Assembly (NCBI RefSeq): GCF_024227715.1
Contig: NZ_CP100448.1
Coordinates: forward strand, 2,935,655-2,999,654
Direction: 5' to 3'
DNA length: 64,000 nucleotides
DNA from: Halomarina litorea
GTDB lineage: Archaea > Halobacteriota > Halobacteria > Halobacteriales > Haloarculaceae
Under the pieces are notes generated by a model, which had not been told where the DNA came from, searched no databases, and saw nothing but the letters and a program-made list of their open reading frames with translations. A program made the translations under genes and the position numbers. This document shows, in pieces, positions 1 through 64,000 of the stretch (the first letter of the stretch is position 1; each line of letters starts with the position of its first letter).

Positions 1-1
1 G

Positions 2-1180
2 GTCGCCGCCGCACTCGCCGTCTACAGCACCAACTGGATATGGCACGTCGTCGGCGAGTGGAAACCGCTCACAGACTTCAACATCTACTTCGACGCCTAC
101 CGGAGCGCACGCGCCGGCCGGAACCCCTACGACCCCGACGCCATCGGCACCGGCTTCCTCTACCACCCGTTCGTACTGACCCTCGTCGGTCTCGTCGCGT
201 CGCTGGGCCGGGCGGGGGCGGCGACCGTCTGGGTGGGGGCGAGCGCGCTGGTGTGGGTCGGGGCGCTCGCTCTCGCCATCCGCCTCGTCGACCTGCTCGG
301 AGGACACGTCCCCTCCGGGACCCGGTGGGCGCTGTTCGCGGGCGGCCTCCTGTTCGCCCCCGCATGGGACACGCTCTACGGTGGGCAGATAAACGGGTTC
401 GTGGTCGTTTCGACGCTCCTCGCCGTCTATCTCGCTGAGACCGACCGCTCACTGCTGGGCGGGAGCGCCCTCGCCCTCGCCGTGACGCTCAAGACGTCGC
501 CCGTCCTGCTGGCGGGCTACTTCGTCGGGACGCGCGACTGGCGGGCGCTTGCGGGCCTCGCCGGCGGTGTCGGCTTGTTCACGCTCCTTCCGGCGATGCA
601 GTTCTCGCCCGATATCGTCGGCCAGTACGTCGCGGCCACCGCACAACTGAGCGGGACGGTTGACGCCTTTCCGGGGAACAAGAGCCTCGCGGCGGTGACG
701 CTCCGACTCGCGGAGGCGTTCGGGTGGTCGGTAGGGACCGGGACGGCCCGACTCCTCCGGGAACTGCTCGTCGTCGGATCGGGTCTCGTACTTGGTGCGA
801 CGGCGCTCGCCCGGCCGGTTCGAACGGCGACAGCGGGGCGGTGGTTCCTCGCCGGCCTCTCGACGGCCGTCGTCGCCCTCTCGCCGCTCGTCTGGTACCA
901 CCACGGGACCCTCCTCCTGTTCCCGCTGGTCGCCCTCCTGACCGCCAGGGAGGGGTGGGTCCGCGCGGTGGGCCTGCTCGCCGCGTTCCTCGTGCAGGCC
1001 GACCGAATCGTCGAACAGGCGTTCATCGGCTGGGGCGTGCTCCCCCGGGTAGGGGTCCCGATGCTCGCCGCGCAGTTGCTCGTCCTCGTCGTCGCGTCGG
1101 GGCTGTACCTCCGGGCGTGGCGGGACGGACCGAGCGAATGGGCGTGGGCACGCTACCGTCGACTGCTGGCGCGCGAATAG
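2..1180 (+). CDS. GT87-family membrane glycosyltransferase (5' truncated)
   Basis: The reading frame is open from base 2, so the N terminus lies outside the window; about 392 residues remain. Hydrophobic segments alternate with short loops, as in polyprenyl-phosphate-dependent mannosyltransferases of family GT87 (DUF2029). Two family hallmarks are visible: an early acidic luminal loop ([15 protein letters not shown], then [17 protein letters not shown]) and a later [18 protein letters not shown] stretch, followed by LKTSPVLL. In this family the enzyme adds a sugar from a lipid-linked donor on the outer face of the membrane; acceptor and sugar cannot be read here. The methionine codon at 233 is internal, since the DFNIYFDAY motif precedes it. 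It ends 25 nt from the convergent thiolase gene. Confidence 0.8.
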
Positions 1181-1205
1181 CGGAAGAAGAAGGCGAGCGA
1201 ACTGC

Positions 1206-2336
1206 TTACCGACTGAACTCGATGGCCGCGCCCTGCCCGAAGCCGACGCACTCCGTGGCGATTCCCCGGTCGACGTCGCGCTTGATCATCTCGTGGATGA
1301 GCGTCACCGGCAGGCGGGCACCCGTCGCGCCGAGGGGGTGGCCGATGGCGATTGCGCCGCCGTTGACGTTGAACTTCTCGTCGTCGATGCCGAGTTGCTC
1401 CTGACAGTAGAGCGTCTGGGAGGCGAACGCCTCGTTCAGTTCCACGAGGTCGTAGTCGTCGATGTCGCGGCCCGTGCGTTCGAGGATGTCGCGGACGGCG
1501 GGGATGGGGCCGATGCCCATGACCTCGGGTTCGACGCCCTGCACGCTGTTGTTGCCGATTTCGGCCATGATCTCGAGGTCGTGCTCCTTCGCGAAGGCCT
1601 CGCTCGTGACGAGGAGGGCGCTCGCGCCGTCCGAGATCTGCGAGGCGTTGCCGGGCGTGACCGTCCCCTCGGACTTGAAGACTGTCGGGAGTTCGTCCAT
1701 CTTCTCGCGCGAGACGTCGTGGCGGATGCCCTCGTCCTCGGTGACCTGCTTCTCGCCGTTGTCGATGGGGACGATCTCGTCCTCGAAGCGCCCCGACTTC
1801 GTGGCCTCGCTGGCGCGCTGCTGGCTGCGGAAGGCGTAGTCGTCCTGCGCTTCCCGACTCACGTCGTAGCGCTCTGCGACCTCCTCGGCGGTCATCCCCA
1901 TCTGGAGGGCCGCGAGGTTGTAGTCCTCGTTCATGCGCGGGTGCATGGCGGTGTTCGCGCCCATCTTCACGCGGGACATGTTCTCGACGCCGCCCGCGAT
2001 GATGGCGTCGCGCTGGCCGGCACGGATGGCGTCGGAGGCGGAGATGACCGCCTGCGCCGAGGAGGCACACCAGCGGTTGATGGTCGTGCCGGGCACGGAC
2101 TCCCCGAGGTCCGAGAGGAGCGTGATGATGCGCGCGAGGTTGTTGCCCTGCTCCTCGCGTTGCTGGGCACAGCCCCACATCAGGTCGTCGACGTCGTCGC
2201 CCGAGAGGCCCGTATCGGAGAGGATCTCGTTGACGAGCGGAACCGAGAGGTCCTCGCTCCTGACGTCGGCGTAGACGCCGTCCTCCTTGCCGTGGGCGGT
2301 CCGGTACGCGCGAACGACGACGGGTGTCGTGTCCAT
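1206..2336 (-). CDS. Thiolase (acetyl-CoA C-acyltransferase)
   Basis: A 376-residue type II thiolase. The nucleophilic cysteine sits in [12 protein letters not shown] (C90); the C-terminal [17 protein letters not shown] block carries the catalytic His333, and [10 protein letters not shown] carries the second active-site Cys363. Length and motif order are those of a complete degradative or acetoacetyl-CoA thiolase. The enzyme catalyses CoA-dependent cleavage of 3-ketoacyl-CoA or the reverse Claisen condensation of two acetyl-CoA. Haloarchaea carry several paralogues serving fatty acid breakdown, polyhydroxyalkanoate or mevalonate synthesis; the sequence does not separate these roles. It stands alone, convergent with the upstream glycosyltransferase and divergent from the AAA ATPase gene. 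No SCP2/OB-fold partner gene, often paired with haloarchaeal thiolases, is adjacent. Confidence 0.93.
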
Positions 2337-2503
2337 ACCACACCCAGCGGCCTCACGGTGTTAAACGCATCCCAACTCGCAACTAACGGAGAGGAGTTCA
2401 TCCAGCCGCCGGCCTTCCATCGACCACCGCAACGCGGGACGACGCGGGGGCCGCGAGGCGGAAGAACCGCACGGCTGCGGCGGTGTGGGTGTGCTTCGAC
2501 GGT

Positions 2504-2510
2504 CTTATAG
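2504..2510 (+). promoter_or_regulatory. TATA box of the AAA ATPase gene
   Basis: CTTATAG lies 26 nt before the ATG at 2536, the spacing expected for a leaderless haloarchaeal transcript. It argues for the start at 2536 rather than the in-frame ATG at 2485, which would lie upstream of this box. Confidence 0.6.
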
Positions 2511-2535
2511 CGCTCGCAGCAGTAATCTCCGGGAA

Positions 2536-3945
2536 ATGACCAGCCCGGCGCTCGACGTCATCGAATTCATGCTCACGGCGCACCTCTACAACGAGCACCG
2601 CGAGCTCGACCCGGGCGACCTCCCCCCGCCGTACCGACGCGCGTTCTGGAGCGCGGAGGCCGAACCCGAGCCCAACGGGACCTCCGACCGGCGCGCCCCG
2701 GGCGGTATCGAACGCCCCCTCACCATCACGGACACGACCATCACCGAGGCGACGGGCCTCGGCCACCCGTGGGATGCCGTCTCCGACCTCATGTTCACCG
2801 AGCGCAAGGACTTCTCGGGTGAGGTCTCGTTCACCGACACGGGGATGGCGGAGTCGTGGTACCGCCAGCGCACCGACGCCGACCGCGTCATGACGAATCC
2901 GGTGCTGGCGCTCCGCTTCGAGGAGGACATGGCGGACGTCGACTACGAGGTCGCCCGCGCGAACAACCGCCCCATCCACGCCGACCGGGTGTGGATCGAC
3001 TCCCTGCTCGAACAGATGTTCGACGAGGACGACGAGGAGATGCTCGACCTCGTGGAGGTCCGCGCCCCCGAGGAGGTCGAGATGACGATGGACGACCTCG
3101 TGCTCACGGACGACCAGATGGGCGAGATCAAGAAGATCATGAAGGCCATCGAGCACCGCGAGTACCTCGCGTCCATCGGCCTCCGCGAGATAGGAAAGCT
3201 CCTGTTCGTCGGCCCGCCGGGCACGGGCAAGACCTCGGTCGCGCGGGCGCTGGCCCACGAACTCGACCTGCCGTTCGTCGAGGTGAAGCTGTCGATGGTG
3301 ACGAGTCAGTACCTCGGCGAGACGGCCAAGAACGTCGATAAGGTGTTCGAGGTGGCGAAGCGACTCGCGCCGTGTATCTTCTTCATGGACGAGTTCGACT
3401 TCGTCGCGAAGACCCGCGCGAGCGACGAGCACGCGGCCATCAAGCGGGCGGTCAACACGCTGTTGAAGAGCATCGACGAGATATCGCTCGTCCGCGACGA
3501 GGTGTTGCTCATCGGCGCGACCAACCACCCGAACCAGCTCGACGCGGCGGCGTGGCGGCGCTTCGACGAGATCGTCAACTTCCCCAAACCGGACGGCGGG
3601 ATGCGCGCGGACATCCTCCGGGTCATCACCCGGCAGATGGACATCACCGAGTTCGACCCCGAGGCGCTCGCTGACCTCACGGAGGGGCTGACGGGCAGCG
3701 ACCTCCGCCTCGTCCTCCGGGAGGCGGTCCTTGACGCCCTGACCGAGGAGCGCACCACCCTGACGCAGGCCGACCTCGAGACGGCCGTCGAGGGGTTCGA
3801 GGAGCGCGACAACCTGAAGAACATGGACATGATGGACGACGGCGCGGACCTCATCGCCGGCAACGGCCACGCCGACGAGGAGGTCGACGAGGACCACGAC
3901 CACGCCGACCACGACCACGCCGACCACGGCCACAGCCACGACTGA
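2536..3945 (+). CDS. AAA ATPase with N-terminal unknown domain and His-rich tail
   Basis: A 469-residue protein. Residues 1 to about 190 form a haloarchaea-type N-terminal region I do not recognise, rich in acidic residues. The rest is one AAA module: Walker A GPPGTGKTS (226-234), Walker B CIFFMDEFD (280-288), sensor-1 GATNHPNQ (328-335) and arginine-finger region WRRFDE (340-345), followed by a small lid domain. The architecture resembles proteasome-ATPase/Cdc48-type AAA proteins but with one module and no recognisable N domain. The last 16 residues are almost entirely His, Asp and Ala (HDHADHDHADHGHSHD), a likely metal-binding tail. The stop is 3 nt before the next gene, so it is probably cotranscribed with the PhnP-like hydrolase. 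Partner and substrate are unknown. Confidence 0.9.
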   Translation: MTSPALDVIEFMLTAHLYNEHRELDPGDLPPPYRRAFWSAEAEPEPNGTSDRRAPGGIERPLTITDTTITEATGLGHPWDAVSDLMFTERKDFSGEVSFTDTGMAESWYRQRTDADRVMTNPVLALRFEEDMADVDYEVARANNRPIHADRVWIDSLLEQMFDEDDEEMLDLVEVRAPEEVEMTMDDLVLTDDQMGEIKKIMKAIEHREYLASIGLREIGKLLFVGPPGTGKTSVARALAHELDLPFVEVKLSMVTSQYLGETAKNVDKVFEVAKRLAPCIFFMDEFDFVAKTRASDEHAAIKRAVNTLLKSIDEISLVRDEVLLIGATNHPNQLDAAAWRRFDEIVNFPKPDGGMRADILRVITRQMDITEFDPEALADLTEGLTGSDLRLVLREAVLDALTEERTTLTQADLETAVEGFEERDNLKNMDMMDDGADLIAGNGHADEEVDEDHDHADHDHADHGHSHD

Positions 3946-3948
3946 CGG

Positions 3949-4773
3949 ATGGAGGTCACGCTCCTCGGCACGGGCGATACGACGGGGACGCCGACGGCGG
4001 GGTGTGACTGCGACACCTGCCGTGCCGCCGAGGAGCGTGGCGTGGAGCGCTCGCGGTTCTCGGTCCACGTCCGCAACGAACGGACCGACGAGTCCCTCCT
4101 GCTCGATTTCAGCCCCGACTTTCGCTACCAGTTCCTCCGCGACGACCCGCCCCTGCCGGACGCCGCCGTCGTCACGCACATCCACTTCGACCACCTCGAC
4201 GGCCTCGGGAACGTCTACCGCCTGCTCGACTCCCTCCCGGTCCACGCCGCCGACGAGACGGACCCGAAGACCGGCGAGAGCGTCGCGGGGACGGTGTCGA
4301 GCAAGTTCGACTACCTCGACCGCATCAGCGTCCACCCCGAGGCCCCCTTCGAACCCTTCGATGTCTGCGGGTTCGAGGTGACCCTCGTCCCCGTCGACCA
4401 CCCGCCGCTGGTCTGCTACGGGCTGACCGTCGAGGACCCCGAGACGGGCGCGAAACTCGCGCTCTCGGGGGACACGAGCTACGACGTGCCGCCCGACTCC
4501 CGCGAGCGGTTGGCGGGCGCGGACCTCCTGTTGGCGGACGGCATCGTCCCCGCGCGCCTCTGCGAGTACCACCCGCTCGGCGGGAGCCACGAGGACGGCG
4601 AGGGCGTCCCGCGGACCTTCGGCACCAAGCACATGACCTTCGAGGGGGCGCGGGCGCTGGCCGACGACCTCGACGCGAGCGAGTACCGACTCGTCCACGT
4701 CTCACACTTCCCGACGCCGGAGGAGGCGTTCGGCGACGACCTCGCGGTCGACGGCGAGACGTTCACGCTGTAG
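3949..4773 (+). CDS. PhnP-like MBL-fold metal-dependent phosphodiesterase/hydrolase
   Basis: A 274-residue metallo-beta-lactamase-fold protein. The start LLGTGDTTGTPTAGCDCDTC, with its Cys cluster, and the metal motif HIHFDHLDG match the layout of PhnP, the cyclic phosphodiesterase of the C-P lyase pathway, and of related tRNase Z-like hydrolases. Further ligands are likely in VPVDHPP, SGDTSYD and the C-terminal VHVSHFP. No other phn genes are near, so a phosphonate role is not implied; haloarchaea have several such stand-alone hydrolases. It begins 3 nt after the AAA ATPase stop and is followed by a phosphoribosyltransferase gene, so the three may act together, possibly in nucleotide or ribosyl-phosphate turnover (inference only). 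Confidence 0.85.
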   Translation: MEVTLLGTGDTTGTPTAGCDCDTCRAAEERGVERSRFSVHVRNERTDESLLLDFSPDFRYQFLRDDPPLPDAAVVTHIHFDHLDGLGNVYRLLDSLPVHAADETDPKTGESVAGTVSSKFDYLDRISVHPEAPFEPFDVCGFEVTLVPVDHPPLVCYGLTVEDPETGAKLALSGDTSYDVPPDSRERLAGADLLLADGIVPARLCEYHPLGGSHEDGEGVPRTFGTKHMTFEGARALADDLDASEYRLVHVSHFPTPEEAFGDDLAVDGETFTL

Positions 4774-4842
4774 GGTCGGTCACGGGTGGAGACCCGACGC
4801 CACCGCCGGAGACGCTACGTCCGCACCCGCCCTCAGGAGCGT

Positions 4843-5349
4843 ATGCACTATCGCTACTACCACGAGCGCCTGAACACGGACGCCATCGGGCGCTACGACG
4901 TGACGCCCCTGTTCGCCGACGGGGAGGTCTTCGCGAACCTCGTGGAGGACCTCCTCGCGCCCGCGCCCGAGGCCACCACCCACGTCGTCGGCATCGAGGC
5001 ACTCGGGTTCGTCCTCGGCGGGGCCGTCGCCCGCGCGGGCGGGTTCGGCTTCGTCCCGGTCAGGAAGGGCGGGAAGCTTCCACTCCGCGACGAGGAGGTC
5101 CTCCGCCGGTCGCTGACGGACTACTCGGGCGAACGGAAGACGCTCGAACTCGCCCGTGCCCTCGTCGACGGCGGCACGCGGGCGTTTCTCGTCGACGACT
5201 GGGTAGAGACCGGCGCGCAGATGACGGCCGCGACGGACCTCGTCGAACGCGCTGGGGGCGAGGTGGTCGGTGTGAGCGTCCTCCGGGCACACCGCGACGA
5301 GCGGACGCGGGACCTCTTCGAGCGATACGACGTCCACACCATCGGGTGA
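4843..5349 (+). CDS. Phosphoribosyltransferase family protein (Apt-like)
   Basis: A 168-residue type I PRTase. It follows adenine phosphoribosyltransferase in order: VVGIEALGFVLGGAVA, GFVPVRKGGKLP, and the PRPP loop AFLVDDWVETGAQMTAA. The PRPP loop is altered (DDWVETGAQ instead of the usual DD-x-x-x-TGGT), so binding of PRPP may be weakened or regulatory. ATG 4843 gives a start immediately before the conserved region; an in-frame ATG at 4786 would add 19 basic residues that look untranslated. Same strand as the PhnP-like gene, 69 nt downstream. Possible roles are purine salvage or a PRPP-responsive function; I cannot choose. Confidence 0.85.
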   Translation: MHYRYYHERLNTDAIGRYDVTPLFADGEVFANLVEDLLAPAPEATTHVVGIEALGFVLGGAVARAGGFGFVPVRKGGKLPLRDEEVLRRSLTDYSGERKTLELARALVDGGTRAFLVDDWVETGAQMTAATDLVERAGGEVVGVSVLRAHRDERTRDLFERYDVHTIG

Positions 5350-5360
5350 GCGGGGCGTGG

Positions 5361-6323
5361 TCAGCGAAACCGGTCGAGGCCGGACTGCCGGTGCGCGACG
5401 CCCGCCGGGTCGCGCACCCACGGTGAGTGACGGGCCCGGTGCGCGTCGACGTCCACCGCCGGGGCGGGCGGCCCGTCACTCGTCGGGGACGCACACGAAC
5501 ACGGGTCCGGCCCGCCCACGATGCGCCCCTCGCGGGGACAGAAGGGGACGCCGCCGACGCCCGCTACCGGGCGGTCCTCGACGTGCGGGCAGTCGGGGAA
5601 CGAGACGCGCCAGCCCTTCCCGTAGGCGCGTTCGGCCACCCGGCGTCGGAGGCGGGGCTTCTCGCTCGCGGGGACGACGACTACGTCCGTCCGCGTCGGC
5701 GTCTCCTCGACCACCTCGACGCCCGCCGCCCCCGAATCGAGGGGCGTCGCCTCCCGAACCACCTCGTACTCCCCGGTGTCGGCGTCGACGCGCCAGACGC
5801 CGACCACCTCGGGGATGCGATTCAGGTGCGCGCCCGTGACGTAGGACTCGGTGGCGAGGACCACCTCGTCGAGGACGCCGAGCGAGACGTCCTTTCGCAG
5901 TTGGGTGGTCAGGTCGCCGGGCGAGGAGAGGTCGGGCTTGTTCTCGATGCCGACGAGGCGAGAGAACCACCCCTCGGGGTAGCGCGTCGTCTGGCGGACG
6001 TACTCGCGCCCGCCGCGCCGTTCGCGTTCGAAAAAGCCCACCTCGACGGCCCGGTCGACCACCTCGCGGGCGTACTCCGGCGAGTAGTCCAGACAGTCCC
6101 TCCAGAACCGCGCGCGCCCGGTGCCCACGTCGGCCGCGATGGCCGCGTCGGGGATGATCTCGGCCGTGATGCGCGTCCGCGCGTCGAACTCGGGGCCGGG
6201 GTCGACGACCACCGTATCGACCACCCGCCGACCCCGCGTGCCGGTCCCGAGTTGGCGCGCGACGAGGTGGCCCTCGCTCTCCAGACGGGCACACAGCGCC
6301 ATCTCGAAGGCGAACTCGCGCAC
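5361..6323 (-). CDS. DUF5787-like haloarchaeal protein, possible PD-(D/E)XK fold
   Basis: A 320-residue protein of a haloarchaeal family I believe is DUF5787. The layout suggests a restriction-endonuclease-like core: a strand ending in Asp36 (RRVVDTVVVD), then much later VGIENKPDL with Glu127-x-Lys129, the ExK signature, followed by a helix containing DLTTQLRKDV and a hydrophobic strand (DEVVLATESYV). A basic stretch and a C-terminal cysteine group (FPDCPHVEDRP, PFCPREGRIV, PCSC) could bind zinc. Function is unproven; nuclease activity is inference from these residues. It is convergent with the phosphoribosyltransferase gene, with 11 nt between stops. Confidence 0.75.
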   Translation of the reverse strand: MREFAFEMALCARLESEGHLVARQLGTGTRGRRVVDTVVVDPGPEFDARTRITAEIIPDAAIAADVGTGRARFWRDCLDYSPEYAREVVDRAVEVGFFERERRGGREYVRQTTRYPEGWFSRLVGIENKPDLSSPGDLTTQLRKDVSLGVLDEVVLATESYVTGAHLNRIPEVVGVWRVDADTGEYEVVREATPLDSGAAGVEVVEETPTRTDVVVVPASEKPRLRRRVAERAYGKGWRVSFPDCPHVEDRPVAGVGGVPFCPREGRIVGGPDPCSCASPTSDGPPAPAVDVDAHRARHSPWVRDPAGVAHRQSGLDRFR

Positions 6324-6412
6324 GGCGGAGGTAGGGAGGTCGGCGAGAAAAGGGCCGCGCTCGGCGGCGGCGGGCCGCTCCCGACGGCCGACGCCCGGGA
6401 CGCCGGGCCGCC

Positions 6413-6541
6413 CTACGAGTCGACCGTCTCGGTACTGACGGGAATCTCCATCCCCGACGGTTCGTCCTCCGCGCTCCGACGTGCGAGCAACCCCAGTGCG
6501 CCGAGGGCCACCAGCACCCCGACCGGACGCAGACGTGTCAT
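6413..6541 (-). CDS. Small single-helix membrane protein (42 aa)
   Basis: An ORF of 42 residues starting at ATG 6541 and ending with TAG at 6413. The protein has a basic start (MTRLRPVG), one hydrophobic helix (VLVALGALGLLA), an RR stop-transfer pair and an acidic tail ending TVDS. Small haloarchaeal proteins of this plan are common and often missed. It precedes the DUF5787-like gene by 89 nt on the same strand and could share its transcript. No function can be assigned. Confidence 0.5.
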   Translation of the reverse strand: MTRLRPVGVLVALGALGLLARRSAEDEPSGMEIPVSTETVDS

Positions 6542-6731
6542 GTTCTCCCGCACGGAACCCCCGCTAATAGTCGTTCTGCCGCCGTCTGACGTCCGTTCGA
6601 CGGCCGTCGTTCACCACTGCACGTTCGGGAGTGTCAGGTCGAGAGTCAGTTTCTCGGGGTCGGTCCGCACTGGTTCCCGCTCGCATGCGCTCTACTCCCG
6701 TTCGCTCGCTCTGCTCGCTCACGGGAATCGC

Positions 6732-6750
6732 GTGAGAACGGAGTTCTCAC
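6732..6750. repeat. Perfect 8-bp inverted repeat upstream of eif2g
   Basis: GTGAGAAC, a 3-nt spacer, then GTTCTCAC. It lies in the 300-bp gap before eif2g together with degenerate GCTCGCTC/GAGCG strings typical of haloarchaeal intergenic DNA. It is about 50 bp upstream of the TATA box. It may be a regulatory dyad or part of a dispersed intergenic repeat family. Confidence 0.45.
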
Positions 6751-6800
6751 TGATTCTGTGTCCCTCCCTCGCTACGCTCGGTCGCTCCACAGAACAGCAA

Positions 6801-6808
6801 CTTTAAAT
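6801..6808 (+). promoter_or_regulatory. TATA box for the eif2g cluster
   Basis: CTTTAAAT, a strong TATA match in otherwise GC-rich DNA, about 36 nt before the eif2g ATG at 6844, giving a 5' leader of roughly 10 nt. It probably drives the eif2g-PIN-rpo7-spt4-coaE-like run of genes. Confidence 0.65.
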
Positions 6809-6843
6809 CCATCACGGGATGACTTCCCCCTATTACTCTCGAC

Positions 6844-8076
6844 ATGACAGGGAACACCCGACAACCGGAGGTGAACATCGGTCTCGTTGGCCACGTCGAC
6901 CACGGTAAGACGACGCTGGTGCAGGCGCTGAGTGGCGAGTGGACCGACCAGCACTCCGAGGAGATGAAACGCGGAATCTCGATTCGCCTCGGCTACGCCG
7001 ACGCGACGTTCCGACGGTGCCCTGGCATGGACGAGCCGGAGTGTTACACCGTCGAGGAGGAGTGCCCGAACGGCGAACCGAGCGAGCACCTGCGCACGGT
7101 GTCGTTCGTCGACGCCCCGGGCCACGAGACGCTGATGGCGACGATGCTCTCGGGCGCGTCCATGATGGACGGCGCAGTCCTGCTGGTGGCGGCCAACGAA
7201 CCCGTCCCGCAGGCCCAGACCGCAGAACACCTGATGGCGCTCGACATCATCGGCATCGACAACATCGTCATCGCCCAGAACAAGGTCGACCTCGTCGACA
7301 CCGACCAGGCTCGCCGCAACTACGAGCAGATACAGGAGTTCGTCGAGGGCACGGTGGCCGAGGACGCCCCCGTGGTGCCCATCTCGGCCCAGCAGGAGGT
7401 CAACATGGACCTCCTCATGCAGGCCATCGAGGAGGCCATCCCGACGCCCGAACGCGACCCGGACGCCGACGCGCGGATGCAGGTCGCCCGCTCGTTCGAC
7501 ATCAACCGCCCCGGCACGACGTTCGACAAACTGATGGGCGGCGTCCTCGGGGGTAGCCTCACGCAGGGTCGCCTCCACGTCGACGACGAGATAGAGCTCC
7601 GACCGGGCCGACAGGTCGAGGAGGGCGGCCAGACGGAGTACCGCCCCATCACGACCACGATTCGGTCGCTGCAGGCCGGCGGCGACCTGCTGGACGAGGT
7701 GGGTCCCGGTGGCCTGCTGGGCGTCGGGACGGGCCTCGACCCCTCGCTGACGAAGGGCGACGCGCTGGCCGGACAGGTCGCCGGACCGCCGGGCAGTCTC
7801 CCGCCCGCGTGGAACGCCTTCGAGATGGACGTCGAACTGCTCGACCGACTCGTCGGGAGCGAGGACGACATCGAGCCCATCTCGACGGGCGAACCGCTCA
7901 TGCTCACGGTCAACACGGCCACGACGGTCGGGTCGGTCACGAGTGCCCGCGAGGGCGAGGCGGAGGTGCAGTTGAAGCGACCCGTCTGTGCGGCCGAGGG
8001 CGCGAAAATCGCCATCAACCGCCGGGTCGGGACGCGCTGGCGGCTCATCGGCGTCGGGACGCTGACGGGAGAATAG
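6844..8076 (+). CDS. eif2g: Translation initiation factor aIF2 subunit gamma
   Basis: A 410-residue GTPase that, with aIF2 alpha and beta, carries initiator Met-tRNA to the ribosome. The G domain shows G1 GHVDHGKT (16-23), G3 DAPGH (90-94) and G4 NKVD (146-149), with a Cys-containing insertion around residues 59-74 where the zinc knuckle sits in this family. Domains II and III follow (about 205-410), as in EF-Tu. Length is normal for archaea. It opens a conserved archaeal cluster with tight spacing (the next gene starts 7 nt later) and has a good TATA box 36 nt upstream. Confidence 0.98.
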
Positions 8077-8083
8077 GGACGCT

Positions 8084-8446
8084 ATGCGAGTCGCCATGGA
8101 CACCAGCGCGCTGATGTTGCCGGTCGAGGCCGGCGTCCGCGTGTTCGACGAACTCGACCGCCTGCTCGGCACGTACGAGTGTGTCGTGCCGCGCGCGGTG
8201 CTCCTGGAACTCGAGAAGCTCTCGGCGGGCGGCGGCGAGGAGGCGACGGCCGCGTCGGTCGGTCGCGACCTCGCCGAGCGGTGTGAAGCGGTCGAGACGG
8301 AGGCGACGTACGCCGACGACGCGCTCGTCGAACTCGCCGAACGCGGCGCGTGCGACTACGTGGTCACGAACGACGGCCCCCTGCGTGACCGCCTCCCCGT
8401 CGAAGCAATCGGTATAAGGGGCCGGAACAAACTCGAAATCCACTAG
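8084..8446 (+). CDS. PIN-domain protein (Fcf1/VapC9-like nuclease)
   Basis: A 120-residue PIN domain. Acidic active-site residues are visible: Asp6 in AMDTSAL, Glu42/Glu44 in LLELEKL, Asp78/Asp79 (YADDAL) and Asp97 in VVTNDGPL. PIN domains are Mg-dependent RNases. The gene sits between eif2g and rpo7 with 7-nt and 1-nt spacing, a syntenic position in haloarchaea, which argues for an RNA-processing job (rRNA maturation type) rather than a mobile toxin; there is no adjacent antitoxin gene. Confidence 0.9.
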   Translation: MRVAMDTSALMLPVEAGVRVFDELDRLLGTYECVVPRAVLLELEKLSAGGGEEATAASVGRDLAERCEAVETEATYADDALVELAERGACDYVVTNDGPLRDRLPVEAIGIRGRNKLEIH

Positions 8447-8447
8447 A

Positions 8448-9017
8448 ATGTACAAGAGGGTCAGACTACGCGACACGGTCGAGGTGCCCCCGCGGTTCCT
8501 CGCGGATGTCTCGGACCAGTTGGTGAAGGAACTCCTGCAGGACAAACTCGAAGGGCGGGTGGACGAGGACGTCGGGTCCATCGTCTCCGTCGTCGACGTC
8601 GTCGACATCGGCGACGGGTCGGTGCTGCCCGGTCAACCCGGCGTCTTCTACAACGCGACGTTCGACGCGCTCACCTTCGACCCCCAGATGCAGGAGGTCG
8701 TCGACGGCGAGATCGTCGAGGTCGTCAACTTCGGGGCGTTCGTCGGTATCGGCCCCGTCGACGGCCTGCTCCACGTCTCGCAGATCTCCGACGAGTACCT
8801 CGCGTTCGACGAGGAGGGCCAGCAACTCGCCTCCCGCGAGTCCAATCAGGCCATCGGCGTCGGGGACGCGGTCCGCGCGCGCATCGTCACGAAGAGCATC
8901 GACGAGCGCAACCCGCGGGACTCGAAGATCGGGCTGACCGCGAAACAGCCCGGGCTGGGCAAGCACGGCTGGCTCAAGAAGAAACGCGAGCAGGAAGAAG
9001 CCACGGCGGGTGAGTGA
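8448..9017 (+). CDS. rpo7: RNA polymerase subunit Rpo7 (RpoE')
   Basis: A 189-residue archaeal RNA polymerase stalk subunit, orthologous to eukaryotic Rpb7. The N-terminal tip domain (MYKRVRLRDTVEVPP) is followed from about residue 80 by an S1/OB RNA-binding domain with GEIVEVVNFGAFVGIGPVDG and LLHVSQISDEY. It pairs with Rpo4 and binds nascent RNA. The start lies 1 nt after the PIN gene stop; spt4 follows with 2 nt between stop and start, so translation is probably coupled. Confidence 0.97.
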   Translation: MYKRVRLRDTVEVPPRFLADVSDQLVKELLQDKLEGRVDEDVGSIVSVVDVVDIGDGSVLPGQPGVFYNATFDALTFDPQMQEVVDGEIVEVVNFGAFVGIGPVDGLLHVSQISDEYLAFDEEGQQLASRESNQAIGVGDAVRARIVTKSIDERNPRDSKIGLTAKQPGLGKHGWLKKKREQEEATAGE

Positions 9018-9019
9018 CG

Positions 9020-9217
9020 ATGGCGACCCGACTCGTCTGTCGTGAGTGCCACCGCGTCCAGGAGGCCGGCGAGGAGCAGTCCTGCGTGGTCTGTGGGTCC
9101 ACCTCGCTGACCGAGGACTGGGCCGGGTACGTCGTCATCGCCCACCCCGAGACCTCCGAAATCGCCCGCGAGATGGACGTGACCGAACCCGGCGCGTACG
9201 CCCTGAAGGTCAGATAG
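9020..9217 (+). CDS. spt4: Transcription elongation factor Spt4 (RpoE'')
   Basis: A 65-residue zinc protein with two CxxC pairs (CREC near the N terminus, CVVC around residue 24) followed by the conserved SLTEDWAGYVVIAHPE segment. Spt4 binds the NGN domain of Spt5 and holds the clamp closed for processive elongation. I prefer ATG 9020; a GTG at 9014 overlaps the rpo7 stop and would add two residues. Its TAG stop shares one base with the GTG start of the next gene. Confidence 0.95.
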   Translation: MATRLVCRECHRVQEAGEEQSCVVCGSTSLTEDWAGYVVIAHPETSEIAREMDVTEPGAYALKVR

Positions 9218-9747
9218 TGCTCGACCTGCCGACGGCGCTCCGCGCCGAACTGAAAGACCCCGTCGGCCCGGTGTACACCGACCCCGTCGCCCTCCTCGCG
9301 GAGGCGGGCCGACCGCTCGTCAGCGTCGGCGACGTCGTCACGGAGTACCTCCTGCGCGAGACGACCCCCCATGTGGCGCTCGTCGACGGCATGACCAAGC
9401 GGACCGCCCTCGACGAGGAGGTCGACCGTTCGGCGTTCGACCGCGAGGTGCACGTCGAGAATCCCGCGGCAACCCTCTCGTCGGACCTCCTCGAAGCGCT
9501 CGTCGACGCGCTCCGGTCCGACGAGTCGACGGTCATCGTCGTCGACGGCGAGGAGGACCTCGCGGCGGTTCCCGCCATCGCCGTCGCGCCCGAGGGGTCG
9601 AGCGTCGTCTACGGCCAACCCGACGAGGGGATGGTGCTGGTGACCGTCGGCCCGGAGACGCGCGCCGCGATGCGCGCGTTCCTCGCCCGGATGGAGGGCG
9701 ACCGGGCGGGGGCGTGGCGCGCCCTCGGCATCGACCCCGACCCCTGA
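9217..9747 (+). CDS. GTP-dependent dephospho-CoA kinase (DUF359)
   Basis: A 176-residue protein beginning at GTG 9217, which overlaps the spt4 stop by one base; earlier in-frame codons lie inside spt4. It matches archaeal family DUF359, shown in Thermococcus to phosphorylate dephospho-CoA with GTP in the last step of CoA synthesis, replacing bacterial CoaE. Family features are VSVGDVVTEYLL, VALVDGMTKR, VIVVDGEEDLAAVPA and VVYGQPDEGMVLV. Its place inside a transcription/translation operon is conserved in many Euryarchaeota, though the reason is unclear. Confidence 0.9.
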   Translation: MLDLPTALRAELKDPVGPVYTDPVALLAEAGRPLVSVGDVVTEYLLRETTPHVALVDGMTKRTALDEEVDRSAFDREVHVENPAATLSSDLLEALVDALRSDESTVIVVDGEEDLAAVPAIAVAPEGSSVVYGQPDEGMVLVTVGPETRAAMRAFLARMEGDRAGAWRALGIDPDP

Positions 9748-9782
9748 GACCGCCCGTCGCCCGCGACGGCGAGTAGGCGCTT

Positions 9783-9796
9783 CGAAATCCTTTTAG
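9783..9796 (+). promoter_or_regulatory. BRE/TATA element before rps24e
   Basis: CGAAATCCTTTTAG combines a purine-rich BRE and a T-rich TATA element, 33 nt before the rps24e start. It suggests a fresh transcript for rps24e-rps27ae-kae1, separate from the upstream rpo7-spt4 run. Confidence 0.55.
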
Positions 9797-9828
9797 CCGC
9801 AACGAGAGGAATTACGGCCAACGTAACC

Positions 9829-10143
9829 ATGGAAGTCACCATCATCGAGGAGGAGGAGAACCCGATGTTGCACCGAAGCGACGTTCGCTTCGAGGTCACC
9901 CACGAGGAGGCGACGCCCTCCCGCCTCTCCGTCCGGGACTCGCTCGCCGCCAAACTGAACAAGGACGCCGACGAGGTCGTCATCCACACGCTGGACACCA
10001 AGTTCGGCATGCGCAAGACGGTCGGCTACGCGAAGGTGTACGACTCGCCCGAGGACGCCCGCGACGTCGAACAGGAGTACATGCTCGAGCGCAACAAGAT
10101 CGGCATGGACGAGGAGGCCGAACCCGAGGCGGAGGAAGCGTAG
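9829..10143 (+). CDS. rps24e: 30S ribosomal protein S24e
   Basis: A 104-residue archaeal/eukaryotic small-subunit protein. Recognisable segments are NPMLHRSDVRFEVTHEEATP near the start and KFGMRKTVGYAKVYDS in the middle, with an acidic C-terminal tail typical of halophiles. It has its own BRE/TATA upstream and is directly followed, after its TAG, by rps27ae (ATG at the next base), so the two are translated as a pair. Confidence 0.97.
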   Translation: MEVTIIEEEENPMLHRSDVRFEVTHEEATPSRLSVRDSLAAKLNKDADEVVIHTLDTKFGMRKTVGYAKVYDSPEDARDVEQEYMLERNKIGMDEEAEPEAEEA

Positions 10144-10278
10144 ATGCCCCGCCACGAGTACTACGACGACGACGGCACGACCGAGAAGAAGCAGTGCCCC
10201 CGGTGTGGCGACACCTTCCTCGCGGAACACGACGACCGGTTCCACTGCGGGAAGTGCGCCTACACCGAGTGGAAGTAG
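10144..10278 (+). CDS. rps27ae: 30S ribosomal protein S27ae
   Basis: A 44-residue zinc-ribbon ribosomal protein with CPRCGDTF and [10 protein letters not shown] as the two metal knuckles. It starts at the base after the rps24e stop codon and ends 6 nt before the GTG start of kae1/bud32. The order S24e-S27ae-Kae1 is widespread in archaea. The length is normal for the archaeal form, which lacks the ubiquitin fusion of eukaryotes. Confidence 0.96.
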
Positions 10279-10284
10279 GGTAGC

Positions 10285-11868
10285 GTGCGCGTCCTCGGTA
10301 TCGAAGGGACGGCGTGGGCCGCGAGTGCGGCCGTCCACGACGCCGAGGCGGACGACACGACGATTCTCACCGACGCCTACGAACCCGACAGTGGCGGCAT
10401 CCACCCGCGCGAGGCCGCAGAACACATGCGCGAGGCCATTCCCGCCGTCGTCCGGGAGGCCCGCGACCGCGCGGACGACGACATCGACGCCGTCGCGTTC
10501 TCGCGGGGGCCGGGACTCGGTCCCTGCCTGCGCATCGTCGGGACGGCCGCTCGCGCGAGCGCTCAGACACTCGACGTCCCCCTCGTCGGAGTCAACCACA
10601 TGCTCGCGCACCTCGAAATCGGGCGGCACACCGCCGGCTTCGACTCCCCCGTCTGTCTGAACGCCAGCGGCGCGAACGCCCACCTGCTCGGCTTTCACAA
10701 CGGCCGCTACCGGATGCTCGGCGAGACGATGGACACGGGCGTCGGCAACGCCATCGACAAGTTCACCAGACACGTCGGGTGGTCCCACCCCGGCGGCCCG
10801 AAGGTCGAGTCGAACGCGAACGGGGGCGAGTACATCGACCTGCCGTACGTCGTCAAGGGGATGGACTTCTCCTTCTCGGGCATCATGAGCGCCGCGAAGG
10901 AGGCCTACGACGACGGCGAGTCCGTCGCCGACGTCTGTTTCTCCCTGCAGGAACACGTCTTCGGGATGCTCGCCGAAGTCTCGGAGCGGGCGCTCTCGCT
11001 GACGGGCAACGACGAACTCGTCCTCGGGGGCGGGGTGGGCCAGAACGCCCGCCTGCAGGCGATGCTCCGCGAGATGTGCGAGCAACGCGGCGCGTCGTTC
11101 CACGCCCCCGAACCCCGGTTCCTGCGGGACAACGCCGGGATGATAGCGGTCCTCGGCGCGCGGATGGCCGAGGCGGGCGACACCGTCGCCGTCTCCGACT
11201 CGCGGGTGCTGCCGAACTACCGGCCCGACGAGGTGGACGTGACGTGGCGCGCCGACGAGGACGTGGCCCGCGAGACGAGCGTCGGGACCCAGCGCGGGGC
11301 CGAGGCGGCGGTCCGACGGGTGGGCGACGCCAGCGTCGAGAAGGCGCGCGCACCGAAGGTCTACCGCCACCCGGAACTGGACGACAGACTGCGTCGCGAG
11401 CGCACCCGCGGGGAGGCCCGCCTGCTCCACGACGCCCGGAAACTCGGCGTCTCCACGCCGGTCATCCGGGACGTCGACCCCCGCGAGGCCACCCTGACGC
11501 TCGAACACGTGGGCGCGTCCGACCTCGGGGAGTCGCTCTCCGAGGGCGCCGTCGGGGCGGTCGGTCGCCACCTCGCGACGCTCCACGGCGCGGGACTGGT
11601 CCACGGCGACCCGACGACGCGTAACGTCCGCGTCTCGGGGGCCGACGCCAGCGAGCGCGTGTGGCTCATCGACTTCGGCCTCGGCTTTCACTCCTCGCAC
11701 GTCGAGGACTACGCGATGGACCTCCACGTCTTCGAACAGTCGCTGGCCGGGACGGCCCGCGACCCCGCGCCACTGCTCGGCGCCTTCGAGGCAGCCTACC
11801 GCGAGGCGGGCGACCCGCGGGTGGTCGCCCAACTACGGGAGATAGAGGGGCGCGGGCGCTACCAGTGA
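10285..11868 (+). CDS. kae1: Kae1-Bud32 fusion: tRNA t6A synthase and its kinase/ATPase
   Basis: A 527-residue fusion starting at GTG 10285. Residues 1 to about 325 are Kae1/TsaD: metal ligands His105 and His109 in NHMLAHLE, STG-like nucleotide regions GVGNAIDK and LVLGGGVGQNARL. From about residue 340 the protein is Bud32, a small atypical kinase with catalytic loop HGDPTTRN (Asp442, Asn447) and IDFG (Asp463). KEOPS uses these subunits to place threonylcarbamoyl on A37 of ANN-decoding tRNAs; Bud32 acts as an ATPase on the complex. The fusion is known in many Euryarchaeota. It ends the cluster 6 nt after rps27ae. Confidence 0.97.
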   Translation: MRVLGIEGTAWAASAAVHDAEADDTTILTDAYEPDSGGIHPREAAEHMREAIPAVVREARDRADDDIDAVAFSRGPGLGPCLRIVGTAARASAQTLDVPLVGVNHMLAHLEIGRHTAGFDSPVCLNASGANAHLLGFHNGRYRMLGETMDTGVGNAIDKFTRHVGWSHPGGPKVESNANGGEYIDLPYVVKGMDFSFSGIMSAAKEAYDDGESVADVCFSLQEHVFGMLAEVSERALSLTGNDELVLGGGVGQNARLQAMLREMCEQRGASFHAPEPRFLRDNAGMIAVLGARMAEAGDTVAVSDSRVLPNYRPDEVDVTWRADEDVARETSVGTQRGAEAAVRRVGDASVEKARAPKVYRHPELDDRLRRERTRGEARLLHDARKLGVSTPVIRDVDPREATLTLEHVGASDLGESLSEGAVGAVGRHLATLHGAGLVHGDPTTRNVRVSGADASERVWLIDFGLGFHSSHVEDYAMDLHVFEQSLAGTARDPAPLLGAFEAAYREAGDPRVVAQLREIEGRGRYQ

Positions 11869-11877
11869 GTCGCGTGG

Positions 11878-13437
11878 TCAGTCGTTGCTCACGGTGTTGC
11901 TAACGCGCACCTCGCCGTCCGCGTCGTCGGCGTACGAGAGGAGGTCACCGACCGTGTCGACGATGACGGAAGGCTGGACCGCGCTGGTGGCGATGTCCGC
12001 CCGCGTCGCCTCGCCCGTGAGTACGCAGGCCGACAGACAGCCCACCCGTTCGGCCATCGATATCTCCGTCGATAGGCGGTCGCCGACGACGGCGACGTCC
12101 TCGGGGGCGATACCGTCGGTCTCGAGAATGTGGGAGACCATCGCGGGGTCCGGCTTGCCGAAGACGCGCGTCGGTTCGCGGCCGGTCGCCGTCTCCAGGA
12201 GCGCTCCGATAGCCCCGCAGTCCGGCACGAAGCCCTCCGGCGTCGGGCAGACGGTGTCCCCGTGGGCGAGGAGGAACTCGGCACCCTCGCGGATGGCGAG
12301 GGTCGCCCGCCGGACCTTCTCGTAGGTGAGTTCGCGGTCGAACCCCACCACGACGTACTCCGGGTCGTCCTCCTCGACGGCGAACCCCCGGTCTGCCAGG
12401 GCGTCCCGCATCGCCGACGTCCCGACGACGTAGAGGCGCTCGGCCCCTCGCGCTTCCAGGTAGGCGATGACGCCGTCCGTCGAGAGGACGACATCCTCGG
12501 GGGCGGCCGGGATACCGAGTGCGGTCAGCTTCCTCGCGTACTCCGGTTTCCAGGCCGAGGAGTTGTTCGAGAGGAAGTAGACGTCGACGCCGGCCGCCCG
12601 GAGGGCCTCGACGACGTCCGCGGCCCCGTCGAGGAGGGTATCGCCGAGGTAGAGCGTCCCGTCGAGGTCGAAGAAGACTGCCTCCTTGTCGGTCAGCGAG
12701 AACGACCCGAACGTCCGGTCGGCGGCCCGAAGGTCTACCATGTCGTCGACCTCCACCCAGCGCGCACCGCCGATGTCGACGGGGGCGACCTCGCACTCGC
12801 CGAGGACCGCGTCGATGGCCACCTCGGCCCAGGCGTCGTACTGTCCATCGTCGAGGAGTCGGCCCCCCCGGTCGAACAGGCGGGTCGAGAACTCCCGGGA
12901 GAAGCGGTAGGCGTCGATGGAGACGGCGCTCGCGGCTTCCGGCGGGACGTCCTTGGCGATGTGGTCGACGTGGCCGTCTCCGTCGGTCGTCACCTTCATC
13001 GCCTCCTCGGAGTAGGTCCCGTAGTCACACGCGATGGCGCTGTCGGCGTCGCTGTCGAGGAGCGTCTCGACGACACAGGGGTCGAACACGACGTCGCCGT
13101 TGCTCAGGAGGAACGGTTCGCCGGCGAGTTCCTCCCGGGCCTGGTACAGCGAGAACAGGTTGTTCGTGTTGGCGTATCGGTCGTTCTCGACGACCGAGAC
13201 GGAGAGGTCCTCGCGGCTGGCGGCGACCTCCTCGCAGACCGCTCGCGCCCGGTCGGGGAGATAGCCGACGACGACGACGACGTTCGACACCCCGGCGTCG
13301 GCGTAGGCGTGGAGCTGATGGCCGAGGATCGGGGTCCCGGCGACGGGGATACACCCCTTCGGGACGTCGAGGGTGACCGGCCGGAGCCGGGAGCCGATGC
13401 CTGCAGCGAGGACGACGGCAGTGTCGACTTCCTCCAT
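11878..13437 (-). CDS. Nucleotidyltransferase (LicC-like) - HAD-IIA phosphatase fusion
   Basis: A 519-residue two-domain protein. Residues 1-245 form a sugar/alcohol-phosphate nucleotidyltransferase: VVLAAGIGSRLRPVT with PKG Lys27, LSNGDVVFD (113-119), and ANTNNLFSLY (90-99), which is typical of LicC-type cytidylyltransferases acting on phosphocholine, inositol phosphate or related alcohol phosphates. Residues 252-519 form a NagD/GroP-type HAD-IIA phosphatase: FFDLDGTLYLG (256-266), FLSNNSS (288-294), FGKPDPAM and VGDRLSTEI. HAD-IIA members include glycerol-phosphate phosphatases. Its own TATA (GACTAAAT, about 27 nt upstream on this strand) points to a leaderless transcript. Neighbours on the same strand are a GDPD and a glycerophosphotransferase, so a CDP-alcohol or glycerol-phosphate substrate is likely (inference). 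Confidence 0.88.
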   Translation of the reverse strand: MEEVDTAVVLAAGIGSRLRPVTLDVPKGCIPVAGTPILGHQLHAYADAGVSNVVVVVGYLPDRARAVCEEVAASREDLSVSVVENDRYANTNNLFSLYQAREELAGEPFLLSNGDVVFDPCVVETLLDSDADSAIACDYGTYSEEAMKVTTDGDGHVDHIAKDVPPEAASAVSIDAYRFSREFSTRLFDRGGRLLDDGQYDAWAEVAIDAVLGECEVAPVDIGGARWVEVDDMVDLRAADRTFGSFSLTDKEAVFFDLDGTLYLGDTLLDGAADVVEALRAAGVDVYFLSNNSSAWKPEYARKLTALGIPAAPEDVVLSTDGVIAYLEARGAERLYVVGTSAMRDALADRGFAVEEDDPEYVVVGFDRELTYEKVRRATLAIREGAEFLLAHGDTVCPTPEGFVPDCGAIGALLETATGREPTRVFGKPDPAMVSHILETDGIAPEDVAVVGDRLSTEISMAERVGCLSACVLTGEATRADIATSAVQPSVIVDTVGDLLSYADDADGEVRVSNTVSND

Positions 13438-13498
13438 TTACCCACCGAAGGGTCGAGTCGATTTAGTCGTGTTCCCTGCAACACAACTCGATTCGTTC

Positions 13499-14374
13499 CT
13501 ACCGGACCATCGTATCGAGGGGAACGTCGGTGATGAGGCCGTCGACGGCGGTTCCCGCGAACGCGGCAGCGTGCTCCGGCGTCTCGATGGTCCAGACGTT
13601 GACCAGACGCCCCTCCCGGTGGGCGCGGGCGACGACATCGACCGGTTCGTACGGACCGGCGACGTACGCCTCGTCGAACAGGGGCGTCCCCGGAACCATG
13701 TTCCGAGGGACGTGGACCGCCTCGCAGTCGTGTCTGCGGGCGACGGTGAAGCCGTCCTCGATGGAGTCCGAGAGGACGGCGGCGAGCGGAACGTCGGGGT
13801 CGGCGTCGCGGACCGCACCGAGCGCACCTTCGAAGAACGAGGAGACGAGGAGGTCGTGGCCGGAGGCCCCGACGAGGGCGAGCACCCGGTCGACGAACGG
13901 GCGCCAGTCCCGCCGACTCCGCTTGAGGGCGTCTTGGGTGAGGAGTCCCTCGGGCCCCGGGTCGACGCCGGGGTGTTTGAGTTCGGCGTTCAGCGCCACC
14001 GACGCGGGAAGCGCTTCGACGACCTCTTCGAGGAGCGGTATCGGCTGGCCGCTGTCGAGGACGTCGAGCGACCGCAGTTCGTCGAGCGGGGTCTCCCAGA
14101 CCGCCTGACCCTGTCGCGACGGGTCGGCGTCCGTCACCCGGTCGAGGGTCCCGTCGTGGAAGACGACAGGGACCCCCTCGGCGCTCGGCATCACGTCGAT
14201 TTCGACCATCCCGGCCGACGGGACCGATCCGCCCGTGGTCGAACCGCGCACCGCCTCGAGCGTGTTCTCCGGGAACACGCCCGCGAACCCCCGGTGAGCG
14301 ATGGTGGTGAAACCCCCGTCGCCGGGCGAATCAGGAGGAGCGCCCGACGTCACAGTCGAGTCAGCGCGCTGCAT
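13499..14374 (-). CDS. Glycerophosphodiester phosphodiesterase
   Basis: A 291-residue GDPD-family TIM barrel. Catalytic features are IAHRGF (His27, Arg28), PENT (Glu36), VEID (Glu58, Asp60) and VVFHDGTLDRVT (His73). It hydrolyses glycerophosphodiesters to glycerol phosphate and an alcohol using a divalent cation. I choose ATG 14374; a TTG one codon earlier is possible. There is no clear signal peptide, so it is probably cytosolic. A TATA box about 27 nt upstream (minus-strand CTTAATA) suggests its own leaderless mRNA although it lies between two related genes on the same strand. Confidence 0.93.
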   Translation of the reverse strand: MQRADSTVTSGAPPDSPGDGGFTTIAHRGFAGVFPENTLEAVRGSTTGGSVPSAGMVEIDVMPSAEGVPVVFHDGTLDRVTDADPSRQGQAVWETPLDELRSLDVLDSGQPIPLLEEVVEALPASVALNAELKHPGVDPGPEGLLTQDALKRSRRDWRPFVDRVLALVGASGHDLLVSSFFEGALGAVRDADPDVPLAAVLSDSIEDGFTVARRHDCEAVHVPRNMVPGTPLFDEAYVAGPYEPVDVVARAHREGRLVNVWTIETPEHAAAFAGTAVDGLITDVPLDTMVR

Positions 14375-14397
14375 CAACCGGAGAGAACACGCACGGC

Positions 14398-14405
14398 GTA
14401 TTAAG
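14398..14405 (-). promoter_or_regulatory. TATA box of the GDPD gene
   Basis: On the minus strand CTCTTAATAC lies 24-31 nt before ATG 14374. It is one of the few AT-rich strings here and supports an independent leaderless transcript. Confidence 0.5.
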
Positions 14406-14469
14406 AGTCACTACTACGAGTATGTCCTGATTCCCCGCTAGACTGTGCGCTAGTTTGACAGGGGGAGCG

Positions 14470-15669
14470 CTACTGGTCGCGTTCTCGACCGGAGAGTGCC
14501 CGGACGGCCTCGAAGACCGTCGCCGACCGCGACCCGGTCGCGTCGACGAGAAACGCCTCCCGCAGCGCGCTCCGGCGGGCCGCGTACGGGTCGGCCTCGA
14601 TGGCGTCGGTGAGGCGGGCGAGAAGCGAGTCGGTGTCGACCGCGACCGGACCGGGAACGAACGTCTCGTAGTCGTAGTAGAACCCCCGCTCCGCCCGGTA
14701 GGTCTCGAGGTCCGGCGCGTAGAACACGACCGGGCGGTCGAGCAGGAGGAAATCGAGGAACACCGACGAGTAGTCGGTGACGAGGACGTCGAAGGCGTCC
14801 AGTAGCGGGTAGACGTCGTCGACCCCCTCCAGCGTCGAGACGTGGTCGAGGCCGTCGACGGACGAGACTCGCTCGAACGGGTGGGGCTTGACGAGGAGTC
14901 TGGCACCGACGGCGTCCAGGCGGCGGTCGACCGCCTCGAAGTCGACGCGGTCTGCGAGGTCTGCGCCCGGTTCACGGAAGGTCGGCAGGTAGAGGACGAG
15001 CGGTCCGTCCGCCCCCGCGGCGGCGAGTCGCTCCTCGACGTCCGGGTCGGACGTGGGGTCCTCGTCCGGACCGGCCCCCACCAGCGGGTCGTGGCGAGGG
15101 TAGCCGAGCACCCGGATGCGGTCAGGCGAGACGCCGAGGCCGGTGTGGAACTGGTGGACGGCCATCGGGGACGGGACGACCAGCGCGTCGAACCGGCGTG
15201 CGAGCGCGCGGTGGGCCCAGCGGACCACACGAGGGGCCCGTCGCAGTTCCGCGTCGAACCCGATGGTCTTGACGGGGAGCCCGTGCCACAGGTTGACCAG
15301 CGTCGCTCCGCCGATGGCCCCGGTGCCCACGTCGCGCGGTCCGTGTGTCACCACCGCGACGCCGGCCCGCAGTCGGAGCCACGTCCCCCGGACCGACCGG
15401 ACGCGGTGGGCGTCGTAGCCCGCCTTGCGGAGCGCAGTCACCGTCTCGCGGTCCTTCGAGAGCCACACGGCCCTCACCTCGGGGACACCCTCTGCGTGGA
15501 GGAAGAGGTACTTCGCGTTGTCGACGAACCCCGAACCGAGTCCGGCACCGAACACCCAGAGGTCCGGGTCGCGCGCGTAGAACCGTGAGAGGAACGCCGT
15601 CACCGCGTGGCGAAGCACCCTGAACAACAGCGACGCGTGGTCGTACCACCGGCGAGTCCTGTCGGTCAT
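14470..15669 (-). CDS. CDP-glycerol glycerophosphotransferase family protein (TagB/TagF-like)
   Basis: A 399-residue member of the CDP-glycerol:glycerophosphotransferase family. Conserved pieces are NLWHGLPVKTIGFD, VLGYPRHD, LVLYLPTFRE, LLVKPHPFE and, near the C terminus, TDYSSVFLDFLLLDRPVVFY. In Gram-positive bacteria such enzymes add or polymerise glycerol phosphate from CDP-glycerol in teichoic acids; archaeal members have unknown acceptors and may decorate glycans or lipids. There are hydrophobic patches near the N terminus but no clear signal peptide, consistent with a peripheral membrane enzyme. A minus-strand TTATTC about 30 nt before the start fits a promoter. The GDPD and cytidylyltransferase-phosphatase genes follow on the same strand. 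Confidence 0.9.
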   Translation of the reverse strand: MTDRTRRWYDHASLLFRVLRHAVTAFLSRFYARDPDLWVFGAGLGSGFVDNAKYLFLHAEGVPEVRAVWLSKDRETVTALRKAGYDAHRVRSVRGTWLRLRAGVAVVTHGPRDVGTGAIGGATLVNLWHGLPVKTIGFDAELRRAPRVVRWAHRALARRFDALVVPSPMAVHQFHTGLGVSPDRIRVLGYPRHDPLVGAGPDEDPTSDPDVEERLAAAGADGPLVLYLPTFREPGADLADRVDFEAVDRRLDAVGARLLVKPHPFERVSSVDGLDHVSTLEGVDDVYPLLDAFDVLVTDYSSVFLDFLLLDRPVVFYAPDLETYRAERGFYYDYETFVPGPVAVDTDSLLARLTDAIEADPYAARRSALREAFLVDATGSRSATVFEAVRALSGRERDQ

Positions 15670-15830
15670 CCCTGTCCGGTCCGAGGGGAGAGCGGCGAAT
15701 AAGTGGGTGGGGGAGTCGCCGTCGACGGGGACGGACGGGACCCGCGCTCGGAGACGTTCGGGACTGTCCGGTCGCTACGCGCGTCGAGTCGGTGGCAAAC
15801 GACTTAACGGACCCCGACGTATCGGCGCGC

Positions 15831-16097
15831 ATGGTTGATAAGCCACAGACCGGAGAGATATTCGGCGTCCCGTACAACTTCGACCGGCCCAGTCTCGGGC
15901 GCATGCTCTCGTCGTACTGGCGGCCCGGCGAGGGGATGCTCGTCGAGAAGCCCTTCGGCGTCGGCTACACCCTGAACCTCGCTAACTGGCGCTCGTGGCT
16001 CGTCCTCGGACTCGCCGGCGCCCTCTACTACCAGGAGCGCAGCGGCGACACCGACACTCGCGACGAGGACGAACCGGTCGAAGTCATCGTCGACTGA
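15831..16097 (+). CDS. DUF5808-like small membrane protein
   Basis: An 88-residue protein. The segment EIFGVPYNFDRPSLGRML and the later PFGVGYTLNLANW match the pattern I associate with DUF5808 (FG-PY-F...P...W-P......K-FG-GY-LN). One hydrophobic helix follows (WLVLGLAGALYY) and the tail is acidic. TATA-like CTTAAC sits 23-28 nt before ATG 15831, favouring this start over a GTG at 15792. Function is unknown. Confidence 0.8.
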   Translation: MVDKPQTGEIFGVPYNFDRPSLGRMLSSYWRPGEGMLVEKPFGVGYTLNLANWRSWLVLGLAGALYYQERSGDTDTRDEDEPVEVIVD

Positions 16098-16245
16098 GGA
16101 CCGCTCGCGCCGTTTTCAGGGTGACCCTCGGCCCGTAGCCCGCCGACCGGACCACGCTCGCCGGTCCGCTCGCCCGTTCGCGGTCCTCGCTCCGCTCGGA
16201 CCACGCTTTCGCCACCCCTTTTCTCTCAGCCCACTCAGAGCGCGT

Positions 16246-16893
16246 ATGCTCAGCTACGTCACCACCAACCCCGGCAAGGTCCGCGAGGCCGAACAGTACC
16301 TGGAGGAGGTCCGGGCGGTCGACTTCGACTACACGGAGATTCAGGCCTCCGAACTCGGTCCCATCGCCGCCCGCGGCGCCCGCGAGGCGTTCGCCCACGT
16401 CGGCGGCCCGGTCATCGTCGACGACGCCGGCCTGTTCGTTGACGACCTGGACGGCTTCCCCGGCCCCTACTCGGCGTACGTCGAGGACACCCTCGGCGTC
16501 GAGCGGGTGGGCGAACTGGCGCGACAGGAGGGCACGCTCCGCGCGCACTTCCGGTGTGTCATCGCCTACTGCGACGGCGAGGGGTTCGCCGCGACGCCCG
16601 AACCCGTCGACCGGGGCGAACGGCGGGGGCAGGACCTCGCGGCGGACGACCGCGCGACGGCCAGCACCGACGACACCGTCGACGCCGGCGACGTCCCCGT
16701 CAAACTGTTCGAGGGGTCGGTCCCGGGGCGCATCGTCGAACCGCGCGGCGAGGGCGGGTTCGGCTACGACCCCATCTTCGAGCACGACGGGGAGACGCTC
16801 GCCGAGATGAGCACCGAGGAGAAGAACGCCGTCTCACACCGCGGGCGTGCGCTCGCGAAGTTTGGGGAGTGGTTCCAAGCGCGAACGCAGTGA
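16246..16893 (+). CDS. rdgB: XTP/dITP pyrophosphatase (RdgB/HAM1 family)
   Basis: A 215-residue non-canonical purine NTP pyrophosphatase that removes dITP and XTP from the nucleotide pool. Motifs are YVTTNPGKVREAEQYL at the N terminus, VIVDDAGLFVDDLDGFPGPYS, EGSVPGRIV and GFGYDPIFE, then TEEKNAVSHRGRAL. A hydrophilic insertion at about residues 127-161 is larger than in most homologues. The last dozen codons run into a 111-bp tandem repeat, so the native C terminus may have been altered when the repeat arose. Confidence 0.95.
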   Translation: MLSYVTTNPGKVREAEQYLEEVRAVDFDYTEIQASELGPIAARGAREAFAHVGGPVIVDDAGLFVDDLDGFPGPYSAYVEDTLGVERVGELARQEGTLRAHFRCVIAYCDGEGFAATPEPVDRGERRGQDLAADDRATASTDDTVDAGDVPVKLFEGSVPGRIVEPRGEGGFGYDPIFEHDGETLAEMSTEEKNAVSHRGRALAKFGEWFQARTQ

Positions 16894-17161
16894 GCGCTTG
16901 GAACGAGACGAGACGCAGCGCGAGCGGAGCGAGCGACCGTCTCGGCATAGTTCGCCGAGCGCCAGCGAGGCGAGGGGGTTCGCTTGCGAACGCGAACGCA
17001 GTGAGCGCTTGGAACGAGACGAGACGCAGCGCGAGCGGAGCGAGCGACCGTCTCGGCATAGTTCGCCGAGCGCCAGCGAGGCGAGGGGGTTCGCTTGCGA
17101 ACGCGAACGCAGTGAGCGCTTGGAACGAGACGAGACGCAGCGCGAGCGGAGCGAGCGACCG
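16881..17161. repeat. 111-bp perfect tandem repeat, 2.5 copies
   Basis: Two identical 111-bp units (16881-16991 and 16992-17102) are followed by a partial third (17103-17161). Each begins GCGAACGCAGTGAGC and contains GCGAGCGGAGCGAGC and the hairpin GTTCGC-TT-GCGAAC. The unit is 37 codons long, so all frames stay open through it and give spurious repetitive proteins. The first unit contains the rdgB stop codon. The internal strings resemble the degenerate GAACGNAGTGAGC-type intergenic sequence common in haloarchaea. Confidence 0.95.
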
Positions 17162-17213
17162 GTTCGGTTCGACGACCCACAGGGTTTTGTACTATCAGGA
17201 ATCAGAGAATGTA

Positions 17214-17444
17214 ATGCAGTTAGATACGGAGCGGGACGTCCGCCGGTTCTCGGGGGGCACCGTCGGTCTGGCGTGGCTGGTGTCGATGGCCGTCGTCGCC
17301 TGGGTGTTCGGCGTCACGACGTTCGACACGACGCTCCTCGCCGTCGGCGCGGTCACCATGACCGTCTCGTCGGCGGTGGGGTACGTCGTCCTCGTCCGGA
17401 CGCTGGCGGGGGAACTCCTCGAAGCGACACCGGCGGGGCCGTAG
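17214..17444 (+). CDS. Small two-helix membrane protein (76 aa)
   Basis: A 76-residue protein starting at ATG 17214. An 18-residue charged N terminus is followed by two hydrophobic helices (about 19-34 and 38-62) and a short tail. A T-rich string (GGGTTTTGTACTATC) 20-35 nt upstream could be the promoter; it lies just outside the tandem repeat. Earlier in-frame codons belong to the repeat. The protein is unrecognised; membrane location is the only supported statement. Confidence 0.65.
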   Translation: MQLDTERDVRRFSGGTVGLAWLVSMAVVAWVFGVTTFDTTLLAVGAVTMTVSSAVGYVVLVRTLAGELLEATPAGP

Positions 17445-17460
17445 AGCGGCCAACGGCGGC

Positions 17461-17961
17461 TCAGGCACGGGGGTCGCGATCCGGTCCGGGGTACGGTCCC
17501 CCGACGACCACCTCGTGGGCGTCGTCGGGGTCGAACAGGCGGGCGAAGGCGTCGGGGTGTTTGACGCTCGTCTCGACGCGCTCGCGGATGCTGGCGCCCG
17601 CCTTCGCGCTCCGCAGCGATTCGTCGAACGAGAGGACGTGGACCGCCTCGCCGCGGAAGGCCGTCGCCAGCGCCGGGTGGTCCCCAGGCGGGTGGTCGAC
17701 GAGTTCGCAGAGCGCCGCACAGCGCTCACGCCAGTCGCGAGCGAGGCCGGCGTCCGCGAGCGACCGGACGACCGCCGCGGCGTCGTCGAGGAGCGGGTCG
17801 CTCGCGACGAGCGTCACCCAGGAGTGCGACCGGACGACGTCGAGCGCCTCGCGTGCACCGCCGCCCACGAGGAGGTCCGCCGCGAGGACGTCCGCGTCGG
17901 CGACGACGCGACCGAAGCGCTCGTCGGCCCCGTACTCCCTGTCGTCGGACTCGTCTCTCAC
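17461..17961 (-). CDS. PIN-like haloarchaeal protein, possible toxin
   Basis: A 166-residue protein starting at GTG 17961. It has the order of acidic residues of a PIN nuclease: Asp22/Asp24 in VVADADVLAADLL, an acidic pair in ASDPLLDDA, and VLSFDESLRSAKAGASI near the C terminus, which resembles the last PIN motif. I believe it belongs to a haloarchaeal DUF family (possibly DUF7384). It starts 2 nt after the stop of a 33-residue acidic protein, the compact pairing usual for toxin-antitoxin modules. Function as an RNase toxin is inference. Confidence 0.75.
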   Translation of the reverse strand: MRDESDDREYGADERFGRVVADADVLAADLLVGGGAREALDVVRSHSWVTLVASDPLLDDAAAVVRSLADAGLARDWRERCAALCELVDHPPGDHPALATAFRGEAVHVLSFDESLRSAKAGASIRERVETSVKHPDAFARLFDPDDAHEVVVGGPYPGPDRDPRA

Positions 17962-17963
17962 GG

Positions 17964-18065
17964 TCAGTCCTCGCGCTCGCGGCGCTCGGCCAGCGCACGC
18001 TCCACGTCGTCGAGTGACACGTCGTAGCCGCCGGCGCGGTCGAACAGTCGCTCCCAGGAGTCCAT
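17964..18065 (-). CDS. 33-aa protein upstream of the PIN-like gene, possible antitoxin
   Basis: ATG 18065 to TGA 17964 encodes 33 residues starting MDSWERLFDRAGGYDV and ending in a charged helix (RALAERRERED). The gene is 2 nt from the start of the PIN-like gene and 43 nt downstream of wtpC on the same strand. Size, charge and spacing suit a small antitoxin or cofactor of the next protein, but no DNA-binding motif can be identified. Confidence 0.6.
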   Translation of the reverse strand: MDSWERLFDRAGGYDVSLDDVERALAERRERED

Positions 18066-18108
18066 GGCCACGATGGGACCGTGGGGGGCAAAGTCGTGGC
18101 GACTGGCC

Positions 18109-19059
18109 TCAGGTCCCGAAGACGACGGTGTGGGCCTCGGGGAAGGAGAGGCCGACGCGGTCGCCGACCGTCGGCGGGTCGGCGAGGTAGGCCGTGGCCG
18201 CGTGTCCCTCGCAGTCCAGCGTGACGCGCGCGCTCGCGCCCTCGCGGACGACCCGCGAGACGGTCGCGGGGACGCCGCCGTCCGCGGAGAGCCGGACGTG
18301 TTCGGGGCGGACCGCGAACTCGTCGGCGTCGACGCCCGCGAGCGACCCCGGGAGGACGTTCGCGCCGGTGAAGCGGGCGACGAACGCCGAGTCGGGGTGC
18401 TCGAAGACGTCCTCGACGGAGCCGGTCTGGACGATGCGGCCGTCGTGCATGACGGCGACGCGGTCGGCGAGCGCCCGCGCCGTCGTCCGGTTGTGGGTGA
18501 CGTAGACGCTCGTCACGTCCGCGAGGGCGGCCGCGAGGTCCTGGCGGAGGGACTCGCGCGTGGGGACGTCGAGCGCCGAGAGGGGTTCGTCGAGCAGGAG
18601 CGCCTCGGGTCGCACCGCGAGCGCCCGGGCCAGCGCTACTCGTTGCGCTTCCCCGCCCGAGAGCGTCTCCGGCGTGCGCTCCGCGAGGTCGGCGACCTCG
18701 AGGTCCGCGAGCAGTCCGTCGGGGTCCCGCAGGTCGTCGTGGTAGCGCTCGCCGAAGGCGACGTTCTCGCGGACGGTCATGTGCGGGAACAGCGCGTAGT
18801 CCTGAAAGACGAAGCCGAACCCCCGCTTCTCGGGCGGGTGGTCGGTCAGGTCACGCCCACCGAGTTCGACGCGGCCCCCGTTGGCGTGGAGGCCCGCGAC
18901 GGTTTCGAGGAGGAGCGTCTTGCCGCTCCCGCTCGGCCCGAGGACGACGAGGGTCTCGCCGTCCGCGACCGAGAGGTCGGCGACGACCTCGAAGGGGTCG
19001 GCGCCGGGGGCGGTGAACGTCGCCCTGACGGCGGCGTCGAGTGCACGACCCCCCGTCAT
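18109..19059 (-). CDS. wtpC: Tungstate/molybdate ABC transporter ATP-binding protein
   Basis: A 316-residue ABC ATPase: Walker A GPSGSGKT, Q-loop FVFQDYALFPHMT, signature LSGGEAQRVALARALA, Walker B LLLDEPLSALD, H-loop VYVTHN. A C-terminal TOBE/Mop-like region (about 235-316; SRVVREGASARVTLDCEG) is typical of molybdate/tungstate importers and may sense the oxyanion. The ATG overlaps the wtpB stop by 4 nt. It energises uptake through WtpB. Confidence 0.92.
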   Translation of the reverse strand: MTGGRALDAAVRATFTAPGADPFEVVADLSVADGETLVVLGPSGSGKTLLLETVAGLHANGGRVELGGRDLTDHPPEKRGFGFVFQDYALFPHMTVRENVAFGERYHDDLRDPDGLLADLEVADLAERTPETLSGGEAQRVALARALAVRPEALLLDEPLSALDVPTRESLRQDLAAALADVTSVYVTHNRTTARALADRVAVMHDGRIVQTGSVEDVFEHPDSAFVARFTGANVLPGSLAGVDADEFAVRPEHVRLSADGGVPATVSRVVREGASARVTLDCEGHAATAYLADPPTVGDRVGLSFPEAHTVVFGT

Positions 19060-20330
19060 GGTATCGCCTTCGAGGCCGCGTTCTCGCCGTCGTAGGCCAC
19101 CCACCGGACGCTGAGGAAGATGACGACGCTCATCGCCAGCAGGATGAACCCGACGGCGCTCGACTCGGCGAGTGACCCCGCGGTGAACGTGTTGTAGATG
19201 AACACGGGAGCGTGCTGGCCGGTCACCGTCTCGCCCGCGGGCGGGTAGAAGAACTCCACGTTGTAGGCGACGATGGCCACCGCGCCGAACTCGGAGACCG
19301 ACCGCGCCCACGCCAGCAGGCCGCCGGTGACGACGCCCCGCGCGGCGAGGGGCCCGGTCACGCGCCGGAAGGTCTCCGCGCTGTCGGCCCCGTGGACGCG
19401 GGCGGCGTACTCCAGTCGGTCGTCGACCGTCTCGAAGGCCTCGCGGGCGACGTTCACCGAGAACGGCGCGCTGACGAACGCCATCGCGAGCACCATCCCT
19501 GGCATCGCCGTCAGGATGGGCAGGTCGGGGAACACCCCACCCTCGCCGAAGCCGAAGAGGATGAGCAGACCCGCAACGGAGTGGGGCACCACGAGCGGGA
19601 GGTCGACGAGCGTCTCGACGATGCTCTGGCCGGGGAAACCACGCGCGAGGAGGTACGCCAGCGGGACGCCGAACGCGAGGGTGAACAGCGCCGCCAGCAG
19701 CGGCGCGTACACCGAGAGGTAGAGCATCTGGTGGACCGCCGGGTCGAGGGCCTTCTCGACGACCACCGCGAAGTCCTGGCGGGCGACGAACAGCGCCAGC
19801 GGGAGCGAGAGGGCGACCAGCAGGACGGTCCCGAGCGTCGAGGCGGCGACGCCGGCCCACTCGCCGTCGACGCCCGTCACCACCCCGGCGAGGACGACGG
19901 GGCCGACGACCAGCAGGACGAGCGCCCCGAGGAGCCACGCGGCGAGGGCGAGGACGGCCGTCGCGACGGTGGCGACGGCGACGCCGCGCCACACCTCGCC
20001 CGTCCCGACGACGGGACCGACGGCGGCGGTCAGCGCGACGGGGCCGGCGACGACGAGCCAGGAGCTCCCGAAGAGGTGGCCGACGCCCGCCGCGAGCGTC
20101 GCGCCGACGAGACAGGCGAGAAAGCCCCGCAGGCCGGCGGCGGGCGTGGCGACGAGGGCGGCGGCGCTCGCCAGCGCGAACAGCGCGTAGAGCGTCGGTC
20201 GCTCGACGGCGTAGGCGGCGGCGAACGCGAGCGTCTGGACGACGAGGACGGCGAGGACGACCGACCCGCGACCGAGCAGTCCGTCCGCGAGGTCCGGCGT
20301 CGCGTGGCCGGTCCCCTGAGAGGTCGTCAT
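19056..20330 (-). CDS. wtpB: Tungstate/molybdate ABC transporter permease, N-terminally extended
   Basis: A 424-residue membrane protein. The C-terminal half (from about residue 205) is a normal ModB/WtpB permease with GVPLAYLLARGFPGQ, DLPLVVPHSVAGLLILF and the EAA-loop motif AARVHGADSAETFRRVTGPL that docks on the ATPase. The first 200 residues add several hydrophobic helices rich in Ala, Val and Gly that standard WtpB (about 250 aa) lacks. Its stop overlaps the wtpC start by 4 nt; wtpA ends 52 nt upstream. Confidence 0.9.
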   Translation of the reverse strand: MTTSQGTGHATPDLADGLLGRGSVVLAVLVVQTLAFAAAYAVERPTLYALFALASAAALVATPAAGLRGFLACLVGATLAAGVGHLFGSSWLVVAGPVALTAAVGPVVGTGEVWRGVAVATVATAVLALAAWLLGALVLLVVGPVVLAGVVTGVDGEWAGVAASTLGTVLLVALSLPLALFVARQDFAVVVEKALDPAVHQMLYLSVYAPLLAALFTLAFGVPLAYLLARGFPGQSIVETLVDLPLVVPHSVAGLLILFGFGEGGVFPDLPILTAMPGMVLAMAFVSAPFSVNVAREAFETVDDRLEYAARVHGADSAETFRRVTGPLAARGVVTGGLLAWARSVSEFGAVAIVAYNVEFFYPPAGETVTGQHAPVFIYNTFTAGSLAESSAVGFILLAMSVVIFLSVRWVAYDGENAASKAIP

Positions 20331-20382
20331 GCGTCGCTCGTGGTCGTCCGCGCGGCATGAACCTGCCGAGTCACGGGCACGG

Positions 20383-21522
20383 CTACAGTTCCAGCGGACC
20401 GAGGCTCTGTCTGGCCTCGGCGTTCTCCATCACGCGACTCGGTACCTGTTCTTTGGCCTCCTGCGGGACGACGGCGGGCTGGACGACCTCGAAGCCCGAG
20501 TCCTTGAGTATCTGCTCGCCGGGGCCGGTGATCATGTACTCGACCCAGCGCGCCCCGAGACCGGGAGCGGGCGCGACGCTCGGCACGGTGATGCCGTAGG
20601 CGATGGGCGCGCCGGTGAACGTCGTCCCGCCGGCTTGCACCTCCGCCTTCGAGTAGTGCTGAGCGTACTCCTGGGTGGCCTTCGAGAGATCCACCGACGG
20701 CTGGAAGTCCACCGTCTGGACGTCGTGGGTCGCCCCCGCCGACTGATACTCGAAGGCGTAATCGAGGCTTCCGGTCTGGAGCTGGGCGAGCAGCTCCGTC
20801 TCGGTCCCCGAGGTGACCTGTGCCTTCTCGATGAGGTTCTGGGACGTCTGCTCATCGTACAGCTGCTCGCCCTGGAAGGGGATGGCGCCGAGTTGCATCG
20901 TCATCACCGACCGGTAGCCGTTGGGGTCGACGGCGGGGTCGCTGTGGGCGACCGACACGTCGTCGCGGAGGAGAACCTCCCACCAGTTGTCTTGGCCGAT
21001 GTCCTCGGACCCGGTCGACTGGTCGGTGTATGCAATGGTCATCGCGTTGGTCGCGAAGATGGCGTACCAGTTGCCGAACTCCGGCATGAGCATATCCCGA
21101 AGCAGCCGGAAGTCAGAGACGCCGAGGACGGACGCCTTCCGACCCTGTTCGGTGATCTTCTTCGTCGACCCGACCGACCCCTTGGCCTCGCGGTTGACCT
21201 GCACGCCGTACTTCTGCTCGAACTTCGGTTCGGCCGTCGAGAACGGCGGCGCGAGACTCCCCGCGTGGAAGACGGTCATCGAGTCGGCCAGGTCACCCTC
21301 GGCCGTCCCCTGCGACTCGTTGCCGCCAGAGCCGTTGCCCGACCCGTTGTCGCCGCCCATCGTCGTGGTCTCGTTGCCACCGGAGCCGTCGGTCGTCTCG
21401 TTGGAACCGCCCGACCCGTTGCCCCCGCCGTCGCCGCCCAGACAGCCCGCGAGGCCGGCGACGCCTGCGACACCCACGCCCTTCAGCAGTCGTCGTCGCG
21501 TCGTCCATCGTTGTTCCGACAT
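20383..21522 (-). CDS. wtpA: Tungstate/molybdate-binding lipoprotein
   Basis: A 379-residue secreted binding protein. The N terminus has a twin-arginine signal (TTRRRLLKGVGVAGV) and lipobox GLAGC, followed by a Gly/Asn/Ser/Thr linker of about 55 residues. The ligand domain begins MTVFHAGSLAPPF and shows KGSVGSTKKITEQ, SDPAVDPNGYRSVM and YAFEYQSAGATH, matching WtpA, which binds tungstate or molybdate octahedrally. Tungstate is used by aldehyde oxidoreductases in haloarchaea; molybdate preference cannot be excluded. It leads the wtpABC operon and is divergent from a ModE-like regulator. Confidence 0.93.
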   Translation of the reverse strand: MSEQRWTTRRRLLKGVGVAGVAGLAGCLGGDGGGNGSGGSNETTDGSGGNETTTMGGDNGSGNGSGGNESQGTAEGDLADSMTVFHAGSLAPPFSTAEPKFEQKYGVQVNREAKGSVGSTKKITEQGRKASVLGVSDFRLLRDMLMPEFGNWYAIFATNAMTIAYTDQSTGSEDIGQDNWWEVLLRDDVSVAHSDPAVDPNGYRSVMTMQLGAIPFQGEQLYDEQTSQNLIEKAQVTSGTETELLAQLQTGSLDYAFEYQSAGATHDVQTVDFQPSVDLSKATQEYAQHYSKAEVQAGGTTFTGAPIAYGITVPSVAPAPGLGARWVEYMITGPGEQILKDSGFEVVQPAVVPQEAKEQVPSRVMENAEARQSLGPLEL

Positions 21523-21600
21523 CGGTACAGCGGCGTTCTCCCCTCTACGGTATAACGGTTGCGCCGTCGCGCTTTTGCGAGTCGGCCCCGGACGCGGCGT
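21523..21600. promoter_or_regulatory. Divergent promoter region between wtpA and the ModE-like regulator
   Basis: In 78 bp there is a minus-strand TATA (GTTATAC, about 28 nt before the wtpA ATG) and a plus-strand T-rich element (CGCTTTTGC, about 27 nt before the regulator ATG). Both transcripts would be leaderless. The arrangement suits control of wtpABC by the divergent regulator. Confidence 0.5.
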
Positions 21601-22296
21601 ATGGACCCGGGTTTCGAGGCACGACTGCGGGCGGGCGACGTGACGTTCACGCCGCGGGACGCGACGCTGTTGCGAGCTATCGGGGAGACGGGGTCGCTCA
21701 ACGCCGCCGCGGGCGAACTGGGCCGGTCGTACGCCCGGGCACACGGCCGACTGGGCGAACTGGAGACCGCCTTCGGGTCGCTCGTTGAACGTCACCGGGG
21801 CGGGTCCGGCGGCGGCGGGAGTCACCTCACGCCCGACGCCGAGCGCCTGCTGGCCCGGTTCGACCGACTCCAGAGCGCCTTCTCCGGTACCGCGAGCGCC
21901 GAGGAGACGGTCCTCACGGGGCGAGTCACCGGGCGGGAGGGCGAACTTGCCACCGTCGAGACGCCGGCCGGGACGGTCCGGGCGCTCGCGCCGCCGGCCG
22001 CCGACCGGGTGCAGGTGGCGGTGCGCGCCGACACCGTCACGCTCCACGCGACGAGCGAGGTACCCGACGAGGACGCGACGAGCGCGCGCAACCGCTTTGC
22101 GGGGACGGTCGTCGACATCGACCGGGGGGAGGCCGTCGCCCTCGTCTCGGTGGACGTGGGCGGCGACCGCCCGCTCGCGGCGCTGGTGACGATGGAGAGC
22201 GTCGAGCGACTCGGCCTCGCTCCCGGGCGGGAGGTCGTCGCCACGACGAAGGCGACGGCGACGCGGGCGACGCCGGCACCGGCCGTCGACGAGTAG
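21601..22296 (+). CDS. ModE-like regulator with TOBE domains
   Basis: A 231-residue protein. Residues 1 to about 85 form a LysR/ModE-type winged helix (DATLLRAIGETGSLNAAAGELGRSYARAHGRLGELE). Residues about 95-140 and 155-222 are two TOBE/Mop-like oxyanion-binding repeats (VLTGRVTGREGELATVE; NRFAGTVVDIDRGEAVALVSVDVG). ModE represses or activates molybdate transport genes when bound to molybdate or tungstate. ATG 21601 follows its TATA element by about 27 nt; an in-frame ATG at 21559 would add a basic stretch. It is transcribed away from wtpA. Confidence 0.88.
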   Translation: MDPGFEARLRAGDVTFTPRDATLLRAIGETGSLNAAAGELGRSYARAHGRLGELETAFGSLVERHRGGSGGGGSHLTPDAERLLARFDRLQSAFSGTASAEETVLTGRVTGREGELATVETPAGTVRALAPPAADRVQVAVRADTVTLHATSEVPDEDATSARNRFAGTVVDIDRGEAVALVSVDVGGDRPLAALVTMESVERLGLAPGREVVATTKATATRATPAPAVDE

Positions 22297-22301
22297 CCGG
22301 G

Positions 22302-23174
22302 TTACTCCACGCGGCCGAGTGCGTCGTCGACGAGACCGGCGACGGTCTCGCGCGCCCCCTCGCTGGCGTCCGAGAACGGCCGCCGGGGGTAGCCCGCGGG
22401 CGCCCCGCGGTCCCGCATCCCCGCCTTCAGGCCGGGGATGCCGTACTCGGCGGTGACCATCTGGTCGAGTTCGACGAGGGACGCACTCAACTCGCGGGCG
22501 GCGTCGGGGTCGCCGTCGTAGCGGTCGTACACCGAACTCGCGGCCTCCGGGACGATGTTCGCCAGCGCGAGGATGCCCCCGTCGCCGCCGGCGTCGAGGG
22601 CGGGCCCGTACACCGACCCCACGCCGGTGACGAGGTCGAAGTCGGCGTCGGCGGTGGCCTGCCGCAGGCGCTGGAACGCCGTGATGTCGCCGCTGGAATC
22701 CTTCATCCCGTGGACGTTCCCGTGGTCCGCCAGTCGTCGCACCGTGTCCACCGAGAGCGACGCCCGGGCGAAGACGGGGACGTGGTAGAGGTAGACCGGG
22801 AGAGGACTCTCGTCGGCGAGGTCGCGGTAGTACGTCTCGAAGGCCGCCTGCCCGTGGTTGAAGTAGTAGGGCGTGACGACGAGGGCGGCGTCCGCGCCCG
22901 CGCTCGCGGCGTCCTCGGTCGCGGCGAGCGTCCGCCGATAGCCCGCGTAGCCGGTCCCCGCGAGCACTGGCACCGAGGCCGCGTCGGCCACCGTCTCGAC
23001 GACCCGGGTGCGCTCGTCGGGCGTCAACAGCGGCGCCTCGCTGGTCGACCCGCAGGGGACGAGAAAGTCGACCCCCCGCGCTTCGACCCACGACACGAGG
23101 TCGGTGAGACGGTCGGTGTCGAGGGCACCACCCTCGTCGAACGGCGTCACGAGCGGCACTCCGGTTCCGTGCAT
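22302..23174 (-). CDS. DapA/KDG-aldolase family lyase
   Basis: A 290-residue class I aldolase-fold protein of the dihydrodipicolinate synthase family. It shows GVPLVTPFDEGGALD, the substrate loop PCGSTSEAPLLTPDER, TPYYFNHGQ with the helper Tyr, and GMKDSSGD with the Schiff-base Lys. The usual GTTGE loop reads GSTSE, a variant seen in 2-keto-3-deoxy-gluconate/sugar-acid aldolases. With no lysine-pathway genes nearby, a pyruvate aldolase of sugar-acid breakdown is more likely than DapA. ATG 23174 gives the usual N terminus. It is convergent with the ModE-like regulator, 5 nt apart. Confidence 0.88.
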   Translation of the reverse strand: MHGTGVPLVTPFDEGGALDTDRLTDLVSWVEARGVDFLVPCGSTSEAPLLTPDERTRVVETVADAASVPVLAGTGYAGYRRTLAATEDAASAGADAALVVTPYYFNHGQAAFETYYRDLADESPLPVYLYHVPVFARASLSVDTVRRLADHGNVHGMKDSSGDITAFQRLRQATADADFDLVTGVGSVYGPALDAGGDGGILALANIVPEAASSVYDRYDGDPDAARELSASLVELDQMVTAEYGIPGLKAGMRDRGAPAGYPRRPFSDASEGARETVAGLVDDALGRVE

Positions 23175-23270
23175 GCGTGTCGCTATGCCGCCACACACAT
23201 AGTCGTCCCGCCCGCCGTGACGGCGGCGACGGCGGGGACCCCGCGCGGCGGCATACGTCCGTCTGACGCG

Positions 23271-23355
23271 GATTTAAGTCGCGACCGGCACATGGCAGAA
23301 CCGGGCGCGCGCTGCGGTCTCGTCCCCATCCTCCCCACCGCGCGCCCGGCTTTTC
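23271..23355 (+). ncRNA. Candidate small RNA: orphan TATA, long hairpin and T-run
   Basis: GATTTAAG at 23271-23278 is a strong TATA match with no gene behind it on this strand. About 23 nt later begins an 11-bp perfect inverted repeat (CCGGGCGCGCG 23301-23311; CGCGCGCCCGG 23339-23349) with a 27-nt pyrimidine-rich loop, followed at once by CTTTTC. Together this could be a transcript of about 55 nt. Alternatively the hairpin is only a terminator for trkA, which ends just to the right on the minus strand. Confidence 0.3.
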
Positions 23356-23359
23356 ACAC

Positions 23360-24043
23360 TCAGGCGGCTTCCGTCTCCGCGGCCCCTCCGGGGCCGCGCA
23401 ACTCCTCTCGAATCGCGGCGACGAGGTCCGGCTCCGCGATGAACGCGATCTCGTCGCCCGCCTCGATTTCGGTCTGCGGGAGCGGGATGGTCATGGGTTC
23501 GTGGGCGCGCCCGTGGGCGTACACCAGTGCGCCGTCGGGCAGGTCGAGTTCGACCACGCGCTGGCCGACGACCGAAGAGTCCGCGCCGACCCGGACGCTC
23601 ACCGCCGAGAGGCTGGCGGTGAGGTCGCCGAGCACCTCGAAGTCTCCGCCGAGGAGAGCCGTCTTCGCGCCCGCCGCGCCGAGACGTTCGGGGTAGATGA
23701 CCTCGTCCACCTCGGCGGCGTACTTCTCGTAGATGTCGGCGTGGTAGTCGTCGTCGATGCGCATCACGGTCCGACAGTCGTAGGCGTCCCCGATGACGCA
23801 CGCGCCGAGGTTGACGCTCAGATCCCCCGTGAGGCCGCCGAGTGCGTCCGCCTCCTTCACGCCCGCCTCGAGGAGGACGTCCTCGTCGTCGCCCTCGCCG
23901 AGGAAGGACTCGAAGCCGAGATTCGACGCCCGTTCGACCTTCTCGGGGTCATTGTCGACGATGGTGATGTCGTGGCCCTCGGAGTCGAGGATGTCGACGG
24001 TCCGGATGCCGACCCGTCCGTAGCCCACGATGACGAACTTCAT
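23360..24043 (-). CDS. TrkA-type potassium channel/transport regulatory protein (RCK)
   Basis: A 227-residue protein with a Rossmann RCK_N domain (VIVGYGRVGIRTVDIL, acidic IVDNDPEKVE end of strand 2) and a C-terminal RCK_C/TrkA_C domain (from about 140: SVRVGADSSVVGQRVVELDLP). It binds NAD(H) or nucleotides and gates a Trk/Ktr-type K+ system; no channel gene lies next to it. ATG 24043 is 26 nt after a minus-strand GGTTATTA TATA box. Potassium control is central in salt-in halophiles. Confidence 0.92.
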   Translation of the reverse strand: MKFVIVGYGRVGIRTVDILDSEGHDITIVDNDPEKVERASNLGFESFLGEGDDEDVLLEAGVKEADALGGLTGDLSVNLGACVIGDAYDCRTVMRIDDDYHADIYEKYAAEVDEVIYPERLGAAGAKTALLGGDFEVLGDLTASLSAVSVRVGADSSVVGQRVVELDLPDGALVYAHGRAHEPMTIPLPQTEIEAGDEIAFIAEPDLVAAIREELRGPGGAAETEAA

Positions 24044-24124
24044 GTCACTCCCTTGCACGACCTGAGGTAATAACCGTTCGCCCGCGGGCGGCAGGTTCAA
24101 CGCCCCGCCCGCCCTGTGGCGACC

Positions 24125-24343
24125 ATGAGCGACCGGCCCATCCCCGAGACGCACGCCCCCCGCGCCGTCGTCCTCGCGGGCGTGGTGGCGACGCTCCTCG
24201 CCGTCGCCGGTGCCGTCGTCGTCGGCGTCGCCGTCGTCGCGGGACCGCTTCCCGGCGACTGGGTGCTCTTCGCCGTCCCCGCCGTCGGACTGCTCGGGTT
24301 CGCCGGCCTCGGGACGGTGCTGACCGCGTTCATCGACCGCTGA
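24125..24343 (+). CDS. Small two-helix membrane protein (72 aa)
   Basis: A 72-residue protein from ATG 24125 with a hydrophilic N terminus (MSDRPIPETHAP) and two hydrophobic helices (about 13-37 and 45-66) separated by a Pro-rich turn. A GTG nine bases upstream is an alternative start. It shows no domain I recognise. It is divergent from trkA and 53 nt before the DUF457-type gene. Confidence 0.7.
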   Translation: MSDRPIPETHAPRAVVLAGVVATLLAVAGAVVVGVAVVAGPLPGDWVLFAVPAVGLLGFAGLGTVLTAFIDR

Positions 24344-24396
24344 TCGGTGATGAGTGCTAGCGGAAGGCACATTACACTCGCCTCGAAGCCCCCGCC

Positions 24397-25086
24397 ATGC
24401 CATCGACCGTCGTCCACTGCGCGCTGGCGGGACTGCTGGCGGCGGCCCTGCTCGGCCCCGCGTTCGACCGTCGCGCGGTGGCCGTCGTTCTCCTCGTCAC
24501 CGTCGTCCCCGACCTCGACGTGTTCTCGGGGGTCGTCCTCCCGGGAACCCACCGGGCGCTGTTGCACACGCTGCTGGTTCCCGCCCTCGTGGGGGGTCTC
24601 GTCGTCTACGACACCCGCCTGCGCGAGCGGTCGTGGCTCCTGGGTCGCCACGGGTGGTGGGGCGTGCGCGTCGCGTGGGTCGCCGTCCTCGCCTACGCGT
24701 TCGCCGGCATCGGCCTCGATCTGTTCGTCGGCGGCGCGAACCCCCTCTACCCCCTTCACGACCAGTTCTACCGCTTCTCGGGGAGTATCGAGTACTCCAC
24801 CCAGCGCGGGTGGGTCCAGACGTTCGTGGAGGTCGCACCGCCGGAGACGGCGAGCGGGGGAGGTGCGGGCGGCAGGGGCGCTCCGACCGTCGACGCCGGG
24901 CAGTTGGGGTCGACGGCCGAGGTGCACGTCTCCAGCGGCGTCGACCCGTCGCGCGGGGCCGAACCCGCGGACGTCGACCGGGTGTTCCCCGTGGTGCGGT
25001 CGGGGTGGCAACTCCTCCTCGTCCTCACGTCGCTCGTCGCCCTCGCGGGGCGGGCCGTCGAGTCGCGCCGACCGGACCGGCTTTGA
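24397..25086 (+). CDS. Membrane-bound metal-dependent hydrolase, YdjM/DUF457 family
   Basis: A 229-residue membrane protein. The start MPSTVVHCALAGLLAAALLG and the following VTVVPDLDVFSG and GTHRALLHTLLVP give the His/Asp pattern of the DUF457 (LexA-regulated YdjM) family: His7, PDxD, and THR..H. Four to five hydrophobic helices are visible, with a long Gly/Ala-rich polar loop at about 150-195 before the last helix. The biochemical substrate of the family is not known. It is followed 22 nt later by a GNAT acetyltransferase. Confidence 0.85.
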   Translation: MPSTVVHCALAGLLAAALLGPAFDRRAVAVVLLVTVVPDLDVFSGVVLPGTHRALLHTLLVPALVGGLVVYDTRLRERSWLLGRHGWWGVRVAWVAVLAYAFAGIGLDLFVGGANPLYPLHDQFYRFSGSIEYSTQRGWVQTFVEVAPPETASGGGAGGRGAPTVDAGQLGSTAEVHVSSGVDPSRGAEPADVDRVFPVVRSGWQLLLVLTSLVALAGRAVESRRPDRL

Positions 25087-25108
25087 GCGTCTCGCCCCAC
25101 GACCGGAC

Positions 25109-25630
25109 ATGGCCAGCGAGGACGCGACCGGCGACGACGCGACCGTCCGGGCGTACGACCCCTCCCGCGACTGGCAGGCGCTGTGGGAGCGAAAGGAGCG
25201 CTTCGAACGCGAACTCGGCGGCGGGAAGGACGACGCCACGACGGTCCGCTACGAGGCGAAACTCACGGACGACTACCGCGAGCGCTACCGGGCGTGGGTC
25301 GAGAACTGCGTCGAGCGCGAACCGGGGTGCGTCGTCGTCGCGACCGACGCCGACGACCGGGTGGTGGGCTACGCGTTCGTCCTCCCCGAGGACCTCTCGC
25401 TCGTCTGGGACGCAGCGGTGCTGAACGAACTCTACCTCGACGAGGACTGGCGGGGGACGGGCGCGGCGGACGCTCTGATGGACGCCGCCGTGGCCCACGC
25501 CCGCGATCAAGACCTGCCCATCGACCGGATGGTCCTCGACGTGGACCCCGACAACGACCGCGCGTCCGGCTTCTACGAGAAGCGCGGCTTCGAGCCGTGG
25601 GCGGAGATGGTCGCCTACGACCTGAGCTGA
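25109..25630 (+). CDS. GNAT-family N-acetyltransferase
   Basis: A 173-residue GNAT enzyme. The acetyl-CoA site is LNELYLDEDWRGTGAADALM (motif A: R-G-x-G-x-A), preceded by VVATDADDRVVGYAFV and followed by LDVDPDNDRASGFYEKRGFEP. It transfers acetyl groups from acetyl-CoA to an amine; the target is unknown. ATG 25109 is the first start after the DUF457 gene. Its 3' end overlaps the convergent membrane protein gene by 16 nt. Confidence 0.9.
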   Translation: MASEDATGDDATVRAYDPSRDWQALWERKERFERELGGGKDDATTVRYEAKLTDDYRERYRAWVENCVEREPGCVVVATDADDRVVGYAFVLPEDLSLVWDAAVLNELYLDEDWRGTGAADALMDAAVAHARDQDLPIDRMVLDVDPDNDRASGFYEKRGFEPWAEMVAYDLS

Positions 25631-26181
25631 GCCGACAGCGCGCCCCCGAGCGTCCCGAAGACGAGCGGGTAGCCGACCCCCGCGAGGGCGACGGCCGTCA
25701 CGACGCCCACGCTCACGACGACGGTGCCGAAGGCGTGGGCCGACAGCGAGGCCATCGCGAGGGCGGCGACGCCGTACCCGAGGAGCGCGGCGGCCCCGCC
25801 CACGACGCCCGCCCGGAGCGTGCGCACGTCCATGACGCGCATCGTCAGCGCTACCGTACAGACGAGTGCCAGCGGCGGGAGGAGGTAGAGCAGGGGCGCG
25901 TTGCCCGTCGACCGCGAGACGAAGTTCACCGCCTCGCTCCGCCCCGCGGCGGCCAGTCGCACGTCGACGAAGTGGGCGTTGAAGTAGAGCCACGCCACCG
26001 CCTTCCACGTCGGGAGGGTACCACCCCCGAACAGGCCGACCAGCGTGTTCAGCCCCTCCAGTTGCTCGCGGACCCGCCCCGCCGCCGCGAGGTAGGTGAC
26101 GCCGTAGCCGACGGCCCACGCCATCGCGCCCGCGAGGACGCCCGCCGCCGCCGGGAGGACCGCCCCCTCGTCGTTCGCCAT
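25615..26181 (-). CDS. Haloarchaeal membrane protein (DUF7978-like)
   Basis: A 188-residue protein with about five hydrophobic helices. The N-terminal helix (GVLAGAMAWAVGYGVTYLAA) is followed by a soluble loop containing WKAVAWLYFNAHFVDV, a pattern I associate with a haloarchaeal family named DUF7978. It has no catalytic motif. It stands alone on this strand and overlaps the end of the GNAT gene tail to tail by 16 nt. Confidence 0.8.
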   Translation of the reverse strand: MANDEGAVLPAAAGVLAGAMAWAVGYGVTYLAAAGRVREQLEGLNTLVGLFGGGTLPTWKAVAWLYFNAHFVDVRLAAAGRSEAVNFVSRSTGNAPLLYLLPPLALVCTVALTMRVMDVRTLRAGVVGGAAALLGYGVAALAMASLSAHAFGTVVVSVGVVTAVALAGVGYPLVFGTLGGALSAQLRS

Positions 26182-26246
26182 GCGGTGGGGCAGGCGGAGG
26201 GAGGGAAAGAGTCTGGTGGCGGGTAGCGCCGGTGGGGGAACCGGGG

Positions 26247-26879
26247 TCAGTCCCAGTGAAACGTCACGGCGGTTCCGTCATCCTCGTCTCCACCGGTCGC
26301 CTCGCACCACTCCTCGCACGAGACGGAGTAGCGCACCGCGTCCCCGACGCTCCCGTCCGGGTTCGCGAGGGCGTTGCGCTCCGTCCCCTCGCGGCGGCCG
26401 CCGAAGCGGTCGACGTACTTCTCGATGGCCCGGCGCGACTGTTCGTTCTCGGGGTCGTGGGTCACCGCGACGACTTCGAGGCTCAGGTGCTCGAAGGCGA
26501 GTTCGAGGAGCGCCCCGGCGCGTTCGCCCGAGTACCCCCGCCCCCAGAGCGGTTCGCGCAACCAGAGGCCGAGCGTCCCCCGGCGACGGTCCCACTCGAA
26601 CCCGAGACCGGTCGTGCCGCCCACCTCACCCGCGAGCGGTTCGCCCTCGCGCGTTCGGACGACGTAGGTCGCGTTCTCGCGCTTCTCCCACCCCTCCTCC
26701 ATCGCAGTCACGAAGTCGTGGGTCGCCTTCGGCGTCGCGTGCGGTTCCCACCCGACGTGTCGGGTTATCTCGTCGATGTGGGGCGCGCCGGCCCTCGTGT
26801 GTTCGTAGAGGGCGCGCGTGTCGTCGGTGGTGAGCCGTTCGAGGCGGAGACGCTCCGTCTCGACGGTGTGCGGGAACAT
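26247..26879 (-). CDS. RimJ/RimL-like GNAT acetyltransferase
   Basis: A 210-residue protein starting MFPHTVETERLRLERLTTDD, the typical opening of RimJ/RimL-family acetyltransferases. GTLGLWLREPLWGRGYSGER is the acetyl-CoA motif and HDPENEQSRRAIEKYVDRFG the C-terminal GNAT motif B. Members acetylate ribosomal protein N termini or small molecules; the target is not predictable. The extra C-terminal segment contains two Cys (SCEEWCEA). Confidence 0.9.
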   Translation of the reverse strand: MFPHTVETERLRLERLTTDDTRALYEHTRAGAPHIDEITRHVGWEPHATPKATHDFVTAMEEGWEKRENATYVVRTREGEPLAGEVGGTTGLGFEWDRRRGTLGLWLREPLWGRGYSGERAGALLELAFEHLSLEVVAVTHDPENEQSRRAIEKYVDRFGGRREGTERNALANPDGSVGDAVRYSVSCEEWCEATGGDEDDGTAVTFHWD

Positions 26880-26948
26880 ACTCCGAACGAGGCGGGAGGG
26901 CGCGAAAAGCGTTCCCCGGGGGTGAGAGGCGCTGACAGGCCCGGCGGG

Positions 26949-27401
26949 CTACTCCCGGATGGGGTTCTCCCGCCGACCCGTCAGCGTCCCCGGGACGAGG
27001 CGGAAGAAGTGGAACTCGAGCGTCCGCGTCTCCTCCTCGAAGACGTCGAACAGGGGGATGTCGATGTGACGCATCGCGTCGAGGGTGGCGGTGTCGGGGT
27101 GGTCCTCGTCGATGGCCTCGAGTTGCCCCGTGGCGACGACGCTCTGCCATCCCTCGGACGTCTCCCGGTAGGTGACGAAGGTGGCCTGCGCGCCGTCGGT
27201 AACCACGTCGTGTTTCCCGCTGTCGGTCCCGAAGGCGAGGCGGAAATAGAACTGGCCGCCCTCGGCGTCGTACCCGTAGGATATCGGCACGGTGTACGGC
27301 GGTTCGGCGGCCCCTCGCGCGACCGAGAGGACGCCCGTACCGCCGGTTCCGAGCAGGTCGTCGCGGTCCTCGTCGGTCATCGCCATCGGGTGGTAGTCCA
27401 T
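26949..27401 (-). CDS. Pyridoxamine 5'-phosphate oxidase-like flavoprotein
   Basis: A 150-residue split-barrel protein: residues MAMTDEDRDDLLGTGGTGVL, then PYTVPISYGYDAEGGQFYFR and the FMN-region pattern QATFVTYRETSEGWQSVVATGQLE. Haloarchaea have many such FMN- or F420-binding proteins related to nitroimidazole reductases (NimA). ATG 27401 is preferred; a GTG five codons upstream is possible. The substrate is unknown. Confidence 0.88.
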   Translation of the reverse strand: MDYHPMAMTDEDRDDLLGTGGTGVLSVARGAAEPPYTVPISYGYDAEGGQFYFRLAFGTDSGKHDVVTDGAQATFVTYRETSEGWQSVVATGQLEAIDEDHPDTATLDAMRHIDIPLFDVFEEETRTLEFHFFRLVPGTLTGRRENPIRE

Positions 27402-27464
27402 GTGGTTGGGTACCACCCGAAGGGGGAAAAGGTGTGCGTCGAGTGACAGGGGACCGGATCGCGG

Positions 27465-27935
27465 TCAGTTTCCGCCGACGGCGTCCTCGAAGAGGCGGGC
27501 GAGGGCGCGGTGCTGGTGCATCGCCCCTTCGATGCGCCGGGCGACGCGGTCCTCGTCGGCGACGACGTACTCCTTGGTCCGGACGCGCTCGTGGACGGCC
27601 AGCAGGCCCTCCTCCGCCAGGCCGTGCAGACAGGGGTAGACGGTGCCGGGGCTGAGTTGCGTGCCGAAGGTGACTGCGACGGCGTTCATGAGCGCTTTCC
27701 CGTTGGTCTCGGCGCGGCCCTGCCGCCGACGGACGAGGGTCAGCAGGATGGTCTCCAGGTCGTCTTTCACGCGGCCGTCGTCGACCCCACGGGTGGCGTA
27801 GTCGGTGGGTGTCGCGGAGGCCGACGCGGGAGTTTCGGTCTCGACGACGGCTTCGACCGGCACGGTGCTGACGTTCGCTTGCTCATCCATGAACCGTCGT
27901 ACGTCCATCTGACCAATCAGGAGTTCATCTATCAT
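27465..27935 (-). CDS. PadR-family transcriptional regulator
   Basis: About 156 residues. The C-terminal part is a winged helix of PadR type: DDLETILLTLVRRRQGRAE, GTQLSPGTVYPCLHGLAEEG (recognition helix) and LLAVHERVRTKEYVVADED as the wing, then an amphipathic dimerisation helix. The N-terminal 55 residues are low-complexity and unusual for PadR. The start is uncertain: ATG 27935 (chosen) or ATG 27908. It is divergent from rfcL, which begins 144 nt away. Confidence 0.82.
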   Translation of the reverse strand: MIDELLIGQMDVRRFMDEQANVSTVPVEAVVETETPASASATPTDYATRGVDDGRVKDDLETILLTLVRRRQGRAETNGKALMNAVAVTFGTQLSPGTVYPCLHGLAEEGLLAVHERVRTKEYVVADEDRVARRIEGAMHQHRALARLFEDAVGGN

Positions 27936-28078
27936 CGTACCCGTCCCCGTCCCGCGTGGGTACGTGGATAGCAAGACGGGCGACGTCGCCGTGGGTGTGT
28001 CCCCCGGCGGGCGGAGCGGATGCGGGCGCGGCGGCGCGCTCCGGAAGCCCTAACCCCGGGTCGGGACAACTGCTGATA

Positions 28079-29560
28079 ATGGCTGACTGGACGGAGACGT
28101 ACCGCCCGTCGACGCTCGCGGAGGTACGCGGCAACGACAAGGCCCGCGACGCGCTGAGAGAGTGGGCCGAGACGTGGGACGACCACGGGGAGGCGGTCAT
28201 CCTCCACGGGTCGCCGGGCGTCGGGAAGACCAGCGCGGCCCACGCGCTGGCCAACGACATGGGCTGGCCGACCATCGAACTCAACGCCTCGGACCAGCGC
28301 ACGAAAGACGCCATCGAGAAGTACGCCGGCGGCGCGGCGATGAACCAGTCGCTGTCGGGAGCGGGCCGACAGCTCGTAATCATGGACGAGGCGGACAACG
28401 TCCACGGCAACGCGGACCGGGGCGGCGCGCGGGCCATCACCCGCCTCGTCAAGGAGGCCCGCCAGCCCGTCGTCCTCATCGCCAACGAGTTCTACGAGAT
28501 GTCAAACGGCCTGCGCAACGCCTGCCGGGACATCGAGTTTCGGGACGTCTCGGCGCGCTCCATCGTCCCCGTCCTCCGAGACATCTGTCGAAAGGAGGGC
28601 ATCGAGTACGAGAGCGAGGCGCTGGAGGCCATCGCCGAACAGAACAGCGGCGACCTGCGCGGGGCGGTCAACGACCTGCAGGCACTCGCGGAGGCGACGG
28701 AGCGCCTCACCCGCGAGGACGTGGTGACGAGCGACCGCGACAAGACGGAGGGCATCTTCCAGTTGCTCGACGCCGTCCTCAAGGAGGAGGACGCCGAGGG
28801 AGCGCTCAAATTCAGCTACGACGTCGACGAGACGCCCGACGACATGATCAACTGGATCGAGGACAACGTCCCGAAGGACTACTCGGGACCCGAACTCGCG
28901 GACGCCTACGGGGCCCTCTCGGACGCCGATCGGTGGCTCGGCCGGGTGCGCGCCACGCAGAACTACTCGTTCTGGCGCTACGCGGCCGACGACATGACCG
29001 CCGGGGTGGCCGCCGCCCGCTCGGAGCCGAAAGGCGGGTGGACGCGCTACGGCCCGCCGAGTTACTGGTCGAAACTCGGACGCTCGCGGGGAAAGCGCGA
29101 CAGGCGCGACTACGTCGCCCGGCAGATCGCCGAGACGGGCGGGATGTCGATGGCCACAGCGCGCCGGCAGGTCCTCCCGTACCTCGCGGCGATGACCCAC
29201 CACTGCAAGAACCGCGAACTCACCGTCAGGATGGCCGCCCGCTACGAACTGGAGGCGAAACACGTCGCGTTCGTCACGGGGAGTGGCGAGAGCACGAACA
29301 AGGTCCAGTCCATCGTCGCTGACGCCGAGGAACTGCGCGAACGGGCCGCCGTCGACCACAGCGAGGGGGCGTTCGCCGGCGGGCAGTTCGAGGGCGGCGA
29401 GGTCGACGAGGGTGAGGCAAAGGGGGGCACGGAAGCGAGCGACGGCGGCGACGACACCGACTCCGACCCGGAACCGGACGCAGAGACTGCCTCAAAACCC
29501 GCGGAGGAGGCGGAAGCGAACGACGGCGACCAGCAGTCCGGCCTCAGCGACTTCTTCTGA
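28079..29560 (+). CDS. rfcL: Replication factor C large subunit
   Basis: A 493-residue clamp-loader subunit that opens the PCNA ring. It starts MADWTETYRPSTLAEVRGND, with Walker A GSPGVGKTS (44-52), Walker B LVIMDEAD (99-106) and the RFC lid and collar domains, including the segment SGDLRGAVNDLQALAE. A long acidic tail (about 425-485) ends in a PCNA-interacting motif QQSGLSDFF. ATG 28079 follows a weak TATA (CCCTAACC) by about 28 nt. Convergent with nhaC, 9 nt apart. Confidence 0.97.
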   Translation: MADWTETYRPSTLAEVRGNDKARDALREWAETWDDHGEAVILHGSPGVGKTSAAHALANDMGWPTIELNASDQRTKDAIEKYAGGAAMNQSLSGAGRQLVIMDEADNVHGNADRGGARAITRLVKEARQPVVLIANEFYEMSNGLRNACRDIEFRDVSARSIVPVLRDICRKEGIEYESEALEAIAEQNSGDLRGAVNDLQALAEATERLTREDVVTSDRDKTEGIFQLLDAVLKEEDAEGALKFSYDVDETPDDMINWIEDNVPKDYSGPELADAYGALSDADRWLGRVRATQNYSFWRYAADDMTAGVAAARSEPKGGWTRYGPPSYWSKLGRSRGKRDRRDYVARQIAETGGMSMATARRQVLPYLAAMTHHCKNRELTVRMAARYELEAKHVAFVTGSGESTNKVQSIVADAEELRERAAVDHSEGAFAGGQFEGGEVDEGEAKGGTEASDGGDDTDSDPEPDAETASKPAEEAEANDGDQQSGLSDFF

Positions 29561-29569
29561 GCTGCCGTC

Positions 29570-31303
29570 TCAGTACGGGATGACCCGGAAGCCCTCGGGG
29601 AGCAACAGGCCCGCGAGGACGAACAGCGTCGCGGCGATGCCGGCGGCGATGAGCGCGTAGGGAATCTGCGTGCGGACGTGGACGAGGTGGTCGGACCCGC
29701 TGGTCGAGGAGGCGAGCACGGTGGTGTCGGAGATGGGCGAGGAGTGGTCGCCGAAGATACCGCCCGAGAACACCGCGCCGAGCACTAACGGGAGGTTCGC
29801 CCCGCTGGCGAAGGCGACGGGGATGGCGATGGGGAACATGATGCCGTAGGTCGACCACGAACTGCCGTCGGAGAAGCTGACGAAACTCGTCACGAGGAAG
29901 ACGGTGACCGGGATTATCCACGCCGGGACGCCCCGGAACCAGTCGGTGACGAAGTCCGCGATGCCGAGCGTGGTCACGGAGTTCTGGATGGCGCTGGCGA
30001 ACGCGAGGACGAGGGCGGCGAGGAAGATGCCCTTGAACCCCTGCAGGAGGGCGTCGGTCGCCTCGTCGTTCGACGGGATGTTTCCCTGTACGCGGTACAT
30101 GACGAAGGCGACGACCAGCGCCGTCGTCGCTGCCAGCCCGAGTTTGACGCCGCCGATGTCGAACGCCCACGGGCCGCCCGCGGGCAGGAGGAGGCGGTAG
30201 CCTCCGACCGCGAACACCTCGTTCAGTTCCGGCGTCACGACGACGGGCGAGGCCCGCCAGAACATCGCCCCGAGGCCGACGGCGACCATCACGCCGATGG
30301 GGACGGCGAAGTTCCGCCAGTCGGGCGTCGCTCCCTCGTACATCGCGTAGTTCGACATCTCCTCGCTGAGCATGGGGTCGTGGTCCTCACCCACCACGTT
30401 CCCCTCCTCGCGGGCGCGGCGTTCCTCGCGGGCCATCCCGGCGATGTTCGGGAGAACCTGCCACGCGACGAGGGCGGCGAGAGCGAGCGCGATCCACGAG
30501 TAGAAGCCGGTGAAGAGGGTGTTGAAGAACAGCGGCCACACCTCCTGTGTGACGGCGGAGGCGGACTCGCCGGACCCGCTGACGTACCCCGACAGTCGCT
30601 CTGGGAGCGTCCCCTGTCGCCGTGCCTCGGCGAGACCCGCGCCGATGAAGCCGATCATGGCCGCCCCCCACGTGGAGTAGAACGCGAGACGGGAGGCGGG
30701 ACTGCCCGCGCTGTCGACGTAGTAGGCGAGTTTCGCCCGCGAGACGTCGTACCTGTCAGTCAGCGGGCGCATCATCGAGCCGACCACGAGGCAGTTGAAG
30801 TAGTCGTCGATGTGGACGGCGATACCGGCGAGGAAGGCGGCCTTCTCCGCGTCCTCGGGGGAGTCGGCCCAGTCCGCGAGGGCCTCGAGGACGCCCCGAA
30901 TCGCCCCGGCGCGAATCATCAGGCCGATGAGGCCGCCGATGGCGAAGATGGCCAGCAGGACGTTCTCGACGTACCACGCGTCGCTGAACAGCGGTGCCGT
31001 CGCGACGAGCGTCGGGACGACGGTGAGGCCGAAGACGCTCCCGAGGACGTTGCCCGTCGTGACGGGACCCAGCGAGAGCGTCGTCATCCCGAGCGAGAGG
31101 ACGAACTCGGGGAGCAAGACTGGCCCCACCAGATCCGCGGGGACGCCCACCGCGCCCGGCGAGAGCGCTCCGTAGACGACGCCCGCGCTCGCCACGCCCG
31201 CGAACAGGCCGACGAGGGCCTCCCTCGTGTACCACGCCAGCGCGATAGCGGCCAGCGCCGGGACGAGCGACCAGACGCCCGCATCGATGCTCTCCAGAGC
31301 CAT
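29570..31303 (-). CDS. NhaC-family Na+/H+ antiporter
   Basis: A 577-residue membrane protein with about a dozen hydrophobic helices. Diagnostic stretches are HIDDYFNCLVVGSMMRPLTD, YVDSAGSPASRLAFYSTWGA and FSDGSSWSTYGIMFPIAIPV, as in NhaC-type antiporters (COG1757) that exchange Na+ or an organic anion for H+ or Na+. ATG 31303 opens the hydrophobic N terminus; earlier in-frame codons are basic and unlikely. Sodium extrusion is essential in salt-in halophiles. Confidence 0.93.
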   Translation of the reverse strand: MALESIDAGVWSLVPALAAIALAWYTREALVGLFAGVASAGVVYGALSPGAVGVPADLVGPVLLPEFVLSLGMTTLSLGPVTTGNVLGSVFGLTVVPTLVATAPLFSDAWYVENVLLAIFAIGGLIGLMIRAGAIRGVLEALADWADSPEDAEKAAFLAGIAVHIDDYFNCLVVGSMMRPLTDRYDVSRAKLAYYVDSAGSPASRLAFYSTWGAAMIGFIGAGLAEARRQGTLPERLSGYVSGSGESASAVTQEVWPLFFNTLFTGFYSWIALALAALVAWQVLPNIAGMAREERRAREEGNVVGEDHDPMLSEEMSNYAMYEGATPDWRNFAVPIGVMVAVGLGAMFWRASPVVVTPELNEVFAVGGYRLLLPAGGPWAFDIGGVKLGLAATTALVVAFVMYRVQGNIPSNDEATDALLQGFKGIFLAALVLAFASAIQNSVTTLGIADFVTDWFRGVPAWIIPVTVFLVTSFVSFSDGSSWSTYGIMFPIAIPVAFASGANLPLVLGAVFSGGIFGDHSSPISDTTVLASSTSGSDHLVHVRTQIPYALIAAGIAATLFVLAGLLLPEGFRVIPY

Positions 31304-31364
31304 GCCCCCACGCTCACGCCGGAGACGCAAAAACAGTCGGAATGCGGACGACAGGTACGTGAAC

Positions 31365-32354
31365 TCAGCGTCCGCCGCGGACGCTCAGCCCCGGGATGGC
31401 GACACGGTCCTCGACCCACCCCATGAACCCCGTCGCCGAGAGGACGAGTGCGAGGTAGAACAGTGCGACGACGGCGTACATATCCACGTATCGGAACGTT
31501 TCGTTGGCGACGGTGTCCGCCTCGAAGAACAGCTCCGTGACGGTGATGAACGCCGCCAGCGAGGAGTACTTGATGAGGTAGACGAGTTCGTTCGTCCAGC
31601 CGGGAATCGCGTACCTGAGACCCTGCGGGAGGACGACGTACCGGATGCCCTCCAGTCGCGAGAGGCCGATGGCGCGCGCCGCCGTCAACTGCCCGGCCTC
31701 GACGGATTCGAGCGCCGAGCGGATGTACTCCGCCTGGTAGGCCGCGCTGTTGACGGTGAAGCCGACGATGGCAACCCACACCGCCGCTGCGGGGAGGACG
31801 CCCCCCGAGATGTCCCGGAAGTACTGCGAGAGGTTCAGCCCGAAGTAGAGGACGAATAGCTGGGCGAGCAGGGGCGTCCCCCGCAGGAGTTCGATGTAGC
31901 CGAGCGAGAGCGCCCGCGCGCCTCTCCCACCGTAGACGCGGGCGACGCTCAGCGCGATGGCGATTGGCAGGCCGAACAGGATGCCGGCGACGGTCAGCAC
32001 CACCGTCGTCCACGCCCCGCTCGCCAGCGTCGGGAGGTGCTGGACCGCCAGCGCGGCGATGCGCGCCACGTCCGAGAACCAGAACCAGAATCCCGCGACG
32101 AAGTCGGCGAGGCCCGCGAGCGCGCCGCCCGTCGCGTCGATGATTCGGGCGTCGTCGTGGAGGCTCTCGGCGAGCGCCTCGAACGGCCCCGCGGGGAAGA
32201 AGGGGGTCGTGTAACCGAGCCAGTTGGCCACCCACCGGACGACGAGCCACGCCCAGAACAGCACGCCCGCGGCGAGCGCCACCGCCCGGCCCGACGGACT
32301 GGCGACGGCGACCCGGTCGTAGGTGCGGCGCGCCGTCGAGCGCTCGCCGGCCAT
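31365..32354 (-). CDS. Polar amino-acid ABC transporter permease, extended N terminus
   Basis: A 329-residue permease of the HisM/GlnP family. The core (from about residue 115) has LLRGTPLLAQLFVLYFGL, AYQAEYIRSALESVEAGQ and the EAA loop AARAIGLSRLEGIRYVVLPQ. About 110 extra N-terminal residues with two or three hydrophobic helices are not part of the usual 220-residue protein. It starts 1 nt after the ATPase stop, closing a four-gene operon: binding protein, permease, ATPase, permease. Confidence 0.93.
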   Translation of the reverse strand: MAGERSTARRTYDRVAVASPSGRAVALAAGVLFWAWLVVRWVANWLGYTTPFFPAGPFEALAESLHDDARIIDATGGALAGLADFVAGFWFWFSDVARIAALAVQHLPTLASGAWTTVVLTVAGILFGLPIAIALSVARVYGGRGARALSLGYIELLRGTPLLAQLFVLYFGLNLSQYFRDISGGVLPAAAVWVAIVGFTVNSAAYQAEYIRSALESVEAGQLTAARAIGLSRLEGIRYVVLPQGLRYAIPGWTNELVYLIKYSSLAAFITVTELFFEADTVANETFRYVDMYAVVALFYLALVLSATGFMGWVEDRVAIPGLSVRGGR

Positions 32355-32355
32355 C

Positions 32356-33114
32356 TCAGACCTCCTCCTCGGAGAGGTTCGTCAGGCGACGGAGGAACTC
32401 CGCCGTGCGCTCGTTCTCGGGGTCGTCGAACAACTGGTCGGGCGGACCGCGCTCCACGATCTTCCCCTCGTCGAGGAACATCAGGCGCGAGGCGGCCTGC
32501 CGGGCGAAACCCATCTCGTGGGTGACGACGAGCATCGTCATCCCGCCCTCCGCGAGGTCACGCATCACTTCGAGGACCTCGCCGACGAGTTCCGGGTCGA
32601 GCGCGCTCGTCGGTTCGTCGAACAGCAACAGGTCGGGGTCCATCGCCAGCGCCCGGGCGATGCCCACCCGCTGTTTCTGCCCGCCGGAGAGTTCGGCGGG
32701 GTAGGACTCGGTCTGCCGGGCCAGCCCCACCTGTTCGAGGTGCTCGTTCGCCCGTTGGTTCGCCTCCTCGCGGCTCATCCCGAGGACGCGCCGCAGGCCG
32801 AGCGTGACGTTCTCGCGGGCCGTGAGGTGCGCGAAGAGGTTGATGTCCTGAAACACCATCCCGACGCGCCGCCGTAGGTCGTTCTCGTCCATCGCCATCA
32901 CGGACTCGCCGTCGAGGTAGATGTCGCCGCCCTGGAACTCCGTGAGGCGGTTGACACACCGCAGGAGCGTGGACTTCCCCGACCCGCTGGGACCGATGAG
33001 CACTTCCACGTCCTGCGGGTCGAGGTCGAAACTGATGCCCCGGAGCACCTGTTCGTCGCCGTAGGACTTCTGCAGGTCCTCGACCCGGAGTAGAGGGCTG
33101 GAGTCGGGGCTCAT
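32356..33114 (-). CDS. Polar amino-acid ABC transporter ATP-binding protein
   Basis: A 252-residue GlnQ/HisP-type ATPase: Walker A GPSGSGKST, Q-loop MVFQDINLFAHLT, signature LSGGQKQRVGIARALA, Walker B LLLFDEPTSALDPE and H-loop VVTHEMGFAR. It overlaps the stop of the preceding permease by 4 nt and drives import through the two flanking permeases. The amino acid transported cannot be told from the ATPase. Confidence 0.96.
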   Translation of the reverse strand: MSPDSSPLLRVEDLQKSYGDEQVLRGISFDLDPQDVEVLIGPSGSGKSTLLRCVNRLTEFQGGDIYLDGESVMAMDENDLRRRVGMVFQDINLFAHLTARENVTLGLRRVLGMSREEANQRANEHLEQVGLARQTESYPAELSGGQKQRVGIARALAMDPDLLLFDEPTSALDPELVGEVLEVMRDLAEGGMTMLVVTHEMGFARQAASRLMFLDEGKIVERGPPDQLFDDPENERTAEFLRRLTNLSEEEV

Positions 33115-33881
33115 CGGTCACCACCCGGGACGGCGTAGTGGCGCCCGATGGCGTCCAGCGTGCGGTTCGTCGCGAAGGTGAGCACGAAGTACACCACCGA
33201 GATGAACAGGATGACCTCGAGGATGGCCGTCGTGGACTCCACGAACAGGTCCTCGCTCCTGCTCAACAGTTCCGTGAGGCCGATGGCGAACGCCACCGAC
33301 GTGTCCTTCAGGACGATGGTGAACTCGTTCTGGAAGCCCGGAATCGACCGCCTGAGCGCCTGCGGGAGGATGACGTACCGGATGGCCTCCAGTTTGGAGA
33401 GGCCCACCGCGCGGGCGGCCTCCATCTGCCCCTCGCTGACGCTCTGGAGCGCCCCGCGGAATATCTGCGCCTGGTAGGCGGCGCTCCGCAGGCCGAGACC
33501 GATGGTCGCGGCGGTGAACGCGCTCAGCCCGATGGTGAGCGGGCCGAGTCCGGGAACGGTGAACGACAGGTTCCCCTCCGGGAGCGGGAACGGCGCGGCG
33601 AAGAACATGAACACGAGAATGACGACGATGGGCGTCCCGCGCAGGAGGACGCCCGCGCCGCTCACGAGCGAGCGGAGCGGCCCGCTGCCGTACACCTCGA
33701 TGGCCCCCGCGGGGAACCCCGCGAGCAGGCCCAGTACCACCGCCGTCGCCGTCAACAGGACGGTGACGACGGCCCCCAACAGCAGGTAGTCGGCGTTCTC
33801 GACGACGAACGCCCAGTCGGACACCGGTTGGCCCTGCAGGAGGGCGTCGGCCGACAGCGAGGCGACAGCCAGGGGGCCCAT
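33111..33881 (-). CDS. Polar amino-acid ABC transporter permease
   Basis: A 256-residue HisM/GlnP-type permease with LLRGTPIVVILVFMFFAAPF, GLRSAAYQAQIFRGALQSVS and the EAA motif AARAVGLSKLEAIRYVILPQ. It starts 4 nt after the binding-protein stop and overlaps the ATPase start by 4 nt. It likely forms a heterodimeric channel with the second permease downstream. Confidence 0.95.
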   Translation of the reverse strand: MGPLAVASLSADALLQGQPVSDWAFVVENADYLLLGAVVTVLLTATAVVLGLLAGFPAGAIEVYGSGPLRSLVSGAGVLLRGTPIVVILVFMFFAAPFPLPEGNLSFTVPGLGPLTIGLSAFTAATIGLGLRSAAYQAQIFRGALQSVSEGQMEAARAVGLSKLEAIRYVILPQALRRSIPGFQNEFTIVLKDTSVAFAIGLTELLSRSEDLFVESTTAILEVILFISVVYFVLTFATNRTLDAIGRHYAVPGGDR

Positions 33882-33885
33882 CTGC

Positions 33886-34785
33886 TTACGACCCGCTGAA
33901 CCACTTGTTGCGCAACTCCTCGTAGGTGCCGTCGTCTTGGACCGTCGCCAGCCCCTCGTTGAGTGCGCTGATCATCTCCTCTTCGTCCTGTCGGAGGCCG
34001 AAGCCGTACTCCTCGCCCGTCTCGTAGGTGAACGCGACGGTCACGTCGCGCTGGGCCTGGAACGTCTCGGCGACGGGCTTGTCGAGGACGATGGCGTCGA
34101 TGTTGCCGTTCTCCAGATCCTGTACCGCGAGCGTGTAGTTGCCGTAGGCCTTGTAGTTCGACTGCTCCAGTTTGCCCTGCTCGATGAGTTCGGACTTGAC
34201 GACGCCCTCGCCGGTGGTCCCCTTCTGCGCGCCGATGGGGTGGCCCGACAGGTCGTCGAGCGACCCCGGCGAGAACTCGCCGTCGGCGCGCACGAGCACC
34301 GACTGGTTGGCGTCGTAGTAGGGGTCCGAGAACGCGATGGTCTGCTTGCGCTCCTCGGTGATGGTCATCGCCGCCGCGATGACGTCGATTCGGCTGTTGG
34401 TGAGCGCGGGGATGAGGCCGCTGAAGTCGAACTCCTCCCAGCCGCCGAGTTCGTAGCCGGGGGCCGCCGCGACGACAGCCTCCAGCAGTTCGACGTCGAA
34501 GCCGGTCAGTTCGCCGCCCTCCTTGATCTCGAACGGGGGGAAGCCGGGCGCGGTCCCGGCGGTGATGGTCGTCGTCTCGCCGCCACCGTCGCCCCCGGTG
34601 GTCGTCTCGCCGGACCCGTTGCCGGACGTGTTCCCGTCGGTCGTTCCGGTCCCGTTGCCGCCGTCGCCGCCCGACCCGTTGTCCTCGGCGGGCGGTTCGC
34701 CGAGACAGCCGGCGAGGGCCATCGCGGTGCCGGACCCGAACGCGGCGAGGTACGCACGTCGACTCGTGGAACGCTCTCGTGACAT
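33886..34785 (-). CDS. Amino-acid-binding lipoprotein (SBP family 3)
   Basis: A 299-residue secreted binding protein: twin-arginine-type start (TSRRAYLAAFGSG), lipobox ALAGC, a Gly/Asn/Thr-rich linker, then a family 3 solute-binding domain with APGFPPFEIKEGGELTGFDV, LIPALTNSRIDVIAAAMTIT and FSDPYYDANQSVLVR. The GFD(V)-E-x-L and MTIT-R patterns are typical of polar/charged amino-acid binders. It leads the transporter operon, 63 nt downstream of ctaA on the same strand. Confidence 0.95.
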   Translation of the reverse strand: MSRERSTSRRAYLAAFGSGTAMALAGCLGEPPAEDNGSGGDGGNGTGTTDGNTSGNGSGETTTGGDGGGETTTITAGTAPGFPPFEIKEGGELTGFDVELLEAVVAAAPGYELGGWEEFDFSGLIPALTNSRIDVIAAAMTITEERKQTIAFSDPYYDANQSVLVRADGEFSPGSLDDLSGHPIGAQKGTTGEGVVKSELIEQGKLEQSNYKAYGNYTLAVQDLENGNIDAIVLDKPVAETFQAQRDVTVAFTYETGEEYGFGLRQDEEEMISALNEGLATVQDDGTYEELRNKWFSGS

Positions 34786-34847
34786 ACCCCTGCATGCGCG
34801 TGAGTGCTGTTTCAAGCTTTCGTACTCGCCGGGAGGGACCGCGCCGG

Positions 34848-35678
34848 TCAGTCGCCGCCGGGGACGCCACGGGGGCGGTCGCGGGCCGACCGACGCCGGG
34901 TGACCCACGCCGCCGCGCCCGCCAGCGCGAACGCGAGGAGCGTCGCGGCGACCGTCAGTAGTTGGCCCGTCTCGCCGTACACCTGCCGCCCGACGACGAG
35001 GAGGCCGAACAAGAGCGACGCGCCGCCGAGCGTCGCGGGACGGATGCGGCCGAGGCCGGGGACCCGCCTGGCCCAGACCGTCGCCGCGACGAGGGCGGCG
35101 TAGGCCGTCAGCGCCGCCGCGTAGTAGCCGACTTGCACCCCGGCGCTGTAGATGACGAACAGGCGCGGGGTGAACGCGAGGACGACGGGGAGGACGAGAA
35201 CCGCGACGGTGGTCGCCTGCCGGACGCGGTCCGCGTCGACGGCCGAATCGACGCTCCAGAGTGCCGCCAGCACCACGCCCGTGAAGATGGTCGTCGCGGT
35301 GACGAAGTGTGCGGTGAGGATGAGCCACTCGTACTCCGTGACGGTGAGCGCGCCCAGTACGATCTGTGCGGGGAGGATGACCGTCGCGGCGGCGAGTGCG
35401 CCCTTGACCCGGCGACTCCGGCCGCGACGGAACGCCGCGACGGTGGTGCCGAGGATGACGAACCCGGTCACCATCGCCACGAGACGGTGGAACCACTCGA
35501 TGAAGCTCCCCCAGTTGGCGGGGAACAGGCCGAACACCGCGCCGTCACACAGCGGCCAGCGGGCCTCACAGGTCAACCCCGCGCCCGCGGCAGCGGTGTA
35601 GACGCCCAGCAGGATGAGAACGAACGTCAGCGCCGCCGAGAGCGCCGCGAGGGTGCGGAACCGGAAGCGGGACTCCAT
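34848..35678 (-). CDS. ctaA: Heme A synthase, COX15/CtaA family
   Basis: A 276-residue protein with eight hydrophobic helices. Conserved residues include the first periplasmic-loop Cys pair (GLTCEARWPLCDG), EWFHRLVAM and the second His in LILTAHFVTA, which bind heme in CtaA. The enzyme oxidises the C8 methyl of heme O to heme A for terminal oxidases. ATG 35678 gives a normal start; a start eight codons earlier is less likely. No cox or ctaB genes are adjacent here. Confidence 0.92.
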   Translation of the reverse strand: MESRFRFRTLAALSAALTFVLILLGVYTAAAGAGLTCEARWPLCDGAVFGLFPANWGSFIEWFHRLVAMVTGFVILGTTVAAFRRGRSRRVKGALAAATVILPAQIVLGALTVTEYEWLILTAHFVTATTIFTGVVLAALWSVDSAVDADRVRQATTVAVLVLPVVLAFTPRLFVIYSAGVQVGYYAAALTAYAALVAATVWARRVPGLGRIRPATLGGASLLFGLLVVGRQVYGETGQLLTVAATLLAFALAGAAAWVTRRRSARDRPRGVPGGD

Positions 35679-35785
35679 ACTCGCGCTCGGGACCCGACGC
35701 ACTTACCGCCACCGTTCGGCGACGCACCGGTCGACCCGCTTGCGCCCTCGGTTAGCTTTTTACCGTCACTGGACGGGGTGGCACC

Positions 35786-38053
<2,268 letters not shown>

Positions 38054-38075
38054 GGGCGGCGGGCGAGTAGCGCCG

Positions 38076-38096
38076 TTCTCGGGCCGTCCCCGAGAA
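38076..38096 (+). terminator. Hairpin downstream of maeB
   Basis: TTCTCGGG and CCCGAGAA form a perfect 8-bp stem around a 5-nt loop, 22 nt after the maeB stop. There is no clear T-run after it, so it could act in RNA processing or stability rather than as a simple terminator. Confidence 0.4.
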
Positions 38097-38459
38097 TCGC
38101 GTCACGCGAGTGACGTCTCGCACGCGCACAGTTCTACGGGTTCGCACGGCTCACGGGGCGAGTGGCGACTCGGCGCGGCGACGCCGTGTGTCACGCGCGA
38201 GCGCGTCCGGTGGCCACGGCCGACGGACGACGCGCAGGTGGCGAACAGGTGACGGCGTCGGTGACGCGAGGCCGCCCGTCACGCTCCCGCGGTCCGACGC
38301 CGTGGCGTCGGGACGGCCCTCGCGACGACTGGTCAGCGCACGGGCGGTGCTGGTCCCGTTCCGGTACGTGAACCCTCGGGTGGCTCGTGAACTGTCGGAC
38401 CGTCGGCTCCCGGCGGGGTGGCGGTCGAAAGAAACGGGGAGTCGGGTGCGAAACCGGAA
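38097..38459. other. Gene-poor 360-bp gap between convergent maeB and aceB
   Basis: I see no credible gene. A second small dyad (GTCAC-GCGA-GTGAC) begins the region, and the rest is GC-rich with many CG-rich direct and inverted strings. Frames are open on both strands but give Arg/Pro-rich peptides without any haloarchaeal acidic bias, so they are likely not coding. Confidence 0.6.
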
Positions 38460-39761
38460 TCAGGCGCCGACGTTCGTCGCGCGCTCGACGATGTCCTCGC
38501 CGTACATCTCCTCGAGTTCCTCGTGCTGGTCGGGGCGGTTCTCGTAGACGTCCTGGAACAGGCTGATGGGCGTCATCGCGGCCTGGTAGGTCGCCTCGTC
38601 CCACATGCGGTCGTTGCTGATTTCGACCTCGACGTCGTCGATGACGATGGTCGCGGAGCGCTCCATCGCGATGGCGCCGGTACCGCCCTCGCGGGCCGCC
38701 TCGAACTCCTCCATGGAGTCGACGATGTCGTCCATGCTCGGGATGTACTGCGCGAGGTCCAGCAGTTCCTCGCTGAGTTCGTCCTCGTCGAGTTCGTGAC
38801 GCTCGCCGCCGGCGGTGAGGACGTAGCCGTCACCGCTCTCCTCGAGCGAGAGCTGGTCGCCGCGGTAGACCTGCCGGCCGTCCTCTTCGTCGAGTTCGAC
38901 CGTCGTGTCGCCGACGTCGAGCCGCCAGCTCCCCTCCTTGGGGGGCAGGGGAGACTTGTTGGCCTCGACGACCTGTCCGGGCGTCAGCGACCAGATGCCG
39001 AGCATCCCCTTGGCCTGGTTCTCGGTCATGCGCTCGCGGTAGCCCTCGACGTCGCGGATGTCGTCGAAGGGACCGTCGACGGCGATGAGACCGGCCGCGC
39101 TCGCGCCGCGCGAGGTGTTGTGGCGGAGTTCCGGCCACGGCGGCAGGTCGCCGCTCGGCGTGATGGCGCGCATGTCCTTGGTGTAGTCGACCTCGCCGTC
39201 GACCAGCAGGAACATCCGCTCCATGTTGTTCGTCCGCTTGACCATCTCGTCGGGAAGTTCGCCCATCGCGAGCTCCGAGAGGCCGCTCTCGATGATGACG
39301 GACATCTTGATGGACCCCTCCTCGAAGCCGTACTCGTTCTCGATGATGGTGAGGAACTCGTCGGCCTTCTTCCAGTCGTCGATGCCGCCGACCTCGGGGA
39401 TGACGAACCCGTCGATGTGCTCTGCGGCACCGTTCTCGGGGTCCATGATGCGGAGCATCTGCTGGAAGCCCTGATAGCGCGTCGAGGGGCTGTCGCGGTG
39501 CCAGACGACGCGCGGGTGAATCTCGCCGGGGAAGTCGGCCCCCTGCTCGGAGACGACCTCGATGATGTTGTCGACGCCCTCCTCGCGCATGGAGGGGGCC
39601 GTCGCGTCCTCGTTGTCCGGCACCCAGACGTCGGGGGCCTGCATCCCGCGGAGCTGGCCCGCGCTTCGAATCATCTTGGCGGAGTCCTCCTCGCCCTGCA
39701 GCGCCGTCGGCGAAGTGAAGAACGTCCGCACGAACTCCCGCTCGTGTTTGCGTTCGACCAT
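38460..39761 (-). CDS. aceB: Malate synthase, haloarchaeal type
   Basis: A 433-residue enzyme condensing acetyl-CoA and glyoxylate to malate in the glyoxylate bypass. It belongs to the short haloarchaeal malate synthase class related to HpcH/citrate lyase beta, distinct from bacterial AceB and GlcB. Recognisable parts are REFVRTFFTSPTALQGEED, VWVPDNEDATAPSM, FVIPEVGGIDDWKKADEFL and SVIIESGLSELAMGELPDEM. ATG 39761 matches the usual N terminus; a GTG three codons earlier exists. aceA lies 102 nt upstream on the same strand, so aceA-aceB may be one transcript. Confidence 0.96.
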   Translation of the reverse strand: MVERKHEREFVRTFFTSPTALQGEEDSAKMIRSAGQLRGMQAPDVWVPDNEDATAPSMREEGVDNIIEVVSEQGADFPGEIHPRVVWHRDSPSTRYQGFQQMLRIMDPENGAAEHIDGFVIPEVGGIDDWKKADEFLTIIENEYGFEEGSIKMSVIIESGLSELAMGELPDEMVKRTNNMERMFLLVDGEVDYTKDMRAITPSGDLPPWPELRHNTSRGASAAGLIAVDGPFDDIRDVEGYRERMTENQAKGMLGIWSLTPGQVVEANKSPLPPKEGSWRLDVGDTTVELDEEDGRQVYRGDQLSLEESGDGYVLTAGGERHELDEDELSEELLDLAQYIPSMDDIVDSMEEFEAAREGGTGAIAMERSATIVIDDVEVEISNDRMWDEATYQAAMTPISLFQDVYENRPDQHEELEEMYGEDIVERATNVGA

Positions 39762-39863
39762 GTGAGTCACGGACGGCTATGTAGGGGGTACTGTTAAGCG
39801 TTGAAGTAGAGGCAGTACTGCGGACAGGTCAGTGCGGCGAAAAAACGGTGAGCGGGCGGCGGT

Positions 39864-40931
39864 TCAGTCGTCCGTGGACTCGGAGGAGATGGGGTCCGCC
39901 TCGTCCTCCTTGAAGCCGGCAGACTTCTCCATGCGCTCGCCGGCCTTGGGGTCGAACTGCGCCTCGATGTCCTGGTAGCGCGGGACAAAGGAGAGCTGGT
40001 GGTGGCTCTCGGTCTCGTGACCGAGGTAGCGCTCCTCGAGGTCGAACTGGCCCTGTTCCGCGTTCTCCGCGAGGTTCTTCATGTCCTCGTAGGCGGCGTG
40101 CGCACCCGAGTGCAGGGCGAACAGCGTGATGAAGATGTACTTGTAGCCGAGGTCGCCCAGTTCCGCGAACGTCAGCGGGTCGTCCTCCTGGCTCCAGGCG
40201 AAACTGGACGAGTAGTTGAACGCCAGCTTCAGGTCGGGGTGGGTCTCGTGGATGGTCTCGGCGTAGTTGACCGCGTCCTCGCGCGAGGGGTCGGGCATCT
40301 CGGGCCAGACGATGTCGACGCCCGCGTCGGCGTAGAGGCGGCCGCGTTCGAGGTGCTCCTCCCAGTCGCCGTTGGCGGAGCCGTAGGCGTCCGTACGGGC
40401 GATGATGACGGTGTCCTCGCTCTGCTTGGCGTCGACGGCGGCCGAGAAGCGCGCGACGGCCTCGTCACGCGAGACGATCTGCTTGCCGGCGATGTGGCCA
40501 CAGCGCTTGGGGCTGGTCTGGTCCTCGATGTGGACGGCGGCGACGCCGACCTTCTCGTACTCGCGGACCGCCCGGCGGACGTTGTGGATGCCGCCGTAGC
40601 CGGTGTCACAGTCGGCGATGACCGGGAGGTTCGTCGCCTCGACGATGCGCTTTGCGTTCTCGACCATCTCGGTCATCGTGACCATCTCGAGGTCGGGGAA
40701 GCCGAACTGGCCGAGGACCGTGGAGTAGCCCGACATGTAGGCGGCGTCGTGACCCGCCATCTCGGCCAGTCGGGCGTCGAGTGCGTGGTAGAGGCCCGGC
40801 GCGAAGACGTACTCCTGATTGTTCAGCATCTCGCGGAGCTGTCGACCAGCCTCGTTGTCGACGTCTCGGATGCTCGCATCCGTGTTCCTGACTCTACTCG
40901 CGACCTTGTCCGTACCGTTGTGGTTCGTCAT
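39864..40931 (-). CDS. aceA: Isocitrate lyase
   Basis: A 355-residue enzyme of the isocitrate lyase/PEP mutase superfamily that splits isocitrate to succinate and glyoxylate. The catalytic loop is [11 protein letters not shown] (Cys144), metal ligands lie in [11 protein letters not shown], and HIEDQ is conserved. It is shorter than bacterial AceA, as usual for haloarchaea. Two starts are possible: ATG 40931 (chosen because homology begins there) or ATG 40991, which lies about 24 nt after a minus-strand TTTTAGTC TATA and would add 20 basic/polar residues. Paired with aceB downstream. Confidence 0.95.
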
Positions 40932-41162
40932 GGTGTGTTCGTGTGAATCGGCCCCGGAGGGCCTGCGGGACGTGTCCCGCGTCGTACGCATCAGCCTCTG
41001 CAACAGTTCGGACTAAAACTGTTATGATTGATAATGATAATATTCTATAATGGCTTTCGCCGACCTTAGTCGCATGACCGCTGTATAAGTGATTGGCATC
41101 ATCTAGCACGATTCTACACGGCGGCCGTAGCGGTTTACTTCCGTCGCTGCGAACCGCACACA
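40932..41162. promoter_or_regulatory. Divergent AT-rich control region between aceA and the REC-PAS regulator
   Basis: This 231-bp gap contains the most AT-rich DNA in the area (41011-41055: alternating GATAATGATAAT and ATTCTATAATGG). The aceA side has TTTTAGTC (minus strand, 41011-41018). The regulator side has GGTTTACTT (41131-41139), about 27 nt before ATG 41163. The AT-rich middle, with ATTGATAATGATAAT, is a plausible binding site for a regulator of the glyoxylate genes. Confidence 0.5.
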
Positions 41163-43544
41163 ATGGACGAGCAGAGCGAGACACGTCGCGACCCCGGGGC
41201 GGGCCCCGCCACTATCCGGGTGTTGTACGTCGACGACGACGACGAGTTCGCCGCGCTCGTCGCCAGCGGGCTGGAACTGGCGGCTGACATCGAAGTCGAG
41301 GTGGCCCCCACCGCGAGCGACGCCGTCGAAACGCTCGAAGACGGCGACTCGCGCATCGACTGCGTCGTCTGCGAGTACGACCTCCCCTCGGTCGAGGCAC
41401 CGGCGCTCGTCGTCCGCCTGCGCCGTCGCCGCCCCTCGCTGCCCGTCATCCTCTTCAGCGACGCCCCGGCGACCGACATCGCGGACGCCGTCTCCGCGGG
41501 CGTCACCGACCACCTCCGGAAGTCCCGGGCCGTCGAGCGCCACGAACAACTCGCCGACCGGGTGCGCGCGAGCGTCCAGCGCACGCGCGCAGAGATCAAC
41601 TACCGCGAGATATTCGAGAAGGTCGACGCCGGTATCGTCGTCTACGACCCGGCGAGCGTCACCGTCGTCGACGTCAACCGGACGTTCTGCCGGATGCTCG
41701 GCTACACCCGCCCGGAACTGCTCGGCGGGGACGGGGAGGTGAGCATCGCGGCCTCCGACTACCAGCGTGAACGCGCCCGGACGCGACTGGCCGCCGCCCA
41801 CGACGAGGGTCCCCAGCGCTTCGAGTGGCTCGCGGAGACGCGCGGCGGCGACTCCCTCTGGATCGAGGTGAGCCTCCGCGAGGCACGCATCGACGACGAA
41901 CCCCGCATCCTCGCGATGGTCCGGGACATCTCCGACCGCAAGCGCCGCGAGCGCGAACTCCACGACGAGCGGGCGTTCGTCGACAGCGTCATCGACGGCA
42001 TCCCGGACGTCCACTACACCTTCGACACCGACGGCACGCTCGTCCGGTGGAACCGACGCATCGAGGAGGTGACGGGCCACGACGAGGAGCAATTGGAGGG
42101 GATGCACGCCCTCAAGTTCGTCGCGGAGGCCGACCGCGAGGACATCACCGCCTCGCTGGCCGCCGTCGTCACCAACGGCGAACAGGTGACGACCGAGTCC
42201 CGCCTGCTCACCGCCGACGGGGAGACCATCCCCTACGAGTTCACCGCCGCGCCCATCACCGACGAGACGGGGAGCATCGTCGGCCTGACGGGTATCGGTC
42301 GGGACATCTCCGACCGGGTCGAACGCGAGCAGTTGCTCGAACACCAGCGCGACGAACTCGAACGCCTCGACCACGTCAACGGCGTCATCCGGAGCATCGT
42401 CCGGTCGCTCATCGACGCCGACAGCCGCGAGGACATCGAACAGCACGTCTGTGACCACCTCGCCGCCTCCGAGTTCTACCGCTTCGCGTGGGTCGGCGAG
42501 TACAGCACCGCCGACCGGATGGTCAAGCCGCGCGCGTGGGCGGGCGTGGAAGACGGCTACCTCGACGACATCGAGATCCGCATCGACGGCAGCGAGACGA
42601 GTCGCGGCCCCGCCGGGCGGGCCATCCGCAACCGCGAGGTGAGCGTCGCCCAACACATCACCGAGGACCCCGACTTCGAACCCTGGCGCGAGGACGCCCT
42701 CGAACGCGGGTATCGCTCCTCGGCGGGCGTCCCCATCGTCGCCGGCGAGACGCTGTACGGCGTCGTCGGCGTCTACGCAGACGAACCGGACGCGTTCGAC
42801 GAGGAGGAACGGGCCGTCCTCGCGGAACTCGGCGAGACCATCGGCTACGCCATCGAGGCGACCGAACGCAAGAGCGCGCTGACGAGCGATGCCGTCATCG
42901 AACTGGAACTCCGGTTCGTCGGCACCGACCACTTCGCCCGAACCGTGGCAGAGCGGACCGACGCCACGGTCAGACTGGAGGGCGTCGTCCCCCGCCCCGA
43001 GGGGTCGTGCATCGAGTACGTCACCGTCGAGGGCGCGCCCGTCGAGGAGGTCCGGGCGCTCATCGAGGACCACCCCGACGTGCGCTACGTGGCAGTGACG
43101 AGCAAGTTCGACCGCGAGGCGCTGTTCGAAGTCCTCGTCGAGGCACCCAGCGTCGCCGCCACCGTCGCCGAACACGGGGCCACCATCCGCGACCTGCGAG
43201 TCGAGTCGGACCTGACCATCGTCGCCGACCTCCCGAAGACGACGGACGTCCGGGCGCTGATGGACGCCCTCCAGTCGAGGTTCCCCGGCGTGGAACTGCT
43301 CGCCCGCCGCGAGCGCGAACGCTCGCTTCGCACCCGCACCGAGTTCCGCGAGACGCTCGACGAACGGTTGACCGAGCGCCAGCGCACCGCACTGGAGGCC
43401 GCCTACCGCGCGGGCTACTTCGAACGCCCACGCCACCGCACCGGCCAGGAGATGGCCGACTCGCTCGACATCTCCCCCTCGACGTTCACCCAGCACCTCC
43501 GCGCCGGCCAGCGGAAACTCCTCGGCCTCGTCTTCGACGAGTGA
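41163..43544 (+). CDS. REC-PAS-PAS-GAF-HTH10 (Bat-like) transcriptional regulator
   Basis: A 793-residue haloarchaeal sensor-regulator. Domains: receiver-like (about 17-130: IRVLYVDDDDEFAALV, LPVILFSDA, HLRKS); two PAS (about 143-260 and 265-385, each ending RDISDR); GAF (about 400-555: SSAGVPIVAGETLYGVVGVYAD); the Bat-associated module; and a C-terminal HTH-10 (RLTERQRTALEAAYRAGYFE, MADSLDISPSTFTQHLRAGQ). At the usual phospho-Asp position the receiver reads CEYDLP, with Glu71 instead of Asp. It is divergent from aceA and could control carbon metabolism (inference). A TTTACT box about 27 nt before ATG 41163 supports the start. Confidence 0.93.
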   Translation: MDEQSETRRDPGAGPATIRVLYVDDDDEFAALVASGLELAADIEVEVAPTASDAVETLEDGDSRIDCVVCEYDLPSVEAPALVVRLRRRRPSLPVILFSDAPATDIADAVSAGVTDHLRKSRAVERHEQLADRVRASVQRTRAEINYREIFEKVDAGIVVYDPASVTVVDVNRTFCRMLGYTRPELLGGDGEVSIAASDYQRERARTRLAAAHDEGPQRFEWLAETRGGDSLWIEVSLREARIDDEPRILAMVRDISDRKRRERELHDERAFVDSVIDGIPDVHYTFDTDGTLVRWNRRIEEVTGHDEEQLEGMHALKFVAEADREDITASLAAVVTNGEQVTTESRLLTADGETIPYEFTAAPITDETGSIVGLTGIGRDISDRVEREQLLEHQRDELERLDHVNGVIRSIVRSLIDADSREDIEQHVCDHLAASEFYRFAWVGEYSTADRMVKPRAWAGVEDGYLDDIEIRIDGSETSRGPAGRAIRNREVSVAQHITEDPDFEPWREDALERGYRSSAGVPIVAGETLYGVVGVYADEPDAFDEEERAVLAELGETIGYAIEATERKSALTSDAVIELELRFVGTDHFARTVAERTDATVRLEGVVPRPEGSCIEYVTVEGAPVEEVRALIEDHPDVRYVAVTSKFDREALFEVLVEAPSVAATVAEHGATIRDLRVESDLTIVADLPKTTDVRALMDALQSRFPGVELLARRERERSLRTRTEFRETLDERLTERQRTALEAAYRAGYFERPRHRTGQEMADSLDISPSTFTQHLRAGQRKLLGLVFDE

Positions 43545-43669
43545 CCGGGCGGAGACAGGCCGGGCGGGTGGGCGGCCGATAGTACCACGATACCGTGGGT
43601 TCGTCGTAATAAATACCCCACCATCGTGGCGTATTGTTCATCCTAATAGCCATGCAAGCAATGATTACG

Positions 43670-44002
43670 ATGGCACGCAACCGAACGCAGCGCGGACACG
43701 CGACCACTGGCACACCCTCGACGCGGCCCCCCACCATCGACGCGGACGACGTCTACCGGCTCCTCGCCGACGAGCAACGACGCGCCCTCCTCGCCGTCCT
43801 GCTGGAGCGCGACGGCGAGATGACCCTCGACGACCTACGGAGCCGCCTCGCAGACCGCGTCAGCGACGAGCGCAACGCCGGCATCCGCCTCCACCACGTC
43901 CACCTCCCGAAACTCGAGGACGCGGGACTGCTCACCTACGACCCCGAGACGCACGTCGTCACCCCGACCGAGACGGCAGACGCCGTCCGGTCGCTGGTGT
44001 AA
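43670..44002 (+). CDS. DUF7344-like winged-helix regulator
   Basis: A protein of about 110 residues of a haloarchaeal family (DUF7344) with an ArsR-like winged helix: DDVYRLLADEQRRALLAVLL, EMTLDDLRSRLADR, RLHHVHLPKLEDAGLLTYDP and a C-terminal wing. The start is uncertain: ATG 43670 lies about 27 nt after CCTAATA, but ATGs at 43634, 43652 and 43661 are in frame and a second TATA (GTAATAAATA, 43606-43615) lies further upstream. It is likely a DNA-binding protein of unknown target, 90 nt downstream of the Bat-like gene's end region. Confidence 0.82.
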   Translation: MARNRTQRGHATTGTPSTRPPTIDADDVYRLLADEQRRALLAVLLERDGEMTLDDLRSRLADRVSDERNAGIRLHHVHLPKLEDAGLLTYDPETHVVTPTETADAVRSLV

Positions 44003-44188
44003 GCACGGCCTTATCGGCGGGTCCGGGGGGTTGGCTGGCACCTCCTCTCAGGACCGTACCGCTTCTGTGGAACCCTCGACGAGGAGTGGAGACGCAGGCG
44101 AACCGCGGACTCGCTCGCGAATCGAGAGAGTCGGCGGCTTCGCCGGTCGCTCGACGACGAGACGCCTCTCGGAGGTGAAATCGGAAGA

Positions 44189-44260
44189 AGCCTAGGCCGG
44201 GATTTGAACCCGGGCTCTCGTCCTTACCAAGGACGCGCTTTACCGCTAAGCTACCCAGGC
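44189..44260 (-). tRNA. tRNA-Thr (anticodon GGU)
   Basis: On the minus strand the acceptor stem GCCTGGG pairs with CCTAGGC (one G-U), discriminator U. The anticodon stem CGTCC/GGACG holds loop TTGGTAA, giving anticodon GGT (reads ACC). The T arm is CCCGG-GTTCAAAT-CCGGG type. CCA is not encoded and there is no intron. A T-rich stretch follows. Confidence 0.96.
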
Positions 44261-44291
44261 GCGCTACGCATTCAGACGGAACCGCGATTCG

Positions 44292-44307
44292 ACTTTAGGC
44301 GTTTCGA
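44292..44307 (-). promoter_or_regulatory. BRE/TATA before tRNA-Thr
   Basis: On the minus strand CGAAACGCCTAAAGTC lies 32-47 nt before the tRNA 5' end, a good BRE-plus-TATA combination for an archaeal tRNA promoter. Confidence 0.5.
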
Positions 44308-44319
44308 TTCGCCTCGGAT

Positions 44320-44952
44320 TCAGTGGTCGGCGACGGGTCCGACGATGCGGGCGAGGTAATCGGGAATCTCTCGGTCCGCCAGCACCGCGGCCGGCGGGAA
44401 GGCGTCGTCGAAGTCGCCCGCGAGGTCCGCCGCGAGCGTCCGGAGGTCCTCGTGTGGCGTCGTCCCCGCCGCGGTGGCACCCGCGATGACGGCGAGGTCG
44501 AGGACGCTGGCCTCCAGTCGGGCGTCGAGGGAGTCGTCGCCGGTCGTCCGGCGCTCGGTCTGGTCGTGGCCGAACGACCGGACCACCTCGACGGCGTCGC
44601 GGGCCGCCTCGGTCCGGGCGAGCAGGTAGAACCCCCGCGAGACGAGGACGTCCGCCGCGAGGACGTCCATGTCGGCGGCGTCCCGGTCGCCGGTCGTCCA
44701 CGGGTCCTCCTGAGCGAGCGTCCGGGTGAGCCGGAGGCCGTCGTAGACGAGCTGGACGCCGGCGGCGCGTTCGAGGAGTCCGTCAGTTCCGTCGCCGTCG
44801 ATGCCGCAGGCGCGGGCGGTGAGCACCGTCAACACGCCCGGCAGCATCGAACCGTCGTCGATGAACGCACACAGGTCGTCGCGAAGCCGAGGGGGCTCCA
44901 CGTCGTCGACCGACGCGCGCGCGGCCCGACGGACGGCGGCGGCTTCCTCCAT
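44320..44952 (-). CDS. DUF7114-like haloarchaeal protein, all-helical
   Basis: A 210-residue protein of a haloarchaeal family that I believe is DUF7114. It is predicted to be almost entirely helical. The middle region (AAGVQLVYDGLRLTRTLAQ, then DMDVLAADVLVSRGFYLLART) resembles the helical core of isoprenyl synthases, with an Asp-rich helix and an ADVLVSRGF-like stretch, but the full DDxxD motifs are absent. A role as an inactive prenyltransferase-like or regulatory protein is only a guess. ATG 44952 chosen; a start seven codons earlier is possible. It is divergent from the crotonase-like gene. Confidence 0.78.
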   Translation of the reverse strand: MEEAAAVRRAARASVDDVEPPRLRDDLCAFIDDGSMLPGVLTVLTARACGIDGDGTDGLLERAAGVQLVYDGLRLTRTLAQEDPWTTGDRDAADMDVLAADVLVSRGFYLLARTEAARDAVEVVRSFGHDQTERRTTGDDSLDARLEASVLDLAVIAGATAAGTTPHEDLRTLAADLAGDFDDAFPPAAVLADREIPDYLARIVGPVADH

Positions 44953-45020
44953 CGCCACACAGTAGCCCTGCAACGGGCAAAGACCTTTGGAAACCCCCGA
45001 CCAGCCCCGCGTGTGATACC

Positions 45021-45809
45021 GTGATCCGAGTGACCGACTCCGAGCGCCTCCGGACGGTGACCCTCGCCCGTCCCGAGCGACGCAACGCGCTCACCCCCGA
45101 GATGCTCGACGAACTCGCCGACGCGGTGGCCGACCCACCAGTTCCGGTCGTCTACCTCCGGGGGGCCGGGTCGGCGTTCTGCGCCGGTGCGGACCTCGAC
45201 AGCGTAGCCGACGTGGCCCGCGAGACGCTCGAGTTCGACTCGGGCGCGGACGCGAACGCGGAAGGAGGGAGAGAGACGGGAACGGGAGGAGAGAGCGGGG
45301 GAGCCGAGACGAACCCCGCGAAGGCGTTCGCCAGACACGGCCAGCGGACCGCCCGCGCCGTCGAGGACTCCCCGGCGGTGGTCGTCGCGGGCATCGACGG
45401 TCCGGCACGCGGCGGGGGCGTGGAACTCGCACTCGCGTGTGACCTCCGGGTGGCGACGCCGGAGGCGACGTTCGCCGAACCCGGCGTCACGTTCGGCCTG
45501 TTCGGGGCGTGGGGCGGCACCCACCGCCTCGTCCGCGTCGTCGGGGAAGGCAACGCGGCGGACCTGTCGCTCACCGGTCGGAGCGTGGACGCCGAGGAGG
45601 CCCTCCGGATGGGGCTGGTCTCGCAGGTTCGGCCCGACCCGGTCACGGTGGCGGAGGCCGTCGCCGACAACGACCCGTCTGCGCTCGCCCGCCTGAAACC
45701 TCTCCTGCGCGGCGAGGCGAGCGTCGCGGACCGCGAAGGGGAGGAGGTGGACGCGTTCGCCGCACTCGTCGCCGAGCACGGCGAGCGGTTGGGGCACCGA
45801 AACGGTTGA
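45021..45809 (+). CDS. Enoyl-CoA hydratase/isomerase family protein, atypical active site
   Basis: A 262-residue crotonase-fold protein from GTG 45021. CoA-binding and oxyanion-hole parts are present (SAFCAGADLDSVADVA; IDGPARGGGVELALACD). Of the two catalytic Glu of true hydratases, Glu135 (GGGVEL) is kept but the second position reads FAEPGVTFG, with Gly155 where Glu is expected. A hydrophilic Gly/Glu insertion occupies about residues 70-98. It is therefore more likely an isomerase, hydrolase or degenerate paralogue than an enoyl-CoA hydratase. It may share a transcript with the DUF3105 gene 26 nt downstream. Confidence 0.88.
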   Translation: MIRVTDSERLRTVTLARPERRNALTPEMLDELADAVADPPVPVVYLRGAGSAFCAGADLDSVADVARETLEFDSGADANAEGGRETGTGGESGGAETNPAKAFARHGQRTARAVEDSPAVVVAGIDGPARGGGVELALACDLRVATPEATFAEPGVTFGLFGAWGGTHRLVRVVGEGNAADLSLTGRSVDAEEALRMGLVSQVRPDPVTVAEAVADNDPSALARLKPLLRGEASVADREGEEVDAFAALVAEHGERLGHRNG

Positions 45810-45835
45810 CTCCCCGGGTCCGAAAGGACGCACAG

Positions 45836-46570
45836 ATGCCGGAGTGTGACTACTGCGGGGAGTCCGTCAGCGAGAACCGATACCTCGACCACCTGCGGGA
45901 GGAACACTACGAGGAACTGGGCCGCATCGACCGGCGGCGCGTCGGCGGGGCCGATGCGGGTGACGACGACGGCCTCCCGATCGGGGCGCTGGCACTCGTC
46001 GGTATCGTCGTCGGGACGCTCGCGCTCATCGCCTACCTCGCCTTCTTCGCCGGCGGGAGCGGGGGTGGCGGGACGAACGGCGCGGCTGGACCGGCGGCAC
46101 TGGAGGACCTCCCCGAGAACGGCGACCCGGCGCTCCTGGAGGGCGTCGAGCAGTTCCCCTCCGAGGGGACCCAGCACGTCTCGGGCGACACGCAGGTGAA
46201 CTACAACACGTCACCGCCGACGTCCGGGGCGCACTACTCCAGTCCCGCGTCCGCCGGGTTCTACGGCGAGGGCGAGGCGCCCGCCGCGGGGAACCTCGTC
46301 CACGCGCTCGAACACGGGGCAGTCGTGGTCTACTACGACCCCGGCGCGCTCTCGGCGGAACAGGAAGAGCACCTGCGGTCGCTCACCGAGCAGTACACGG
46401 GGACGTGGGCCAGCGTCATCGCCGTCCCGACGAGTGCCGCGGACGTCGACTCGCCCGTCGTGCTGACCGCGTGGCGACACGTCCTTCGACTGGACGATTA
46501 CGACGAGGACTCGGTCGAAGCGTTCCTCGCGGAGTTCCTCGGACGCGGGCCGGAGAACCCGATTCGCTGA
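45836..46570 (+). CDS. DUF3105 membrane-anchored protein with N-terminal zinc finger
   Basis: A 244-residue protein. It begins with a small C2H2-type zinc finger (ECDYCGESVSENRYLDHLREEH), then one transmembrane helix (about 49-71) and a Gly-rich linker. The C-terminal domain is DUF3105: NYNTSPPTSGAHYSSPA, then VHALEHGAVVVYYDP, whose His residues suggest metal binding outside the membrane. Function is unknown. It starts 26 nt after the crotonase-like gene and is convergent with nadE. Confidence 0.9.
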   Translation: MPECDYCGESVSENRYLDHLREEHYEELGRIDRRRVGGADAGDDDGLPIGALALVGIVVGTLALIAYLAFFAGGSGGGGTNGAAGPAALEDLPENGDPALLEGVEQFPSEGTQHVSGDTQVNYNTSPPTSGAHYSSPASAGFYGEGEAPAAGNLVHALEHGAVVVYYDPGALSAEQEEHLRSLTEQYTGTWASVIAVPTSAADVDSPVVLTAWRHVLRLDDYDEDSVEAFLAEFLGRGPENPIR

Positions 46571-46577
46571 ACGCAGC

Positions 46578-47411
46578 TCAGAGCGACAGGTCGGCGGGCG
46601 CGGGCGGCATGTGACGCTTGTGCTCGCTCTTCGCGTACAGTTCCTCCACGCGGTCGATGGGTGCCTCGGAGATGCCGAGCGTCTCCGCCGTCGCGGACTT
46701 CGAGAGCGGGCCATCGACGTGCAGGACGAGGATGGCGTCCAGCAGGTCGTAGCTCAGCCCCATCTCCTCCTCGTCGGTCTGTCCGGCCCACATCTCCGCG
46801 CTGGGGGGCTTCTCGACGAGGTCCTCGGGGACGCCGACGTGGTGGGCGAGTTGGCGGACCTGCCGCTTGTAGAGGTTCGCGATGGGGTTGCAGTCGACGG
46901 CCCCGTCACCGTACTTCGTGTAGTAGCCCGTGAGCGTCTCGCTCCTGTTGCCCGTCCCGAGGACGATTCGGGACTCGGCGTTGGCGACGAAGTAGTTGAA
47001 GACGGCCCGCGTGCGCACCCGGACGTTCCCGAGGGCCATCTGGTGGTCCGCGCCCTCGGGGTAGGCGTCGACGAAGGCGTCCACGACGGGGTTGATGTCG
47101 ATGACGTCGTAGGAGACGTCCAGCATCTCCGCGACCCGTTCCGCGTCGCTCATGTTCTCGTCGGTGTTGACCTCGCTCGGCATCACGAGGCCGTGGACCG
47201 CCTCCGGCCCCAACGCCTCCACCGCGAGGTGGGCCGTCAGCGTCGAGTCGATACCCCCCGAGAGACCGAGGACCGCGCCCTCCGCGCCGGCGTCGTCGAC
47301 GACGCCCTCGATGAACGCGGTGATGTGTTCGCGGTGCGCCTCCAGCTCCGCCTCCGAGAGGTCGAGCGTAATCGGCATCTCGACGTCCTCGAGCGACTGC
47401 ACTTCGTCCAT
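46578..47411 (-). CDS. nadE: NAD+ synthetase (NH3-dependent)
   Basis: A 277-residue N-type ATP pyrophosphatase that amidates NaAD to NAD+. The PP-loop is LSGGIDST (50-57). Other family parts are RVRTRAVFNYFVANAES, VLGTGNRSETLTGYYTKYGDG and LYKRQVRQLAHHVGVPEDL. No glutaminase domain is present, so free ammonia or a separate amidase supplies nitrogen. ATG 47411 matches the family start. Confidence 0.96.
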   Translation of the reverse strand: MDEVQSLEDVEMPITLDLSEAELEAHREHITAFIEGVVDDAGAEGAVLGLSGGIDSTLTAHLAVEALGPEAVHGLVMPSEVNTDENMSDAERVAEMLDVSYDVIDINPVVDAFVDAYPEGADHQMALGNVRVRTRAVFNYFVANAESRIVLGTGNRSETLTGYYTKYGDGAVDCNPIANLYKRQVRQLAHHVGVPEDLVEKPPSAEMWAGQTDEEEMGLSYDLLDAILVLHVDGPLSKSATAETLGISEAPIDRVEELYAKSEHKRHMPPAPADLSL

Positions 47412-47540
47412 GTACCAGCGGTTAGGGGTCGTGGGGCAAATAGCTGCCCGGTCACTCGATATTTCCGGACGTTCGTCCGGTCGCGATGAGTCGCTACGTT
47501 GAAGTACGGCGGTACAGAATTCAGGAATGCACAGCATGGA

Positions 47541-47633
47541 GCACCGTTGTGTCATCGAGCGAAGCGAGATGAGACTCGGTGCGAACGAGTGCAACGAGTG
47601 AGCACCGTTGCTGAGCGGTTCTGAAAGAACCGC
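47541..47633. repeat. Partial copies of the tRNA-Gly 5' end upstream of the gene
   Basis: GAGCACCGTTG, the first bases of tRNA-Gly with their flank, occurs at 47539-47549 and 47600-47610 before the true gene at 47655-47665. Between the last two lies the dyad GCGGTTCT-GAA-AGAACCGC (47615-47633). The short copies lack the rest of the tRNA and cannot fold as tRNAs. Confidence 0.6.
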
Positions 47634-47656
47634 GAGGGTCGGTGCGACCGAAGGGA

Positions 47657-47727
47657 GCACCGTTGGTCCAGTGGTAGGACATTAGCTTCCCAAGCTAATA
47701 GCCCGGGTTCAATTCCCGGACGGTGCA
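47657..47727 (+). tRNA. tRNA-Gly (anticodon CCC)
   Basis: Acceptor GCACCGT pairs with ACGGTGC, discriminator A. The anticodon stem TTAGC/GCTAA holds loop TTCCCAA, giving anticodon CCC (reads GGG). T arm CCCGG-GTTCAATT-CCGGG. CCA is not encoded and no intron is visible. It is flanked on both sides by short partial copies of its own ends. Confidence 0.96.
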
Positions 47728-47801
47728 TTCTGCTGCGAACGTGAACAGCGAATGCGGAACTTCGGGAATTGAACCAGCGAGCGACCGCAGGGAGCGAGCG
47801 A

Positions 47802-47980
47802 GGTTCATAATTCCCGGACAGTGTAGCCTGCGAGGTCGTCGGAACGCCTCGCATTCCGACTGCCAGCCGAATCGCGAGACGTTCGACGAGAACGAACGTG
47901 GCGAACGGATGCAGAACTTCGGAGTCGAACTGGGGAGCGGCAGCGAATAGCGCGAGTGCGGTTCGATTCCCGAACGACGC
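47802..47980. repeat. Degenerate copies of the tRNA-Gly 3' end downstream of the gene
   Basis: The T-arm/acceptor sequence GGTTCAATTCCCGGACGGTGCA of the tRNA recurs, degenerate, as GGTTCATAATTCCCGGACAGTGTA (47802-47825) and GGTTCGATTCCCGAACGACG (47960-47979). Each is preceded by related filler containing CAGAACTTCGG/CGGAACTTCGG and GAGCG strings. They look like remnants of integration (att) events or of tRNA-end duplication; no integrase is present within the window here. Confidence 0.55.
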
Positions 47981-48343
47981 TCACACTCGCTCTATCTCCT
48001 CGACGGTCCGCTCCGACGCCACGTTCCCCGTGTTCAGCGTCCCGGCGGGTTCGAACAGCAGGACCCGGGCCTCCTCTGTGGCGACGGGTCGGTGTTCGAC
48101 GCCGGCGGGGACGACGCAGAGTTCGCCCTTCCCGAGGGTCACGTCCCCCTCGTCGCGGAGTTCGATGGTCAACGCCCCGTCCACGACGAGGAACAGTTCG
48201 TCCGCGTCGGCGTGGTGGTGCCAGTCGAACTCGCCGCGGAGTTTCGCGAGTTTGACGTGCTGGCCGTTGAGTTCGGCGGCGAGACGGGGCGACCAGTACT
48301 CCTCGATGGCCTCGAACGACTCCGCGAGGTTCACGATGTCCAT
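47981..48343 (-). CDS. Cupin-domain protein
   Basis: A 120-residue single-domain cupin. Metal-ligand motif 1 is WHHHADADELFLVVDG (His42-His44, Glu49) and motif 2 is VVPAGVEHRPV with the second His. Such small cupins bind a metal and act as isomerases, dioxygenases or sensors; no substrate can be inferred. Its stop abuts the last degenerate tRNA-Gly fragment. Confidence 0.92.
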   Translation of the reverse strand: MDIVNLAESFEAIEEYWSPRLAAELNGQHVKLAKLRGEFDWHHHADADELFLVVDGALTIELRDEGDVTLGKGELCVVPAGVEHRPVATEEARVLLFEPAGTLNTGNVASERTVEEIERV

Positions 48344-48389
48344 GGTTCGTGGAGGGACGGCGACGGCTTAGTCCGTCCGCCCGAACCAC

Positions 48390-49151
48390 TCAAAAGCAGT
48401 CGTCGAGCGTCCGTTCCTCCCGGATTCGCAAGAGTTCGGCCGTCGCCTCGCGGTCGAAGCGCATCGGGCGACGCCACCACGGCCCCTTCCCCGAGTCGCT
48501 GGAGAGGTCGGTGACGAGACGGTTGGCGTCGGTTCCCGCCTCGCGCCCCGAGAGGGGGACGGCGCGCTCGAACAGTTCCGACTCCTCGGGGTCGCCGAGG
48601 ACCAGCACCCGGGCGTCGAACGGGTCGCGTTTGACGTGCGCGTTGCTGGCGAAGGGGGCGCGGTCGGCCTCGCGCATCGCCTCATAGTCCTCGCCGGTCA
48701 CGGCGTCGCGGGCGAGACACATCCCCCCGACGAGGTAGGCACCCCAGCGCGGGGACTGCCAGTCGGCCGGGTCGCCGCACTGTGAGAGGGTGGCGTAGAA
48801 GAACAGCCAGTCGCCCTCGGTCAACTCCGAGATGGGGCGGGCCTTCACGCCGAAGTCGTCGCCGTAGGTGTAGCGCTCGCCGCCTGCCTCGGGGAACTCG
48901 GGGTCGAAGTGGACCGGCGTGTCGGCCACGCTACTCACGTCCGTCTCGAGGGGCAGGTCGCCGTACGTCGGGATGGGTTCGCGGGTCGGTTTCGCCTCCG
49001 GGATGGGGACGTACTCGAAGGTGCCGTCGGGGAACACCGGCCCGCGAAAGCCCGGTTCGTTCGTGTTCGCGCCGACGTTGACGGCGACGGCCTTCGGCCT
49101 CTCGTTCTTCTCGACACCCTCGCCGTCGGCGTCCTCGCTCGCCCCCGTCAT
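48390..49151 (-). CDS. Nmad3-like protein (nucleotide modification associated domain 3)
   Basis: A 253-residue soluble protein. After a 20-residue acidic leader it reads VAVNVGANTNEPGFRGPVFP, then DGTFEYVPIPEAKPT, the signature I associate with the Nmad3 family, predicted from gene neighbourhoods to take part in nucleotide or base modification. Later conserved parts are DWLFFYATLSQCG and RWGAYLVGGMCLA. No DNA-modification genes are nearby. Its ATG overlaps the stop of the secreted PQQ-type sugar dehydrogenase gene by 4 nt, an unexpected coupling. The biochemical function is unknown. Confidence 0.72.
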   Translation of the reverse strand: MTGASEDADGEGVEKNERPKAVAVNVGANTNEPGFRGPVFPDGTFEYVPIPEAKPTREPIPTYGDLPLETDVSSVADTPVHFDPEFPEAGGERYTYGDDFGVKARPISELTEGDWLFFYATLSQCGDPADWQSPRWGAYLVGGMCLARDAVTGEDYEAMREADRAPFASNAHVKRDPFDARVLVLGDPEESELFERAVPLSGREAGTDANRLVTDLSSDSGKGPWWRRPMRFDREATAELLRIREERTLDDCF

Positions 49152-50269
49152 CGCGGGACGAAGCGCAGCACTCGGTCGTCGCCGTCGTTCGGTCGCCCCC
49201 GCCCGTCGCGGTTGCTCGTCACCGCGTGGAGGTGGCCGTCCGGCCCGAGGAACGTCGTCCGGAGGCGACCGAAGCGGCCCTCGAAGAGGCGTTCGTCCTC
49301 GACCACCTCGCCGCCCTCGATGCGGGCGCGGTGGAGGTGTCGCCCAGCGAGCGTCCCGAAGAACAGGTCGCCGCGCCAGTCGGCGATGGGGCCGTCGTCG
49401 GGATAGAACACCGCCCCTCCGGGGGCGATGGTCGGGGTGTAGCTCGTGAGGGGGTCGACGAACGCCTCCCGGTCGCTCGGCCCGCGGACGACCGGCCAGC
49501 CATAGTTCCCGCCCGCCTCCAGCCGGTTTATCTCGTCGTCCGTGTCGGGGCCGTGTTCGGTGGCGTAGAGTTCGCCGTCGCGGACGGCCAGTCCCTGCGG
49601 GTTCCGGTGGCCGTAGGTGAACACGCCGCCGTCGAACGGGTTGTCCGGGTGGGGGTCGCCGTCGAGGGTGAGCCTGAGCACCTTCCCGTGGAGTCTCGTC
49701 GTGTCCTGTGCGTGATCCGCCTCGCGGGCGTCGCCCGTCGTGGCGTAGAGCGCCCCGTCCCAGACGAACAGTCGCCCGCCGTCGTGGACCGACGCGCCGG
49801 GGATGTCGTCGAAGACCGTCTCCGGCCGCCAGCCGTCGGTCACGTCGTGCCGACGGATCCGGTTGGCCCGCGACTGCCCGGCCGAGTACGTCTGGTAGGT
49901 GCAGGCGACGTCGGGGTCCTCGGGGTGGAAGACGAGGCCGAGGAGGCCGCCCTCGCCCCCGGTGCGCGTATCCGAGAACTCCGCAACCACCTCGCGTTCG
50001 CCGTCGACGATTCGGACGACGCGCCCCGGTCGCTCCGTGAGGTAGAGCGTCCCGTCGCGGTAGGCCGCCCCCCACGGCACTTCGAGGCCGGTGGCGACCG
50101 TCTCGGCGGCCACCGTCGACCCGTCGGCCGTCGTCGTGGGGGCCGTCCCGGTGGTTCCAGCAGTTCCATCGGTCCCCGTCGACCCGTCGGACCCGCCGAT
50201 GCCGAGACACCCCGCGAGGCCGGCCGCGGTGGCGCCCGCGACGCTCGCGAGGTACGTCCGCCTGTCCAT
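49148..50269 (-). CDS. PQQ-dependent sugar dehydrogenase-like lipoprotein
   Basis: A 373-residue secreted beta-propeller of the soluble aldose sugar dehydrogenase (Asd/YliI) family. It has a signal with lipobox (GLAGC) and a Ser/Thr/Gly linker, then LEVPWGAAYRDGTLYLTERP, GGEGGLLGLVFHPEDPDVAC, VHDGGRLFVWDGALYATTGD and TYGHRNPQGLAVRDGELYAT with the active-site region. It oxidises sugars using PQQ, feeding the respiratory chain. No PQQ synthesis genes are seen. Its stop overlaps the Nmad3-like gene start; it is divergent from the first DUF4097 gene. Confidence 0.92.
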   Translation of the reverse strand: MDRRTYLASVAGATAAGLAGCLGIGGSDGSTGTDGTAGTTGTAPTTTADGSTVAAETVATGLEVPWGAAYRDGTLYLTERPGRVVRIVDGEREVVAEFSDTRTGGEGGLLGLVFHPEDPDVACTYQTYSAGQSRANRIRRHDVTDGWRPETVFDDIPGASVHDGGRLFVWDGALYATTGDAREADHAQDTTRLHGKVLRLTLDGDPHPDNPFDGGVFTYGHRNPQGLAVRDGELYATEHGPDTDDEINRLEAGGNYGWPVVRGPSDREAFVDPLTSYTPTIAPGGAVFYPDDGPIADWRGDLFFGTLAGRHLHRARIEGGEVVEDERLFEGRFGRLRTTFLGPDGHLHAVTSNRDGRGRPNDGDDRVLRFVPR

Positions 50270-50351
50270 ACCGGGACTAGTCCCGTGTGCGGAAAAGGGT
50301 GTCTCGCGCCCGCCAGCAAGCCTATGGCCACCGGTGCTAGTCCCACACGCA

Positions 50352-51260
50352 GTGACGACCAGTTCCCACGGCTCCGACCCCCCACGGGTCGGCCGCCGGG
50401 CGCTCCTCAGGTCGGGGGCTGTGCTCGCGGTCGCCCTGTCCGGGTGTCTGGGTGTCGACCTCGGCCTCGAACTCCCCGAGGACTCGCCGGTCCGCCTCCG
50501 CAAGCAGACCGTGACCACCCATCAGGTCCCCGCGGGCCTCCCGCTCGCCGTCCTCAGCGACGTGGGCGGCGTGTCCGTGGAGACGGCCGACCGCGACCGG
50601 GTGAAGGTGGTCGCGCGGGCCCGCGAGGAGGAACACGAGGACGCCGTCGACCGCATCGTGGTGAGCGAACAGACGAGGAAGGGCGTCTTCCGCCTCGAGG
50701 CGCGCTACCCCGTCCCCGAGTTCGAACCGCCGGCCGTCGACCTGCGGGTGGTTCTCCCGGCCGGCCAACCGCTGGTCCGCCTCGACGTGGACGAGGGGTT
50801 CGCCACCCTCGACGGGACGACCGGCGACACCGTCGTCAAGGTCGACCGCGGCGACATCACCGTCACCGACGCCGATGGCTTCCCCGACCTCGACACGTCG
50901 GACGGGGCCGTCCGCGTCCACGGCACCCGCGGGCTGGACCGCGTCGAGACCAAGGCGGGGGACGTGGCGGTCGACGTCCACGCCATCCGGCGCGACGTCG
51001 ACATCGAGGCCGACGCGGGGAACGTCGTCGTCGCCCTCGACCCGGCCCTCCACGCCACCATCGACGTGCGGACAGTGACCGGTCGCATCGTCACCGAGGG
51101 CCTCGACTTGCTCGACAAGGAGGTGTCGGACACCCGCGTCGAGGGGCGACTCGGCGAGGGCGGGAGCCAGATAGAGGTCAAAGCGGGCGGGGACGTCACC
51201 GTCCGACGGTACGCCCCGACCCCGGCGAACCCACCCGACGGGGAGGGGACGGCCTCGTGA
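50352..51260 (+). CDS. DUF4097-type adhesin-like lipoprotein (first of two)
   Basis: A 302-residue protein from GTG 50352 with a basic start, RRALLRSGAV signal and lipobox ALSGC. The rest is repeated beta strands with Gly turns (DVGGVSVETADRDRVKVVAR, VKVDRGDITVTDADGFPDL, VETKAGDVAVDVHAI), fitting the DUF4097 right-handed beta-helix. Function is unknown; it is probably a cell-surface or periplasmic-side protein. AGCCTATGG about 27 nt upstream fits a promoter. A paralogue follows 73 nt downstream. Confidence 0.85.
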   Translation: MTTSSHGSDPPRVGRRALLRSGAVLAVALSGCLGVDLGLELPEDSPVRLRKQTVTTHQVPAGLPLAVLSDVGGVSVETADRDRVKVVARAREEEHEDAVDRIVVSEQTRKGVFRLEARYPVPEFEPPAVDLRVVLPAGQPLVRLDVDEGFATLDGTTGDTVVKVDRGDITVTDADGFPDLDTSDGAVRVHGTRGLDRVETKAGDVAVDVHAIRRDVDIEADAGNVVVALDPALHATIDVRTVTGRIVTEGLDLLDKEVSDTRVEGRLGEGGSQIEVKAGGDVTVRRYAPTPANPPDGEGTAS

Positions 51261-51333
51261 TCGGGGCCGAGCGAGTCACGGCCTGACACCCCCACGGAAA
51301 GTACTTGTCCGTCGGAGTTCACCCAACGGAGGT

Positions 51334-52176
51334 ATGCCCTCCAACGAGCGACCTGCCCGTCGCGCGGTCCTCCGCGCCGGCGCGGCGCTCTCATTGACGG
51401 CGCTCGCCGGCTGTACGACCGCACTGGGCCGGGCCGAGACCGACGAGTCGACCTCGACGCACACCGTCCCCGACGGGGCACGGCTGGTCGTCGAGAACCG
51501 GAACGGCGCGGTGACGGTCGAACGCGGCGACGGCGAGTCCCTCGTCCTCTCGACGACCAAGCGCACCCGGGCCGGGCGCGACCACCTCGACCGGGTCGAG
51601 GTGCGGACGCGGACCGACGGCGACCGGTTCGTCGTCGAACGCGTCGCCGTCGACGGGGCCGACGACGGCGAGGTCACGGTCGACGTGACCCTCGCGGTCC
51701 CCCCGGGAGTCCCCGTCGCCAGCGTCACCACGGCCAACGGCGCGGTGTCGCTCTCGGGGACGGCCGGCGACACCGACGTTCGGACCGAGAACGGCGCGGT
51801 CACCGCCGTCGACGTCGACGGCCGCCTCTCGCTTCGCACCAGCAACGGCCGCATCGAGGCGGCCGGCGTGCGTGGTTACCGTGACCTCCGGACCGAGAAC
51901 GGCGAAATCGACGCGAGCGTCGCGTCGATGGCCGGCGACCTGGCCGTCGAGACGACCAACGGGCGCGTCTCGCTGGCGCTCGATCGAGCGCTCGACGCCC
52001 GCATCGACGCGTCGACGACCAACGGGCGGGTCACCGTCGAGGGACTGGCCCTCGCCGAGCACGAGGTGCGACGCGAGCGGGTGACGGGGCGACTCGGCGA
52101 GGGGACCCACGAACTCCGGGTCCGCACGACGAACGGGCCCGTCGACCTGCGGACACTCGAAGAAGAGCCGACCTGA
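51334..52176 (+). CDS. DUF4097-type adhesin-like lipoprotein (second of two)
   Basis: A 280-residue secreted lipoprotein (RRAVLRAGAALSL, lipobox ALAGC) made of about nine beta-helix turns with recurring motifs NGAVTVERGDG, NGAVSLSG, NGAVTAVDVDG, NGRIEAAG, NGEIDAS, NGRVSLALD, NGRVTVEG and NGPVDLR. The regular N-G-[AR]-[VI] ladder is clearer than in its neighbour. It has its own weak TATA about 27 nt before the ATG. Likely surface-attached; ligand unknown. It is convergent with the acyltransferase gene, 17 nt apart. Confidence 0.9.
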   Translation: MPSNERPARRAVLRAGAALSLTALAGCTTALGRAETDESTSTHTVPDGARLVVENRNGAVTVERGDGESLVLSTTKRTRAGRDHLDRVEVRTRTDGDRFVVERVAVDGADDGEVTVDVTLAVPPGVPVASVTTANGAVSLSGTAGDTDVRTENGAVTAVDVDGRLSLRTSNGRIEAAGVRGYRDLRTENGEIDASVASMAGDLAVETTNGRVSLALDRALDARIDASTTNGRVTVEGLALAEHEVRRERVTGRLGEGTHELRVRTTNGPVDLRTLEEEPT

Positions 52177-52193
52177 ACGGGAGGCGAGGGGAC

Positions 52194-53117
52194 TCAGTCC
52201 TGGCCCGGGCTTTCGGGGAGGCCCGGCGGCGACAGCGTGCGCCCGAACTCGTCGAACACGTCGAGGTCGTCGGGGAGTTCGTAGGGAATCTCGCGTTCCG
52301 CCCGTCGGTCCACGTTCGCGCCCTCCAGCGGTTCGGCGACGCTCTCCCATCCCTCCTTGACGGCGATGCTCTTGGCGGGTGTCCCGGCCGCGACGTGGTG
52401 GGCGGGCACGTCCGCGCCGAGGGCGCTCTTCGCGGCGAGGATGGAGTTCTCGCCCATGCGGACGCCGGCCCTGACGAGCGTGTCGTAGGTGACGCGTACG
52501 TCGTCCTCGATGATGGTGTGGAAGTTCTGTACGGCGGTCTGGTCGTTCACGTCGTGGTCGTGCGTGAGGATGTGGGCGTTGTCGGAGATGGAGACGCGGT
52601 TCCCGATAGTGAGCTTCCCCCGGTCGTCGAGGTGGACGTCGTCGTGGATGACGGTGTTGTCCCCGACGGAGATGTTGTGACCGTAGGAGAAGGTGACGCC
52701 CTTGAAGATGCGGAGGTTCTCGCCGGCCTCCTCGAAGAGGTGGTTCGCGAGCATCTGCCGGAACCGGAGCGCGAAGGCGATGTTGTCGGCCATCGGTGTG
52801 GCGTCGAACTGCCGCCAGAGCCACTGGAGGTGCTTCGACCGGCGGAAGCGCTCCTCGTCCTTCTCGGCGTAGTACTCGGATTCGAGCGTGGAGTTACACG
52901 GGTCGTACCCCTGCAGGCGGACCCGTTCGGCCGGCGAGACGTCCCCGCCGTCCTGCCAGCGGTCGTAGGCCTCCCGGTCCCCGTAGAGGTCGACGAGGAC
53001 GTCACGCACTACCTCGCAGGTGTCCTCCGGCCCCGACAGTCGTTCGTCGACCTCACTGATGAACGCCTCGAGGCCCTCCTCCGCCTCCGGCGGGAGTGAG
53101 ACGTGCCGTTTAGTCAT
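52194..53117 (-). CDS. Acyltransferase with left-handed beta-helix (hexapeptide repeats)
   Basis: A 307-residue protein. A long helical N-terminal region (1 to about 120) precedes hexapeptide repeats (ISVGDNTVIHDDVHLDDRG, LTIGNRVSISDNAHILTHDH, VRMGENSILAAKSALGADV) ending GTPAKSIAVKEG, as in maltose/galactoside O-acetyltransferases. THDHD carries the catalytic His. It transfers an acetyl or other acyl group to a sugar or lipid-linked acceptor. Its role here is unknown; the N-terminal region is longer than in the usual 180-200-residue members. Confidence 0.9.
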   Translation of the reverse strand: MTKRHVSLPPEAEEGLEAFISEVDERLSGPEDTCEVVRDVLVDLYGDREAYDRWQDGGDVSPAERVRLQGYDPCNSTLESEYYAEKDEERFRRSKHLQWLWRQFDATPMADNIAFALRFRQMLANHLFEEAGENLRIFKGVTFSYGHNISVGDNTVIHDDVHLDDRGKLTIGNRVSISDNAHILTHDHDVNDQTAVQNFHTIIEDDVRVTYDTLVRAGVRMGENSILAAKSALGADVPAHHVAAGTPAKSIAVKEGWESVAEPLEGANVDRRAEREIPYELPDDLDVFDEFGRTLSPPGLPESPGQD

Positions 53118-53186
53118 GGCCGTCGTTGGCCCGGCCCGGCCATAGGAGTTTCCGTTGTGCCGGTTTCTGCAGGGAGCGCCGACCCC

Positions 53187-54284
53187 TCAGGCCCCGTCCG
53201 CTCGCCCGTCGACGGGGACGGCGGTCCGGAGGACACCCCCCTGCTCGGGGGTCCGATTCGAGAAGTTACAGACGAACGCCGTCAGCGGATCCGTCGGGTC
53301 GAACACCACCTCGGAGGGGAACGACAGCGGCCCACCCTCCACGACGGTCGTGAGTGACCCCGCCTCGACGCGCGCGATGCGGTTCTGGGAGTTGAGCGCG
53401 ACGTACAGGTCCGCCCCCCGGGCGGTGAGGCCGTCCGCGCCGAACACCTCGGGTCCCTCCACGTACACCTCGGCCTCGCCGGCGCTCCCGTCGCACGCGA
53501 CGGGGACCCGGACGATACGCCCCGCCGTGTCGGTGACGCGCGTGACGTTCACGAAGACGTCCCCGCGGACGGCGGCGATGCCGTTCGCGCCGAAACTCGG
53601 CGTGTCGAGCAGGTCGCCGTCGAGCCACACCGAGGGACCACAGGCGTCGTCGTCCCCCGTCTCGTCGTCCTCCGACGCCTCGTCCCCGCCCTCGTTCTCC
53701 GCACCGTCCTCGCCCCCGTCGACGCCCTCGCCCCCGTCGACGCCCTCGTCCCCGTTTGACTCGCCCGACTCGGCCAGCAACGCGAGTGGCACCTCGTACA
53801 CCACGCCGCCGAACGACTCCGTGACGAGCAGTCTGGACCCGACGGCGGCGAGGTCGTTGACGAACCCCTGCTCGTCCGGCCCGACGAGCGTCACCAGTTC
53901 GCGCGGTTCCGCGTCCGCCTCGCGGAGGTCCAGCGCGTAGACGCCGCCCGTCTCGCCGTTGACCGCGGTGTAGAGGACGCCGTCGTCGACGAGGACGCCC
54001 GCCACGCCGCCGGGGTACTCCGCGACGAGGTGGGTGTCATCGACGGTCAGGTCCGTCTCGCCCGTTCCGTCGACGGGGAGGCGGCGGACGCTCCCGCCCG
54101 TGATGCCGATGTACAGGTCGCCGTTCTAGTCGAACGCGACGTTTTCCGGGACGGGGTCGGTCACGGAGACGACTCGCTCGACGTGTTCGGCGGCCGTCGC
54201 GGCCCCCGTTGCGCTGGTGCCGACCAGCGTGCCGAGGACGCCCGCACCCGTCGCACCGAGGAACAGCCGTCGTGAGAGTTCCAT
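53187..54284 (-). pseudogene. Secreted SMP-30/gluconolactonase-like propeller broken by an in-frame TAG
   Basis: Read from ATG 54284 the frame gives a twin-arginine-type signal (MELSRRLFLGATGAGV, cleaved after TGAATA), then VSVTDPVPENVAFD, a TAG at codon 53 (bases 54126-54128), then NGDLYIGITGG and an open frame of about 310 residues to 53187. Both sides fit one beta-propeller protein of the SMP-30/NHL kind (GFVNDLAAVGSRLLVTES; GANGIAAVRGDVFVNVTR), with an acidic Glu/Gly loop of about 45 residues in the middle. The 3' part could start only at weak internal GTGs and would lack the signal. A minus-strand GTTATC TATA is still present about 27 nt upstream. A full-length product of 365 residues needs TAG read as sense, for example from a former TGG. 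Confidence 0.8.
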
Positions 54285-54527
54285 ACGTCCCGAAGGGTCG
54301 CAGCGACGATAACGCTGCAGACACCGGTGGACGAGACGCCGGACCGAGCCTTCCCGTCAGTCGTATCTGGTGACGGGTCGGTCGATGTCGGCTCGTCGTC
54401 CGTCTTCCGGGTGTCGGCTTCCGCGAGAACTCATCAGGTGGGCGACGGGAGGGAGTCCGCGAGGAGGACGGCGAGGAGCGCTGACCGCAACCGCGTCCGA
54501 TAAGTGGATGTGACCGCAAGGTGAGGT

Positions 54528-55580
54528 ATGCACTACCGTACGCTCGGCGATTCGGGAGTCGAGGTCTCCGAAGTTGGCTTCGGCGCGTGGGTCGTCGGCA
54601 CGGACTGGTGGGGTGACCGGAGCGAAGAACAGGCCATCGAGATGGTCAGACACGCCCTCGACCGGGGCATCACGTACTTCGACACAGGCGACGTCTACGG
54701 CCACGGTCGCTCCGAGGAACTCGTCGGCGAGGCACTCGCGGACGTCCGCGACGAGGTGACCATCGGCACCAAGGTCGGCTACGACTTCTACAACAACCCG
54801 CAGGCGGGTCACGGCGAACTCCCGAAGGAGATGGACCCCGAGTACCTCCGGGAGGCCCTCGATACGTCCCTGGAGCGCCTCGGGACGGACTACGTCGACC
54901 TGCTCCAGTTGCACAACGCCAACGTCGGCGAGGTCACGCCCGAGGTCCTCGACCTCCTCGACGAGTGGCGCGAGGAGGGGAAGGTGGACGCCATCGGGTG
55001 GGCGCTCGGTCCCTCCATCGGGTGGCTGGCGGAGGGCGAGGCCGCCGCCGACCACGACTTCGACGCCGTCCAGACGGTGTTCAACCTCTTCGAGCAGACG
55101 CCCGGCCGCCACTTCATCGACCACATCCGCGAGATGGGCGCGAACACGAGCGTCATCGCGCGCGTCCCGCACTCCTCGGGCCTGCTGAACGAGCAGGTCC
55201 GCCCGGACACCGAACTGGAGGAGGGCGACCACCGCGCCTACCGGCCCGACGCGTGGTACGAGACGGGCTGGGAGAAGATAGAGAACCTGCGGTTCCTCGA
55301 ACGCGACGGCCAGCGCACGATGGGGCAGGCCGCCATCCAGTGGCTCCTGAGCCACGACGAGGTGGCGAGCGTCACGCCCACCTTCCGCACCCGCGAGGAC
55401 ATCGACGAGTGGGCCGCCGCCAGCGAAACGCCGCCGCTCTCGCCCGCCGAGGTCGACCGCGTGGAGGACCTCCGCGCGGAGAACTTCGGCGTCACCGACG
55501 ACGACGGGATGGACAGCCTCCGGTCCTCGGTCGAGGGCGAGGACCTCGAAGGGACCGGCAAGCAGTGGGCCGGTCGCTGA
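54528..55580 (+). CDS. Aldo/keto reductase
   Basis: A 350-residue NADPH-dependent oxidoreductase of the AKR superfamily. The tetrad is visible: Asp52 and Tyr57 in YFDTGDVYGHGRSEE, Lys82 in IGTKVGYD and His129 in DLLQLHN. VIARVPHSSGLL and TPTFRTREDIDEW mark the C-terminal cofactor region. It reduces aldehydes or ketones; the substrate is not known. CGATAAGT about 27 nt upstream supports ATG 54528 and a leaderless mRNA. Confidence 0.95.
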   Translation: MHYRTLGDSGVEVSEVGFGAWVVGTDWWGDRSEEQAIEMVRHALDRGITYFDTGDVYGHGRSEELVGEALADVRDEVTIGTKVGYDFYNNPQAGHGELPKEMDPEYLREALDTSLERLGTDYVDLLQLHNANVGEVTPEVLDLLDEWREEGKVDAIGWALGPSIGWLAEGEAAADHDFDAVQTVFNLFEQTPGRHFIDHIREMGANTSVIARVPHSSGLLNEQVRPDTELEEGDHRAYRPDAWYETGWEKIENLRFLERDGQRTMGQAAIQWLLSHDEVASVTPTFRTREDIDEWAAASETPPLSPAEVDRVEDLRAENFGVTDDDGMDSLRSSVEGEDLEGTGKQWAGR

Positions 55581-55604
55581 ACGCGAACTGACGGTTCGAC
55601 TCGA

Positions 55605-55727
55605 TTACTCCCGTTCGACGCCGAATGCGCCGACCGGCGGGACCAGCGCGGCCACTAGCCAACCAATCAGACAGAGGAGCGTAGACGGCGACGACCGGGG
55701 CGGGGTCCGCGGGGAGGCCGGACACAC
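55605..55727 (-). CDS. Possible small membrane protein (40 aa)
   Basis: GTG 55727 to TAA 55605 would encode 40 residues with a Pro/Ser-rich start and one hydrophobic helix (TLLCLIGWLVAALVPPVGA). It is the only sign of a gene in the gap after the aldo/keto reductase. The weak start codon and lack of any recognised relative make this uncertain. Confidence 0.25.
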   Translation of the reverse strand: MCPASPRTPPRSSPSTLLCLIGWLVAALVPPVGAFGVERE

Positions 55728-55765
55728 CTCCGGATCGGAGGGGACTGCTGTAGCGCTCCTGTCGC

Positions 55766-56149
55766 CTACGGCCACGGGTCGCCCGGTCCCGTGTGGTCCT
55801 CGTCGCGGGCGAACGGCGAGTTCGCCGTCGCCAGCAGGCGCGGCGACTCGTTGCTCTCGACGAGGGTACAGGCGTCCTCGCGGGTCAGACCGGACTCGAA
55901 GTCCACGACGCCCGAGGGTGGCCACACCGAGATGCGGTCGAACCCCCCGCCCGCCGCCCGCAGGAACACGTCCGCCGCGCCGTCCTGCACCACGAGACAG
56001 AGCGACCCGCGCGTCGCCCGGAGCGCCTCGACCAGCGTGCGGGCGTCGACCGACGCCAACTCGCCGCCCTGCGCTGCCTCCCAGACGATACGGCAGGGCT
56101 GGCTGTCGGAATACGAGAGGAGTAGCCGGCGGACCGCCTCGTCGTTCAT
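55766..56149 (-). CDS. Unrecognised haloarchaeal protein (127 aa)
   Basis: A soluble protein of 127 residues. It starts MNDEAVRRLLLSYSDSQPCRIVWEAA and continues with a strand-rich middle (LVVQDGAADVFLRA, RISVWPPSGVVDFESG) and a charged helix. ATG 56149 is favoured by a minus-strand GATTTATG TATA about 30 nt upstream; longer in-frame starts precede that box. I do not recognise the family. It is divergent from the broken RidA gene. Confidence 0.75.
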   Translation of the reverse strand: MNDEAVRRLLLSYSDSQPCRIVWEAAQGGELASVDARTLVEALRATRGSLCLVVQDGAADVFLRAAGGGFDRISVWPPSGVVDFESGLTREDACTLVESNESPRLLATANSPFARDEDHTGPGDPWP

Positions 56150-56233
56150 GCAGTGTGGTAACACGCTTGGAGAATCCATAAATCGTCTGGTCGGCCCACC
56201 CGGATACTTGGCCGGGGGCGGGCCACCCCTCGT

Positions 56234-56607
56234 ATGGAACGACGACGCGTCTCGTCGGGAACCGAGTTGGAGTCGCAAGTGGGCTACTCGCGGGCCGTCC
56301 GCGTCGGAGAGCGGGTGCTCGTCTCGGGGACGACGACGGCGACCCGCTGGACGCCGGGCCGCACGGACAGACCGAACGCGCCCTCGAACTGGTCGGGCGG
56401 GCGCTCCGGGAGGCGGGCGCGGGACTGGGCGACGTGGTCCGGACCCGCATCTACGTCACCGACATCGACGACTGGGAGGCCGTCGGGCGCGCCCACGGCG
56501 AGGCGTTCGGCGACGTGCGCCCGGCGGCGACGATGGTGGAGGTGAGCGCGCTCGTGGACCCGGCGCTGTGCGTCGAGGTGGAGGCGGAGGCGGTGCTGGG
56601 GGAGTAG
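56234..56607 (+). pseudogene. RidA/YjgF-family gene with a frameshift
   Basis: The 5' part from ATG 56234 encodes RRRVSSGTELESQVGYSRAV and RVGERVLVSGTTTAT, the start of a RidA family enamine/imine deaminase. The frame then runs off, while the next frame continues with GQTERALELVGRALREAG, VRTRIYVTDIDDWEAVG and PAATMVEVSALVDPALC to the TAG at 56605. The shift lies near 56327-56350, in an ACGACGACGGCGAC run. Joined, the two parts give a protein of about 124 residues, the normal RidA length. It is either a real pseudogene or a sequencing error in a short GC repeat. Confidence 0.8.
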
Positions 56608-56631
56608 GAGATCGAAAACCGCGGTCGGACC

Positions 56632-57774
56632 CTAGAGTTCGTCGAGTTTGCGGAGTAACTGCCCCCGGTACTGTTCGTCGCTGCGCATCCCCTTCATCTC
56701 GATGACGTTGCGTTCGAGTTTGTCGAGGGCGACGCGGAAGCCCGACTCGGCGCCGTAGCCCTCGCCGGACCCGGCGACCTGTCCCCGGTTCGTGCGCAGG
56801 CGAATCTGGCACTGGATGAGGGGCGTCCCGCGGAGCTTCTCGCGGTGTTTCTGGAACCGCACGTGGGCGTGCTGGACCGACATCTGCTGGTACTTCTGGA
56901 CGACCTGTTCGATGCTCTGGCGGATGTCGTCGCGCGTGATGGTGTCCAGCAGGTCGATGTTCGTTATCTGGACGTCCATGTGTTCCTCCTCCGTGTAGCT
57001 CAGCGCGCGGAGGATGTCCGTCTTGGTGAGGATGCCCGCGGGCATCGAGTCGTCGTACTCGGGCGTGACGACGAGGCCGGAGTAGCCGTACTCGAACATG
57101 AGTTCGACCGCCTCGTCGACGGTGTCCTCCAGGTCGATGGTGACGACGGGACTCGACATCTCGTCGTACACCGGCAGGTCGAGGATGCGGTCGATGTCGC
57201 CCGCGCGGTCACCCTCGGTGGCCTTCGACATGGTGCGGACGGCCACGTCCACGATGTCGTGGGTGGTGACCATCCCCGAGAGCCGTCCGTCCTCGTTGAC
57301 GACCGGCAGGCGAGAGATACCGTTCTCCCGCAGAAGGTTGATGGCCCGCCCGATGTGGGTGTCCTCGGTGACGGTGACGATGTTGTCGGTGTAGATCTGT
57401 TCGACGGTCAGCACGTCGAGGTTGTCGACGACGGCGTCGAGGATGGCGTCGGCGGTGACGATACCCCAGAGGCCGTCGCCCTCGAACACCGGCGCGACTT
57501 TGGTTCCGCCCTCGACCAGCATCCGGGCGACGTCGCGGATGTCGGCGGTCCGTTCGACCTTGGGGGCCGCCTTCACCATCGCACCCGCCTTGGTGTCGTC
57601 TTCCACGTGCGACTGGAGGAGTTGTTGCTGGGTGATGACGCCGGTGTAGCCCCCATCGTTCGTGACGATGACTCCTCTCGGGTTCTCGTGTTCGAAGATA
57701 GAACGGACCTTCGAGAGGCGTTCGTCGGCGTCGACCTCGACGTACTCTCGGGTCGCGATGTCTGCGATGTCCAT
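56632..57774 (-). CDS. Four-CBS-domain protein with C-terminal HPF/RaiA-like domain
   Basis: A 380-residue protein. Residues 1 to about 270 hold four CBS motifs in two Bateman pairs (RGVIVTNDGGYTGVIT, VAPVFEGDGLWGIVTADA, GISRLPVVNEDGRLSGMVTT, SGLVVTPEYDDSMPAGILTK), which bind adenine nucleotides. Residues about 275-380 (VDLLD... then VSVQHAHVRF region, IQCQIRLRTNRGQV, GFRVALDKLERNVI) have the beta-alpha layout of ribosome hibernation factors. Such CBS-HPF proteins probably link cell energy state to ribosome shutdown; I recall a related ribosome-dimerising protein from Pyrococcus. ATG 57774 chosen. Confidence 0.85.
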   Translation of the reverse strand: MDIADIATREYVEVDADERLSKVRSIFEHENPRGVIVTNDGGYTGVITQQQLLQSHVEDDTKAGAMVKAAPKVERTADIRDVARMLVEGGTKVAPVFEGDGLWGIVTADAILDAVVDNLDVLTVEQIYTDNIVTVTEDTHIGRAINLLRENGISRLPVVNEDGRLSGMVTTHDIVDVAVRTMSKATEGDRAGDIDRILDLPVYDEMSSPVVTIDLEDTVDEAVELMFEYGYSGLVVTPEYDDSMPAGILTKTDILRALSYTEEEHMDVQITNIDLLDTITRDDIRQSIEQVVQKYQQMSVQHAHVRFQKHREKLRGTPLIQCQIRLRTNRGQVAGSGEGYGAESGFRVALDKLERNVIEMKGMRSDEQYRGQLLRKLDEL

Positions 57775-57906
57775 GGGTCTCTCCTCCCGTAGTTCCACAC
57801 CGGAGACTATGAAGGTTGGCGACGGCTAGCACGGCTTCGGCGGGTCAGTTCGCACGGCCGACAGGAAACACTGATACGGCGCTGTTCGATAGGTAGGGTA
57901 GCAGGA

Positions 57907-58464
57907 ATGTCGACTTACGAGCCGTTCGACCCGGCGGTCGAGGTCCACGGGCGGACGATACTGGCGGTGGCGAACGAGGCACTCGCGCAGTTCGCCGAGG
58001 AGTACCGCGAGCGTGCGCTGTCGACGCTCGCGGCCCGCGGTATCGAGAACCCGGACCCGGAGGCGTGGTACCCGCAGACCGACTGGCTCGCGGTGTTCGA
58101 GCGCCTGACCGAGACGCTCGAACCCCACGTCCTCGACCGACTGGGCGAGCAGATACCGGCCGTCGCCGACTGGCCGGACGACGCGGCCGACTCGGTCGAG
58201 GCGGGCCTGCGCTCCATCGACGAGGCCTACCGCCGCAACCACCGGGGCGGCGACATCGGCTCCTACGCCTTCGAGTCCACCGGCGAGCGGGCGGGGACCG
58301 TCACCGCTCGGACCCCCTACCCCTGCGTGTTCGACCGGGGTATCGTGCGGGCCGTCGCGCGCCGCTCCGCCCCCGTCGACTCGTTCGTGCTGGTCGAAGA
58401 ACGCGGCGACGGACCCTGCCGGCGGACCGGCGGCGACCACTGCACGTACAGCGTCACCTGGTGA
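57907..58464 (+). CDS. Haloarchaeal protein, possible V4R/H-NOX-like sensor domain
   Basis: A 185-residue soluble protein. After a helical N-terminal half it ends with ARTPYPCVFDRGIVRAVARR, SFVLVEERGDGPCRRTGGDH and CTYSVTW. The closing pattern (Cys, then GG, then C-x-Y-x-V-x-W) resembles the C-terminal strands of V4R/heme-NO-binding-like sensor domains. Ligand and role are unknown, and the assignment is tentative. It is divergent from the CBS-HPF gene and convergent with the GbsR regulator, 15 nt apart. Confidence 0.75.
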   Translation: MSTYEPFDPAVEVHGRTILAVANEALAQFAEEYRERALSTLAARGIENPDPEAWYPQTDWLAVFERLTETLEPHVLDRLGEQIPAVADWPDDAADSVEAGLRSIDEAYRRNHRGGDIGSYAFESTGERAGTVTARTPYPCVFDRGIVRAVARRSAPVDSFVLVEERGDGPCRRTGGDHCTYSVTW

Positions 58465-58479
58465 GCGGGGACGGCGGCG

Positions 58480-58992
58480 TCAGTCCGGTCGGTCCGGCGG
58501 GTCGTCGGCGTGCGCGGACAGGAGTTCGACGAGTTCCTCGAGCGAGAACTGCGACATGAGGTCGAACAGCGTGCGGACCTCCTCGTAGCGCTCTCGGAGC
58601 GCCCTGACCTGCGCCAGCGTCGGCGAGTCCTCGCCGAGGCGGTCCTCGGCGCGGCGGAGCGTCCGGGTCGTGGCGTCCATCTCCCGGCGGGCGAACTGGT
58701 GGTAGACATCCTGGACGACGAACCAGAGGTCCGTGCGCGCCTCGAAGTTGACGCGACGGCCCTCCCCCGAGCGCCGGCGGACGAGGCCGACCCGGTCCAG
58801 TTGACGGGTGACGGTGCTGATGGTGGACTTCGCGTAGCCCGTCCGCTCGACGAGTTCGCCGATGGAGAGCGGTTCGTCCGCGAAGTAGAGCACGCCGTAG
58901 ACGCGGCCGCCGCTCCTGTTGAGTCCGTACATCTCGGCGGCGCGTTCCAGTGCCTCGACGGCCTCCTCTCGTATCTCGGCTTCGTCTGTCAT
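58480..58992 (-). CDS. GbsR/MarR-family transcriptional regulator
   Basis: A 170-residue regulator of the GbsR type: EALERAAEMYGLNRSGGRVYGVLYF, then the helix-turn-helix LSIGELVERTGYAKSTISTV and wing LDRVGLVRRRSGEGRR, and a C-terminal helical dimer region. Haloarchaeal GbsR-like proteins control small regulons, often including themselves. An extended palindrome lies 58-105 nt upstream of its start, between it and the lycopene cyclase-domain gene, and may be its operator. ATG 58992. Confidence 0.9.
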   Translation of the reverse strand: MTDEAEIREEAVEALERAAEMYGLNRSGGRVYGVLYFADEPLSIGELVERTGYAKSTISTVTRQLDRVGLVRRRSGEGRRVNFEARTDLWFVVQDVYHQFARREMDATTRTLRRAEDRLGEDSPTLAQVRALRERYEEVRTLFDLMSQFSLEELVELLSAHADDPPDRPD

Positions 58993-59049
58993 TGGAGTCG
59001 GAGACGGTGAACCGTGTCGCTGACCGGACGGTTCGAGGAGAAACAGTTA

Positions 59050-59097
59050 AATCGTTTGGTCCGAACGTTCGGAACGGACCGAACGACCGGAACGATT
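59050..59097. promoter_or_regulatory. Operator-like nested palindrome between the GbsR gene and the lycopene cyclase-domain gene
   Basis: The centre TCCGAACGTTCGGA (59060-59073) is a perfect 14-bp palindrome. Outer arms AATCGTT (59050-59056) and AACGATT (59091-59097) are inverted, and CCGAAC/TTCGG half-sites recur in between. On the minus strand the overlapping CGATTTAAC (59046-59054) is a good TATA for the GbsR gene, so a bound regulator would cover its promoter. Confidence 0.55.
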
Positions 59098-59278
59098 CGG
59101 TCCCCGGGGAGTGCGAACCACCGTCGGTCGCCTCCCTGTCCCGCTTCGGCCCTCCCCCGCACGCCGACGGCCCGTCGCGGGCCCGCCGCAGACCGCGACC
59201 GTCGCGCGCTCCCCCCGACGGGCGACGGTCGACCCACGCCGGCGGCAGGCCTATCCACGTCCCGCTCACAGGTGGTGC

Positions 59279-59626
59279 ATGGACCCCTCGGTTCCCGTGG
59301 ACATCGGCGTCTTCGGCCCCTACACCTACCTCGTGACCGAGGTGCTCTGGGCGGGTGTCGCCCTCGCCCTCCTCGCGTACTCGGGGGCGTGGCGCGCGGC
59401 CGCCCGCACGACGCTCGTCCTCTACCCCTTCGCGTACGTCTGGGACTGGTACACGCTGACGGTGGGCGTCTTCGCCATCCCCCTGCGGACGGGGGTGGAC
59501 CTGCTCGGCATCCCCATCGAGGAGCACGTCTTCATGCTCCTGATTCCGACGATGGTCGTGGCGACCCACGAGAGTCTCGGGAAGAAGTTCGGCGAGGCCG
59601 GCGGGTCGAGGCACCGACCCGAGTAG
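59279..59626 (+). CDS. Single lycopene-cyclase-type domain membrane protein
   Basis: A 115-residue membrane protein with three hydrophobic helices. YLVTEVLWAGVALALLAYSG, then YPFAYVWDWYTLTVGVF and LGIPIEEHVFMLLIPTMVV. The P-I-E-E motif is the hallmark of CarR/CrtYcd lycopene cyclase domains. Haloarchaeal lycopene cyclase has two such domains in one chain; this is a single, half-size copy, as in the heterodimeric bacterial CrtYc/CrtYd. No second copy is adjacent, so activity would need a homodimer or a distant partner. Confidence 0.85.
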   Translation: MDPSVPVDIGVFGPYTYLVTEVLWAGVALALLAYSGAWRAAARTTLVLYPFAYVWDWYTLTVGVFAIPLRTGVDLLGIPIEEHVFMLLIPTMVVATHESLGKKFGEAGGSRHRPE

Positions 59627-59631
59627 CCCGG

Positions 59632-61491
59632 TCAGTCGTCCGTCGCGGCGTCGCTCCGGTGGGCCTCGGCGTCCGCGAGCGTTCGGTCGGCGTCGGTCAG
59701 GCGGAGGACGCTGCTGACGAGGCCGGCGTGGGCGAATCCGAGCGGGAAGTTCCCGCGGTGTTCGCCGGAGAGCGGGTCGATCTCCTCGGCGAAGAGGTCG
59801 AGCGACGACGACCGGTCGAGAATCGCCGAGAGCGTCTCGCGGGCCGCCGCCACGCGCCCGGCGCGCGCGAGGGCATCGACCAGCCAGAACGTACAGAGGA
59901 CGAACGCGTGGTCCTCGCCGGAGAGGCCGTCCGGGCCCTCGTAGCGCTGGACGAGGCCCTCGCCGACGACGAGTCGGTCGAGCACCGCGTCGATGGTCCC
60001 CTGAACCCGCTCGTCGTCGGCGGGGAGGAACCCGACCTGCGGGATGCGGAGGCAGGCGGCGTCGAGGGCGTCCGTCGCCTCGAACGACCGGACGAAGCTG
60101 TTCAGCTCCTCGTTGAACCCCTCGCTGAGCACTCGCTCCTTGATGGCGGCGCGCGTCTCGTGCCAGTGGTCGGGCGGCGTCACGCCGACGGCCTCCGCGA
60201 CGGCGATGCCGCGGTCGACCGTCGCCCAGCACATCACCTGCGAGTGGACGAAGTGCTCGGGCGTCGAGCGCACCTCCCAGATGCCGTAGTCCGGTTCGGT
60301 CCACATCGCACAGACGTGTTCGACGACCTCGTGGACGGCACTCCACTCCTCGGGCGTGAGCGCGACCCCCCGGTCGACGAGTTCGTCGACGGTCAACAGC
60401 AGTTCGCCGTAGATGTCGAGCTGGCGCTGGTCGCGCGCGCCGTTCCCGATTCTGACCGGGCGGGAGTCGCGGTAGCCCGCGAGGTGGTCGAGTTCGACCT
60501 CCTCGGTGCCGTCGGCCTCCCCGAGGTCGTACAGGGGGCGAAACAGCATGTCCTCGCGCTCGGGGCCGTGCTCGCGCAGGTGGTCGAGCCACCACTGGAC
60601 GTTGGCGTGGGCCACCTCGGTGTACCCCAGTCGGGCCAGCGCCCGCGAACAGATGGAGGCGTCGCGCAGCCAGTGGAAGCGGTAATCCCAGTTGCGGACG
60701 CCGCCGACGTCCTCCGGGAGCGAGGTGGTCGGAGCCGCGGCGATGGCGCCCGTCGTCCGGTCGGCCAGCAGGCGGAGGGTCAGCGCCGACCGGACGACGA
60801 CGTCGCGGTGGTCCCCGAGGCCGTCGACACGGCCCGACCGGGCCCACTCGCGCCACTCGGCGACGGTCCGTGCGAGGGCGCGCTCGCCGACCGCACCCGA
60901 CACCGACTCCGGGGCGTCGCCGGGGACGAGGACGAACCAGCACGACTCCCCGGCGGAGAGCCGAACCGACCCGGTCGCGTCGGCGCCGTCCGTCGTCAGG
61001 TCGGCGTCGGTCAGGAGGGTGAGCGTCTCCCCCTCCCCGGTCGCCCGGTACCCGCCCTCGCAGTCGGTGACCGTCGTCTCGGAGCGGGCGTAGTCGAACC
61101 GCGGGTGGAAGCCCACGTCGAGCGTCACCTCCCCCGACTCGCACGTCGCCCGCCGGAAGAACGCGCCGTCGGGCCCGTCGAGGGGTTCGGCGTCCCCACC
61201 TTCCGCGTCGTGGGCGGGCATGAAGTCGGTGAGGGTCGCCTCGCCGTCCGGTGTCTCGAACGTCGTCCGGAGGACGGCCGTGTCCGGGAGGTAGTCGTGG
61301 CGCGCTTCGAAGTCGCCGATGGGCCGGACGTCGAACCCACCGCCGGTCTCCGGGTCGAGCAGTCGTGCGAAGACACTCCCCGACGCCAGGTGGGGGAGGC
61401 AGAACCAGTCGACACTGCCGTCGGGACCGACGAGCGCACACGTCTCTCGGTTGCCGACGACGCCGTAGGACTCGAGAGGCCGATACTCCAT
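59632..61491 (-). CDS. Glycoside hydrolase family 15 protein (glucoamylase/trehalase type)
   Basis: A 619-residue cytosolic enzyme. The N-terminal beta-sandwich (LESYGVVGNRETCALVGPDG, SVDWFCLPHLASGSVF) is followed by an (alpha/alpha)6 barrel with VRNWDYRFHWLRDASI, DYGIWEVRSTPEHFVHSQVM and GEDHAFVLCTFWLVDALA, where the catalytic Glu lie. GH15 members hydrolyse terminal glucose from maltodextrins or split trehalose. Trehalose as a compatible solute makes trehalase plausible, but I cannot decide. It is convergent with the small cyclase-domain gene, 5 nt apart. Confidence 0.93.
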   Translation of the reverse strand: MEYRPLESYGVVGNRETCALVGPDGSVDWFCLPHLASGSVFARLLDPETGGGFDVRPIGDFEARHDYLPDTAVLRTTFETPDGEATLTDFMPAHDAEGGDAEPLDGPDGAFFRRATCESGEVTLDVGFHPRFDYARSETTVTDCEGGYRATGEGETLTLLTDADLTTDGADATGSVRLSAGESCWFVLVPGDAPESVSGAVGERALARTVAEWREWARSGRVDGLGDHRDVVVRSALTLRLLADRTTGAIAAAPTTSLPEDVGGVRNWDYRFHWLRDASICSRALARLGYTEVAHANVQWWLDHLREHGPEREDMLFRPLYDLGEADGTEEVELDHLAGYRDSRPVRIGNGARDQRQLDIYGELLLTVDELVDRGVALTPEEWSAVHEVVEHVCAMWTEPDYGIWEVRSTPEHFVHSQVMCWATVDRGIAVAEAVGVTPPDHWHETRAAIKERVLSEGFNEELNSFVRSFEATDALDAACLRIPQVGFLPADDERVQGTIDAVLDRLVVGEGLVQRYEGPDGLSGEDHAFVLCTFWLVDALARAGRVAAARETLSAILDRSSSLDLFAEEIDPLSGEHRGNFPLGFAHAGLVSSVLRLTDADRTLADAEAHRSDAATDD

Positions 61492-61659
61492 TACATCGTC
61501 GTAGGACGGTCACGGGGATAGTAATGGCACGCATATGCCGTCGTCGCGCACATCCGTCCCCGAACGTCGCAGACCGCCCGTTCGTGGGTCACGGCCGCCC
61601 AGTCGCCGATTAGCTGGAGGTTAAGCGGCTCCGAACCGGGGACCGCGAGGGCCGACCGG

Positions 61660-61675
61660 GCAGGCGTTCGCCTGC
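61660..61675. repeat. Perfect 7-bp hairpin in the GH15-acs intergenic region
   Basis: GCAGGCG-TT-CGCCTGC, a stem of 7 bp with a 2-nt loop, in the 268-bp gap between the divergent GH15 and acs genes. It is about 60 nt upstream of the acs TATA (CCTTTTCC, 61734-61741). It resembles other short-loop dyads in this window. Confidence 0.4.
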
Positions 61676-61759
61676 CGCCCGAAGGACCTCCCCGCGGCCG
61701 CGGACCTGCCAACCGGACGACGCGAATCCTTTTCCCCCTCACCCCGTACCATCGAAGCG

Positions 61760-63676
61760 ATGGAGGCCGACGACCCCGTCGAACCGCCCGCGGCCTTTCG
61801 CGACCGGGCGAACGTCGCGACGGACGTCCGCGAGCGTTTCGCGACGGCGTGGCCCGAGGCGTGGGACGCCGCCGGCGACCTGCTCGACTGGTTCGAGCCC
61901 TACGACGCGGTCCTCGACTGGGACGGCGAGGGGCCGCCCTTCCGCTGGTTCGCGGGCGGGCGACTCAACGCCAGCCACGAGTGTCTCGACCGACACCTCG
62001 CCGAGCGGAAGAACCGCCTCGCGCTCCGCTGGGAGGGGCGACTCGGCGAGACGCGCGCGTACACCTACCTCGACCTCCACCGGGAGGTGAACGCCTTCGC
62101 CGCCGCCCTGCGCGAACTGGGCGTCGAGGCCGACGACGTCGTGACGCTGTACATGCCCGTCGTCCCCGAACTCGTCGTGGCGATGCTCGCGTGCGCCCGC
62201 CTCGGCGCGCCGCACAACGTCGTCTTCGCCGGCTTCTCGGCGGACGCGCTCACCACCCGGATGGAGCGGGCCGACTCCGCGTTCCTCGTCACCTGCGACG
62301 GCTACTACCGCCGGGGAGACGCCATGAACCAGAAGCGCCGGGCCGACCGGGCGCGGATGGCACTCGACTACGACCTGCGGGCGACGGTGGTCGTCGAACG
62401 ACTTGGCGGGGCGCGCCTCGGTCCCGACCAGCACGACTACGACGCGCTCGTGGAGCGACACGCGGGCGCGACGGTCGACCCGGTCCCCCGCGACGCCGGG
62501 GACACCCTCTTCCAGATGTACACCTCCGGAACGACGGGCACGCCGAAGTCCGTCGCCCACACGACGGGCGGCTACCTCGCGCACGTCGCGTGGACGAGTC
62601 GGGCGGTGCTGGACGTCAAACCGGAGGACACCTACTGGTGTACCGCGGACATCGGCTGGATTACGGGCCACTCCTACGTCGTCTACGGCCCCCTCGCGCT
62701 GGGGACGACGACGGTGCTGTACGAGGGGACCCCCGACCACCCCGAGCGCGACCGGGTGTGGGAGATCGTCGAGCGCAACGCCGTCGACACCTTCTACACC
62801 GCGCCGACGGCCATCCGCTCGTTCGTGAAGTGGGGCGAACAGCACCCCGAGGCCCACGACCTCTCCAGCCTCCGCCTCCTCGGGACGGTCGGCGAACCCA
62901 TCGACCCGAGCGCGTGGCGCTGGTACCACGAGCACATCGGCGGCGGGGAGTGCCCCGTCGTCGACACGTGGTGGCAGACCGAGACGGGGGCCATCCTCGT
63001 CTCGACGCTCCCCGGCGTCGACGCGATGAAACCGGGGAGTGCGGGGCCGCCCCTCCCGGGTATCGACGCCGCCGTCCTCCGTCCGGACGGCTCCGAGTGC
63101 GACCCCGGCGAGACGGGTCTGCTCGCCATCCGGTCGCCGTGGCCGGGGATGCCACGCGAACTCGCCCACGCGACCGACTGGGGGCGGGCCGCCGCGGGCG
63201 AGGAGTGGTGCTACCTCGCGGGCGACGAGGCCGTCGCCGACGAGGACGGCTACATCACCGTCCTCGGGCGGGCCGACGACGTCATCAACGTCTCCGGGCG
63301 GCGCGTCGGCACCGCCGAGGTGGAGAGCGCCGTCGTCGCCGTCGAGGGCGTCGCGGAGGCGGCGGTCATCGGCGTCGACCACCCCACCCGCGGCACCGCC
63401 GTCCACGCCTACGTCAGCCCCGAGGTCGACCGGGCGGCGGACGACTCCCTCCGCGAGTCGGTCCTCGCGGCCGTCGAGGCGGCCATCGGCCCGCTGGCGA
63501 GTCCCGAGCAGGTCGTCTTCACGCCCGAACTGCCCAAGACGCGGTCGGGCAAGATCATGCGCCGACTGCTGGAGGCCGTCGCCAACGGCGAGGAGTACGG
63601 CGACACGAGCGCCCTGCGCAACCCCGAGGTGGTCGGCGAACTCGAGGTCCGCCGCGAGGGCGTTTCGGACGAATAG
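61760..63676 (+). CDS. acs: Acetyl-CoA synthetase
   Basis: A 638-residue AMP-forming acyl-CoA synthetase of the Acs subfamily. AMP/ATP sites: YTSGTTGTPK (254-263), WCTADIGWITGHSYVVYGPL, DTWWQTETGA, GRADDVINVSGRRVGTAEVE, and the C-terminal catalytic Lys in LPKTRSGKIMRR (Lys598). It activates acetate for the TCA and glyoxylate cycles. A TATA-like CCTTTTCC about 25 nt upstream suggests a leaderless mRNA. It is divergent from GH15. Confidence 0.96.
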   Translation: MEADDPVEPPAAFRDRANVATDVRERFATAWPEAWDAAGDLLDWFEPYDAVLDWDGEGPPFRWFAGGRLNASHECLDRHLAERKNRLALRWEGRLGETRAYTYLDLHREVNAFAAALRELGVEADDVVTLYMPVVPELVVAMLACARLGAPHNVVFAGFSADALTTRMERADSAFLVTCDGYYRRGDAMNQKRRADRARMALDYDLRATVVVERLGGARLGPDQHDYDALVERHAGATVDPVPRDAGDTLFQMYTSGTTGTPKSVAHTTGGYLAHVAWTSRAVLDVKPEDTYWCTADIGWITGHSYVVYGPLALGTTTVLYEGTPDHPERDRVWEIVERNAVDTFYTAPTAIRSFVKWGEQHPEAHDLSSLRLLGTVGEPIDPSAWRWYHEHIGGGECPVVDTWWQTETGAILVSTLPGVDAMKPGSAGPPLPGIDAAVLRPDGSECDPGETGLLAIRSPWPGMPRELAHATDWGRAAAGEEWCYLAGDEAVADEDGYITVLGRADDVINVSGRRVGTAEVESAVVAVEGVAEAAVIGVDHPTRGTAVHAYVSPEVDRAADDSLRESVLAAVEAAIGPLASPEQVVFTPELPKTRSGKIMRRLLEAVANGEEYGDTSALRNPEVVGELEVRREGVSDE

Positions 63677-63788
63677 AATCTTCCGAAACCGTTCCCCCGC
63701 GTTCGACGCGACTGCCGGCGCGAACACCCCGCACCGAATCCATCAGGGGGAACACCTATTTCGGAGAGTCGAATAGACGCGAAACGCG

Positions 63789-64000
63789 ATGACCGACCTC
63801 GCGGCGTTCCTCTGTGCGGGCGGGTACGACCGCCTCCGGCGGGCCACGGGGACCCACCGGAGCGACCTCGTCGTCCGCCTCTGCGGGGAGGCCGGACTGC
63901 GCCCGAGCGAGGTCGTATCGGTGCGACCCGACGACGTCGTCACCGACGGCGACGCCCGCTTCCTCCGCCTCGACGACCGCGAGGCGTTCCTCCCCGCGGG
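63789..64000 (+). CDS. Recombinase-like DNA-binding protein, 3' truncated by the window
   Basis: About 70 residues are visible from ATG 63789. GGYDRLRRATGTHRSDLVVR leads into LCGEAGLRPSEVVSVRPDDV, which resembles the start of the catalytic domain of tyrosine recombinases (R-x-S-E-V-x-x-L-x-x-x-D). Haloarchaeal regulators of the HTH-10 type sometimes carry this segment too, so either an integrase/XerC-like protein or a Bat-like regulator is possible. CCTATTTCG about 27 nt upstream fits a promoter. Confidence 0.55.
   Translation, partial: MTDLAAFLCAGGYDRLRRATGTHRSDLVVRLCGEAGLRPSEVVSVRPDDVVTDGDARFLRLDDREAFLPA

Follow-up and report, generated by a model that had tools for sequence, protein, structure and literature searches.

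Surface decoration by transfer of an alcohol phosphate from a CDP-linked donor is known chiefly as a chemistry of bacterial walls. PntC, LicC and IPCT are cytidylyltransferases that act on CTP and alcohol phosphates or phosphonates. Archaea make sn-glycerol-1-phosphate for their lipids and obtain sn-glycerol-3-phosphate via glycerol kinase. In Archaeoglobus fulgidus lysate, a glycerol-phosphate cytidylyltransferase activity that prefers sn-glycerol-1-phosphate was measured, with no gene assigned to it (PMC8262930). In M. tuberculosis, the HAD phosphatase Rv1692 has been proposed to act after the glycerophosphodiester phosphodiesterase (GDPD) GlpQ1 in recycling of polar heads (PMC12722247). A literature search found no paper on haloarchaeal PF04464 enzymes, an absence that is weak evidence.

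The three-gene locus

The window (the whole stretch analysed, 64,000 nucleotides of Halomarina litorea DNA) carries three adjacent genes on one strand, exactly where the first-pass annotation had placed them:

11878-13437, minus strand: NT-HAD gene, 519 aa, ATG start; bifunctional fusion of a LicC/PntC-type nucleotidyltransferase (residues ~1-246) and a HAD-IIA phosphatase (~250-500), from Pfam, NCBIfam and PDB matches
12694-13437, minus strand: nucleotidyltransferase domain, from the invariant columns of alignment A2
11878-12691, minus strand: HAD-IIA phosphatase domain, from the invariant motifs in alignment A1
13461-13467, minus strand: putative TATA-like element upstream of the NT-HAD gene (ACTAAAT, 24-30 bases from its start codon)
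13499-14374, minus strand: GDPD gene, 291 aa counted from the ATG; PF03009, predicted cytoplasmic
14399-14405, minus strand: putative TATA-like element upstream of the GDPD gene (CTTAATA, 25-31 bases from its start codon)
14470-15669, minus strand: TagF-like gene, 399 aa; TagF/TarF-like GT-B transferase, PF04464
15698-15703, minus strand: putative TATA-like element upstream of the TagF-like gene (CTTATT, 29-34 bases from its start codon)

The products proposed for these genes (a LicC-type nucleotidyltransferase-HAD-IIA fusion, a GDPD and a TagF-like protein) were recovered by Pfam, with PF12804 (E 2.7e-15), PF13344 (E 1.9e-23) and PF13242 in one protein, PF03009 in the second (E 3e-27, PDB GDPDs also being matched) and the full PF04464 domain in the third (E 1.1e-59, 202.7 bits vs a curated cut-off of 22.1). 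AlphaFold models were confident for the fusion (AF2; pLDDT 89.5, pTM 0.85) and for the TagF-like protein (pLDDT 87.9, pTM 0.89). In the GDPD gene, a TTG lies one codon upstream of the ATG, at 14377. Judging from the upstream elements, a leaderless promoter for each of the three genes is plausible. The GDPD element is conserved, with similar spacing, in two congeners (TTTAATA in L032 and CTTAATA in L033); genes of the window are in general A+T-enriched in that zone (0.63 A+T at -27 vs about 0.33 elsewhere). In the window genus, the genes on either side of the module encode Kae1-Bud32 and an ITPase-like protein. A setting inside a glycan island was rejected here; at the window locus, no glycan cluster surrounds the module genes and no export or glycosyltransferase gene adjoins them.

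Enzymes of the module and their likely substrates

In profile searches, the nearest solved relatives of the nucleotidyltransferase domain were PntC (4.5e-31), LicC (1.8e-29) and IPCT (5.7e-22). By these matches, the LicC-type maker of a CDP-alcohol proposed earlier belongs to the CTP:alcohol-phosphate(phosphonate) cytidylyltransferases; its NCBIfam matches include an inositol-1-P cytidylyltransferase model. The motif GxGSR-x9-PK (R17, K27), K162, the metal ligands D115 and E229 and the substrate-side N113 and E205 are invariant in A2, and HMMER alignments map the domain's residues onto PntC R15, K25, K153, D106, E104 and E196 and LicC E216 (PMC6697681). The LicC/PntC hallmarks GxG(S/T)R...PK, the K153 equivalent and the metal Asp/Glu are kept, as are the PntC residues whose mutation costs >90% of activity (PMC6697681). 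These residues are consistent with activity, and CTP specificity would follow from that of the relatives.

The acidic amine-binding residue (PntC E104, LicC D105) is absent from the domain, which has the invariant Asn N113 instead, and the LicC aromatic-box Trp (1jyk position 156) is also absent, its column holding Ala or Glu. Because of these two changes, an uncharged polyol phosphate appears favoured over choline or aminoethylphosphonate, and the domain is predicted to be kin to LicC and PntC by fold and chemistry alone, not by substrate. Glycerol is our best guess for the alcohol, and both it and its stereochemistry are what we infer. Against glycerol, the Asn at the amine site disfavours charged alcohols but does not single out this one, and members of the nucleotidyltransferase and PF04464 families also act on ribitol, inositol, choline and phosphonates. 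That the same CDP-alcohol logic serves another alcohol (a ribitol-, inositol- or ethanolamine-type phosphate or phosphonate) is possible, if somewhat unlikely: the nearest solved enzymes use aminoethylphosphonate, phosphocholine and inositol-1-phosphate, the inositol-1-P model is among the NCBIfam matches, and the CDP-ribitol enzyme TarL belongs to PF04464, yet the two changes make choline and aminoethylphosphonate unlikely, the module has no ribitol- or inositol-forming gene, and a GDPD together with an Rv1692-like HAD domain suggests glycerol.

In the HAD domain, motifs D257-x-D259-G-T, N291-N-S-S, G427-K428-P and G452-D453-R are invariant in A1 (10 full-length NT-HAD fusions, 55-70% identity). 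This domain scores 127.7 bits against TIGR01460 (cut-off 100.15), Foldseek supports a C2 cap fold, and the closest solved structure is TM1742 (1vjr, E 5e-54), with the glycerol-phosphate phosphatase Rv1692 (4i9f/4i9g) also near. In the GDPD, catalytic and metal residues are intact (HRG, PENT, E58-x-D60, H73-D and E131-x-K, invariant in 8 module GDPDs), and no signal peptide was apparent on inspection by eye.

The TagF-like protein consists of an N-terminal helix (2-27) followed by a GT-B fold. Its best Foldseek matches are all TagF, TarL, Cps3D or Bcs3 with TagF on top, and it matches TagF of the PDB (3l7i) with E 9.7e-23. In alignment A3 (16 relatives, including Blastococcus), H129, D139, H263, D299-Y-S-S and R312-P are invariant. 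H129 aligns with TagF H444, in whose column 3l7j (H444N) has N; phmmer shifts the second histidine by one residue. Both catalytic histidines, H129 and H263, whose loss the first-pass annotation had named among the grounds for abandoning its proposal, are thus kept in the alignments. An apparent recoded in-frame TGA in the TagF of one genus (L040) was merely the terminal stop within the aligned range. Among NCBIfam models, TarF matched the 400-aa protein better than TarL or TarB, yet far under every equivalog cut-off; the enzyme is single-domain, of TarF/TagB size (~400 aa), and the evidence does not mark a polymerase.

Homologues of TagO (PF00953), TagA (PF03808) and LCP (PF03816) gave no match in the 98%-complete genome. 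No TagD-type glycerol-3-phosphate cytidylyltransferase scored above cut-off there (two weak HIGH-family matches, the best at 25.6 bits vs 165.4), so the nucleotidyltransferase is the sole candidate CDP-glycerol synthase seen in this genome. As judged from gene content, the module is not a wall-teichoic-acid pathway. PF04464 takes in the TagF and TarL polymerases and TagF is the best fold match; nevertheless, a genuine teichoic-acid-like pathway, in which a TagO/TagA-type linkage unit would carry a chain of poly-glycerol-phosphate, is highly improbable given the missing TagO, TagA and LCP homologues, a protein closer to TarF than to TarL or TarB but far under the equivalog cut-offs, and the lack of an export or glycosyltransferase gene beside the TagF-like gene here. 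Of the glycerol-phosphate (teichoic-acid-like) pathway first suggested, the nucleotidyltransferase family and its pairing with TagF in relatives stand; the strict teichoic-acid label falls with the absence of TagO, TagA, LCP, a TagD-type enzyme and a local glycan cluster.

Conservation of the module in haloarchaea

The NT-HAD fusion is found in 36 of 293 haloarchaeal genomes. A TagF homologue is present in 36/36 of these vs 25/257 of the others (uncorrected for shared ancestry), and lies within 5 kb of NT-HAD in 31 of the 36. The GDPD is mostly between or next to the two, even after changes of order or strand; in a search of haloarchaeal GDPDs, those of the module outranked other paralogues, and 34 of the best 47 matches adjoin NT-HAD or TagF. 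The genes cluster in four haloarchaeal families, so the triplet, whose conservation had been proposed as a test, is kept. Co-occurrence and linkage that survives rearrangement led us to reject a chance neighbourhood. Contiguity of NT-HAD and TagF is not obligatory, as they lie on separate contigs in G017, G041 and G161 and the TagF homologue is 27 kb away in G162. Several modules also have an SDR gene (c6) nearby; SDRs being common, it was too weak a candidate for membership.

The three-gene extent originally assigned proved too narrow: in 28 of the 36 fusion genomes the module is adjoined by a fourth gene, not visible from the window, encoding a xylose-isomerase-like TIM barrel (AP_endonuc_2). 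Its best NCBIfam match is CbiR (84.3 bits, under the equivalog cut-off of 105); it resembles this cobamide-remodelling phosphodiesterase in its AP_endonuc_2 TIM barrel, whereas a cobamide context is absent.

Unfused nucleotidyltransferases lie directly next to TagF in other haloarchaea, some such pairs within glycan islands. A scan of genome contigs, which served for neighbourhoods alone, listed mainly actinobacterial nucleotidyltransferases among its matches. The unfused enzyme directly adjoins TagF in Blastococcus; in Schumannella its neighbour is a gene for an ABC-2 membrane exporter. The pairing in both haloarchaea and Actinobacteria points to nucleotidyltransferase plus TagF as the core pair. 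Stand-alone methanogen enzymes of the same family are mostly not next to TagF, and the family is therefore wider than this pathway.

This linkage also bears on a salvage of glycerophosphodiesters as in M. tuberculosis, in which GDPD and then HAD would yield glycerol and phosphate, the nucleotidyltransferase and TagF-like protein serving a separate purpose. The GDPD and HAD-IIA pair matches the proposed GlpQ1-Rv1692 route (PMC12722247) and the module HAD domain resembles Rv1692. However, the phosphatase is fused to the nucleotidyltransferase in 36/36 genomes, each with a TagF homologue, and most haloarchaeal genomes have other GDPD and HAD-IIA paralogues, a dedicated pair needing no such partners; we consider this reading improbable.

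A predicted CDP-alcohol route and its known counterparts

We give an even chance to the module being a CDP-alcohol route in the cytosol for tailoring a surface molecule through CDP-glycerol and TagF-type transfer, with GDPD and HAD managing the pool. Its product would most likely be a CDP-activated small alcohol, probably CDP-glycerol, whose phosphate would go to a surface sugar or lipid. Several lines of evidence argue for this route: the nucleotidyltransferase matches PntC, LicC and IPCT and keeps key PntC residues; the TagF histidines are invariant and the top fold matches are CDP-glycerol and CDP-ribitol enzymes; TagF accompanies every fusion, mostly as a neighbour, and few other genomes; the unfused enzyme adjoins TagF elsewhere, and an exporter gene in Schumannella; the genome has no TagD-type enzyme above cut-off as a rival CDP-glycerol synthase; and module GDPDs outrank paralogues while the HAD domain resembles Rv1692.

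First, the nucleotidyltransferase domain would move CMP from CTP onto the phosphate of a small, uncharged alcohol, glycerol phosphate being the likeliest, to give CDP-glycerol; family and residues are observed, and the substrate is the predicted part. Second, the TagF/TarF-like enzyme, at the inner face of the membrane, would pass the phospho-alcohol from its CDP donor to a hydroxyl group on a glycolipid or on a lipid-linked glycan, in one or a few transfers; here fold and catalytic residues are observed, and the acceptor is conjectural. Third, the cytoplasmic GDPD may release glycerol phosphate from glycerophosphodiesters, feeding the first step or recycling products, and the fused HAD-IIA may dephosphorylate a bisphosphate precursor, or phospho-alcohol that is surplus or of the wrong kind. 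In relatives, the product of the fourth gene could serve the same pool as a phosphodiesterase or epimerase. It speaks against this route that a phosphatase fused to a kinase-like synthetase, both working on one phospho-alcohol, would need regulation to avoid futile turnover.

A bolder version, which we hold as doubtful, is that the nucleotidyltransferase is the missing archaeal glycerol-phosphate cytidylyltransferase acting on sn-glycerol-1-phosphate, that haloarchaeal surface glycans or lipids receive glycerol-phosphate groups of mirror-image form from the TagF-like enzyme, and that archaeal lipid head groups are the source of glycerol phosphate. If right, haloarchaea gain CDP-alcohol surface tailoring, the A. 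fulgidus activity gains a sequence candidate (PMC8262930), and a four-gene set is open to deletion in laboratory strains; the enantiomer used would show which glycerol-phosphate pool supplies the surface.

Compared with LicC (phosphocholine) and PntC (aminoethylphosphonate), the nucleotidyltransferase has a common fold, GxG(S/T)R-PK motif, K153 equivalent and metal ligands; it differs in the Asn that replaces the amine-binding acid, in the missing aromatic-box Trp and in its C-terminal HAD-IIA partner, where LicC and PntC have an aminotransferase or no partner. Its predicted activity is like that of A. fulgidus, which has no sequence attached (PMC8262930). With TarF, TagF and TarL, the wall-teichoic-acid enzymes of PF04464 that use CDP-glycerol or CDP-ribitol, the TagF-like protein shares the GT-B fold, both catalytic histidines and the DYSS donor motif at ~20% identity by structure alignment; it belongs to the same CDP-alcohol donor family, with CDP-glycerol use predicted. 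Unlike those systems, it occurs without TagO, TagA or LCP partners, in an archaeal host without peptidoglycan. Finally, HAD-IIA and GDPD functions co-occur here as they do in Rv1692 and GlpQ1 of M. tuberculosis, but the module's phosphatase forms one protein with a cytidylyltransferase and is linked to a TagF-type transferase.

Gene content and conservation of the module

The three open reading frames lie where the first-pass annotation had put them, strand included, and the identities it proposed match the Pfam and NCBIfam assignments for all three proteins:

11878-13437, minus strand: NT-HAD, a LicC/PntC-type nucleotidyltransferase (NTase; NTP_transf_3, residues 7-136) fused to a HAD-IIA phosphatase (Hydrolase_6 and Hydrolase_like, residues 254-499)
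13499-14374, minus strand: glycerophosphodiester phosphodiesterase (Pfam GDPD, residues 28-286); preferred start, the ATG at 14374
14470-15669, minus strand: TagF-like PF04464 protein (Pfam Glyphos_transf, residues 31-383)
13439-14221 of L041, a relative's locus: AP_endonuc_2 TIM-barrel gene, with equivalents in 28 genomes (families f4 and f17); CbiR-like, below cut-off

Each of the three window genes carries a TATA-like element 24-34 bases 5' of its start codon, where the A+T content of window genes overall also peaks, a placement that would be compatible with leaderless transcription. Just beyond an ITPase-like gene of the window lies a 111-base tandem repeat (16880-17161, 2.5 copies, 100% matches), one frame of which codes for a repeated ERSERLERDETQRERSERP-type peptide.

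The module is real and conserved, and no description of it was found in the literature searched. TagF-like homologues occur in 61 of 293 genomes sampled from the order and the full-length NT-HAD fusion in 36; in raw genome counts, uncorrected for kinship, all 36 fusion genomes also have a TagF homologue, versus 25 of the remaining 257. NT-HAD and TagF lie <5 kb apart on one contig in 31 of these 36, which are spread over four families (f1, f4, f5, f17) with differing flanking genes. The GDPD gene usually sits between them; in f5 it is found on the module's far side and on the opposite strand, adjacency being kept. The triplet singled out in the first-pass annotation is conserved across these four haloarchaeal families, even where GDPD has moved. 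Of the order's 47 best-scoring GDPD matches, 34 are neighbours of NT-HAD or TagF, and these rank above the window genome's second GDPD (47% identical). In the TagF-like protein tree, module-borne members form one group (support 99/96), which also takes in two with NT-HAD elsewhere and one without an adjoining fusion.

The TIM-barrel gene adjoins the module in 28/36 fusion genomes (counted by hand from neighbourhood tables), namely those of f17, downstream of NT-HAD, and of f4, upstream of TagF; it still adjoins NT-HAD in four genomes (G017, G041, G161, G176) where TagF is on a separate contig. At an E value of 1e-30 nothing in the window genome matched it, and in f5 genomes the gene was not found beside the module. 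Among curated families its product comes nearest to the CbiR phosphodiesterase (84.3 bits, cut-off 105), followed by sugar epimerases, and the closest solved structure is MJ1311.

The nucleotidyltransferase and its partners

An unfused NTase of ~240 residues abuts TagF in other haloarchaeal loci (L034, L035, L042, L043, L050, L051), in several with overlapping genes, and in glycan-type surroundings. The two genes also overlap in Blastococcus (Actinobacteria); in further actinobacterial loci a PF04464 gene is followed by the NTase (L055), or the NTase by an ABC-2 membrane exporter gene (L090). The functional link between NTase and TagF is therefore independent of HAD and GDPD.

Other arrangements were also seen. 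Outside haloarchaea, in the same phylum, an NT-HAD fusion (L151, 4049-5551) has intact HAD motifs and degenerate NTase motifs (AANDNPQL replaces AAGxGSRL, GD missing), and its NTase domain is possibly dead. Methanogen-type genomes (L142-L146, L148, L153) encode stand-alone NTases of this family (245-250 aa), with TagF not adjoining, which likely make a different CDP-alcohol. In other archaea the NTase bears long C-terminal parts (L150, 5945-7972, 675 aa; L158, 6095-7948, 617 aa), a size reminiscent of PntC-aminotransferase fusions.

With a profile from 16 NTase domains, the closest solved structures were PntC, LicC and IPCT. R17, K27 and K162 align with PntC R15, K25 and K153, whose alanine mutants retain <10% activity (PMC6697681), D115 with PntC D106 and E229 with the LicC metal ligand E216; all five are invariant or almost so. 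E205 aligns with PntC E196. The Arg/Lys and metal residues are common to these enzymes, but the acidic residue positioned for substrate amine binding (PntC E104, LicC D105; PMC6697681) is here N113, Asn in 16/16, and the column of the LicC Trp (1jyk position 156) holds Ala/Glu. From these two replacements in the alignment, we infer an uncharged alcohol phosphate as substrate. A glycerol-phosphate cytidylyltransferase activity preferring sn-glycerol-1-phosphate has been reported for A. fulgidus lysate, its gene not identified (PMC8262930), and the window NTase family is a candidate for it.

Transferase, hydrolases and proposed working

The predicted TagF-like identity extends to the catalytic residues: both histidines are retained (H129 aligns with TagF H444; H263 is invariant among relatives), as are the DYSS and RP motifs. 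The protein, 399 residues long, forms a single GT-B unit preceded by a helix at the N terminus. TagF, TarL, Bcs3 and Cps3D make up the 20 best PDB matches of its predicted model; TarF is the closest NCBIfam model, with a score far below cut-off. The HAD domain is closest overall to TM1742; of those matches for which a physiological substrate is named, the glycerol-phosphate phosphatase Rv1692 is the closest. All GDPD motifs are intact and no signal peptide was seen by eye; the enzyme should therefore be cytoplasmic.

The teichoic-acid-like label proposed at first is not supported in its strict sense. The window genome (98% complete) has a single PF04464 gene and no TagO, TagA or LCP homologues, and no enzyme of the TagD type scores above the cut-off. 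So far as these families define it, this excludes a complete wall-teichoic-acid pathway and leaves CDP-alcohol activation and transfer. In the likeliest scheme, the NT domain would convert glycerol phosphate and CTP to CDP-glycerol, which the TagF-like enzyme would use for transfer onto a surface-bound acceptor at the inner face of the membrane, while GDPD and HAD, in whichever direction each acts, may tune the glycerol-phosphate pool.

In M. tuberculosis, GDPD and then Rv1692 are proposed to process phospholipid head groups (PMC12722247); the module has the two equivalent activities, with a cytidylyltransferase added alongside. The module's biochemistry is predictable in kind and putative in detail. 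The module is established in its gene content, conservation, folds and catalytic residues, and is a variant on known CDP-alcohol tailoring systems.

Follow-up and report, generated by a model that had tools for sequence, protein, structure and literature searches.

Direct and inverted copies of tRNA ends flank tRNA-Gly(CCC)

The window analyzed here is a 64,000-nt stretch of the genome of the haloarchaeon Halomarina litorea. It contains a tRNA-Gly(CCC) gene within an array of repeats whose neighboring genes encode NAD synthase and a cupin protein. The original prediction held that this tRNA is flanked on both sides by fragments of itself, with 5'-end copies upstream at about 60-nt spacing and two degraded copies of the T-arm and 3' end downstream, and each of these points was borne out. 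The parts of the locus, all on the + strand, are as follows.

47539..47656: upstream array, with tRNA 5'-end copies at 47539-47549 and 47600-47610, then the real tRNA 5' end
47657..47727: tRNA-Gly(CCC) gene; the repeated block A is its final ~22 nt, from the T-loop to the 3' end
47728..47762: unit 1 trailer, containing a small hairpin (TTCTGCTGCGAACGTGAACAGCGAATGCGG), plus the A* portion mirroring the trailer and acceptor strand (from sequence and fold)
47763..47775: unit 1 A*, an inverted T-arm copy, CGGGAATTGAACC, the exact reverse complement of 47706-47718
47776..47801: unit 1 core, purine-rich, AGCGAGCGACCGCAGGGAGCGAGCGA; in the predicted fold, GC pairs alternate with tandem G.A mismatches below a GCA end loop
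47802..47823: unit 1 direct copy A of the tRNA 3' end, GGTTCATAATTCCCGGACAGTG
47824..47959: unit 2 (decayed), with trailer, inverted copy near 47921-47931, and core
47960..47979: unit 2 direct copy of the tRNA 3' end, decayed, GGTTCGATTCCCGAACG at 47960-47976

In the 64 kb, GAGCACCGTTG occurs only at 47539, 47600, and 47655, the last being the 5' end of the tRNA itself, with spacings of 61 and 55 nt; its reverse complement is absent. Downstream, the highest score against the 26-nt 3' end of the tRNA was 13.5, and none of 2000 dinucleotide shuffles of the same stretch reached 13. A chance origin of the copies was rejected on this result and on the genome-wide counts of self and non-self matches given below. 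The second direct copy adjoins the stop codon of the convergent cupin gene (47981-48343, - strand).

We also found inverted copies that had not been predicted: CGGGAATTGAACC, the weaker and imperfect GGAGTCGAACT at 47921-47931, and CGGTGC twice (47577-47582 and 47640-47645), which together with GA-rich hairpin loops lies between the 5'-end copies. Both sides of the tRNA have the layout A, loop, inverted A, loop, A. Unit 1 folds as an A*-core-A hairpin (RNA z -3.0, DNA z -2.2), in which the T-arm copy paired with its inverted copy forms the outer stem around an inner part of G.A and GC pairs, and the upstream array folds as strong hairpins (z -5.6 and -6.4). The decayed unit 2 folds no better than its shuffles (z -0.3 and -0.8). 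Both downstream cassettes at tRNA-Gly(CCC) are old and decaying. Neither of the two mechanical ORFs crossing the array (75 and 100 aa) matched a Pfam family, and by this comparison no element genes or integrase were found between the repeats. At gathering score, Rfam families in the window were limited to two tRNAs, with no match to RtT or any other RNA family.

Copies of the local 3' end lie behind about half of the tRNA genes

We compared the last 26 nt of each of 42 tRNA genes of the source genome, extracted with their flanks using RF00005, with the 400 nt downstream at a score of at least 16. A copy of the gene's own 3' end lay downstream on the same strand for 21 of the 42 genes, compared to 7 of 1722 mismatched pairs, a control that takes in tRNAs with near-identical ends; no self copies were detected upstream or on the opposite strand at this score. 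The Gly(CCC) copy in the window, at 13.5, is below the cut-off and lies outside the 21. Similar numbers were obtained for G108, a haloarchaeon of another family (21/42 compared to 22/1722 mismatched), and for G007, from the same genus as the source (20/42 compared to 12/1722), so that a feature peculiar to Gly(CCC) was rejected. Two further genomes, G037 and G389, had self copies at score 16 behind 11 of 37 and 10 of 38 tRNAs (records analyzed out of 46 and 47 found), while G175, a non-haloarchaeal member of the same phylum, had none among 16 tRNAs in 400 kb. The largest array, at Ser-tga of G108, contains five copies. The original prediction would have been overturned if the fragments were generic intergenic strings found around many unrelated genes. 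For tRNA ends this fails, because the copies match their own tRNA. Apparently, the units are short, non-coding hairpins, and they lie behind about half of the tRNA genes of the source haloarchaeon. Separately, ARAGORN called a tRNA-Stop(tta) with a 31-nt intron in the source genome (L066), probably a miscalled intron-containing tRNA.

The hairpin pattern GATTYGAAN{15,45}TTCRAATC occurs at 12 places in the source genome, 11 of them downstream of a tRNA and one inside tRNA-Ser, and its reversed control at none. Across 246 genomes of the phylum, the pattern was present 1 to 24 times each in 44 of 45 genomes of the same order (reversed control, 0/45) and, nearly always once, in 21 of 201 genomes outside it (control, 6 genomes). 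A scan of named genomes returned at least 120 stretches with the pattern; among those, 85 were downstream of a tRNA, one was inside a tRNA, and 34 had no tRNA within 700 nt, the last group including unrelated bacterial palindromes and haloarchaeal hairpins whose tRNA possibly lies beyond the stretch. Among the matches listed, 64 of 80 records were haloarchaeal by title, three of these 64 being titled only 'Euryarchaeota archaeon Ods'. Like anatomy behind a tRNA was also found in two Woesearchaeota MAGs, Actinarchaeum halophilum, and one Rhodospirillaceae MAG (pattern 3, 1, 8, and 2 times in the genomes of L192, L224, L208, and L246; control 0). One of these non-haloarchaeal units, L224, has a TAGA/GCGT internal loop in common with a haloarchaeal core. 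Two plasmids, Haloferax gibbonsii pHG2 and a Natronorubrum bangense megaplasmid, carry a unit beside their own tRNA gene. Among the papers listed by keyword searches, with most subscription papers outside their reach, no description of haloarchaeal tRNA-end units was seen.

The units share a common anatomy

From 105 units in three genomes, the order in the sense of the tRNA is trailer, small hairpin, A* (an imperfect inverted copy of the tRNA end and trailer), core, and A, with cassettes standing singly or in tandem behind tRNA genes. The spacer has a median length of 100 nt (5-95% range, 75-211). The direct copy mostly starts at the last T-stem or first T-loop base (offset 3-4 within the 26-nt tRNA end in 66 of the 105 units), and in 90 units it ends with the tRNA 3' end. 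A* is also specific to its tRNA, with a mean score of 11.9 against the unit's own tRNA compared to 8.9 (sd 2.1) against others, and an above-average score for its own tRNA in 91/105 units. An inverted T-loop was recognized 15-75 nt before the copy in 76 units. GNA or GNNA loops closed by two pairs were present in 53 of the 76 segments between this T-loop and the copy, compared to 25.4 in shuffles; GNA loops and sheared G.A pairs form very stable DNA hairpins. The DNA folding signal of the inner segment is weak (z -0.60, compared to -0.36 for the other strand). In the alignment with L389, conservation was too high for base-pair covariation.

The hairpins could be kept for their role in a read-through transcript, in termination, 3' processing, or as a spacer small RNA like the E. 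coli RtT RNA, which is annotated on the E. coli unit in RefSeq. In line with such a function, direct copies at score 16 are confined to the tRNA strand, 65 of 76 inner segments are rich in purines on this strand, and RNA folding of the inner segment is stronger there (z -1.26) than on the other strand (z -0.49). Against it, half of the tRNAs have no unit, and the turnover described below is fast.

Cores are shared between tRNAs, while ends are local

Two cores were followed across haloarchaeal genomes. The first, CCGAGGTTCTGCG..CGCAGGTTCTCGG, occurs at 19 places in 14 of 146 genomes from six families. Using ARAGORN, 17 of these places were located 45-562 nt downstream of a tRNA, representing 12 kinds, one of which (L313, called Gly-ccc) may be a miscall, as its end does not resemble that of Gly; the other two places had no tRNA in the fetched stretch. 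The second, CAGGGAGGWGCTTYGCTCCGACCG, was found in 11 of 116 genomes at a total of 18 places, and 17 of these lie 47-356 nt downstream of a tRNA, with 11 kinds represented. Both cores are therefore nearly confined to tRNA neighborhoods. The sequence that follows the core matched the local tRNA end at a score of at least 14 in 14 of 17 places for each core, compared to 6/262 and 9/254 for other tRNA kinds; at the remaining 3 of 17 places in each family, the local end did not follow at this score. Across five genomes, 101 of 113 strong copies fit their own tRNA best or equally well. Three copies clearly match the end of a different tRNA encoded in that genome (Arg-cct in Arg-tct, Leu-tag in Leu-taa, and Arg-cct in Lys-ttt), after four of seven rows marked as foreign were dropped as the adjacent tRNA-Met gene itself. 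For five more strong copies, a different tRNA was a slightly better fit than the local one.

These data bear on the proposal, made with the original prediction, that the fragments record repeated insertion and loss of elements at tRNA 3' ends. The involvement of tRNA 3' ends stood, as did insertion or loss, through the precise presence and absence of units between close species (see below). The part that was not supported is ordinary integrated elements, given the median spacer of 100 nt, the regular anatomy, the presence of units at roughly every second tRNA gene of three genomes, and the lack of exact matches to the two tested cores in viral contigs and of matches to one of them in phage records. 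Scars of viruses or plasmids that used the tRNA 3' end as att site and lost all their genes would agree with the use of tRNA genes by archaeal integrases and with known tandem integration, as far as the available text of PMC8371274 describes them. We consider such an origin very improbable: the units have a regular size of ~100 nt and a common anatomy, no Pfam family was found in the two ORFs that cross the window array, and the two cores, being beside 12 and 11 kinds of tRNA and mostly followed by the local 3' end, are not the scars of one virus. Neither core had an exact match in a viral contig collection, and blastn of one core against 50,697 phage records returned no match. Viral transport of the units was thus not supported by exact patterns of two cores in viral contigs and one core in phage records.

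An exact scan of the viral contigs for the hairpin pattern returned 8 stretches, of which six (L289-L294) are other palindromes, one is inside a tRNA, and one (L295) was not matched on re-scan. Near-perfect palindromes such as GGATTTGAACCATGTTCCTCTGG..CCAGAGGAACATGGTTCAAATCC were seen in two Bifidobacterium contigs and several viral contigs (L181, L182, L289-L294, L296). They resemble a tRNA 3' part in both orientations and are probably a different feature.

Whole units are present or absent between close relatives

We compared G037 and G389, whose Gly loci are 92-94% similar. One genome has a unit and the other has none at initiator Met and also at Ser-tga; where the site is filled, the native trailer comes after the distal copy, and where it is empty, after the tRNA itself. 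Differences of whole or partial units were also seen at Val-gac, Asp, Leu-tag, Ser-gga, and Phe, while orthologous units are retained in both genomes at Arg-tcg and Tyr. The borders of the whole-unit differences lie inside the repeated tRNA end. At the inner Leu-tag event, the two A copies are unlike after TTCGAATCC, which indicates an exchange in the T-loop; this is the one informative event that narrows the border to TTCGAATCC. The flanking copies at Met and Ser-tga are compatible with duplicates of one target, whereas those of the inner Leu-tag event are unlike. Since the events are unpolarized, some may be losses by recombination between direct repeats. Two other repeats were noted in this genus: a ~200-nt dispersed repeat upstream of the G037 tRNA-Gly(CCC) (L002 1226-1457), present at many places with roughly 74-87% identity, and a ~60-nt stretch downstream of the G389 initiator tRNA-Met (L365 1230-1300) with many scattered relatives across the genus.

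The initiator Met locus was surveyed across the genus of G037 and G389 (39 genomes searched, 30 loci fetched, 27 readable). One homologous cassette is present at 8 of the 27 readable loci, and at most 19 are empty; 21 were scored empty, yet L404 and L412 hold a cassette with a decayed distal copy. Between the source genome (G000) and G007, arrays occur at 16 tRNAs in both, and only those of Tyr, Arg-gcg, and Leu-gag were more alike than the top 1% of mismatched pairs. This rate of change, with 13 of 16 array pairs no more alike than that threshold and up to 19 of 27 initiator Met loci of one genus without a unit, counts against hairpins kept for a function in the transcript, and we regard that explanation as quite unlikely.

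Upstream arrays and a non-tRNA site have a similar layout

Upstream of Gly(CCC), the first nine nucleotides of this tRNA recur at 10 of 30 loci, including that of the window, with positions of about -53 to -65 in nine of the ten and additional copies at -111 to -189 in some. Among all tRNAs, exact 9-mers of the 5' end occurred within 200 nt upstream for only 3 of 201, compared to 3 of 7876 mismatched pairs; the 5' arrays are therefore real but rare, and the idea that every tRNA has an upstream counterpart of its downstream feature was rejected. The upstream array at Gly(CCC) looks like a related, rarer form, and its A-loop-A*-loop-A layout, common to both gene ends, suggests that 5' arrays may stem from the same process acting at the other end of the gene.

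The window also contains one site of this style away from any tRNA, at 16872-17161 behind a Ham1/ITPase-like gene (16246-16893). It reads GTTCCAAGCGC - GAACGCAGTGA - GCGCTTGGAAC, followed by the core GAGACGAGACGCAGCGCGAGCGGAGCGAGCGACCGTCTCGGC, and 16880-17161 is a 111-bp tandem repeat of 2.5 copies with 100% matches. Because GGTTCCAA is T-loop-like, the site may be off-target.

These sites raise a purely mutational alternative, in which a template switch during replication or repair at highly transcribed tRNA genes folds back to copy the tRNA end in inverted and direct orientation, tandem slippage multiplies the product, and no mobile unit is involved. Such fold-back copying could account for the A-A*-A layout and its occurrence at a tRNA 5' end and behind a protein gene (window 16872-16946), and tandem duplications do exist (window 16880-17161 and Phe of G037). 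However, identical cores at many tRNA kinds in six haloarchaeal families and differences of whole units between filled and empty sites speak against it, and on balance we find this origin unlikely.

T-loop recombination of hairpin cassettes as a possible mechanism

We propose, with a probability of roughly 0.6, that the fragments around Gly(CCC) are parts of recombining, probably mobile, tRNA-linked hairpin cassettes that would cross over in the T-loop. Recombination of this kind is the simplest account of units that recur with shared cores, bear the ends of the local tRNA, and are present or absent with exact borders; the mobility of the cassettes is suggested by the comparison of genomes. 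The original prediction had offered, as one option, a mechanism that copies tRNA ends, and this fits the anatomy of direct and inverted copies well. Insertion or excision of a cassette would take place through recombination in the conserved T-loop GTTCRAATCC, with the incoming cassette supplying the tRNA 3' end and displacing the old end downstream. Under this proposal, a working tRNA would be obtained only if the new cassette provides a matching acceptor strand. The imperfect A*-core-A hairpin, with the T-loop duplex as its outer stem, is by analogy arranged like the single-stranded attC site of integrons and is possibly what a putative recombinase sees, and cores may gain their local A and A* arms through T-loop-primed copying.

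Several observations count against the cassette model. Half of the tRNAs in three genomes, 26 of 37 in G037, and 28 of 38 in G389 have no copy at score 16, and 29 of the 105 units have no recognizable inverted T-loop. One place with core CAGGGAGGWGCTTYGCTCCGACCG, L430, has neither a tRNA nor a T-loop. The copies are mostly local despite the shared cores, while simple cassette transfer would yield more foreign ends.

More tentatively, and with less than an even chance of being right, the units could represent gene-less mobile DNA without fixed ends, in the form of a hairpin core bearing T-loop arms. This DNA would spread between tRNA genes at the universal T-loop, through recombination or primed copying, each time acquiring direct and inverted local tRNA ends. 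Such DNA would be very common in haloarchaea and found at single loci in other archaea and bacteria, with the E. coli tyrT repeats among them.

What appeared to be an isolated curiosity, the fragments of one tRNA or one E. coli locus, becomes a general process acting on up to half of a genome's tRNA genes. It bears on tRNA 3' ends as recombination hot spots, and the filled and empty sites of close species provide a natural experiment for tracing the enzyme. Because the arrays lie directly behind the gene, tRNA 3'-end maturation may be affected.

Comparison with known systems

Integron attC arrays appear similar in having tandem units, each of which closes with an imperfect hairpin (outer stem, internal loop, inner stem, and variable end) and contains a short conserved core site. 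The R boxes of attC have the consensus GTTRRRY and RYYYAAC. The corresponding haloarchaeal site is the tRNA T-loop, GTTCRAA/TTYGAAC, with C at the fourth position, which does not match that consensus. Presence or absence is exact at the core site in integrons; the haloarchaeal borders lie inside the repeated tRNA end, narrowed to TTCGAATCC by one informative event. Unlike integron cassettes, the units in the window have no recognized gene and are attached at the tRNA itself.

Archaeal elements of the SNJ2, SSV, and pNOB8 types use a tRNA and then restore it, according to the available part of PMC8371274. They are viruses or plasmids that encode an integrase, while the haloarchaeal units are ~100 nt. 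The PATE, MITE, and small mobile repeats of Haloquadratum are non-autonomous, and some have palindromes near their ends (PMC3119063). In the available text of that source, they are defined by terminal palindromes or inverted repeats, several are IS605-related, and copies of tRNA ends are not described.

The 178-bp repeats of E. coli tyrT/tyrV are closer. Behind tyrV of E. coli K-12, AATCCTTCCCCCACCACCA (T-loop to CCA) recurs at 160, 338, and 516 nt. The spacer contains an inverted copy, GGGGAAGGATGAGAAGCT, whose score of 12 was equaled or exceeded in 1 of 1000 shuffles, along with a core of several hairpins that have GAGCGCCAGCGAG loops; its fold is A*-core-A. These repeats, known at tyrT since the 1970s, were found in 4655 of 5426 E. 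coli genomes, where their number varies from 1 to 9 places (median 2), and the 30 E. coli matches listed were all annotated as RtT sRNA and/or tRNA-Tyr. Like the haloarchaeal units, they are direct tandem copies of their own tRNA 3' end that start in or next to the T-loop, with an inverted copy and a hairpin core in the spacer, although the haloarchaeal inverted T-loop is unrecognizable in 29/105. The E. coli units are nearly identical at 178 nt, whereas the haloarchaeal ones are mostly shorter, vary from unit to unit, and have cores common to several tRNAs; the inverted copy is also farther from the direct copy in E. coli (about 80-100 nt, with none in the last 90 nt), and the haloarchaeal units occur at many tRNAs rather than at tyrT/tyrV. 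With this common layout, the E. coli tyrT 178-bp repeats are the closest known kind, and the haloarchaeal units would be a genome-wide, modular form of it.
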